A stretch of 33,093 nucleotides of DNA. Origin: Bacteroidota bacterium (lineage in GTDB: Bacteria > Bacteroidota > Bacteroidia > Bacteroidales > B39-G9). The stretch lies in the NCBI GenBank assembly GCA_015222055.1, contig JADFUR010000105.1, positions 1-33,093 of the forward strand, given 5' to 3'. Below the pieces are notes generated by a model. That model made no database searches and was not told the origin of the DNA. It was given only the letters and a program-made list of their open reading frames with translations. Made by a program: the position numbers and the translations under genes. Below, piece after piece: positions 1-33,093 of this stretch (position 1 is the first letter of the stretch; every line of letters starts with the position of its first letter).

Positions 1-205
1 CCCATTAATTTTATCGGGATAAAAATTTGTTTATGTAAACAACAAATCTGCTATACAAATTTATTTTTGAATAACCCTATTGTTATTTACTTAAAAAAAA
101 GAACATCACCATAAACATTTTTTTAAAAGCTTTTTGCTCTTTCCGATTTAAATAAGAAAGTTATAAATTTTAACAATATTTTTTAACACAATTTAAATTT
201 TAAAA

Positions 206-628
206 ATGAAAAAAATAATTTTATCATTAACAGTAATTTTTGCTGTTATACTATTTACAAATACACAAACAGTTAATGCACAAGTAAATACCGTTTGCGT
301 TTTCTCATGCCCTTCTTTAGAAAGTTACCATACTACCGATATAGTTAATTGGTGTTATGATTATGACGATGGGACTGCTGAGTATGGTTCTATTCCCCAT
401 GCATACATTAATACTCAAAACTCTTTCCCTAGACAAAAAAACAAACCAGGAACATTACACATTTATGTTGTTAATGAAATTAGTACAGGATGGTATATAC
501 TAGAAGGTGAGCAACATATTCATTTTACAGATGATAGTAAAATTAATGTAGTATTTCATTGGAAAAAAAAGCATAATCATGTTCCGGTTTTTCCTGAACC
601 AGATAAGAACCCAATAATTATACCATAA
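206..628 (+). CDS. Small secreted protein of unknown function
   Basis: 140 residues. A typical signal peptide is visible: Lys-Lys after the start, a hydrophobic stretch to about residue 20, then a VNAQ-type cleavage region near 23-26. The mature part is about 115 residues with a CVFSC motif just after the cleavage site and a third Cys in NWCYDYDDG, so a disulfide is possible if exported. It is rich in aromatic residues and His, with a His/Lys cluster (KKKHNH) near residue 120 and a Pro-rich tail ending IIIP. There is no T9SS sorting domain. I do not recognise the family. It lies upstream of a T9SS cargo gene in the same direction but is separated from it by a terminator-like hairpin, so the two are probably separate transcripts. 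The coding call rests on the clean signal peptide and intact frame. Confidence 0.7.
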   Translation: MKKIILSLTVIFAVILFTNTQTVNAQVNTVCVFSCPSLESYHTTDIVNWCYDYDDGTAEYGSIPHAYINTQNSFPRQKNKPGTLHIYVVNEISTGWYILEGEQHIHFTDDSKINVVFHWKKKHNHVPVFPEPDKNPIIIP

Positions 629-631
629 TCT

Positions 632-663
632 ATTGTTCTGTTTTAATTTAAAATTAGAACAAT
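632..663 (+). repeat. Inverted repeat just after the stop codon
   Basis: ATTGTTCT at 632-639 is perfectly complementary to AGAACAAT at 656-663, leaving a 16-base AT-only interior apart from one G. It starts 4 bases after the stop of the small secreted protein. There is no T-run after it, so it may be an mRNA 3' end stabiliser or chance AT-rich pairing rather than a terminator. Confidence 0.35.
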
Positions 664-678
664 TATAAATAAAAATAT

Positions 679-729
679 GTCGTCTTGTGAAATTTAATAA
701 CTTGTTATTCAGGCAAGACGGCATTTTTT
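679..729 (+). terminator. Probable intrinsic terminator
   Basis: GTCGTCTTG (679-687) pairs with CAAGACGGC (714-722), nine pairs including one G-U, around a 26-base AT-rich loop. A run of six T follows at 724-729. The stem is GC-rich against the local background. It ends 25 bases before the next gene and should separate the small secreted protein from the T9SS cargo gene. Confidence 0.65.
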
Positions 730-754
730 AAATTACAAGCAAAAAAACTAAAAA

Positions 755-3181
755 ATGAAAAAAACAATATCTTCAATACTTCTTTTAATATCCTTAGTGC
801 CTTTATTTAACAATGTTAATGCACAGGAAGAAATCAAAATTTTAAAAAAAGAAAACTCAAAAATAAAACCCTTAATAAAAGCATTTATTAAGTATAATAA
901 TAACGATAGTATTTATACTATTATTGATAATAAAAATTATTTACTTCAAAATAATCATGAAAATAAAACTAAAACCAAAAAAGACACAAACGATGTTGAT
1001 TTGACATTAATATTCGATATGCCTTATCCTATTATTTTTATGGCTAGTAATGATACTGCCTATGGTTTGGGATTTGATTTTCAAAATCCATATACAGCAA
1101 AAATAAAAGTGCAGGCAGATACTTATAAAATTTTTACAAACTTTGATTTAGATCGTTCTAAAAATAGGATACCCACAAGAACTATTTTAAAAGAAAATAT
1201 TTTAATCGATTCAATAAACGATACTTTATATATTAATTCATCAGAAGCTAATCATATTGTTTTATATAAAGGCCTTGATGAAAATGGAAATTTAATTTGC
1301 GATAATATTAATTCTTATAGATTTTTTGCCCTCAAATTTCATTTCCCTTATTGTTCTTATATATTTCAATACATTGGCTATGGGTATAATGGTTTTTACA
1401 TATCAGACATGATAGATTCTTCATGTTTATATTGCTCAGAAACATTACACAATGTAGATACAGACATTACATTATTAAATCTTAATCACCCTGTAATAAC
1501 AGAAATAAATCAGGACGTATTAGAATTAATTAATTCCCCTGATGTATATACAAAACAATATGTTGAAATAAATCAACCTGCAAATAATGATAATAAGGAT
1601 CTTTATTTAGGGTATCTTTCCCTTGATAACGAATCTTCCTTGCAGTATTACATTTCAGACACAGTATGTTTTTCAGAACAAAACAAACAACTTATTAAAC
1701 TTTATTTAACGCCTGATTTTAATTCACTTTTTACTTATGCATTTTTTTCGGTTTATAAAGACAGTTATAATTATAATATTTACAGAGTAGTAAACCACAG
1801 TGCAACAATTTTTGATTATCAGCATCCAACGTCAGATTTATATTTATCCCCTGCCGGAGACACCCTGATTCTTGGCAAAGGACTTATGTTTTTAAAAAAT
1901 CGATATCATAATAATCGATATGACGACATATACATAGACATTTCTCCGCACTTATTTTTTCAGATGAAAGATAATCATTACTCTGAATTTACGAGTTCTG
2001 TGTTTAATTTATACGACAGCACAAAAACTTTAATAAAATCAACCAACACGGGCTGGGATGTTACAAAAAATCTTGAAGTAGCTGCCGGTAAATATTGTGT
2101 TGAGTTTATCGACACAAGTTATTATGTGTCAGGAAAAAGAGGCAAGGCTACTATGTATAATTATTTTGATTTAAAGCACGAAGATGCTTTGCCCCCTGTT
2201 TTTAATGCCCTGCAAATACGAAACTCAAATAATAAACCCGTAGAAAAACTAAATACCAACGAAACAGGGACAATTCATTTTTCGTGTGCAGATACTTATT
2301 TTGGAGATTATAGAAGTCTATATTATAAATCAATATTAGCAGATTCAACAAAAGTTTATTTAAAACAATACGAGACAAGCGAATGGACAGAGATAAGCCC
2401 TGAAATAATTTGCGAAGATACAGTCGTATATGGCGGCTATTATTACAAAGCCATAATACCAAATAAGTTTACTGCCTTTAATTCATCAGCAATAGATTTA
2501 AAAATAGTATTTCAAGATTCGTCAGGTAATAAAACCGACTACACCCTAGAGCCTGCGGTTGCTGTTGGCAAATTTCAATGCCCTTATGATATGCCTGTTA
2601 CTGTTGCCGATTATTACGAAGTAAATCAGGACGACACTTTAACAGTAACAAACGAAAACAGCGTATTATCAAACGACGAAGGCGAAAAACCATTTATATT
2701 AACAGCAAAACTAATAAACGAACCGCAACACGGTACAATAAATTTTAATTCTGACGGTACTTTTGTGTATTATCCCGAGCAAGCTTATATTGGTACAGAC
2801 AGCCTTACATACAAAGCTATTAACGGAGATGAGATATATTCAATAGAACAAAAAATTGTTATTAATATAAAAAAATTCAATGCAATAAACGAAACACAAA
2901 TCACAAGTGCAGGCTTAAGTCAAAATTTCCCTAATCCTTTTTCAGGAAATACTTCAATAAGCTATGTGTTAGATAATAACAGTAAAGTTGAACTAACAAT
3001 ATATAATCAAACAGGGCAACATATAACAACCCTTGTAAAAGGTTATATTACCAAAGGAAAACATACAGTAACATGGCAAGGAACAGACAAATACGGAAAA
3101 GCCATACCAAGCGGAATATATTATTATAAATTAAAAACCGAAAATAAAGCAATATCAAAATCGGCAGTTTTTATAAAATAA
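755..3181 (+). CDS. Secreted T9SS cargo protein, type A sorting domain
   Basis: 808 residues. A signal peptide spans about 1-24 (Lys-Lys start, hydrophobic core, VNAQ cleavage region), so it goes through Sec to the periplasm. The last ~90 residues are a type IX secretion type A C-terminal sorting domain: LSQNFPNPFSGNTSISY, then VELTIYNQTGQ, then GKAIPSGIYYYKL, ending in SAVFIK. This is the FlgD-like Ig fold used for outer-membrane export and surface attachment. Before it, at about 613-705, is a bacterial Ig/cadherin-like module recognisable by DDTLTVTNENSVLSND, GTINFNSDGTFVYYP and GTDSLTYKA. Residues ~475-605 resemble another beta-sandwich. The long N-terminal half matches nothing I know and shows no protease or glycosidase motif. 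The likely role is a cell-surface or released adhesin or structural protein; the sorting domain is firm, the function is not. Confidence 0.9.
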   Translation: MKKTISSILLLISLVPLFNNVNAQEEIKILKKENSKIKPLIKAFIKYNNNDSIYTIIDNKNYLLQNNHENKTKTKKDTNDVDLTLIFDMPYPIIFMASNDTAYGLGFDFQNPYTAKIKVQADTYKIFTNFDLDRSKNRIPTRTILKENILIDSINDTLYINSSEANHIVLYKGLDENGNLICDNINSYRFFALKFHFPYCSYIFQYIGYGYNGFYISDMIDSSCLYCSETLHNVDTDITLLNLNHPVITEINQDVLELINSPDVYTKQYVEINQPANNDNKDLYLGYLSLDNESSLQYYISDTVCFSEQNKQLIKLYLTPDFNSLFTYAFFSVYKDSYNYNIYRVVNHSATIFDYQHPTSDLYLSPAGDTLILGKGLMFLKNRYHNNRYDDIYIDISPHLFFQMKDNHYSEFTSSVFNLYDSTKTLIKSTNTGWDVTKNLEVAAGKYCVEFIDTSYYVSGKRGKATMYNYFDLKHEDALPPVFNALQIRNSNNKPVEKLNTNETGTIHFSCADTYFGDYRSLYYKSILADSTKVYLKQYETSEWTEISPEIICEDTVVYGGYYYKAIIPNKFTAFNSSAIDLKIVFQDSSGNKTDYTLEPAVAVGKFQCPYDMPVTVADYYEVNQDDTLTVTNENSVLSNDEGEKPFILTAKLINEPQHGTINFNSDGTFVYYPEQAYIGTDSLTYKAINGDEIYSIEQKIVINIKKFNAINETQITSAGLSQNFPNPFSGNTSISYVLDNNSKVELTIYNQTGQHITTLVKGYITKGKHTVTWQGTDKYGKAIPSGIYYYKLKTENKAISKSAVFIK

Positions 3182-3215
3182 AAATATGAGACAGCCCTTT
3201 ATCAGGTTATTTTGT

Positions 3216-3301
3216 ACTAAACCCGCAAGGTTTCTGTTATTAATTTTCCTAATTAAAAAATTAAACCATTAATAAATTTCAAGCCAAACCTTGCGGGTTT
3301 T
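3216..3301 (+). repeat. Palindromic intergenic repeat, copy A
   Basis: AAACCCGCAAGGTTT at 3219-3233 is an exact 15-base match to the complement of AAACCTTGCGGGTTT at 3286-3300. Inside it TTATTAAT (3237-3244) pairs with ATTAATAA (3268-3275), giving a two-storey hairpin. The 3' arm runs into TTTTT, so this copy could also terminate the upstream T9SS cargo transcript, which ends 35 bases earlier. Copies B to E are related. Confidence 0.8.
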
Positions 3302-3307
3302 TGAAAA

Positions 3308-3407
3308 TTGAAAACCTCAAATTAATTGGGACTAAACCCGCAAGGTTTCTGTTATTAATAGAAAAACAGTTAAGTGGCTATAAATTGAAGCAAACCTTGT
3401 GATTTTT
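3308..3407 (+). repeat. Palindromic intergenic repeat, copy B
   Basis: The 5' arm AAACCCGCAAGGTTT (3334-3348) is identical to copy A and continues into CTGTTATTAATAGAAA. The 3' arm AAACCTTGTGATTTT (3392-3406) is diverged. The upstream flank TTGAAAACCT (3308-3317) recurs exactly 23 bases before the same motif in copy D (8484), so the repeated unit is larger than the hairpin. The interior CAGTTAAGTGGCTATAAA resembles a module in copy D. The rest of the 3182-3531 gap holds nothing else that I can identify. Confidence 0.75.
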
Positions 3408-3531
3408 TTAAAACATACTAGCATTAAATTATCTCATTCAAATTTACTCGCCGAATGTTAATATATCTAGAAATTTCTTAAACATCTTTAAAAAAAATAT
3501 TACCTTTATTTTTATTTTTATATTTCAAAAC

Positions 3532-4737
3532 ATGCGAACTATTAACAACTATTTTTTATTACTAATAATCTTATTTGCATCAGCATGCTCAACTAAGATT
3601 GAAAAAGATTCCGATAGCAATATATTTATTGCAAAAAGAGATACTTTTAAAGTTCTGATAAAAACAACCGGGGAGCTTCAGGCAGAAAATTACACAAAAA
3701 TTGTGTCACCTTCGGGCTTACTAAAAATTGATTTATATAATATAAAATTAATTGATATTGTACCCGAAGGAACTGTTGTCGATTCGGGTGATTATGTTGC
3801 GACTTTAGATATATCAGAAATTAATTCTAAATTAATTGATGCAGAATCTGAACTTTCAAAATTTGAAAACGAATATAAACAAACAAAAATTGACACAGCA
3901 ATAAGTCAAGGTAATTCACGGGTAAATTTAATAGATTTAAAAACAGAAACAGAAGAAAAACAAATAGCCTTAAAGCAATCAGAATACGAAACTCCTGCTA
4001 CTAAAAGACAGCTAGAATTAGATTATGAAAAATCTGAAAGAAAATATAAAAGGGAAATAATAAATTTTAAACTAAGAACAGAACAAGAAAACAATAAAGT
4101 AAAAATTGCTTTTGGAAAATTACAAAAGCAAAAAAAACGAAGAGATGAAATAATAAAAACTAAAGATGAATTTATTATTAAAGCTCCTAATAAAGGTATG
4201 GTAATTTATAAAAAAAACAGAGATGGCAGTAAAAGACAGATTGAATCTACAATAAGCCCTTGGGATCCTATTGTTGCATTGCTACCTGATTTAACGAAAA
4301 TGATATGTAAAACATATATAAACGAAATAGATATAAATAAAGTCTCGCCAAACCAAAAAGTAATTATTAATGTAGACGCATTTCCTGATAAAAAATATAC
4401 CGGAAAAATTTTATCTGTTGCAAATATTGGAGAGAATATACAGGGTTCATCAATAAAAGCCTTTGAAGTTTTAATAAAATTAATTCAAATTGATTCATTA
4501 TTAAAACCTGCTATGACAACAAGTAACACCATTATTTCAAAAACCGTAAACAATGTAATATCTATACCTATTGATGCAATATTTTATAAAAACAATATTA
4601 AATGCGTTTATAAAAAAAACAAAAAATCAATTGTTAAAACAAAAATTGAAACTGGTATTACAAACGAAGACTTTATTATTGTTGAAAAAGGAATTAAACA
4701 TGGTGATAAAATATTGTTATATGAGCCGGATGTTTAA
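3532..4737 (+). CDS. Periplasmic adaptor lipoprotein, MacA/HlyD family
   Basis: 401 residues. The N-terminus has a lipoprotein signal with FASAC and Cys19 as the probable acylation site. Then comes a lipoyl/barrel-sandwich half (about 45-95, with a VPEGTVVDSGDYVATLD motif), a Lys/Glu-rich coiled-coil hairpin at roughly 100-205, the return barrel half (DEFIIKAPNKGMVIY, about 215-235), a beta-barrel domain (about 255-345) and a membrane-proximal domain ending ILLYEPDV. This order is that of membrane-fusion proteins, which link an inner-membrane transporter to a TolC channel. The permease and TolC-like genes follow in the same direction, supporting a MacA-like role in export of an unknown substrate. 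The adaptor-permease gap of 267 bp is unusually long and holds no gene. Confidence 0.9.
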   Translation: MRTINNYFLLLIILFASACSTKIEKDSDSNIFIAKRDTFKVLIKTTGELQAENYTKIVSPSGLLKIDLYNIKLIDIVPEGTVVDSGDYVATLDISEINSKLIDAESELSKFENEYKQTKIDTAISQGNSRVNLIDLKTETEEKQIALKQSEYETPATKRQLELDYEKSERKYKREIINFKLRTEQENNKVKIAFGKLQKQKKRRDEIIKTKDEFIIKAPNKGMVIYKKNRDGSKRQIESTISPWDPIVALLPDLTKMICKTYINEIDINKVSPNQKVIINVDAFPDKKYTGKILSVANIGENIQGSSIKAFEVLIKLIQIDSLLKPAMTTSNTIISKTVNNVISIPIDAIFYKNNIKCVYKKNKKSIVKTKIETGITNEDFIIVEKGIKHGDKILLYEPDV

Positions 4738-4873
4738 AGGGGAGGAAGAGATAAAAGATAAAAGAAAAGATATCATTAAAAAAAAGGAGAAAATCAAATT
4801 TTTGGCTAAAAATAAAAGGATGTTAAAAAAAATAAAAAAAAATAATTTGGGAATACTTTTTACTTGCTTTTTC

Positions 4874-4934
4874 CCTTTATACTTTAGCCTTTATACTTTA
4901 GCCTTTAGCCTTTATACTTTAGCCTTTAGCCTTA
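4874..4934 (+). repeat. Seven-base tandem repeat in the adaptor-permease gap
   Basis: Eight complete 7-base units plus a partial one. The units are CCTTTAT, ACTTTAG, CCTTTAT, ACTTTAG, CCTTTAG, CCTTTAT, ACTTTAG, CCTTTAG, then CCTTA; consensus (C/A)CTTTA(G/T). The array ends 70 bases before the permease start. Most of the 4738-5004 gap is low-complexity A/T and purine-rich sequence without a convincing gene; a reading frame running in from inside the adaptor gene is an overlap artefact. Confidence 0.85.
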
Positions 4935-5004
4935 AAAAGTATCAAAGCAACAAATTTGATTACTCCCTTAAATTATGACAAAAGCATATTATCAATAAAG
5001 GTAT

Positions 5005-6318
5005 ATGACGAAATATAATAATATATTCTGGGGTTTAGAAGCACCTTTTGAATCAATAAAATCAAATAAGCTACGCAGCTTCCTCACAACACTCGGCGTT
5101 ATTTTTGGCGTTGCATCTGTAATAACTATGATGGCTGTGGGTAAAGGCACACAAAAAGAGATACTGGAACAAATTGTTGTTATTGGTGCAAAAAATATTA
5201 TTATTGAACCAATAGAAAAAAATGAAAACCAACAAAATAAAAAAGAATCTGATTATAATTCTGCGTCTTCCAATAAATTAAATTTGAATGATATTGCATC
5301 ATTTAAAAATATTGTTCATACAATTTCTTTAATAAGCCCTTATTCATCTAATTTATCAGATATTATTTATGAAGGCAGAAATACAAAAGGAATAATTGCA
5401 GGTGTAAATAATGATTATTTCAAAATTTTTAATCTTTCAATAAAAGGAAAACTTTTTAATAAACAACACACAACATATGCCAATCCTGTTTGTTTGATTG
5501 CTCATGAGTTACAAAAAAAACTGTTTTATGACAGAAATCCTTTAGGACGGTATATAAAAGTAAATAATATTTGGTACAAAATTATTGGAATTGTTGACAA
5601 TTCAAATTTTAATCACGTTAGCGATATAAATATTGATTTTTTAAAGAATAAAAACACCGTTTATGTACCAATAAAAACTTATGAATTACGAAATAATAAA
5701 AATTTATTAAGCTTTTCTGATAAGTCAAAGAAATCAAAAAATGAAACAAATAAACAATTGTTTTTTAATAAAAATCATATAAATAAAATATTCATTCAGG
5801 TAAACGAAATAAATGACCTCTATTTTACCAGTAAGCTAATAAGTAGAATAATTAACAGAAAATATAATGGCAAAAACTTCAATATTATAGTCCCTCTGGA
5901 AATATTAAAACAGCACGAAAAAACAAAAAGGCTTTTTAGTATTGTACTTGGTATAATTGCAGGAATTTCACTTCTGGTAGGAGGAATTGGTATAATGAAT
6001 ATTATGTTGGCTTCTGTTTATGAACGAATAAATGAAATCGGCATAAGAATGGCAGTAGGAGCTAATAAAATTGATATAATATCACAATTTGTTATTGAAG
6101 CAACTTTAATTTGTTCGGTAGGTGGCATTACGGGAATAATTTTGGGTGTTATTATGGCAAAATCTATTACTTTTTTTACAGGAATTACAACTGTTATCAC
6201 TCTTTACTCAATAATAATTTCATTCTCAATTTCAATTTTAGTAGGAATATTTTTTGGCTACTCACCAGCAAAAAAAGCCGCTAAACAAAATCCTGTTTTA
6301 TCTTTACGACATGAATAA
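5005..6318 (+). CDS. ABC transporter permease, MacB/FtsX type, no ATPase domain
   Basis: 437 residues. An N-terminal segment with the typical AFESIKSNKLR-like approach (here PFESIKSNKLRSFLTTLGV) leads into the first membrane helix (about 21-45, with GVIFGVASVITMMAVGKGT). A long periplasmic MacB-core-like domain follows (about 50-305), then three C-terminal helices of the FtsX domain (about 311-335, 362-388, 395-425) including NIMLASVYERINEIGIRMAVGA. The ABC ATPase fused to the N-terminus in proteobacterial MacB is absent, and no separate ATPase gene lies beside it, although Bacteroidota operons of this kind usually carry one. A partner ATPase elsewhere must be assumed. The downstream TolC-like gene overlaps the end by 8 bases, a sign of coupled translation. 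Confidence 0.9.
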   Translation: MTKYNNIFWGLEAPFESIKSNKLRSFLTTLGVIFGVASVITMMAVGKGTQKEILEQIVVIGAKNIIIEPIEKNENQQNKKESDYNSASSNKLNLNDIASFKNIVHTISLISPYSSNLSDIIYEGRNTKGIIAGVNNDYFKIFNLSIKGKLFNKQHTTYANPVCLIAHELQKKLFYDRNPLGRYIKVNNIWYKIIGIVDNSNFNHVSDINIDFLKNKNTVYVPIKTYELRNNKNLLSFSDKSKKSKNETNKQLFFNKNHINKIFIQVNEINDLYFTSKLISRIINRKYNGKNFNIIVPLEILKQHEKTKRLFSIVLGIIAGISLLVGGIGIMNIMLASVYERINEIGIRMAVGANKIDIISQFVIEATLICSVGGITGIILGVIMAKSITFFTGITTVITLYSIIISFSISILVGIFFGYSPAKKAAKQNPVLSLRHE

Positions 6319-7822
6319 AAAAAATCAATGTAATTACATAAACATTAAGAAACCTATAATAATTATAGTTCTAATCATAAGCACTTTAAGCCAAACATAT
6401 TGTCAAAAAAAAACAATAACGCTTACTCTTAAAAATTCTATTGAAACGGCATTGCAGCAATCTCCTGAATATTACATAATTAAACATCAATACTTATCAA
6501 AATATTGGAAATATAAATCTTTTAAATCAAGACTTTTACCATTTATTGATTTTCATTCAACACTTACCGATTTCAACCGGTCGATATCAAGAATAACCTT
6601 ACCTGACGGAAATGATGCATTTATAAACAGAAGTCTAAATAATTCATCGTGTAATCTTACAATAAATCAACAAATTTTTACAGGAGGTCGTTTTTTTATC
6701 AGCTCTGGCTTACAAAAAATAGATTTGCTGGGTGATAGCACCATTACTAGCTTTTTATCTTCTCCTGTAAACATAGGTTTCACACAACCAATATTTAGCT
6801 ATAATTCTTTTAAATGGGAGAAAAAAATTGAACCAGTTGAATATGAAGAGGCAAAAAGACAATTTGTAGCCGAGCACGAAGAAATTGCAATGTTGGCAAT
6901 TACACATTTTTTTAATTACGCATTAGCACAACTTAATTATGAAATAGAAACAATTAATTATAATAACAATGATACCTTATATAAAATTGGTCAAGGAAGA
7001 TATAGGATGGGAACTATTGCTCAAGAAGAACTACTACAACTAGAATTAAATAATCTTAATTCAACATCTCAAATAAAACAAAGCAGGATTGATTTAGAAT
7101 CAAAAAAACAAAAATTAATTAACTTTTTAGGCTTGTCTAATGATGTTGAAATAATAATAATAATCCCAACAGATATGCCATTAACAAAAATTGATGCTGT
7201 AAATGCATTAAATTACTCATTACAAAACAACCCTGCTTCATTTAATTTTAAAAAACAAATTTTAAATGCCGAAAGCGACTTAGAAAAAGCCAGATTAAAA
7301 AAACATTTTAATGCAAACTTAACCGCAAGCTATGGTTTAACACAAACGTCAAAAAAATTAGATGATATCTACATAAACCCTCAAGATAAACAATCGGTAA
7401 GCTTAGGAATAGAAATACCTATACTTGATTGGGGAAACAACAAAATGAATTATGAAATGGCTAAAAGCAATTTAAATGTTACTAACCTAACAGTTAAAAA
7501 AAACAAACAAGAATTTAAACAGAATGTTATTATAGAAGTTTCAAAATTTAATATATTAAAAGAACAAATGATTATTGCAGCCAAATCAGATACAATTGCT
7601 AACTTAAAATATAAAATCTCAAGAAAAAGATATCTCTCAGGAAAAATCAGTATAATAGATTTGAATATATCATCTAGCGAAAAAGATATTGCAAAAAGGA
7701 ATAATCTTAACGTATTAAAAAGCTATTGGATGCAATATTATTATTTACGAGAATTGACATTATACGATTTTAAAAAGAATCAAAATCTTATTGAATTATA
7801 CGATTTTAAAAATTTGCAATAA
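6311..7822 (+). CDS. TolC-family outer-membrane efflux protein
   Basis: 503 residues from the ATG at 6311. I chose this start because it gives a clean signal peptide (basic start, hydrophobic IIIIVLIISTLS, cleavage near TYCQ) and overlaps the permease stop by 8 bases; a longer frame from 6254 would add 19 residues with no signal character. The first mature segment, ITLTLKNSIETALQQSPEY, is the usual start of the TolC/OEP repeat. Two long helical repeats follow, with LLQLELNNLNSTSQIKQSR (about 240-270) and a second repeat around SVSLGIEIPILDWGNNKMN (about 375-393), the typical beta-strand entry. It would form the outer-membrane channel for the adaptor and permease encoded just upstream. Confidence 0.9.
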   Translation: MNKKNQCNYINIKKPIIIIVLIISTLSQTYCQKKTITLTLKNSIETALQQSPEYYIIKHQYLSKYWKYKSFKSRLLPFIDFHSTLTDFNRSISRITLPDGNDAFINRSLNNSSCNLTINQQIFTGGRFFISSGLQKIDLLGDSTITSFLSSPVNIGFTQPIFSYNSFKWEKKIEPVEYEEAKRQFVAEHEEIAMLAITHFFNYALAQLNYEIETINYNNNDTLYKIGQGRYRMGTIAQEELLQLELNNLNSTSQIKQSRIDLESKKQKLINFLGLSNDVEIIIIIPTDMPLTKIDAVNALNYSLQNNPASFNFKKQILNAESDLEKARLKKHFNANLTASYGLTQTSKKLDDIYINPQDKQSVSLGIEIPILDWGNNKMNYEMAKSNLNVTNLTVKKNKQEFKQNVIIEVSKFNILKEQMIIAAKSDTIANLKYKISRKRYLSGKISIIDLNISSSEKDIAKRNNLNVLKSYWMQYYYLRELTLYDFKKNQNLIELYDFKNLQ

Positions 7823-7848
7823 ACTTTTGCAGATTATATTTACAGTGT

Positions 7849-7862
7849 AAAAATTGACGAAC
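7849..7862 (+). repeat. Left arm of a 14-base inverted repeat (mate at 8590-8603)
   Basis: AAAAATTGACGAAC here is the exact reverse complement of GTTCGTCAATTTTT at 8590-8603, inside repeat copy D. Directly after the left arm comes CTTGTGGGTTTTT (7868-7880), which looks like the tail of the palindromic-repeat 3' arm. The two arms bracket the small membrane-protein gene. This suggests repeat fragments inserted in opposite orientation; no transposase or target duplication is visible. Confidence 0.5.
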
Positions 7863-7924
7863 TAATACTTGTGGGTTTTTAAAAATAAAGGATATTGTTT
7901 TATAGTAGCTGGTTTAAAAACTTT

Positions 7925-8134
7925 CGTCATTGCCTTTAGATTAGCAAAGTATTTAAAGCTCATCGCGAGCGATAGCGAAGCAATCCCATAAAAATAGTTG
8001 GGAGATTATTTGATCAGCAGCTAGCTTATAAAAGCTCGCCGTTCCGATACGCCGACTGGCGAAGGAGCATTCCCTGAATTATACGAAACAACAATTAAAG
8101 TACCTACTCCTTAACAGGCAATTAAATCTCCCAA
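7925..8134 (+). repeat. Degenerate palindromic repeat region
   Basis: CGTCATTGC (7925-7933) is followed, after an intervening stretch, by CATCGCGAGCGATAGCGAAG (7961-7980) and CAATCCCA. This phrase resembles dispersed GTCATTGCGAGCGA-type repeats I know from Bacteroidota genomes (from memory). TTGGGAGATT (7998-8007) has an exact inverted partner AATCTCCCAA at 8125-8134. Between them GCTCGCC (8034-8040) can fold with GGCGA and GAGC. This accounts for most of the 7823-8187 gap, and I see no gene in it. Confidence 0.55.
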
Positions 8135-8187
8135 ATAATTGACTTTCAAATTTTTATTTCTGTATTAACTTATATATTTTTACATTT

Positions 8188-8370
8188 ATGAAAAATAATG
8201 ATAAGTGGTTTAATATTTTAATGTTAGTTGATATCTTAATATTTATACTTCCTCCTGTTGGAATTTATGGCATTATTAAAAATAACAACATTTCTTTAGC
8301 AAAAAAAACTCCTTTAATAGGTATTGCAACAATAAATTTAATGTGCATTTTAGCCTATATTATATTTTGA
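8188..8370 (+). CDS. Small two-helix membrane protein, hypothetical
   Basis: 60 residues. Two hydrophobic segments (about 8-28, with PPVGIYGII, and about 41-60) are joined by a short loop with NNNISLAKKTP, so it would be a hairpin inner-membrane protein with a short basic start. I recognise no family by name. It stands alone between repeat-rich stretches, with no clear ribosome binding site and no canonical promoter. The clean amphipathic layout argues for a real gene, but a chance frame in AT-rich DNA remains possible. Confidence 0.5.
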   Translation: MKNNDKWFNILMLVDILIFILPPVGIYGIIKNNNISLAKKTPLIGIATINLMCILAYIIF

Positions 8371-8410
8371 ACGGAATATTTATTCTTCATTATTTATTAA
8401 AAAAACAATC

Positions 8411-8445
8411 TATTAATAAATTTTAGGACAAACCTTATGGGTTTT
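8411..8445 (+). repeat. Palindromic intergenic repeat, copy C (3' half only)
   Basis: ATTAATAAATTTTAGGAC followed by AAACCTTATGGGTTT (8430-8444) matches the right half of copy A (ATTAATAAATTTCAAGCC then AAACCTTGCGGGTTT) with a few changes. No matching left arm is visible upstream, so this is an orphan half. Confidence 0.65.
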
Positions 8446-8483
8446 GCAACTAATATTTAAAATTCCCTCGCGTCCAAAAAATC

Positions 8484-8651
8484 TTGAAAACCTTGGTTTA
8501 ATTAAGACTAAACCCACAAGGTTTCTGTTTTATTAATAGAAAGGCCGCTAAGCGATTAACTTTACAAAAAGACTGAAAGTTGTGAATCTGTTCGTCAATT
8601 TTTTATAAATCCGCTAAGCGACTATAATTTGTTTCAAACCTTGTGGGTTTT
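8484..8651 (+). repeat. Palindromic intergenic repeat, copy D, with compensatory change
   Basis: AAACCCACAAGGTTT (8510-8524) pairs perfectly over 15 bases with AAACCTTGTGGGTTT (8636-8650). Compared with copy A, the G-C pair at one stem position has become A-T on both sides, so pairing is preserved. The flank TTGAAAACCT at 8484 and the continuation CTGTTTTATTAATAGAAA match copy B. The interior contains CCGCTAAGCGATTAAC (8545-8560) and CCGCTAAGCGACTATA (8611-8626), a direct duplication related to CAGTTAAGTGGCTATA in copy B. Confidence 0.8.
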
Positions 8652-8740
8652 GCAACAAAAGAAATTTAACTTGTAGCATTTTTCCCTTAAAAAAGGAAAG
8701 ACGCTTAAATAAATCGAACAACAAAATTTAAATGTTTAGT

Positions 8741-8770
8741 AATAAATTTTAAGCCAAACCATGAGGGTTT
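8741..8770 (+). repeat. Palindromic intergenic repeat, copy E (3' half only)
   Basis: AATAAATTTTAAGCC followed by AAACCATGAGGGTTT (8756-8770) matches the right half of copy A with substitutions. It is another orphan 3' half. Together copies C, D and E fill most of the 8371-8895 gap, which otherwise holds AT-rich sequence and the ileS promoter. Confidence 0.6.
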
Positions 8771-8832
8771 ATACAAACACACGAGCTTCAAATTGTTAAT
8801 TATTTTATTTGTTAATTATTAATTACTAATTG

Positions 8833-8864
8833 TTTGCATTTTTATTCTTGTAACTCTATCTTTG
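8833..8864 (+). promoter_or_regulatory. Bacteroidota-type promoter for ileS
   Basis: A -33 element TTTG (8833-8836), a 20-base spacer and a -7 element TATCTTTG (8857-8864) match the TTTG/TAnnTTTG pattern of the Bacteroidota primary sigma factor exactly. The ileS ATG lies 31 bases downstream, behind an AAGGA that could serve as a weak ribosome binding site. Confidence 0.8.
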
Positions 8865-8895
8865 TGTGTTTTTTTAATAAAATTTAAGGATAAAA

Positions 8896-11800
8896 ATGAG
8901 CTCAAAATTCGCAGAATACAAACAATTAAACTTATCGGAAACCAATAAAAAAATACTTGACTATTGGGATAAGGACGATACTTTTCATAAGAGTATTTCT
9001 ACTCGTCAAGGAAAACCATCATTTGTGTTTTACGAAGGACCTCCTTCAGCAAATGGCAAACCAGGCATTCACCATGTTATGGCTCGAACTATTAAAGATA
9101 TGTTTTGCCGATACAAAACCTTACAAGGTTTTCTTGTAAAAAGAAAAGCCGGATGGGATACTCACGGATTACCAGTTGAGCTTGGTGTTGAAAAATCGTT
9201 AGGAATAACAAAAGATGATATTGGAAAAAAAATCTCTGTTGAAGAATATAATAACACCTGCCGTAAAGATGTGATGAAATTCACCGATATCTGGGAAGAC
9301 CTTACTCACAAAATGGGTTATTGGGTTAATATGGACGACCCATATATTACTTACGACAATAAATATATTGAAACACTTTGGTATTTATTAAAACAATTAT
9401 ACAATAAAAAATTATTATATAAAGGTCATTCTATTCAACCTTATTCTCCTGCGGCAGGAACAGGTTTAAGCACACACGAATTAAACCAACCCGGCTGTTA
9501 TCGTGATGTTAAAGACACAACTTGCGTTGCTCAGTTTAAGCTTGTTAAAAACGAAAAATCTAATTTCCTTTTTGAAAAAACCGAAAATGAAGTTTATTTT
9601 ATAGCTTGGACAACCACACCGTGGACCCTTTTATCAAACACAGCATTAGCTGTAGGAAAAGGAATTTCATATGTTTTGGTTAAAACATTTAATCCATATA
9701 CAGGCATACCTATTACTGTGGTTATTGGTAAAGATGTTTTGTCGGTTCATTTTCCTGAAAAAAACAAAGATTTAAGTTTTGATGAATATAAAAAAGGTGA
9801 TAAAAACATACCTTTTGAAATACTTGATAAATTTACAGGAAAAGATATTGAAGGAATTCGTTACGAACAACTTTTACCTTATCAGCAACCAACCGATGGT
9901 GATGCTTTTAGAGTAATTATTGGCGATTTTGTTACAACCGAAGAAGGTACAGGCATTGTTCATATTGCCCCTAGTTTTGGTGCCGACGATAATCGTGTTT
10001 GTAAACTTAATGGAATTGGTTCATTAACTCTTGTTACTAAAAAAGGTAAGTTTGTTGATGGTGTTGGCGAGTTTAGCGGCAGAGTTGTAAAAAATGCTTT
10101 TGATGAAAATCTAACAGATAAAGATACTAGTGTTGATGTTGATATATCTGTAAAATTAAAGCTCGACAACAAAGCTTTTAAAATAGAAAAACATGTTCAC
10201 TCATACCCACACTGCTGGAGAACAGACAAACCGATTCTATATTATCCTTTAGATTCTTGGTTTGTGAAAACAACCGCTGTAAAAGATAAGTTAATAACTC
10301 TCAACAAAACAATAAATTGGAAACCACAATCAACTGGTAGCGGACGTTTCGGTAAATGGCTCGAAAACCTTGTTGATTGGAATCTTTCTCGCTCTCGATT
10401 TTGGGGAACACCTTTGCCTATTTGGGTTACGAAAGACAGAAATGAAATTATTTGTATTGGCTCTGTTGAAGAATTAAAAAACGAAGCAGATAAATCTGTT
10501 CAAGCCGGATTTATGGACAACAACACTTTGTCTGATTTTGTTGTTAATGATTTCTCAAAAGATAATTATAACAAAATTGATTTACATCGTCCTTTTGTAG
10601 ATACTATTATTTTAGTTTCAGATACCGGACAAAAAATGTATCGCGAACCCGACCTAATTGATGTTTGGTTTGATTCCGGTTCAATGCCTTATGCTCAATT
10701 GCATTATCCGTTTGAGAATAAAGACGATTTTAAAGGTTCTTTTCCTGCAGATTTTATTGCTGAAGGCGTTGACCAAACACGTGGCTGGTTTTTCACTCTC
10801 CACGCAATTGCCGGAATGCTATTCGATTCTGTAGCATTTAAAAACATAATCTCTAACGGGCTTGTGCTTGACAAAAACGGAGAAAAAATGTCTAAACGAA
10901 AAGGAAACACGGTTGATCCTTTTAGTACTATTGAAAAGTATGGCTCCGACCCTCTTCGTTGGTATATAATCACGAATTCGCAACCGTGGGATAATCTTAA
11001 ATTTAATATTGAAGGCATTGACGAAGTAAGAAGAAAATTCTTTGGAACTCTTTATAACACATACTCTTTCTTTGCTCTTTATGCAAATGTTGATAATTTC
11101 TCTTATGAGGAAAAAGAAATTCCAATAAATGAAAGACCAGAAATCGACAGATGGATAATGTCTTTACTAAATTCATTGGTTAAAAATGTTGAAACGTATT
11201 ATAATAATTACGAACCAACAAAAGCCGGTCGTGCAATTCAATTTTTTGTGACTGAGAATTTAAGTAACTGGTATGTTCGTTTAAACAGAAAACGTTTCTG
11301 GGGCGGAGAATATTCAAAAGATAAAATTGCAGCTTATCAAACTTTATATACCTGTCTTGAAACAATATCAGTAATTGCATCGCCCATTGCTCCTTTTTGC
11401 ATGGATCAATTATATCAAGACCTTAATAAAGTATCGCAGAAGCACGAATCCGGTTCTGTTCATTTGTCTGTTTTTCCAACATATAACTCAGATTGTATCG
11501 ATACCGAGCTCGAAAAAAGAATGGATCTCGCACAGAAAATCTCTTCAATGGTTCTTAGTCTCAGACGAAAAGTAAGCATTAGAGTGCGTCAACCTTTGAG
11601 CAAAATAATGATACCTGTACATGATGAGACAACAAAAAATTATATTGAAGCCGTAAAAAATATTATTCTTTCGGAAACAAACGTTAAAGATATTGAATAC
11701 TTAAGCGACACAACTGATATCTTGGTTAAAAAAATAAAGCCTAACTTTAAAATTTTAGGACCAAAATACGGCAAATTAATGAAACAAATTTCTGCTTGTC

Positions 11801-12258
11801 TAAGTAAATTAAATCAGAAAGATATTGCAGAATTTGAAAATAATGGTAAATTTGTTTTCTTTGTAAACGAAGAACCGATTGAACTTAGCATTAATGATGT
11901 TGAAATAATTTCGGAAGATATTCCGGGTTGGTTGGTAGCAAATGAAGGAAAACTTACTGTTGCTCTTGATATTAATATTACAGAAGAATTAAAACAAGAA
12001 GGTATTGCTCGTGAATTTATTAATCGTATTCAAAATTTAAGAAAAGATAGGGGTTTTGACGTAACAGATAAAATCACCCTTAATATTCAGAAACACGATT
12101 TAATAAATGTTGCCATTAATACACACAAAAAATATATAGGAACACAAACTTTAGCAACATCTGTAAATTTAGTTGAAAAATTAGAAGTTAATAATGCTAA
12201 AGATGTTGAGATTGATGAAGATATAAAAACAAGAATCAGCATAGAAAAAATTAATTAA
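8896..12258 (+). CDS. ileS: Isoleucyl-tRNA synthetase
   Basis: 1120 residues; charges tRNA-Ile with isoleucine in the cytoplasm and edits misactivated valine. The class I signature in HIGH position is GKPGIHH (54-60) after FVFYEGPPSANG, and the KMSKR loop is at 664-668 (KMSKRKGNTVDP). The editing (CP1) domain is marked by WTTTPWTLLSNTALAVG (about 238-254) and GTGIVHIAPSFGADD (about 352-366). WFDSGSMPYAQ and DQTRGWFFTLHA precede the KMSKR loop, as in the family, and an anticodon-binding domain follows. The length and the PSANGKPGIHH wording fit the long, eukaryote-like IleS type, which is the group associated with low mupirocin sensitivity; that phenotype is inference. It is first in a run with a DksA-like gene 13 bases downstream. 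Confidence 0.97.
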   Translation: MSSKFAEYKQLNLSETNKKILDYWDKDDTFHKSISTRQGKPSFVFYEGPPSANGKPGIHHVMARTIKDMFCRYKTLQGFLVKRKAGWDTHGLPVELGVEKSLGITKDDIGKKISVEEYNNTCRKDVMKFTDIWEDLTHKMGYWVNMDDPYITYDNKYIETLWYLLKQLYNKKLLYKGHSIQPYSPAAGTGLSTHELNQPGCYRDVKDTTCVAQFKLVKNEKSNFLFEKTENEVYFIAWTTTPWTLLSNTALAVGKGISYVLVKTFNPYTGIPITVVIGKDVLSVHFPEKNKDLSFDEYKKGDKNIPFEILDKFTGKDIEGIRYEQLLPYQQPTDGDAFRVIIGDFVTTEEGTGIVHIAPSFGADDNRVCKLNGIGSLTLVTKKGKFVDGVGEFSGRVVKNAFDENLTDKDTSVDVDISVKLKLDNKAFKIEKHVHSYPHCWRTDKPILYYPLDSWFVKTTAVKDKLITLNKTINWKPQSTGSGRFGKWLENLVDWNLSRSRFWGTPLPIWVTKDRNEIICIGSVEELKNEADKSVQAGFMDNNTLSDFVVNDFSKDNYNKIDLHRPFVDTIILVSDTGQKMYREPDLIDVWFDSGSMPYAQLHYPFENKDDFKGSFPADFIAEGVDQTRGWFFTLHAIAGMLFDSVAFKNIISNGLVLDKNGEKMSKRKGNTVDPFSTIEKYGSDPLRWYIITNSQPWDNLKFNIEGIDEVRRKFFGTLYNTYSFFALYANVDNFSYEEKEIPINERPEIDRWIMSLLNSLVKNVETYYNNYEPTKAGRAIQFFVTENLSNWYVRLNRKRFWGGEYSKDKIAAYQTLYTCLETISVIASPIAPFCMDQLYQDLNKVSQKHESGSVHLSVFPTYNSDCIDTELEKRMDLAQKISSMVLSLRRKVSIRVRQPLSKIMIPVHDETTKNYIEAVKNIILSETNVKDIEYLSDTTDILVKKIKPNFKILGPKYGKLMKQISACLSKLNQKDIAEFENNGKFVFFVNEEPIELSINDVEIISEDIPGWLVANEGKLTVALDINITEELKQEGIAREFINRIQNLRKDRGFDVTDKITLNIQKHDLINVAINTHKKYIGTQTLATSVNLVEKLEVNNAKDVEIDEDIKTRISIEKIN

Positions 12259-12271
12259 AACCTTTACAGTA

Positions 12272-12661
12272 ATGGTAGAAAATAGTGTAAGATATTCGGA
12301 TGAAGATCTTCAAGAATTTAAATTAATTATTGAAGAAAAACTAGCAAAGGCTGAAAACAATTTTGAAATTCTAAAAAAAACTTTGTCACATAAATTCAGT
12401 AATGATATACAAGACACCTCTCCCACATTTAAAGTTTTAGAAGAAGGTGCGTCTGTTTTATCAAAAGAAGAAATTAGCGAATTGGCTCAACGGCAAAAAA
12501 AATTCATTGAGCACCTTAAAGCCGCTCTTGTTAGGATTGAAAATAAAACTTATGGTATATGCAGGGAAACAGGTAAACTAATCTCTAAAGAGCGTTTGCG
12601 TGCCGTTCCTCATGCCACTTTAAGCATTGATGCTAAACGCAATCAAAAAGCAAAAAAATAA
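12272..12661 (+). CDS. DksA/TraR-family protein without zinc-binding cysteines
   Basis: 129 residues. The N-terminal ~90 residues are helical and charged (coiled-coil-like). The C-terminus carries the family signature YGICRETGKLISKERLRAVP (94-113) followed by HATLSI. In classical DksA this region is a C4 zinc finger. Here only Cys97 remains; the other ligand positions are Thr, Pro/His and similar. That Cys-poor form is, as I recall, common in the Bacteroidota members of this family, so it is not decay. The likely role is an RNA-polymerase secondary-channel regulator acting on transcription initiation. It is 13 bases after ileS, the usual ileS-dksA-lspA order of the phylum, and is followed at once by a terminator. 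Confidence 0.85.
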   Translation: MVENSVRYSDEDLQEFKLIIEEKLAKAENNFEILKKTLSHKFSNDIQDTSPTFKVLEEGASVLSKEEISELAQRQKKFIEHLKAALVRIENKTYGICRETGKLISKERLRAVPHATLSIDAKRNQKAKK

Positions 12662-12668
12662 TTTTATT

Positions 12669-12709
12669 CAATTGTGTATCTTTTTACACAATTGTTTTTT
12701 TCTTTTTTG
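12669..12709 (+). terminator. Intrinsic terminator between the DksA-like gene and lspA
   Basis: CAATTGTGTA (12669-12678) and TACACAATTG (12685-12694) form a perfect 10-bp stem with a 6-base loop, followed by a T-rich tract (12695-12709). It starts 7 bases after the DksA-like stop, and the tract ends 9 bases before the lspA start. lspA transcription therefore needs read-through or a promoter inside the upstream gene. Confidence 0.75.
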
Positions 12710-12718
12710 AAATAAACT

Positions 12719-13378
12719 ATGAATAAATCAATATTACGAAACATATCAAAATCGAAATTAGCGATTTTGACAGTCTTTATAATTTTGTTTCTCGACCAAT
12801 CACTCAAAATTTGGATTAAAACCCATATGTTTTTAGGCCAAGAAATTCATGTCTTTGGCAATTGGTTTATTATTCATTTTACAGAGAATAATGGAATGGC
12901 TTTTGGTTATGAATTTGCCGGAAATTTTGGTAAAATTTTTTTAAGCCTTTTTAGAATATTCGCTGTTGCTATAATTGCTTGGTATCTTCATAAACTTATA
13001 AAAAGCAATGCTCCAACGATTGTTGTTATTTGTGTTTCGTTAATTTTTGCCGGTGCAATAGGTAATATTATTGATAGTGCTTTTTATGGAATGATTTTTA
13101 ATGAAAGCTATTATCAAATAGCAAGCCTTTTTCCTGAAGGTGGTGGTTATTCAAGTTTTCTTCACGGAAAAGTTGTTGATATGCTTTATTTTCCTGTGAT
13201 CTCAGGTCATTTTCCCCAATGGTTTCCTTTTTGGAAATCTCAAGAATTTATTTTCTTTCGCCCAATATTTAATATTGCAGACTCTTCAATTTCAATTGGA
13301 GTCTTTTTAATTATTTTTTTTCAAAGAAAATTCTTTAAAGACTATGATAAAAAACCAAAAAACGAAATAATAAATTAA
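12719..13378 (+). CDS. lspA: Lipoprotein signal peptidase (signal peptidase II)
   Basis: 219 residues; cleaves the signal peptide of acylated prolipoproteins in the inner membrane. Visible motifs are FLDQSLKIWI (about 24-33), FTENNGMAFG (54-63), GAIGNIIDS (112-120, catalytic Asp119) and FNIADSSISIG (184-194, catalytic Asp188). Four hydrophobic helices are consistent with the family. It is longer than the ~160 residues of proteobacterial enzymes because of an insertion between the two catalytic motifs (about 125-180), as usual in Bacteroidota. Its substrates would include the lipoproteins encoded in this window (the MacA-like adaptor and the DUF4292 protein). A terminator hairpin lies immediately before the start. 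Confidence 0.95.
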   Translation: MNKSILRNISKSKLAILTVFIILFLDQSLKIWIKTHMFLGQEIHVFGNWFIIHFTENNGMAFGYEFAGNFGKIFLSLFRIFAVAIIAWYLHKLIKSNAPTIVVICVSLIFAGAIGNIIDSAFYGMIFNESYYQIASLFPEGGGYSSFLHGKVVDMLYFPVISGHFPQWFPFWKSQEFIFFRPIFNIADSSISIGVFLIIFFQRKFFKDYDKKPKNEIIN

Positions 13379-13467
13379 CCCAAAAAATTCACAAATTTTA
13401 TACAATTAAGTAATTAACAATTTTGAGTATTCCTAAATCGTAGTTATCATCCCGCACCCCCATAGCA

Positions 13468-13502
13468 TATTCATATAATTCACGCCCTTTTTTATATGAA
13501 TA
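13468..13502. repeat. Perfect 11-bp inverted repeat between convergent genes
   Basis: TATTCATATAA (13468-13478) is exactly complementary to TTATATGAATA (13492-13502), with a 13-base loop containing a GCCC core. It sits between the convergent lspA and FkbM methyltransferase genes. A short AAGAG/CTCTT pair follows. No strong T-run is present, so a bidirectional terminator is only a possibility. Confidence 0.5.
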
Positions 13503-13546
13503 AGAGGGTTAAGCTCTTTTAAACAAAATCAAAACCTCTAAAACAT

Positions 13547-14290
13547 TTATTTATTGGGGAAGAAATAAAAATCAGAATTAATTTTTTTAATATTGTTTTC
13601 GTCAACGTCAATAAGTTGACTTTGTTTGTTTAAGTATTTGGGGCTGTATTCTAATTCTTTAAAAAAATCGTAAACTGTTCGGCGATTCTTCTCACCACCT
13701 AATTCGGATTGAACAATGGGTCTAAATTTTTCTATCGTTTTTCTAAAATTAAGAAATACCTGACTTTCATATCCTTCAACATCACATTTTACAAAATCCA
13801 AACGGTCAATATCGGCAAATATTTCATCAGGAATCCTCATTTCAACCTCATAAAAATTTACATATTCTTCTTTCGCTGTTGAAACAATTTTTGTCATTCC
13901 ATGGTGCAATCGTCCATTTTTTTGTGGCGTTCCCATTTTTACAATTTTGTTTTCCCCTCCTAAGGCATACGGAAATAATCTTAAATTTTTTGATTTACTC
14001 ATCAAAACATTTTTTTTCCATATTTCTCCAAATAAAGGAATTGGTTCTACCGCTAATACCTGCCCATTATCTCCAGTTAATTTAGACAAATACGTTGAAT
14101 AATATCCTAGATTTGCACCAAGGTCTATACATAAAAAATCTTTCTTTATAATCTTTTTCAAAAAAAACAATTCCTTACACTGCTTTTTGAAAAATTCATT
14201 TAAAACAAATTTTACATAAATTTTGCTTATAAATGTCAAATATCCTTTTAGTCCTAATATTTTTAGTAATACGTTTCTAATTATTTTCAT
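13547..14290 (-). CDS. FkbM-family SAM-dependent methyltransferase
   Basis: 247 residues. The SAM-binding motif I is CIDLGANLGYYSTYL (about 54-68), followed by an acidic motif in VLAVEPIP (about 79-86). The late FkbM motif RLDFVKCDVEGYES (about 163-176) and RPIVQSELGGEKN are clear. FkbM proteins are O-methyltransferases acting on polyketides, glycans or glycolipids. Here no biosynthetic cluster is adjacent, so the acceptor is unknown; a cell-surface glycan is a reasonable guess. The first ~40 residues are basic and hydrophobic and might associate with the membrane. The gene follows DUF4834 by 16 bases on the same strand, so they are probably co-transcribed. Confidence 0.88.
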   Translation of the reverse strand: MKIIRNVLLKILGLKGYLTFISKIYVKFVLNEFFKKQCKELFFLKKIIKKDFLCIDLGANLGYYSTYLSKLTGDNGQVLAVEPIPLFGEIWKKNVLMSKSKNLRLFPYALGGENKIVKMGTPQKNGRLHHGMTKIVSTAKEEYVNFYEVEMRIPDEIFADIDRLDFVKCDVEGYESQVFLNFRKTIEKFRPIVQSELGGEKNRRTVYDFFKELEYSPKYLNKQSQLIDVDENNIKKINSDFYFFPNK

Positions 14291-14306
14291 TATTTTTAAA
14301 TTGTTT

Positions 14307-14540
14307 TTATTCGTCTACCTCCTCATAATCAACATATTCTCCCATGTCTTTTGGATAAGTTTTTTTCTGCTCTGAATTTTCAACAGTAATGTTTCCCTCT
14401 TTCTTTTCTTGCTTAGCAAAATTATCCTTAGAGTTATTATTATAATTGTTTAAAAATTTTTTAATAAAATATCTAAATAGAATTTTTATTAAATAAAAAA
14501 CTATCACAAAAACTAATATGAATTTTAAAAAAGAAGTCAT
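14307..14540 (-). CDS. DUF4834-like small membrane protein
   Basis: 77 residues. One N-terminal membrane segment (about 5-28, LKFILVFVIVFYLIKILF) is followed by a basic stretch, an Asn/Lys/Glu-rich linker and a conserved-looking tail with YPKDMGEYVDYEEVDE. The helix plus GEYVDYEEV tail is the pattern I associate with DUF4834, a small Bacteroidota family of unknown function. The tail would face the cytoplasm or periplasm depending on insertion; the basic residues after the helix favour a cytoplasmic tail. It precedes the FkbM gene by 16 bases. Its -7-like promoter element lies about 23 bases upstream. Confidence 0.75.
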   Translation of the reverse strand: MTSFLKFILVFVIVFYLIKILFRYFIKKFLNNYNNNSKDNFAKQEKKEGNITVENSEQKKTYPKDMGEYVDYEEVDE

Positions 14541-14562
14541 AGGAAAATTTTATTTTGTCCGC

Positions 14563-14570
14563 AAAAATAC
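14563..14570 (-). promoter_or_regulatory. Possible -7 promoter element for the DUF4834-FkbM pair
   Basis: Read on the minus strand this is TATTTTTG, a full match to TAnnTTTG, 22 bases before the DUF4834 ATG. No well-spaced TTTG -33 element is present (the nearest is only 13 bases upstream), so the assignment rests on the -7 box. Confidence 0.4.
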
Positions 14571-14650
14571 AAAATAACAAAACAAATAGGAAATATAAAA
14601 ATTTGAAGTGTGAGATATTATGTTTTAATTTATTTGCAATCATTAAAATT

Positions 14651-14679
14651 AAAAAAGGCTGCCAAAATAATTGACAGCC
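14651..14679 (-). terminator. Intrinsic terminator of kbl
   Basis: On the minus strand GGCTGTCAA and TTGGCAGCC form a 9-bp stem (one U-G pair) with a 5-base loop, followed by six T (14656 down to 14651) and more AT. It begins 24 bases after the kbl stop codon. Confidence 0.8.
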
Positions 14680-14702
14680 CCTCAAATATAAAAATAAGAG
14701 TA

Positions 14703-15890
14703 TTAAATAATTTTTAATTCTTTACCAACTTTAATAAAAGCAGCAACTGCTTTGTCAACATCTTCTTTACTGTGAGCTGCCGATAGCTGAACTCTAATAC
14801 GTGCTTTTTCTTTTGGAACAACAGGATAAACAAAACCTATAACATAAACACCTTCTTGGAGTAACTCGTTTGCAAATTTTACTGCTAGTGGTGCATCATA
14901 AATCATAACAGGAACAATAGCTGTATCGCCTTTAACAAGATCAAATCCGGCAGTGTCCATCTTTTCTCTGAAATACTTTGCATTTTCCATTGTTTTGTCT
15001 CTCAATTCATGAGACTCTTCTAACATATCAATAACTTTTATAGTAGCACCAACAATTGCAGGAGCCAAAGTGTTAGAAAATAAATATGGACGTGAACGCT
15101 GACGTAACATTTCAATAATTTCTTTTCGTCCAGATGTGCAACCACCATTTGCTCCACCCATAGCTTTACCAAAGGTAGTTGTTATAATATCTATTTTTCC
15201 CAGTACACCGCAATGCTCAGCAGTTCCTCTTCCTGTTGCACCAATATATCCGGATGCATGAGAATCGTCTACCAGAACTAATGCATCATATTTTTCTGCC
15301 AAATCACAAATTCCTTTTAAATTAGCAATATCACCATCCATTGAAAAAACACCATCGGTAGCAATAAGCCTATATTTTGCGTCTTTTGCGTCTTGTAAAC
15401 ATTTCTCCAACTCTTCCATGTTAGAATGTTTATATCTGAAACGTTGTGCTTTACATAATCTAACACCATCAATAATTGAAGCATGGTTTAACTCGTCAGA
15501 AATCAAAGCACTATCCTTACCAAGAAGCGGTTCAAAAACACCACCATTAGCGTCGAAACATGCGGCATAAAGAATTGTATCTTCTGTTCCTAAAAATTTC
15601 GAAACTCTTTCTTCCAAATCTTTATGTATTTGCTGTGTTCCGCAAATAAACCTAACAGATGAAAGGCCATAGCCCCATTTTTCCATTGTTTCTGATGCAG
15701 CCTTAGCTACCTCTTTATTGTCTGCTAATCCTAAATAATTGTTAGCACAAAAATTTAACACATTTTCTCCTGTAGACACCTTAATGTTTGCACTTTGAGG
15801 AGTTGTGATAATTCTCTCTTCTTTATAAAGACCTTGTTCTTTAAGTTCTTTAAAAGTCTCTTGAAGATCTTGTTTTATTTTTCCAAACAT
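14703..15890 (-). CDS. kbl: Glycine C-acetyltransferase (2-amino-3-ketobutyrate CoA ligase)
   Basis: 395 residues, the usual length. A PLP enzyme of the alpha-oxoamine synthase family that cleaves 2-amino-3-ketobutyrate with CoA to glycine and acetyl-CoA. Visible family features are [13 protein letters not shown] (46-58), [16 protein letters not shown] (78-93), the PLP-ring Asp/His segment [11 protein letters not shown] (207-217) and the PLP lysine in [13 protein letters not shown] (Lys242). Related 8-amino-7-oxononanoate synthases share the fold, but the [12 protein letters not shown] wording and the divergent threonine dehydrogenase gene 206 bases away identify Kbl. The pair forms the threonine-to-glycine route. 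A strong terminator follows the gene. Confidence 0.95.
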
Positions 15891-16008
15891 TTTATTTTTT
15901 TTTACGATTTAACTTAACTCAATAAACATACAAGTATATTATATTTAAAAATTCAAAATTAATATTATTTTTTTGTTAAAAACATGATTTTTAACAATAA
16001 AAAATTTA

Positions 16009-16037
16009 TTGTTTAGCTAATTAAAATTTTATCTTTG
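16009..16037 (+). promoter_or_regulatory. Promoter candidate for tdh
   Basis: A -7 element TATCTTTG (16030-16037) matches TAnnTTTG exactly, with TTG at 16009-16011 and an 18-base spacer. The tdh ATG lies 59 bases downstream. The same intergenic region must hold the divergent kbl promoter; a TATACTTG on the minus strand is its best but imperfect candidate. Confidence 0.65.
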
Positions 16038-16096
16038 CTCTTAAATATTATTAATAAATTATTCGTTTTTAAACTTTTTATATAAAATACAAACGT

Positions 16097-17035
16097 ATGA
16101 AAAACATTTTAATTATAGGTGCCGGAGGTCAAATAGGCTCTGAACTAACCACCGAACTTCGCAAAAGATATGGAAACGACAATGTAATAGCTGCCGACTT
16201 AGCAAATTCAGACAAGTTTGTGCATATTGATGTTACAAAATATGAAGATATTAAAGCTGCAGTAAAAAAATATAAAATTGATACAATTTACAATCTTGCT
16301 GCAATTTTATCTGCTGTAGCTGAAATGAAACCTCAATTAGCATGGAATGTTGGTGTATCTGGTCTTGTAAATGTACTTGAAGTTGCCCGCGAATATCATT
16401 GCTCTGTTTTTACTCCAAGTTCAATTGGTGCTTTTGGCAAATCAACACCACCCGACAACACCCCTCAAGACACCATTCAGCGCCCTTCAACAATGTATGG
16501 TGTTACAAAAGTAACTGGTGAGCTTTTAAGCGATTACTATCATACCCGTTTTGGTGTTGACACTAGAAGCGTAAGATTTCCTGGTATTATTTCAAATGTA
16601 ACTCTTCCGGGTGGCGGAACAACCGATTACGCTGTTGAAATTTATTATGAAGCAATAAAAAATAAAAAATTTACTTGCCCTATTGCTAAAGGGACTTTCC
16701 TTGACATGATGTATATGCCTGACGCACTAAATGCTGCTATTGCTGTAATGGAAGCCGATTCTGCTTCTCTTAAACATCGCAATTCTTTCAATGTTACATC
16801 AATGAGTTTCGACCCTGAAATTCTTGCTAATGCAATTAAAAAAGAAATTCCTGAGTTTGTAATGAATTATGATGTTGAGCCAATAAAACAAGCAATTGCC
16901 GAATCTTGGCCAAACAAAATGGACGACTCTTGTGCCAGAGAAGAATGGGATTGGAAACCTACCTTCAACCTTGAATCAATGACTAAAGATATGCTGAAAG
17001 TAATTGCTGAAAAAAATGAAAAAGGATTGATTTAA
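16097..17035 (+). CDS. tdh: L-threonine 3-dehydrogenase, short-chain (epimerase-like) type
   Basis: 312 residues; oxidises L-threonine to 2-amino-3-ketobutyrate with NAD. The N-terminal Rossmann motif is IIGAGGQIGSEL (6-17), followed by NLAAILSAVAE (66-76), TPSSIGAFG (106-114) and the catalytic Tyr134/Lys138 pair in MYGVTK. This is the extended short-chain dehydrogenase form known from Bacteroidota and trypanosomatids, not the zinc-dependent alcohol-dehydrogenase type of E. coli. RSVRFPGIISNVTLPGGGTTDYAV (written in part: RFPGII, GGGTTDYAVEIYYEA) and the C-terminal DWKPTFNLESM are typical. It is divergent from kbl, which takes its product, so the pair degrades threonine to glycine and acetyl-CoA. 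Confidence 0.93.
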   Translation: MKNILIIGAGGQIGSELTTELRKRYGNDNVIAADLANSDKFVHIDVTKYEDIKAAVKKYKIDTIYNLAAILSAVAEMKPQLAWNVGVSGLVNVLEVAREYHCSVFTPSSIGAFGKSTPPDNTPQDTIQRPSTMYGVTKVTGELLSDYYHTRFGVDTRSVRFPGIISNVTLPGGGTTDYAVEIYYEAIKNKKFTCPIAKGTFLDMMYMPDALNAAIAVMEADSASLKHRNSFNVTSMSFDPEILANAIKKEIPEFVMNYDVEPIKQAIAESWPNKMDDSCAREEWDWKPTFNLESMTKDMLKVIAEKNEKGLI

Positions 17036-17056
17036 ATCATCTTTATAAATAATTAT

Positions 17057-17100
17057 AGCTGTCTTTATAAATTATTTTATATATAAAGACAGCTTTTTTT
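17057..17100 (+). terminator. Strong intrinsic terminator of tdh
   Basis: AGCTGTCTTTATA (17057-17069) and TATAAAGACAGCT (17082-17094) form a perfect 13-bp stem with a 12-base loop, followed by seven T up to 17100. The last T residues are also the start of the metK -33 element, so the terminator and the next promoter share bases. Confidence 0.9.
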
Positions 17101-17129
17101 GCAATAAATATAAATTAATTATATTTTTG
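17098..17129 (+). promoter_or_regulatory. Bacteroidota-type promoter for metK
   Basis: TTTG (17098-17101), a 20-base spacer and TATTTTTG (17122-17129) match the phylum's consensus exactly. Transcription would start a few bases downstream, around 17134-17137, so the mRNA would begin almost at the first stem of the predicted SAM-II aptamer, leaving a leader of about 125 bases before the metK ATG. Confidence 0.8.
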
Positions 17130-17140
17130 TTACGATAAAA

Positions 17141-17192
17141 AGTGGAAAGATTTGATTGATTGCAACCACACAAAAAAAATGCTAAAAAAACA
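17141..17192 (+). promoter_or_regulatory. Probable SAM-II riboswitch in the metK leader
   Basis: The layout matches the SAM-II (SAM_alpha/metA) aptamer. A P1 stem GTGG (17142-17145) pairs with CCAC (17166-17169). Loop 1 holds GATTTGATTGATTGCA, including the conserved GATTT and TTGC (17160-17163). An A-rich loop 3 is followed by GCTAAAAAA (17181-17189). TTGC can pair with GCTAA leaving the U bulged, the pseudoknot arrangement that binds S-adenosylmethionine in known structures. The gene downstream makes SAM, so product feedback is expected. P2a is weak (mainly A-U), and the element ends about 67 bases before the ATG, further than typical translation-controlling SAM-II elements. AAGATT (17147-17152) is complementary to AATCTT (17204-17209), a possible competing fold. 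Confidence 0.75.
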
Positions 17193-17259
17193 TTTTTGAA
17201 TACAATCTTCACATCCTTCCCATAATTAAAAACAACTTGATAATTTAAAACTTAATTTT

Positions 17260-18564
17260 ATGGGATATTTATTTACATCCGAGTCTGTATCTGAGGGACA
17301 TCCGGATAAAGTAGCAGATCAAATTTCTGATGCTCTTTTAGACGAATTTTTACGTCACGACCCAGAATCAAAAGTAGCTTGTGAAACACTTGTTACAACA
17401 GGCTTGGTATTTCTTGCCGGCGAAGTCAAAACAAGGGCTTATATTGATGTTCAAAAAATTGCTCGCCAAGTAATTAAAGAAATTGGCTACACAAAATCAG
17501 ATTATAAATTTGACAGTGAATCTTGTGCAGTAATCTCCTCAATACACGGTCAATCACCAGATATTAATCAGGGAGTTGTTCGCGAAACAGAAGAAAATCA
17601 AGGTGCCGGCGATCAGGGAATGATGTTTGGTTATGCTTGTAAAGAAACAGACTTTTATTTACCTCTTCCTATTGAGTTAGCTCATAATGTATTAGAAGAG
17701 TTGTCAAATATCAGAAGAGAAGGCAAAGTTATGAAATATCTTCGCCCCGATTCAAAATCTCAAATTACTATTGAATACGATGATAACAATCATCCTAAAA
17801 AAATTGATACAATTGTTGTTTCAACCCAGCACGATGATTTTTGTAAACCTTCTGATGATTCAAAAAAAGCACAATTAGAGGCTGATAAAAAAATGCAGGA
17901 TACAATAAAATCAGATATCGAAAAATATTTGATTCCTCGCGTTAAAAAAATAATTCCTTCAAGAGTTGAGAAACTATTTAACCAAAATTTCAAATTATTA
18001 GTAAATCCAACAGGAAAATTTGTTGTTGGAGGACCTCATGGAGATACCGGCTTAACAGGAAGAAAAATTATTGTTGATACTTATGGTGGAAGAGGAGCTC
18101 ACGGAGGTGGTGCTTTTTCAGGAAAAGATTCTTCAAAAGTTGATCGCTCTGCTGCTTATGCCGCACGTCACATTGCAAAAAACATGGTTGCTGCAGGCAT
18201 TGCCGAAGAAGTTCTTGTTCAACTTGCTTATGCTATTGGTGTTGCAGAGCCAGTTGGTGTTTATGTAAATACCTATGGTACAGCAACAGTTAAAAACAAT
18301 GACGGCGAAATTATTTCTGACGGAAAAATTTCTGAAAAAATTAATAGTATTTTCGACTTAAGACCTAATGCTATTGTTAAACGCTTTGGTTTAAAAAATC
18401 CTATTTTCTTAGAAACAGCTTCGTGGGGACATGTAGGAAGAACTAACTATAAAAAAGAAGTTATTGTTTTCGAAAACGACAAAGAAATAAAAAAAGAAGT
18501 TGAGTTCTTTGCGTGGGAGAAATTAGATTATGTTGATAAAATAAAACAAGAATTTAACATTTAA
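17260..18564 (+). CDS. metK: S-adenosylmethionine synthetase
   Basis: 434 residues; makes SAM from methionine and ATP in the cytoplasm. The N-terminal signature [20 protein letters not shown] (about 7-26) carries the ATP- and methionine-site residues. The hexapeptide GAGDQG (about 117-122, [12 protein letters not shown]) and the P-loop-like GGGAFSGKD (about 282-290) are both present, followed by a long C-terminal domain ending [15 protein letters not shown]. It is ~50 residues longer than the E. coli enzyme, partly through an insertion at about 200-230, as in other Bacteroidota. It has its own promoter and a leader with a probable SAM-II riboswitch. A small membrane-protein gene follows 79 bases later and may share the transcript, since the next clear terminator is after that gene. 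Confidence 0.97.
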
Positions 18565-18643
18565 TATGGTGTTTCTGATATTTATAAAAATTCTGTTTAT
18601 CTGTGGATAAGAGTTAAAAATATAGTCCAAATAATAAAAGAAC

Positions 18644-19045
18644 ATGAAAGAAATTATTATTAAAAACCTTAAAAGATACAGATACAATTATTCTGAAAAT
18701 AAAAATCAAATAATTATAAAATTAGGACTTTCTCAAATTGTTAAAATTAAATTTAATGAAGATGAGACAATTTCTATTACAGATAGATTAAGGGGATGGA
18801 ATTTTCTTACCGGAATGATTGAGATGAAAATTAAAAATTCAATGATATACCAAACAATAGGATTATTTATAGGTGCATTATTGTTAATTTTTGTTGCCCA
18901 AACAGGAAGAATTCCTTTTTATCCATTATTAACAATTTTAATTGCAGCCACAGGGTGTATTATTATCTGGTCTGTTTTCTATTTAATAAGATTCGAAAAC
19001 ATGAAAACAAAAATTATTTTTTGGCTTAATAATAAAAATAATTAA
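18644..19045 (+). CDS. Membrane protein, hypothetical
   Basis: 133 residues. A soluble N-terminal part of about 65 residues with alternating beta-like stretches (IIIKLGLSQIVKIKFNED) and a GWNFLTG motif is followed by two membrane helices (about 69-86 and 91-115) and a short basic C-terminal tail. No family is recognised. There is no signal peptide, so the N-terminal part is probably cytoplasmic with a helical hairpin in the inner membrane. It lies 79 bases after metK on the same strand and a strong terminator begins 8 bases after its stop, so co-transcription with metK is plausible, but nothing links it to SAM metabolism. Confidence 0.7.
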   Translation: MKEIIIKNLKRYRYNYSENKNQIIIKLGLSQIVKIKFNEDETISITDRLRGWNFLTGMIEMKIKNSMIYQTIGLFIGALLLIFVAQTGRIPFYPLLTILIAATGCIIIWSVFYLIRFENMKTKIIFWLNNKNN

Positions 19046-19053
19046 AATGCCAC

Positions 19054-19092
19054 AACCCTACGATGGTTTCAAACACTCTCGTAGGGTTTTTT
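19054..19092 (+). terminator. Intrinsic terminator
   Basis: AACCCTACGA (19054-19063) and TCGTAGGGTT (19079-19088) form a perfect 10-bp stem with a 15-base loop, followed by a T-run ending at 19092. It closes the metK-membrane protein stretch ahead of the convergent rpiB. Confidence 0.85.
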
Positions 19093-19181
19093 CTTTTGGC
19101 TATATCCGCTCTTTCAGATTTGCAATCAGTAAGTATTAACATTCATAATACCACTCAAATTTACAAACTCTAAACTATTAA

Positions 19182-19619
19182 TTATACAGGTATTTTTTTA
19201 ATTCTTCTTTCGTGTCTTCCTCCTTCAAATTCAGTTGACAAAAAAGCTTTTACTATTTCCATTGCTAATTTATCTGTCACAAAACGAGCCGGAACAGAAC
19301 ACACATTAGCATCGTTATGTTTTCGAGCTAATTCTGAAATCTCAACATTCCAACATAAGGCAGAACGTATCCCCTGATGTTTGTTTGCGGTCATGCTTAT
19401 ACCATTACCGCTACCACATAAAGAAATACCTAAATCAAACTCTTTACTCTCTACTGCCTCTGCCATTGGGTGAGCAAAATCAGAATAATCAACACTTTCT
19501 TCCGAATAGGTTCCAAAATCTTTAACAATATGTCCTTGTTTCTCTAAATATTCCTTAATCATTTCCTTTTTGCAGTATCCTGCATGATCGCATGCCATAG
19601 CAATTTTTACTTTTTTCAT
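19182..19619 (-). CDS. rpiB: Ribose-5-phosphate isomerase B
   Basis: 145 residues; interconverts ribose 5-phosphate and ribulose 5-phosphate in the pentose phosphate pathway. The phosphate/substrate residues Asp11-His12 (ACDHAGY) match the family start. The active-site loop CGSGNGISM (68-76, catalytic Cys68) is intact, and HNDANV (101-106) supplies the second His. GIRSALCW (83-90) and FEGGRHERRI near the C-terminus are also canonical. The RpiB/LacA/LacB family includes sugar-specific relatives, but the all-RpiB residues and the absence of tagatose or allose genes favour the housekeeping isomerase. It is transcribed alone on the minus strand, facing the metK unit. Confidence 0.95.
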   Translation of the reverse strand: MKKVKIAMACDHAGYCKKEMIKEYLEKQGHIVKDFGTYSEESVDYSDFAHPMAEAVESKEFDLGISLCGSGNGISMTANKHQGIRSALCWNVEISELARKHNDANVCSVPARFVTDKLAMEIVKAFLSTEFEGGRHERRIKKIPV

Positions 19620-20244
19620 ATTTTTTATTTTAATTTATTCATTACTAGGTGTTTATCTTGTAATTTTTATTGATGAAATAATTCTTTAAACAGTTTTTAA
19701 TTCTTTATTTTTAATTCAAAATTATCTTCAAAGTTATTAACAATTGTTAATTATTTAATAATAAGGCTACAAAAAAAATTGTTTAACATAAGTAATTAAA
19801 TATTAATGCTTTTTAAATATTTAATTTTTCTTTAAATTGTTAATTAGTTTTTAACTTATATTGAAAAATAATTTGTTTTTTCAATCTTCTTATTTGATAC
19901 GATAAATTAACTGAAAAACAAAAAAAAGTTTTTAGTTTATATTAAAAAACAATTAACAAAATTTTAACTTTTTAGAACTTGATTTTTCAATATTTTTATT
20001 AAACATTAGTTTATTAACATTATGTTAATTTAATTTGTAAATTGTTGAAACTCAAAAAAACAATTGGTTTACTATTTGTTTATAACTTATAGTTTTTTGT
20101 TAATAATTAAAATTGCAACTATATTTCAATTACTTTTAAACAAAACTAACAGCATATAATCATTATTATTACCAATTTTAAATCTTTTTAAATATTAATA
20201 ATATATAAAAGACTTGTTAATAAAATATATTTTAAAATAAAAAA
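19620..20244. other. Extremely AT-rich gene-free interval
   Basis: 625 bases between divergent rpiB and nadA with almost no G or C and no reading frame of note. Visible structure is limited. TTGAAAAA (19861-19868) pairs with TTTTTCAA (19877-19884). Two similar stretches begin GTTTTTAACTTATATTGAAA (19848) and GTTTTTAGTTTATATTAAAA (19928). There are many GTTAAT/ATTAAC words. It must contain the promoters of both genes, but I find no clean TTTG/TAnnTTTG pair. I see no DnaA-box cluster, RNA gene or mobile-element end. Confidence 0.6.
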
Positions 20245-21177
20245 ATGAATACAATAATAAATAAAATAAATAAACTCAAAAAAGAAAAAAATGCAATTAT
20301 TTTAGGACACTTTTACGAAAGTCCTGAAGTACAAGAAATATCTGATTTTATAGGTGACAGCCTTGCTTTGGCTCAAAAAGCTCAAAAAACAGATGCAGAT
20401 ATTATAGTTTTTGCAGGTGTTCTTTTTATGGCAGAAACAGCCAAAATTTTATATCCTGATAAAAAAGTTTTACTTCCTGATTTAAATGCAGGATGCTCGT
20501 TAGCAGATTCATGTGAAGAAAATAAATTTAAGAAATTTTTAATGCTTCATCCTGACAGATATGTTATTTCTTATGTAAACACAAGTGCAAAAATAAAAGC
20601 ATTATCTGATTGTATATGTACTTCTTCTAATGCAATTAAAATAGTTAAAAGTGTACCTATTGATAAAAAAATAATTTTTGGTCCTGATAAGAATTTAGGA
20701 ACTTATGTGAAAAAAAGTACTAATAGAGATATTTTACTTTGGGATGGTGCTTGCCATGTTCATAAACGATTTTCAGCAGAGAAAATAAAACAGTTAAAGA
20801 AAAAATATCCAAATGCTAAAATTATTTCTCATCCTGAATGTGAAGCTTCTGTTCTTGAAATATCTGATTTCATTGATTCAACTTCTGGATTATTAAAATA
20901 TACAAACCGAGTAGAATATAATGAATTTATTATTGCTACCGAACCAGGTATTATATATCAAATGCAAAAAGCAAATCCCGAAAAATTGTATATTGCTGCA
21001 CCTTCTTTTGAGGAAGAGAATAATATTTGTGAGTATATGAAAATGTGTACTTTAACAAATATTTATAACTCTCTTAAAGAAGAAAAATTTGAGATAAATT
21101 TGGAAGAAAATCTTATAAACAAAGCAAGAGGTTCTATTTTAAAAATGTTAGAAATATCTAATAAGCTTAAATTATAA
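20245..21177 (+). CDS. nadA: Quinolinate synthase
   Basis: 310 residues; condenses iminoaspartate with dihydroxyacetone phosphate to quinolinate in NAD synthesis, using a [4Fe-4S] cluster. The three expected cluster cysteines are visible: Cys84 in DLNAGCSLADSC, Cys170 in WDGACHVHKRF and Cys262 in NNICEYMKM. Other family landmarks are ILGHFYESPEVQEISDFIGDS (from residue 19, shown in part: GHFYESPEVQ, DFIGDSL), FAGVLFMAETAKIL (56-69), FGPDKNLGTYV (145-155), HPECEASV (196-203) and the STSGLLKY loop. No nadB or nadC is adjacent. The stop codon is immediately followed by the ATG of the next gene, so the two are likely translated from one mRNA. Confidence 0.96.
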   Translation: MNTIINKINKLKKEKNAIILGHFYESPEVQEISDFIGDSLALAQKAQKTDADIIVFAGVLFMAETAKILYPDKKVLLPDLNAGCSLADSCEENKFKKFLMLHPDRYVISYVNTSAKIKALSDCICTSSNAIKIVKSVPIDKKIIFGPDKNLGTYVKKSTNRDILLWDGACHVHKRFSAEKIKQLKKKYPNAKIISHPECEASVLEISDFIDSTSGLLKYTNRVEYNEFIIATEPGIIYQMQKANPEKLYIAAPSFEEENNICEYMKMCTLTNIYNSLKEEKFEINLEENLINKARGSILKMLEISNKLKL

Positions 21178-22740
21178 ATGATTAAATATTATTTTTCTAT
21201 ATTCTTTATTTTCATAATTTTTTCATCGTGTGTTTATTCGCAAAACGAAAATATTAAAAATTCTGAGGGATACAATATTTTTTACTACGGAAATAAGCAA
21301 ATATCAAGTGAAGGAAATATGATTGAAGCAAAGCCAGAAGGCTTATGGAAATCGTATTATGTTAATGGAAATTTAAAATCATTGGGTAAATGGTCTGACA
21401 ATCAATTAGATAGTGTTTGGACTTTTTATAATGATGATGGAACAATTAAAAGTAAGATTAACTATTTGTATGGAAAAAAGAATGGATATTTTTATAATTA
21501 CAATTCTTACAAAATTAATGATACATTAATTTCTTATATTAATTCTAAAATTTTATATGTTGAAAATGTCCCTCAAGGAAAATCAAACTTTTATTTTAAA
21601 AGTGGAAATATTCATAAGATTATTCCGTTTAAAGAAGGAAAAAAACAAGGAAATGGAAAGGAGTTTGCTGAAGATGGAAGAATTATTTCTTTGTTAGAAT
21701 ATAATTTTGGTAATTTAATTGATATTGAAAAAATTAATAGATTAGATTCTTTAAAGAAAAAAAATGGAGTTTGGAAAGAATTTTATAAAAATGGAAAAGT
21801 AAAAATTGAAAAATCTTATTCTCACGGAAAATTAAATGGCTTAATTAAAAATTTTAATTTAAAAGGAGAATTGCTTGATGCTCAAAGATATGAAAATGGA
21901 ATATTAGTTGATGATAGTGTTAATATAGCAAATAGAGTTTTATATAAAGCAGAGTATTATGCTAAGCCAGATAAAAATGGAAAAAAGATTTTAAAATCGT
22001 CTGGAACTTATGTTAAAGGAAATCCGGTAGGAGAGCATAGAGAATATGATTCAAAAGGAAAAGCTAATAAATCAAGAATTTATGATATGCAAGGGAATCT
22101 TTCTGGAGAAGGAAAGGTAAATGAAGAGGGAGAAAAGACTGATTTATGGAGATTTTATTTTTTTACTCATGAATTAAAATCAAAAGGAAAATTTAGAAAG
22201 AATAAGAAAGACGGTAAGTGGAATTATTTTTATAAAAACGGAATAGTTGAACAAAGAGGTGTTTACGTAAAAGGAAAATTTGCAGGTAATTGGAAATGGT
22301 ATTTCCCTGATAAGTCTTTACAAAGAGAAGAAAATTTTTATTATGGTAAAGAAGATGGTGATTATGTAGAATACAATGAAAAAGGAGAAATAATTGCCCA
22401 AGGTGTTTATATTGATGGAGATAAGGATGGAAAGTGGGTTTATAAAGAGGGAGATCATATAGAAGAAGGTAATTACCAAGCAAATAGTAAAAATGGAATT
22501 TGGAAATATTTTTACCTTAATAAAAGGCTATACTTTAAAGGCAATTATATACAAGGAAATCCAGACGGAAAACATTTTTTTTATTACAAAAATGGAAAAT
22601 TAAAAAAGGAAAGTTTTTATGTTATGGGAATGAAAGAAAAAACATGGAAAGAATTTGATTATTATGGAACATTAGTAAAAACACTTATGTTTAAAAATGA
22701 TCAATTATTGAAAGTTAATGGAGTTGCCGTTAACGAATAG
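21178..22740 (+). CDS. MORN_2-repeat exported protein
   Basis: 520 residues. The signal sequence (hydrophobic FFIFIIFSSC to about residue 19) contains SSC, so it may be a lipoprotein with the Cys in lipobox position, although Phe at -3 is not classical. The rest is a long series of ~22-25-residue repeats of the MORN_2/YwqK kind, with units such as GLWKSYYVNGNLKSLGKW, GVWKEFYKNGKVKIEKSY, GKWNYFYKNGIVEQRGVY and GIWKYFYLNKRLYFKGNY. Such repeats form extended beta structures. Proteins labelled YwqK-family antitoxin in databases share them, but there is no toxin here, so I would not call it an antitoxin. It abuts nadA with no gap and precedes the flippase by 27 bases. The role is unknown, probably envelope-facing. 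Confidence 0.85.
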   Translation: MIKYYFSIFFIFIIFSSCVYSQNENIKNSEGYNIFYYGNKQISSEGNMIEAKPEGLWKSYYVNGNLKSLGKWSDNQLDSVWTFYNDDGTIKSKINYLYGKKNGYFYNYNSYKINDTLISYINSKILYVENVPQGKSNFYFKSGNIHKIIPFKEGKKQGNGKEFAEDGRIISLLEYNFGNLIDIEKINRLDSLKKKNGVWKEFYKNGKVKIEKSYSHGKLNGLIKNFNLKGELLDAQRYENGILVDDSVNIANRVLYKAEYYAKPDKNGKKILKSSGTYVKGNPVGEHREYDSKGKANKSRIYDMQGNLSGEGKVNEEGEKTDLWRFYFFTHELKSKGKFRKNKKDGKWNYFYKNGIVEQRGVYVKGKFAGNWKWYFPDKSLQREENFYYGKEDGDYVEYNEKGEIIAQGVYIDGDKDGKWVYKEGDHIEEGNYQANSKNGIWKYFYLNKRLYFKGNYIQGNPDGKHFFYYKNGKLKKESFYVMGMKEKTWKEFDYYGTLVKTLMFKNDQLLKVNGVAVNE

Positions 22741-22767
22741 TTTTACAAATAATTAAAATTTTTCAAC

Positions 22768-24240
22768 TTGAATTACATAAAAAAATTAGCAGGAGAGTCA
22801 ATGGTTTATGGAATGGGAACAATAGTTCCTCGTTTGTTAAATTATTTACTTCTTACTCCTTTTTATACAAGAATACTCTCAATTTCTCAATATGGTGAAA
22901 TTGCAGAGCTTTATTCTTATACTGCTTTTTTAATGGTTTTCCTTACTTACGGTATGGAAACTGCTTTTTTTCGTTATGCTAACTCATCCAAAAATTCTAA
23001 TACTGCATTTACTACTTCATTAATTTCACTAAGCATTACATCTTTATTATTTATTGGTTTTATTTTTTCTTTTGCTCACCCTATTGCTGATGTAATTAGA
23101 TATTCAAATCATCACGAGTATATTATCTTTATTGGACTTATAATTGCTATAGATGCCGTTTCATCTATTCCTTTTGCAAGATTAAGACATCAAAACAAAG
23201 CCAAAAAATTTGCTGTATTAAAAATTGTTAATGTTTTAATCAATATTATCTGTAATTTTTTATTTTTTGTAATTTTTCCTGTTTTAATAAAAAAAAGTGA
23301 ATTTAGTTTTCTTTCCGCTGTCTATTCTCCAGATATTGGTGTTGGTTATGCTTTTATCTCTAATCTTATTGCCAGTGCTGTAACTTTTGTTTTATTAATA
23401 CCCGACATTTTTTCTATTAAATTTGACTTTGATAAAAAATTGCTGAAACAAATGTTGGTTTATGCATTTCCTCTGTTAATTGTTGGAGTTGCAGGTATGA
23501 TTAACGAAGTATCTGATAAATTTTTGCTTAAATATTTGTTGCCTAAAAGCGTTAATGCAATGCAGCAAATAGGTATTTATGGAGCAAATTATAAAATTGC
23601 CGTTTTAATGACAATTTTTATTCAAATGTTTAAATATGCTGCAGAGCCTTTCTTTTTTAAACATGCTGATGAAGTAAATTCTAAAATTATATATGCTGAT
23701 GTTATGAAATATTTTGTTGCTTTCGGATTATTAATATTCTTGGGTGTAACAATCTATATTGATATTTTTAAGCATTTTATTGATGCAAAATTTTATTCAG
23801 GATTAAAGATTGTCCCAATTGTATTAATGGCAAATTTATTTCTCGGTATATTTTATAATTTATCTGTTTGGTATAAAATCAATAATTTAACAAAGTATGC
23901 GGCATATATTGCTTTGTTTGGAGCAGCAATAACAATAGTTATTAATTTTGTTTTCATTCCTAAATTTGGATATATGGCATCAGCTTGGGCAACATTTATT
24001 TGTTATTTCATAATGATGATTGTTTCGTTTTTTCTGGGTAAGAAATTTTATCCTATTAAATACGATATTAAAGCAATATTTGTTTTTATGGCCTCTGCAT
24101 TAGTAATCTTTTTTATTAATAATTTAATTAATATAGATAATGTTATTCTAGCTTTTGTAGTTAAAACAATACTAATTTTGTCATTTATAATGATATTCTT
24201 ATTTAAGGAAAAAATTAAATTATCTGATATCAAAATTTGA
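22768..24240 (+). CDS. Wzx-like polysaccharide/lipid-linked oligosaccharide flippase
   Basis: 490 residues with about 12-14 hydrophobic helices and hardly any soluble part, the MATE/MOP-superfamily layout of Wzx and polysaccharide biosynthesis proteins. The N-terminus KKLAGESMVYGMGTIVPRLL is typical of the Bacteroidota members. It would move an undecaprenyl-linked glycan across the inner membrane. The chosen start is a TTG at 22768, because the family-typical LAGE..YG segment lies just after it; the first ATG, at 22801 behind AGGAGAG, would remove 11 residues including that segment. No glycosyltransferase gene is adjacent. The dut-NTase-TPR-DUF4292-EnvC run that often follows this gene in the phylum begins downstream. 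Confidence 0.88.
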   Translation: MNYIKKLAGESMVYGMGTIVPRLLNYLLLTPFYTRILSISQYGEIAELYSYTAFLMVFLTYGMETAFFRYANSSKNSNTAFTTSLISLSITSLLFIGFIFSFAHPIADVIRYSNHHEYIIFIGLIIAIDAVSSIPFARLRHQNKAKKFAVLKIVNVLINIICNFLFFVIFPVLIKKSEFSFLSAVYSPDIGVGYAFISNLIASAVTFVLLIPDIFSIKFDFDKKLLKQMLVYAFPLLIVGVAGMINEVSDKFLLKYLLPKSVNAMQQIGIYGANYKIAVLMTIFIQMFKYAAEPFFFKHADEVNSKIIYADVMKYFVAFGLLIFLGVTIYIDIFKHFIDAKFYSGLKIVPIVLMANLFLGIFYNLSVWYKINNLTKYAAYIALFGAAITIVINFVFIPKFGYMASAWATFICYFIMMIVSFFLGKKFYPIKYDIKAIFVFMASALVIFFINNLINIDNVILAFVVKTILILSFIMIFLFKEKIKLSDIKI

Positions 24241-24306
24241 CCGTTTTTTAATTTATTTATGTAAATCTAATTAGTGTCTGTACATAAACGAAATTTTATT
24301 CACGTT

Positions 24307-24370
24307 GTCATTTCGAGCGATAGTGAGAAATCCCTTTCCTACCGCATGAAATAGATTTCTTCTCCGCTAG
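24307..24370 (+). repeat. Dispersed palindromic repeat, GTCATTTCGAGCGA type
   Basis: GTCATTTCGAGCGATAGTGA (24307-24326) continues into GAAATC. AGAAATC (24326-24332) pairs with GATTTCT (24354-24360), followed by TCTCCGCTAG. The wording is that of a short palindromic repeat I recall as scattered through Bacteroidota genomes; here the right arm is decayed beyond CCGCT. It shares the CGAGCGATAG core with the repeat at 7925-8134. Confidence 0.55.
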
Positions 24371-24432
24371 ATGGTGGATTAAAATAACAAATAAACGATT
24401 TTAATTGTGGGTATTGATAACAAATAAGATAA

Positions 24433-24481
24433 CCGCAGGGAGCAATCTGTTAATTTGAACATTAATTTTATTCCTCTGCGG
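24433..24481 (+). repeat. Hairpin with CCGCAG/CTGCGG arms
   Basis: CCGCAG (24433-24438) pairs with CTGCGG (24476-24481) and GGA (24439-24441) with TCC (24472-24474) across a single bulged T. It is GC-rich in an otherwise AT-rich gap and not followed by a T-run. With the repeat at 24307 it is the only structure I see in the 24241-24682 gap, apart from the dut promoter. Confidence 0.45.
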
Positions 24482-24646
24482 AATTTAGAGAAGTTTTCGA
24501 AAAGTATAGCATCTTAAATTAATGTTTTTTATTGATTTTGATGATGAAATATTTATATAATAGTTTTATTATTAGGTAATTATACTTTACATAATAATGA
24601 TTTGTATTAATTGAACTCCGGTTACAAAATTGTTTCAAATTATAAT

Positions 24647-24654
24647 TACATTTG
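24647..24654 (+). promoter_or_regulatory. -7 promoter element for dut
   Basis: TACATTTG matches TAnnTTTG exactly, 28 bases before the ATG at 24683. A TTG at 24630-24632 is too close for a standard -33 element, so the upstream half is uncertain. Its position downstream of the alternative TTG start at 24611 supports the shorter dut protein. Confidence 0.45.
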
Positions 24655-24682
24655 TAAGTTTTATCAATTATTAGAAAATAAT

Positions 24683-25117
24683 ATGCAAGTAAAAATAGTT
24701 AATGTTTCAAACAATGAATTGCCTGCTTATAAAACCAAATATTCAGCAGGATTAGACCTTAGGGCAAATCTAAAAGAATCTGTAATTTTAAAACCATTAG
24801 AGAGAAAACTTATATCAACAGGTTTATTTATTGAGTTACCAGAGGGTTACGAAGCACAAATTAGACCTAGAAGTGGTATGGCATTAAAACATGGCATTAC
24901 TGTTTTGAATACACCGGGAACTATTGATGCAGATTACAGAGGAGAGATTGGAATAATTCTTGTTAACTTATCAAATGAAAATTTTGAAATTAATAATGGT
25001 GACAGAATTTGCCAAATGATTATTGCCAAATACCAACAGGTTGATTTGGTTAAAGTTGATATAATTAATGAAACAGAAAGAGGAGCGGGTGGTTTCGGTC
25101 ATACAGGAATAAATTAA
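24683..25117 (+). CDS. dut: dUTP diphosphatase
   Basis: 144 residues, the usual size; hydrolyses dUTP to dUMP and pyrophosphate, protecting DNA from uracil and supplying thymidylate precursor. All five trimeric-dUTPase motifs are present: SAGLDLRA (21-28), [12 protein letters not shown] (61-72), [13 protein letters not shown] (79-91, catalytic Asp82), GDRICQMII (106-114) and [10 protein letters not shown] (133-142, with His where Ser is common). I start at the ATG at 24683 because MQVKIVN is the normal family N-terminus; an in-frame TTG at 24611 would add 24 unrelated residues and lies upstream of the promoter-like TACATTTG. The gene heads a same-strand run of envelope genes. Confidence 0.96.
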
Positions 25118-25120
25118 TTA

Positions 25121-25149
25121 AGAATTAGTGAAAATTAGTGTAATTCGTG
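25121..25149 (+). repeat. Short tandem repeat of about 10 bases
   Basis: AGAATTAGTG, AAAATTAGTG and TAATTCGTG stand head to tail in the 49-base gap between dut and the nucleotidyltransferase gene. Three imperfect copies only; function unknown. Confidence 0.5.
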
Positions 25150-25166
25150 TCTAAAAATATAAAATA

Positions 25167-26171
25167 ATGAATATAATAATACCAATGGCAGGAATGGGAA
25201 AACGTATGAGACCTCATACATTGACAGTTCCCAAACCACTTATTTCTATAGCAGGAAAACCTATTGTAGCACATCTTGTTGATGAGCTTTCAAAAGTATA
25301 TAATGATAAAATTGACGAAATAGCTTTTATTGTAGGTGATTTCTCACAAGATGTAATTGATGAGTTAAAAAATATTGCAATATCATATAAGGCAGAACCA
25401 AAAATTTATCATCAAACAGAACCTTTAGGTACTGCTCATGCTGTTTATTGTGCAGCGCAATCATTAAAAGGCAATGTTATTGTTGCTTTTGCTGATACTT
25501 TGTTTAAAGCAAACTTTAAAATTGATGAAAATGTAGATGGCACAATTTGGGTTAATAAAGTTGATAATCCTTCTTCTTTTGGTGTTGTGAAAATTGATGA
25601 AAGCAATTTTATTTGCGATTTTATTGAAAAACCAAAAGAGTTTGTTTCAGATTTAGCAATAATAGGGATTTATTATTTTAAGCAAGGAGAAATTCTCAAA
25701 AATGAACTTGCAAAATTAATCAAAGATGAGTTTAAAGTAAATGGTGAGTATCAATTGACAGATGCCTTGAAAAGAATGCAGCTAAATGGGATTAAATTTA
25801 ATACCGGTAGTGTTGATGAATGGTTAGATTGTGGAAATAAAGACGCAACAGTTTATACAAATCAACGTTTGTTACATCTTTTAGATAAAAATCAACTCGT
25901 TTCAAAAAATGCACAGATTATTAATTCAAAAATTATTGATCCTTGTTATATTGATGAAAAAGTAAAAATTAAAAATTCTGTAATTGGACCATATACGACA
26001 ATTCATAAAGGAACAGAAATAAAAAATTCAATTGTAAGAAATTCTGTTATTCAAAAAGATACATTAATTGAAAATCAAAACATTGAAAATTCAATGATTG
26101 GAAACAATGTTAAGATTATATCGAAAGCTGATGATTTGAGCATTGGCGATTTTTCAAATATTGTTAAATAG
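25167..26171 (+). CDS. Sugar-phosphate nucleotidyltransferase
   Basis: 334 residues. The N-terminal NTP-transferase signature is IIPMAGMGKRMRPHTLTVPK (about 3-22), with the G-x-G-x-R loop and the PKP lysine. EPLGTAHAVYCA (about 88-99) and the metal-site Asp in VAFADTLF (about 110-117) follow. The C-terminal part (about 250-330) has hexapeptide-like repeats such as KIKNSVIGPYTTIHKGTEI and SIVRNSVIQ, a left-handed beta-helix. This two-domain form is seen in glucose-1-phosphate thymidylyl- or uridylyltransferases and GlmU-like enzymes; I cannot fix the sugar or nucleotide. It makes an activated sugar, probably for cell-surface glycan, which fits the flippase upstream. It is 49 bases after dut on the same strand. 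Confidence 0.88.
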   Translation: MNIIIPMAGMGKRMRPHTLTVPKPLISIAGKPIVAHLVDELSKVYNDKIDEIAFIVGDFSQDVIDELKNIAISYKAEPKIYHQTEPLGTAHAVYCAAQSLKGNVIVAFADTLFKANFKIDENVDGTIWVNKVDNPSSFGVVKIDESNFICDFIEKPKEFVSDLAIIGIYYFKQGEILKNELAKLIKDEFKVNGEYQLTDALKRMQLNGIKFNTGSVDEWLDCGNKDATVYTNQRLLHLLDKNQLVSKNAQIINSKIIDPCYIDEKVKIKNSVIGPYTTIHKGTEIKNSIVRNSVIQKDTLIENQNIENSMIGNNVKIISKADDLSIGDFSNIVK

Positions 26172-26243
26172 ATTTTTTATAAAATTATTTAATAACAATA
26201 TAGTTTTATTCCAGATGAGTTACTTAATTTATTAATGATGAAG

Positions 26244-26265
26244 AATTATTGTTTTTACAATAATT
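26244..26265 (+). repeat. Perfect hairpin in the NTase-TPR gap
   Basis: AATTATTGT (26244-26252) and ACAATAATT (26257-26265) form a 9-bp stem with a TTTT tetraloop. No T-run follows, so it is not a standard terminator. The 141-base gap around it is the longest within the dut-DUF4175 run apart from the promoter-bearing ones, so a separate promoter for the TPR gene may lie here, although no consensus is visible. Confidence 0.4.
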
Positions 26266-26312
26266 TCACCAGTTTTAAGTTATTTTTTTAGACACATATT
26301 ATTTCGTTAATT

Positions 26313-28067
26313 ATGTATTACACAATTTATAAAGTAGCCAAAAGAAAAGGAGTTTTTTTAATTGCGTTGTTTTTTTGTTTTGCCCTCTCTGGTTTTTCGC
26401 TTTCAGCCAATCAAATAACAAGCAAATCGGATACTTTAACAAGCCAGCAAAAATTTGATTTTAAATATGCTTTTATTGATGCAAATAGGCAATTAATGTT
26501 AGGTAATTATTCTGTAGCACAAGGGTTATTTTTACAATGTTTAAAAATTGACAATAACAGTTCAGCATGTTTATATCAATTGGCTTACATAAGTTATTCA
26601 TTAAAAGAGTATGAAAAAGCATTAATTCATGCACAGAGAGCTGTGAAGAAAGCACCAAAAAACTTGTGGTATAATTTTTTATTATCATCTATTTATCAAG
26701 AACTTAACGATTTAGAAAATGCTGCAAAAATATATCAGCAACTAATCAAAATTTATCCTAATAATTATGATTTGTATTTTGAATATTCCTCATTATTAGC
26801 CTTAAACAAACAGTTTTCTAAGTCCATTAAAGTGTGTAACAAACTAGAATCCTCTTTAGGTTTTTCTGAGAAAATTGCCATGCAGAGAATTAAAGTTTAT
26901 TTCATGAATAATGATAAAAAATCAGCTTATAAAGAATTAAATTCTCTAATAAATAATTTACCAAACGAAAAAAAATACTATTTAATATTGGCCGATTCTT
27001 ATATAAATGATAAGAATTTGGTGGAAGCAAAAATGGTATATCAATCTTTACTTAAAGTATATCCAAGCAATGGCGAAGCACATTTTTTTTTGGCACAATA
27101 TTATATACAAAAAAAAGAGTTCGCAAAATTTTTTGAAGAGTTAAAAAGAGTTTTTGAAAGTAAATCATTTGATGCAGAGCAGAAAGTGCAAATGTTTGTT
27201 TCTTTTTCGAAAAGTATAGGCGATAATAAAGAGCTTAATAATAAATTTAATGAATTATTTAATATTTTGTTAGAAACAAATCCTGAAAATATTGATGTAA
27301 AAATTATAAATTCAGATTATTTATATAGAAACAAAAAATATAGTAAAGCCAGAGAAGAATTAGAATATATTATTACGAAGAAGAAAGATAATATTTATGT
27401 TTGGCAGCAATTGTTACTCACTGATAATATGCTTGAAGATTTTGAATCAATGTTTGAGCACAGTAAAGAGTCTGTTAAATATTTTCCAAACCAATCATTT
27501 TTTTATCTTTTCAAAGGATTATCATCCTATCAATTAAAAAATTATCAAATTTCTATTGAATCTTTAGATTTTGGGAAAAAGCTTGTTGTTGAAACCGACC
27601 CTTTAAAAAAACAGTTTTATTTATATTTGGGAGAGGCTTATTATCAATTAAAGAATTATGATAAATCTTTCAGTAATTTCGATATTTATTTAAATATTGA
27701 ACCGGAAGACACTTATGTTCTAAACAATTACAGTTATTACTTATCGTTATTAGATAGAGATCTTGAAAGAGCTGAACAGATGAGCAAGAAATCAATTACT
27801 TTAGAACCAAAAAACTCAACCTTTTTAGATACACACGCCTGGGTTCTTTTTAAAAGAAAATCCTTTTCGGAAGCACAAAAAATAATTAAATTAGCAATAG
27901 AAAATGGTGGCGACAGCAGTAGTGTTATTGTTGAGCACTTTGGCGATATTTTATTTAAAAATAATAAAACTGATGAAGCTGTAATACAGTGGAAAAAAGC
28001 AAAAAGCCTTGGCTCATCATCAAAAAATTTAGATAAAAAGATTACGGAAGAAAAATTAATTAATTAA
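26313..28067 (+). CDS. Exported tetratricopeptide-repeat protein
   Basis: 584 residues. A signal peptide is visible (basic KVAKRKG, hydrophobic VFLIALFFCFALSGF, then SLSANQ near residue 30). The rest is mostly TPR helical pairs: for example ACLYQLAYISYSLKEYEKAL (about 85-104), NLWYNFLLSSIYQELNDLEN (about 115-134), QFYLYLGEAYYQLKNYDKSF (about 435-454) and the late FLDTHAWVLFKRKSFSEAQK. The final repeats with NNYSYYLSLLDRDLERAEQM resemble the end of periplasmic or outer-membrane TPR assembly proteins in the phylum. It probably acts as a scaffold in the periplasm. The DUF4292 lipoprotein gene follows after 9 bases, so the two are likely co-expressed and may interact. Confidence 0.9.
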   Translation: MYYTIYKVAKRKGVFLIALFFCFALSGFSLSANQITSKSDTLTSQQKFDFKYAFIDANRQLMLGNYSVAQGLFLQCLKIDNNSSACLYQLAYISYSLKEYEKALIHAQRAVKKAPKNLWYNFLLSSIYQELNDLENAAKIYQQLIKIYPNNYDLYFEYSSLLALNKQFSKSIKVCNKLESSLGFSEKIAMQRIKVYFMNNDKKSAYKELNSLINNLPNEKKYYLILADSYINDKNLVEAKMVYQSLLKVYPSNGEAHFFLAQYYIQKKEFAKFFEELKRVFESKSFDAEQKVQMFVSFSKSIGDNKELNNKFNELFNILLETNPENIDVKIINSDYLYRNKKYSKAREELEYIITKKKDNIYVWQQLLLTDNMLEDFESMFEHSKESVKYFPNQSFFYLFKGLSSYQLKNYQISIESLDFGKKLVVETDPLKKQFYLYLGEAYYQLKNYDKSFSNFDIYLNIEPEDTYVLNNYSYYLSLLDRDLERAEQMSKKSITLEPKNSTFLDTHAWVLFKRKSFSEAQKIIKLAIENGGDSSSVIVEHFGDILFKNNKTDEAVIQWKKAKSLGSSSKNLDKKITEEKLIN

Positions 28068-28076
28068 ATTTTATTT

Positions 28077-28913
28077 ATGGTTCATAAAAGGAAAAGTATT
28101 TATTTATATTTATTTATTATTTTATTTCTTTCGTCATGTGCAGTTACAAAAAGAGTAAAACGCAGAAAAATAAAAAATTATGATATTGAAAAAATTTATT
28201 CTCTAGTAAAAGCAAACGAATTAAACTATAATTCATATTCAATAAAATATTCTGCAAAAATTGATTTGAATGGTAGTAAAAATAGTGTTAGTGGAGTAAT
28301 GAGAATTGTAAAAGATTCTGCAATTTGGATTTCTGTATCTCCCGGTTTTGGAGTCGAACTAATGAGACTTTTAGTAACTCCCGATAGTGTAAAAATGATT
28401 AATCGTTTGAATTCAACTTATTTTGCAGGAGATTTTAGTTATCTCAATAAAGTTTTTAAATTTAACTTAGATTATTTCTCTCTTCAAGCAATTTTGACAA
28501 ATTCATTTTTTTCCTACGAGGCTCAAGATGAAAAGAATTTAATAAAGAATTTAATAAAGAATTTTACTTCAAAAATTGACTCAAATAATTATTTATTACA
28601 ATCATTACCAAATAATTCTGAAAAGGATTCTAATATTTATAAACAGCATGTAACTCAACAAATGTCTATATCTCCTGAAGAATTTAAAATTTCGAAAATC
28701 TTTATGTTTGATTATTTACAAAACAGGTCTTTACAAATTAAGTTTTCCAATTATATTGATCTTAACGATAATAAATTCCCACAAAATTTGAATTTACTTT
28801 TTAATACCAAAAAAAGCAAAACAAAAATTGATTTAAGATACAGCAAAGTAAGTGTTAATAAGAGGGCTAGAATGCCTTTTAAAATTTCAAAAAAGTATTT
28901 GCCGATTAAATAA
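28077..28913 (+). CDS. DUF4292 outer-membrane lipoprotein candidate
   Basis: 278 residues. A lipoprotein signal with FLSSC and Cys21 is followed by a very basic segment (KRVKRRKIKN). The mature region shows alternating beta strands with SIKYSAKIDLNGSKNSVSG, VMRIVKDSAIWISVSPGFG and VELMRLLVTPDSVKMINR, the wording I associate with DUF4292, a LolB/LolA-like Bacteroidota lipoprotein family. A lipid- or lipoprotein-binding role in the envelope follows by analogy only. It sits between the TPR protein (9-base gap) and the EnvC-like gene (88-base gap), the order commonly seen in the phylum. A short in-frame duplication encodes KNLIKNLIKN near residues 157-166, probably slippage. Confidence 0.85.
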   Translation: MVHKRKSIYLYLFIILFLSSCAVTKRVKRRKIKNYDIEKIYSLVKANELNYNSYSIKYSAKIDLNGSKNSVSGVMRIVKDSAIWISVSPGFGVELMRLLVTPDSVKMINRLNSTYFAGDFSYLNKVFKFNLDYFSLQAILTNSFFSYEAQDEKNLIKNLIKNFTSKIDSNNYLLQSLPNNSEKDSNIYKQHVTQQMSISPEEFKISKIFMFDYLQNRSLQIKFSNYIDLNDNKFPQNLNLLFNTKKSKTKIDLRYSKVSVNKRARMPFKISKKYLPIK

Positions 28914-29001
28914 TTATATTTTTGCTTGTTATAAAGTAGATATTCATATAATATTGTTCTTAAGTTAAAAAAGATGTTTAATTTTTATAAATTTTTACTT
29001 T

Positions 29002-30231
29002 GTGAATAAACGTAAAATTAAAATATTACTCTCCCTGTTTTTCTTTGTATTTGCTTGTATCAATACTTTTGGTCAAAGCAGAAGCCAGCTTGAGAAACAA
29101 AAGAAAACATATGAAAAAAAAATATTATATACAAATAGTTTATTAAAGCAGACTAAGAAAAACACAAAGTATTCTTCACACAAACTTTTAATATTACAAA
29201 ATAAAATTTCTAACAGAAATCAGCTAATCTTAAATATTAAACAAGAAATAGATTTGTTGGATACTGTTATTTATTATGATCAGCAAAGTATAATACTCTT
29301 AAAAGCTAATTTAAGGCAGCTTAAGCAGGAGTATGCTAAAATGATTTACCATGCGTACAAAAATAGGAGTTATTACGATAAACTAATGTTTGTGTTCGCA
29401 TCAGAGGATTTTAACCAAGCTTATAAAAGACTGAAGTATTTCCAACAATATTCTCAATATAGAAGAAGACAGGCTGATTTAATTGTTGATACTAGGCTAA
29501 CATTAATTCAAAAGCTTGATAGTGTAGAAATCATAAAGGCACAAAAGTTAGAATTGGTTTATGACAAGAAGGAGGAGAATACAAACTTAATTTATGAAAA
29601 AGACCAGCAAAAAAATATTTTATCAAACTTAGGTAGAAAAAAATCAAAACTAATTAAGAGTCTACGTGTACAACAAATTGCCGCAGTAAATCTTCAAAAG
29701 CGTATTGAAGCAATTATTGCAGAGGAAGCATTAAAAGCCGCAAATTTTGCTAAGAAAAAAGGAAAAAAAGCAAACGCGTTTTTTGTGTTAACTCCTCAGG
29801 ATAAGCTTGTTTCAACAGAATTTGTTAAAAATAAACAGCACCTGCCATGGCCTACTCAGCGTGGTATTGTTACTTCATATTTTGGAGAACATAAACATCC
29901 TTTTTTAAAAGGAATTGTTATTAGAAACAACGGTATTGATATAACAACGACAAAGGGTTCTGTGGTAAGATCAATTTTTGAAGGAGAAGTTTCTCGAGTT
30001 TTTTCCATTAAAGGTGCAAATATTACTGTTATTGTAAGACATGGTAATTTTTTAACTGTATATTCAAATCTAAAAGAAGTTATTGTAAAGGCTGGCGACA
30101 AGCTTAAATCAAAACAAGCAATAGGAGTAGCCTTTACTGATACCGATAATGATAACAAAACAGTATTAAAGTTTCAAATTTGGAAAGAAAATAAAAAATT
30201 AAATCCAATTACCTGGTTAGCTCATAAATAA
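29002..30231 (+). CDS. EnvC-like murein hydrolase activator with degenerate LytM domain
   Basis: 409 residues, starting at GTG (no in-frame ATG gives the signal peptide). A signal peptide spans about 1-25 (KRKIKILLSLFFFVFA...FGQ). A long coiled coil fills about 25-255 (SQLEKQKKTYEKKI onward), then an M23/LytM domain at about 285-409. Its start FGEHKHPFLKG (294-304) looks normal, but the zinc ligands are changed: NNGID (309-313) has Asn309 where HxxxD would have His, YSNL replaces YAHL, and LKFQI has Lys where HxH would supply His. The domain is therefore probably not a peptidase. It should activate a cell-wall amidase during division, as E. coli EnvC does with its coiled coil and inactive LytM domain. 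DUF4175 follows after 5 bases. Confidence 0.9.
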   Translation: MNKRKIKILLSLFFFVFACINTFGQSRSQLEKQKKTYEKKILYTNSLLKQTKKNTKYSSHKLLILQNKISNRNQLILNIKQEIDLLDTVIYYDQQSIILLKANLRQLKQEYAKMIYHAYKNRSYYDKLMFVFASEDFNQAYKRLKYFQQYSQYRRRQADLIVDTRLTLIQKLDSVEIIKAQKLELVYDKKEENTNLIYEKDQQKNILSNLGRKKSKLIKSLRVQQIAAVNLQKRIEAIIAEEALKAANFAKKKGKKANAFFVLTPQDKLVSTEFVKNKQHLPWPTQRGIVTSYFGEHKHPFLKGIVIRNNGIDITTTKGSVVRSIFEGEVSRVFSIKGANITVIVRHGNFLTVYSNLKEVIVKAGDKLKSKQAIGVAFTDTDNDNKTVLKFQIWKENKKLNPITWLAHK

Positions 30232-30236
30232 AGCCT

Positions 30237-33093
30237 ATGAAAGATTCTAGTTCAAATATTTTATATAAAAAATTAGATGATTTTATTAAAAAGTATTATA
30301 AAAATTTAATAATACAAGGGCTTTTTATTTCATTAATTGTTATAGTAAGTGCGATATTTTTTGCTGCAATATTTGAATATTTTTTTTATTTTTCAAAAAT
30401 CACAAGACTGGTTTTTTTGTTTATAATTATTTTTGCAGCTATTTATACTTGCATATCCTTTATTTTGCTACCTGTACTAAAAAGAATAAATGTTCGTAAA
30501 CAGATAACTTATAAACAAGCAGTTTCTATTATTAACCATCATTTTCCAGAATTTCACGACAGTCTTTTAAATAGTTTGGAATTAGCAGAAGGAGACAAGG
30601 ATAATTCTTATTTTTCACCTCAATTAATAATTGCTTCAATAGAGCAACGAATAAATAATTTGAAACCTTACAATTTTGCTTTTGCAATTAATATTAAGAA
30701 AAAATTTTTTTATGGCAAGATTTTATTTTCTGTTATAGTAGCGTCTTTTATTTTTTATTTAATTTTTCCAAATATTTTAAATCAAGGAACAAGAAGAATT
30801 ATTAATTATAAAATTCATTACACAAAACCTTTGCCATTTCAATTTTCAATTTTAAATAAAAATTTATCAGTTCATAAAGGTTCCGATTTTAAATTACAAG
30901 TTAAATTAACCGGCGATGAAATTCCAAATGAATTGTTTGTTTCTTTCAGAGGAAATAAATTTTTTATGAAAAAAGATTCTGAAAATACATTTTCTTATGA
31001 TTTCCAAAATGTAAACAACCAAATTCACTTTAAAATTTCTAACGAGGACTTTTCTTCGCAAATTTTCAAGCTCTCTGTAATGCCTATTCCTATTATCATT
31101 GACTTTAATATTTCCCTTTTTTATCCTCGTCACACTGGCCTAAATGAAAAGACCTTGGATAATGTAGGTGATTTTTCTATTCCTAATGGCACAAAAGTGA
31201 CCTTTGCTTTTAATTCAGTAAATACCGATTCATTATTTATTTCATTTGACGACTCAAAGTTGAAAATTGCCAAAAAAAATAAAGATAAATTTTCATTCAC
31301 CAAAACATTTTATAAATCGACTCAATATTCAATTTCCTTAAAAAATCAAAATTTACGGAAAAAAAATATTTTTAAATATTCTATTAATGTAATTCCCGAT
31401 ATGTATCCAAATATTAAACTTGTTGATATTGTTGATACCCTTAATATGAATTTGCATTATTTTAAAGGAGTCGTTAACGACGATTATGGTTTTACTAATT
31501 TGAAGTTTCATTATACTCTTTCAAATATTGAAGACTCCATTTTTTCAGTTAATATACCAATCAATAAAAATTTAACAAATCAGGAATTTTACTTCGCTAC
31601 TGATTTTGAAGAATTATCGAAAAGTGCAGATAACATTAATTATTATTTTGTTATTACTGATAACGATATTGTTTCTGGTTTTAAGTCAACAAAAAGTCAA
31701 CTATTTGAATTCACAAAACCCAATAGAGATAGTTTGTTAACTTTTGAAAAAGAAATTAATAGTTCAATAGAAAAGAAATTAAATCAAGGAATAATGTTGG
31801 CTCATGAATTAAGTCGAGATATTAAAGAATTTCAAAAGCAAAATATTAATTCTAATCTGTCGAATTGGGAAAAGAAAAAATTTCTTAAAAATATTGTTGA
31901 TAAACAAAAAGAATTACAAAATATTGTAAATAAGATTAACAAAACGAATATTGATAAGAATAATTTTATTAATTCGTTTAGTGAAAAAAACAAAGAAATT
32001 TTAGACAAACAAAAAAAGATAGATGAATTGTTAAAAACTATTTTAAATGATGATATTAAAGATTTGATGAAACAGTTGGCAGAACTTCAAAAAAAGTTTG
32101 ACAAAAATAAAATCAATCAGCTTTCGAAACAATTGCAAATGTCATATGACGATTTAGAAAAACGATTAGACAAAAATCTTGAGTTGTTAAAGAAATTTCA
32201 AATAGAACAAAAAATCGATAATGCAATTAATGACCTTAAGAAACTTTCCGAAGATCAAAACAAATTAGCAGAAACAACAAAGCACAAAGAAGAAGATAAT
32301 AATAGCTTGATAAAAAAGCAAACATCACAATCAGATAAATTAAGTAAAATAAAAAAGGATTATAACAGCCTTAAAAAACAAAATTCTGAATTGGAAAATA
32401 AATTTAATTTAGATAATTTTAATAAACAATTTGAAGCAATACAAAAGCAATTTCAAGATGGATTAGATAAGCTTAATAAAAATCAGAATCGAAAGGCTTC
32501 ACAAAACCAATCTCAAAACTCAAAACAATTAGATAATTTATCGCAGTCAATGCAAAATATGATGAAGGAAAATATGCAACAACAAGCAACTGTCGATATT
32601 CAGCAACTGAGACAAATACTTTATAATTTACTATCGTTTTCATTTGATCAAGAAAAAATAATTGAACAGCTTCGATTTTGTGAACCATCGAATCCAAAAT
32701 ACTCAGAAATTTTAAATTCTCAAAACAAGCAAAAAGAAAATTTCGTTATCATAAGAGATTCTTTATATGCCTTATCAAAACGAACAATGCAGCTAGCTTC
32801 AATTATTGATAAAGATGTTTTTAAAATTAATTCAAATTTAGAAAAAGTTTTAGATGAATTAGAAAATAGAAAAAAAGGAAAAGCACTGAGTTCTCAACAA
32901 TTTATTATTACTTCAACGAATAATCTTACATTATTTCTTTCTGAAGCATTAAAGTCATTGCAGGAAATGCAAAAAAAAGGTTCTAAAATGGGTAATAAAT
33001 CTTGCAAAAAATCAGGAAAAGGAATGCCATCGCTTTCTCAAATGCGGAAAGGACAGCAGTCGCTGAAATCGCAATTGCAAAACATGTTAAACC
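30237..33093 (+). CDS. DUF4175-like large membrane protein, 3' end outside the window
   Basis: 952 codons are present from the ATG at 30237 and the frame is open to the window edge, so the C-terminus is missing. Two close membrane helices lie at about 25-50 and 58-80, a third at about 160-180 (KILFSVIVASFIFYLIF). A periplasmic-type beta-rich region follows (about 180-480, with LVDIVDTLNMNLHYFKGVVNDDYG in part: FKGVVNDDYGFTNLKF). Then comes a long Lys/Gln/Glu-rich coiled coil (about 490-790) and a Gln/Lys-rich C-terminal part (QMQKKGSKMG..., SLSQMRKGQQSLKSQL). This architecture and the VVNDDYGF motif fit DUF4175, a large Bacteroidota family of unknown function. It starts 5 bases after the EnvC-like stop, so it is probably in the same operon. 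Confidence 0.82.
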   Translation, partial: MKDSSSNILYKKLDDFIKKYYKNLIIQGLFISLIVIVSAIFFAAIFEYFFYFSKITRLVFLFIIIFAAIYTCISFILLPVLKRINVRKQITYKQAVSIINHHFPEFHDSLLNSLELAEGDKDNSYFSPQLIIASIEQRINNLKPYNFAFAINIKKKFFYGKILFSVIVASFIFYLIFPNILNQGTRRIINYKIHYTKPLPFQFSILNKNLSVHKGSDFKLQVKLTGDEIPNELFVSFRGNKFFMKKDSENTFSYDFQNVNNQIHFKISNEDFSSQIFKLSVMPIPIIIDFNISLFYPRHTGLNEKTLDNVGDFSIPNGTKVTFAFNSVNTDSLFISFDDSKLKIAKKNKDKFSFTKTFYKSTQYSISLKNQNLRKKNIFKYSINVIPDMYPNIKLVDIVDTLNMNLHYFKGVVNDDYGFTNLKFHYTLSNIEDSIFSVNIPINKNLTNQEFYFATDFEELSKSADNINYYFVITDNDIVSGFKSTKSQLFEFTKPNRDSLLTFEKEINSSIEKKLNQGIMLAHELSRDIKEFQKQNINSNLSNWEKKKFLKNIVDKQKELQNIVNKINKTNIDKNNFINSFSEKNKEILDKQKKIDELLKTILNDDIKDLMKQLAELQKKFDKNKINQLSKQLQMSYDDLEKRLDKNLELLKKFQIEQKIDNAINDLKKLSEDQNKLAETTKHKEEDNNSLIKKQTSQSDKLSKIKKDYNSLKKQNSELENKFNLDNFNKQFEAIQKQFQDGLDKLNKNQNRKASQNQSQNSKQLDNLSQSMQNMMKENMQQQATVDIQQLRQILYNLLSFSFDQEKIIEQLRFCEPSNPKYSEILNSQNKQKENFVIIRDSLYALSKRTMQLASIIDKDVFKINSNLEKVLDELENRKKGKALSSQQFIITSTNNLTLFLSEALKSLQEMQKKGSKMGNKSCKKSGKGMPSLSQMRKGQQSLKSQLQNMLN

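Follow-up and report, generated by a model that had tools for sequence, protein, structure and literature searches.

The stretch of DNA analysed here, 33,093 nucleotides of a Bacteroidota genome (hereafter the window), contains a SAM-II aptamer ahead of metK, and the start codon of this gene lies some distance beyond the aptamer. This raises the question of how an aptamer so placed could act on the gene that follows it. We consider it probable that the element is a SAM-II riboswitch providing SAM feedback on the SAM synthetase, and that it acts, most likely on translation, through a relay of competing pairings.

An Rfam scan of the whole window returned a single match at gathering score, which covered positions 1–60 of the 60 in model RF01726 (E 2.8e-12; Table 1). 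An earlier note on this DNA had recognized the hallmarks of SAM-II by their GTGG/CCAC, GATTT, TTGC and GCTAAAAAA segments, and all of these were located as claimed, with GCTAAAAAA beginning at 17181. The covariance-model search that it had proposed for 17100–17260 gave a strong match, the family that reached its cut-off being RF01726 and not SAM_alpha (RF00521). The TTGC and GCTAA strands are presumably partners in the pseudoknot. The outermost pair of RF01726, one position beyond the P1 strands, is non-standard in the window, and the aptamer tail reads GCTAAAAAAACATTT. The aptamer of the window is a typical representative of an established class.

Table 1. Features of the metK leader in the window, with positions, strand and evidence
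Feature	Position	Strand	Evidence
Promoter -33 element TTTG	17098..17101	+	Sequence
Promoter -7 element TATTTTTG	17122..17129	+	Sequence; TAnnTTTG count across leaders
SAM-II aptamer (RF01726), full length	17136..17195	+	72.1 bits, gathering cut-off 44
P1 5' strand GTGG	17142..17145	+	Model alignment
5' strand of alternative (anti-aptamer) hairpin, the aptamer 5' half	17142..17162	+	Minimum-energy fold of leader, -12.5 kcal/mol
Pseudoknot strand TTGC	17160..17163	+	Sequence, model alignment
P1 3' strand CCAC	17166..17169	+	Model alignment
Pseudoknot 3' strand GCTAA	17181..17185	+	Sequence, model alignment
A opposite G17158, breaking first pair of second pseudoknot helix	17188..17188	+	171-leader comparison
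Anti-aptamer strand CAATCTTCACATCCTTCCC	17203..17221	+	Fold and cross-leader complementarity
Anti-start strand TCCCATAA	17218..17225	+	Overlaps anti-aptamer strand by 4 bases
Start-codon region TTATGGGA	17258..17265	+	Perfect complement of 17218–17225; contains ATG
metK, methionine adenosyltransferase	17260..18564	+	TIGR01034, 506.8 bits, cut-off 309.4

For comparison between genomes, 234 loci were collected, comprising 154 stretches around RF01726 matches (model-fetched) and, from named genomes, 80 loci found through metK. Of the 154 stretches, 100 were hand-picked among the matches listed, which favours high-scoring aptamers. The aptamer pattern was matched by 198 loci in all, 150 of them model-fetched and 48 from the metK set. 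Six of these were excluded, five for having no start parsed by motif (L085, L117, L201, L216 and L220) and L185 for having less than 30 nt before the ATG. In the remaining 192 leaders the metK start was parsed and lay 30 nt or more beyond the aptamer; removal of 21 near-duplicates left the 171 used below, of which 132 were model-fetched and 39 metK-fetched. Subsets of the 171 were used for accessibility (160 leaders), site overlap (145) and the 5-mer table (147), and a strict set was formed from 58 leaders sharing little sequence. A second match in one relative (L151 in G007; 32.7 bits, below cut-off) had no recognizable aptamer or metK.

The promoter and gene context proposed for the window were both recovered. 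TTTG and TATTTTTG were found with the expected 20 bases between them, an arrangement which we take to fit the Bacteroidota promoter consensus. TAnnTTTG occurred no more than 45 nt upstream of P1 in 143 of the 171 leaders, compared with 8.7 in shuffled sequence, and 60 of these 143 also had TTG 18–25 nt before the -7 element. The ATG at 17260 opens metK, as had been claimed, and lies downstream of the aptamer as described, the distance being 64 nt from the end of the RF01726 match rather than about 67. Across the 171 leaders, the median distance from GCTAAA to ATG was 76 nt. A metK start was parsed in 148 of the 150 model-fetched loci with an aptamer; the two others were metK by eye (L117) and the methionine synthase gene metH (L085).

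Upstream of metK are a kbl-type glycine C-acetyltransferase gene on the reverse strand (14703–15890) and, divergent from it, a forward-strand gene resembling NAD-dependent epimerases (16097–17035), for which no model exceeds its cut-off. Behind the latter gene, AGCTGTCTTTATA and TATAAAGACAGCT make up an inverted repeat accompanied by a T-run (17057–17100), and the TTTG of the metK promoter sits inside this T-run. A consensus terminator scan, which covers short loops only, did not list the repeat as a terminator.

The earlier note had held that loss of the TTGC and GCTAA segments in close relatives would speak against a SAM-II element. These segments were widely retained, since 150 of the 154 model-fetched stretches matched a pattern requiring TTGCAACC and GCTAAA. 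An exception was seen in L029, from a genome of the window's family (G005), which reads GATAAA instead of the GCTAAA shared by the 29 others among the first 30 loci, and still scores 60.3 bits. In the second pseudoknot helix, which we take to be formed by the loop strand and the tail after GCTAAA, at least three of the first four pairs form in 119 of the 171 leaders and two of the four in the window. At its first position (17158/17188 in the window) the pair is G-C in 137 leaders, G-U in 17 and non-standard in 17, including the window. The window copy might be supposed to have lost its SAM response through a C to A change that breaks this first G-C pair, given that the same-genus leader L002 retains the C and that only half of the first four pairs form. 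We consider such a loss very improbable, as the equivalent pair is also missing in the other leaders of the non-standard group, the aptamer score remains well above cut-off and the anti-aptamer and anti-start strands described below are intact. The mismatch by itself is no argument for lost function.

The genome containing the window has one RF01726 copy, and no SAM-I match was found in it at the threshold used. RF01726 was present in 38 of 60 relatives, in 266 of 393 genomes sampled from the order (263 above cut-off) and in 26 of 198 sampled from the phylum (24 above cut-off). The earlier note had called SAM-II best known from alphaproteobacterial met genes; its presence in Bacteroidetes had already been published. 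SAM-II in the Bacteroides group was reported in 2005, with Bacteroides thetaiotaomicron shown in a figure (PMC1273637), and 'SAM-II long loops', the Bacteroidetes and marine form with its own Rfam family RF01726, is listed in Table 1 of Weinberg 2010 (PMC2864571). The SAM-I riboswitch was observed in 17 relatives, nine of which also carry SAM-II (G004, G011, G012, G023, G025, G029, G038, G043 and G056); these genomes are multi-contig, so contamination may account for the co-occurrence. A 2007 survey encountered no species carrying both classes (PMC2258182).

Downstream of the aptamer, the minimum-energy fold of the window leader without coding sequence was a hairpin of 16 pairs (-12.5 kcal/mol) in which G17142, 17144–17147, 17149–17151, 17153–17155 and 17158–17162 pair with C17221, 17217–17220, 17213–17215, 17209–17211 and 17203–17207, respectively. 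This fold lies 1.7 sd below those of shuffled sequences (z -1.7), and 14 of 200 shuffles fold equally well. The hairpin occupies the 5' strands of both P1 and the pseudoknot and so would exclude both. A competing pairing that alters the mechanism had been anticipated in the earlier note, and this idea is borne out with cross-genome support, as described below, in a longer and different register from the one it gave. The proposed pairing of AAGATT (17147–17152) with AATCTT (17204–17209) is possible, and the minimum-energy fold instead uses 17142–17162 with 17203–17221.

The hybridization energy between each aptamer core and the strand downstream of it, taken from 9 nt past GCTAAA, was compared with that for the strands of all other leaders, with z obtained by permutation. 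Own strands gave -13.64 kcal/mol and swapped strands -11.22 kcal/mol (z about -13.6, 171 leaders). The value was unchanged when the strand was begun 15 nt past GCTAAA (z -13.6), and reversed or reverse-complemented downstream strands gave z of about -2.6. In the strict set, z was -6.4 and none of 5000 permutations reached it. In minimum-energy folds, 12 or more bases from the 5' half of the aptamer were paired downstream in 151 of the 171 leaders, against 76.4 for shuffled and 108.4 for swapped strands.

The same relationship was visible in short motifs. When the variable aptamer 5-mer of a leader was reverse-complemented, the resulting word was found downstream in that leader in 61 of 147 cases, compared with 125 of 1323 for the 5-mers of other leaders, and CAATC occurred downstream in 60 of the 106 leaders with an ATTGC aptamer versus 14 of the 65 with CTTGC. 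The corresponding excess of CAAGC was not significant (6 of 65 CTTGC-aptamer leaders versus 4 of 106, p 0.18), and the exact complement was found downstream in 7 % of the 30 GGCTG leaders and in none of the five GGCCG leaders. By part, co-variation was strong for GATTTG..TTGC (z -11.4) and weak for the P1 strand (z -2.9), which is the part overlapping the anti-start strand in the window, perhaps because there is little variation there. The aptamer 3' tail showed no overall pairing with the downstream strand (z 0.9), although by eye CTACTTTAG-like stretches were seen in L031, L032 and a few Flavobacteriia. RNAalifold on a MAFFT alignment of 11 leaders predicted only pairs within the aptamer, namely P1 and one short hairpin, and neither the anti-aptamer nor the anti-start helix. 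Taken across the leaders, the aptamer 5' half has a counterpart in the anti-aptamer strand, which varies together with it.

In one genome (G088) SAM-II occurs twice, ahead of metK (L094) and ahead of metH (L085). The latter gene was assigned by PRK09490 (1.9e-30 over 80 residues) and is a fragment, and thus falls under the whole-protein cut-off. The two copies are identical from P1 through ...CAATCATCAATCTCCC, while their flanks have diverged except for scattered matches and a shared upstream CTTTGC. The duplicated unit looks like aptamer plus anti-aptamer.

The position of the start codon bears on whether the pseudoknot itself could mask the ribosome site, which is the known mode of SAM-II in the Sargasso Sea RNA (PMC9373788). 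One leader, the excluded L185 from a Prevotellaceae MAG, would suit such plain masking, having an in-frame metK ATG immediately after GCTAAA with no linker. For the window and for the 171 leaders generally, this mode is hardly to be expected given the distances from aptamer to ATG reported above. Within the window, no Shine-Dalgarno site was seen in the tail of the aptamer or next to it, and the ATG follows 64 nt further on. Published accounts further describe Bacteroidetes as generally lacking Shine-Dalgarno sequences, with ribosomes that fail to recognize them (PMC3155529, PMC9976891), which also argues against masking of such a site.

Attenuation through an intrinsic terminator, frequent in proteobacterial SAM-II according to the surveys (PMC1273637, PMC2258182), is the least probable of the readings considered here. 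A hairpin with a T-run lies between aptamer and metK in L019, L130, L148 and L198, which are possibly transcriptional variants. These four of 171 leaders equal the chance expectation of 4.0, obtained by shuffling every second leader, and the consensus scan found no intrinsic terminator between aptamer and start codon in the window leader. The chance-level terminators, the lack of a visible ribosome site in the aptamer tail and the published statements on Shine-Dalgarno sequences in Bacteroidetes all favour masking of the start codon.

A candidate for such masking is present in the window, where TCCCATAA is perfectly complementary to TTATGGGA, with a pairing energy of -10.9 kcal/mol. Across the 171 leaders, the downstream strand was complementary to its own start region (-8 to +12) with z -6.2, compared with -1.7 when reversed, and to the -30 to -8 target with z -3.6. 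In a scan of targets, the signal peaked at -12 to +8 (z -5.8), followed by -5 to +15 (-4.9), 0 to +20 (-3.4), -20 to 0 (-2.9), +20 to +40 (-2.3) and +50 to +70 (+0.3), the reversed controls ranging from -0.5 to -2.2. Permutation only among leaders with identical first five coding bases gave z -4.4. The strict set gave z -3.2, or -2.4 under the same restriction, a value reached by 60 of 5000 permutations. The 78 leaders beginning ATGGG gave z -3.7 and the remaining 93 gave z -2.3. A matched difference is seen between L011, with CCCATAG and CTATGGG, and the window, with CCCATAA and TTATGGG. The aptamer 5' half itself showed no complementarity to the start region (z 0.7), so that direct pairing between them was rejected. 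The start-region signal is modest and weaker than the anti-aptamer signal. The analysis thus establishes the aptamer, the promoter and the metK context, together with the conservation of both complementarities across the leaders.

From these elements we infer the following relay, including SAM binding, the direction of the switch, the exclusiveness of the two helices and the effect on translation. In the absence of SAM, the anti-aptamer hairpin (17142–17162 with 17203–17221) would form first and hold the CCC of the anti-start strand, leaving the start codon open so that metK would be translated. With SAM bound, the aptamer would be locked as a pseudoknot and no longer hold 17203–17221, and the freed TCCCATAA would pair with TTATGGGA over the start codon. 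The proposed direction fits SAM repression of metK.

The energy models weakly back the start-masking step. On locking the aptamer, modelled start accessibility fell from 0.473 to 0.445 and was lower in 95 of 160 leaders (own versus shuffled, p 0.013). A folded-first model gave a fall from 0.550 to 0.445 that shuffled leaders equalled (p 0.32). When coding sequence is included in the fold of the window, the start helix leaves the anti-aptamer hairpin largely in place, and only the GGAA/UUCC end of this hairpin is given up. The anti-aptamer and anti-start sites overlapped in 107 of 145 leaders compared with 93–106 with swapped start regions, so that overlap leaves exclusiveness unsupported.

The same aptamer and anti-aptamer hairpin might instead end transcription, if the freed C-rich, G-poor strand served as a Rho loading site and SAM thereby led to Rho-dependent termination. 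The segment from aptamer to ATG contains more C than G in 157 of the 171 leaders, as a Rho site needs, compared with 81 of the 171 for sequence preceding the aptamer, and intrinsic terminators are no more frequent than chance. The C richness is also expected of a strand that pairs with ATGGGA and the G/A-rich strand of the aptamer, and Rho loading leaves the start-codon complementarity unexplained; we regard it as unlikely, though the strongest of the alternatives. An effect of SAM binding and the anti-aptamer hairpin mainly on mRNA decay has a precedent in Sinorhizobium, where SAM-II is described as altering mRNA stability (PMC9373788), and seems to us improbable here.

Masking of the start codon by the relayed strand, the preferred reading, has partial parallels in described systems. 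SAM-II long loops (RF01726; PMC2864571) shares the aptamer sequence and structure, the phylum Bacteroidetes and the assignment as a switch, but its main-text account gives no expression platform. The SAM-II or metA element of Corbino 2005 (RF00521; PMC1273637) shares P1 and the pseudoknot, a promoter a few bases upstream and methionine/SAM genes, with B. thetaiotaomicron included; many representatives are described there with putative intrinsic terminators, whereas the metK leaders have them only at chance level. The SAM-II of Sinorhizobium metA, as described in PMC9373788, likewise acts on translation with the start codon about 70 nt away, but controls a Shine-Dalgarno sequence inside the riboswitch, whereas the element here is a second strand that complements the start codon. 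Although SAM-II aptamers have been studied in depth, a search of openly licensed papers found no description of a Bacteroidota SAM-II expression platform. The aptamer class itself is known, and the new part seems to lie downstream of it.

Whether one SAM-II platform is shared across the Bacteroidota, with a single downstream strand that has the aptamer 5' half and the start codon as alternative partners and so relays ligand binding to the AUG, is in our judgement evenly balanced. If true, this platform would be adapted to ribosomes that take no account of Shine-Dalgarno sequences. Through the conserved anti-aptamer/anti-start strand, the action of SAM-II in Bacteroidota can be tested directly. 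The strand also points to a rule that other riboswitches in this phylum might follow, in which the start codon rather than a ribosome site would be masked.
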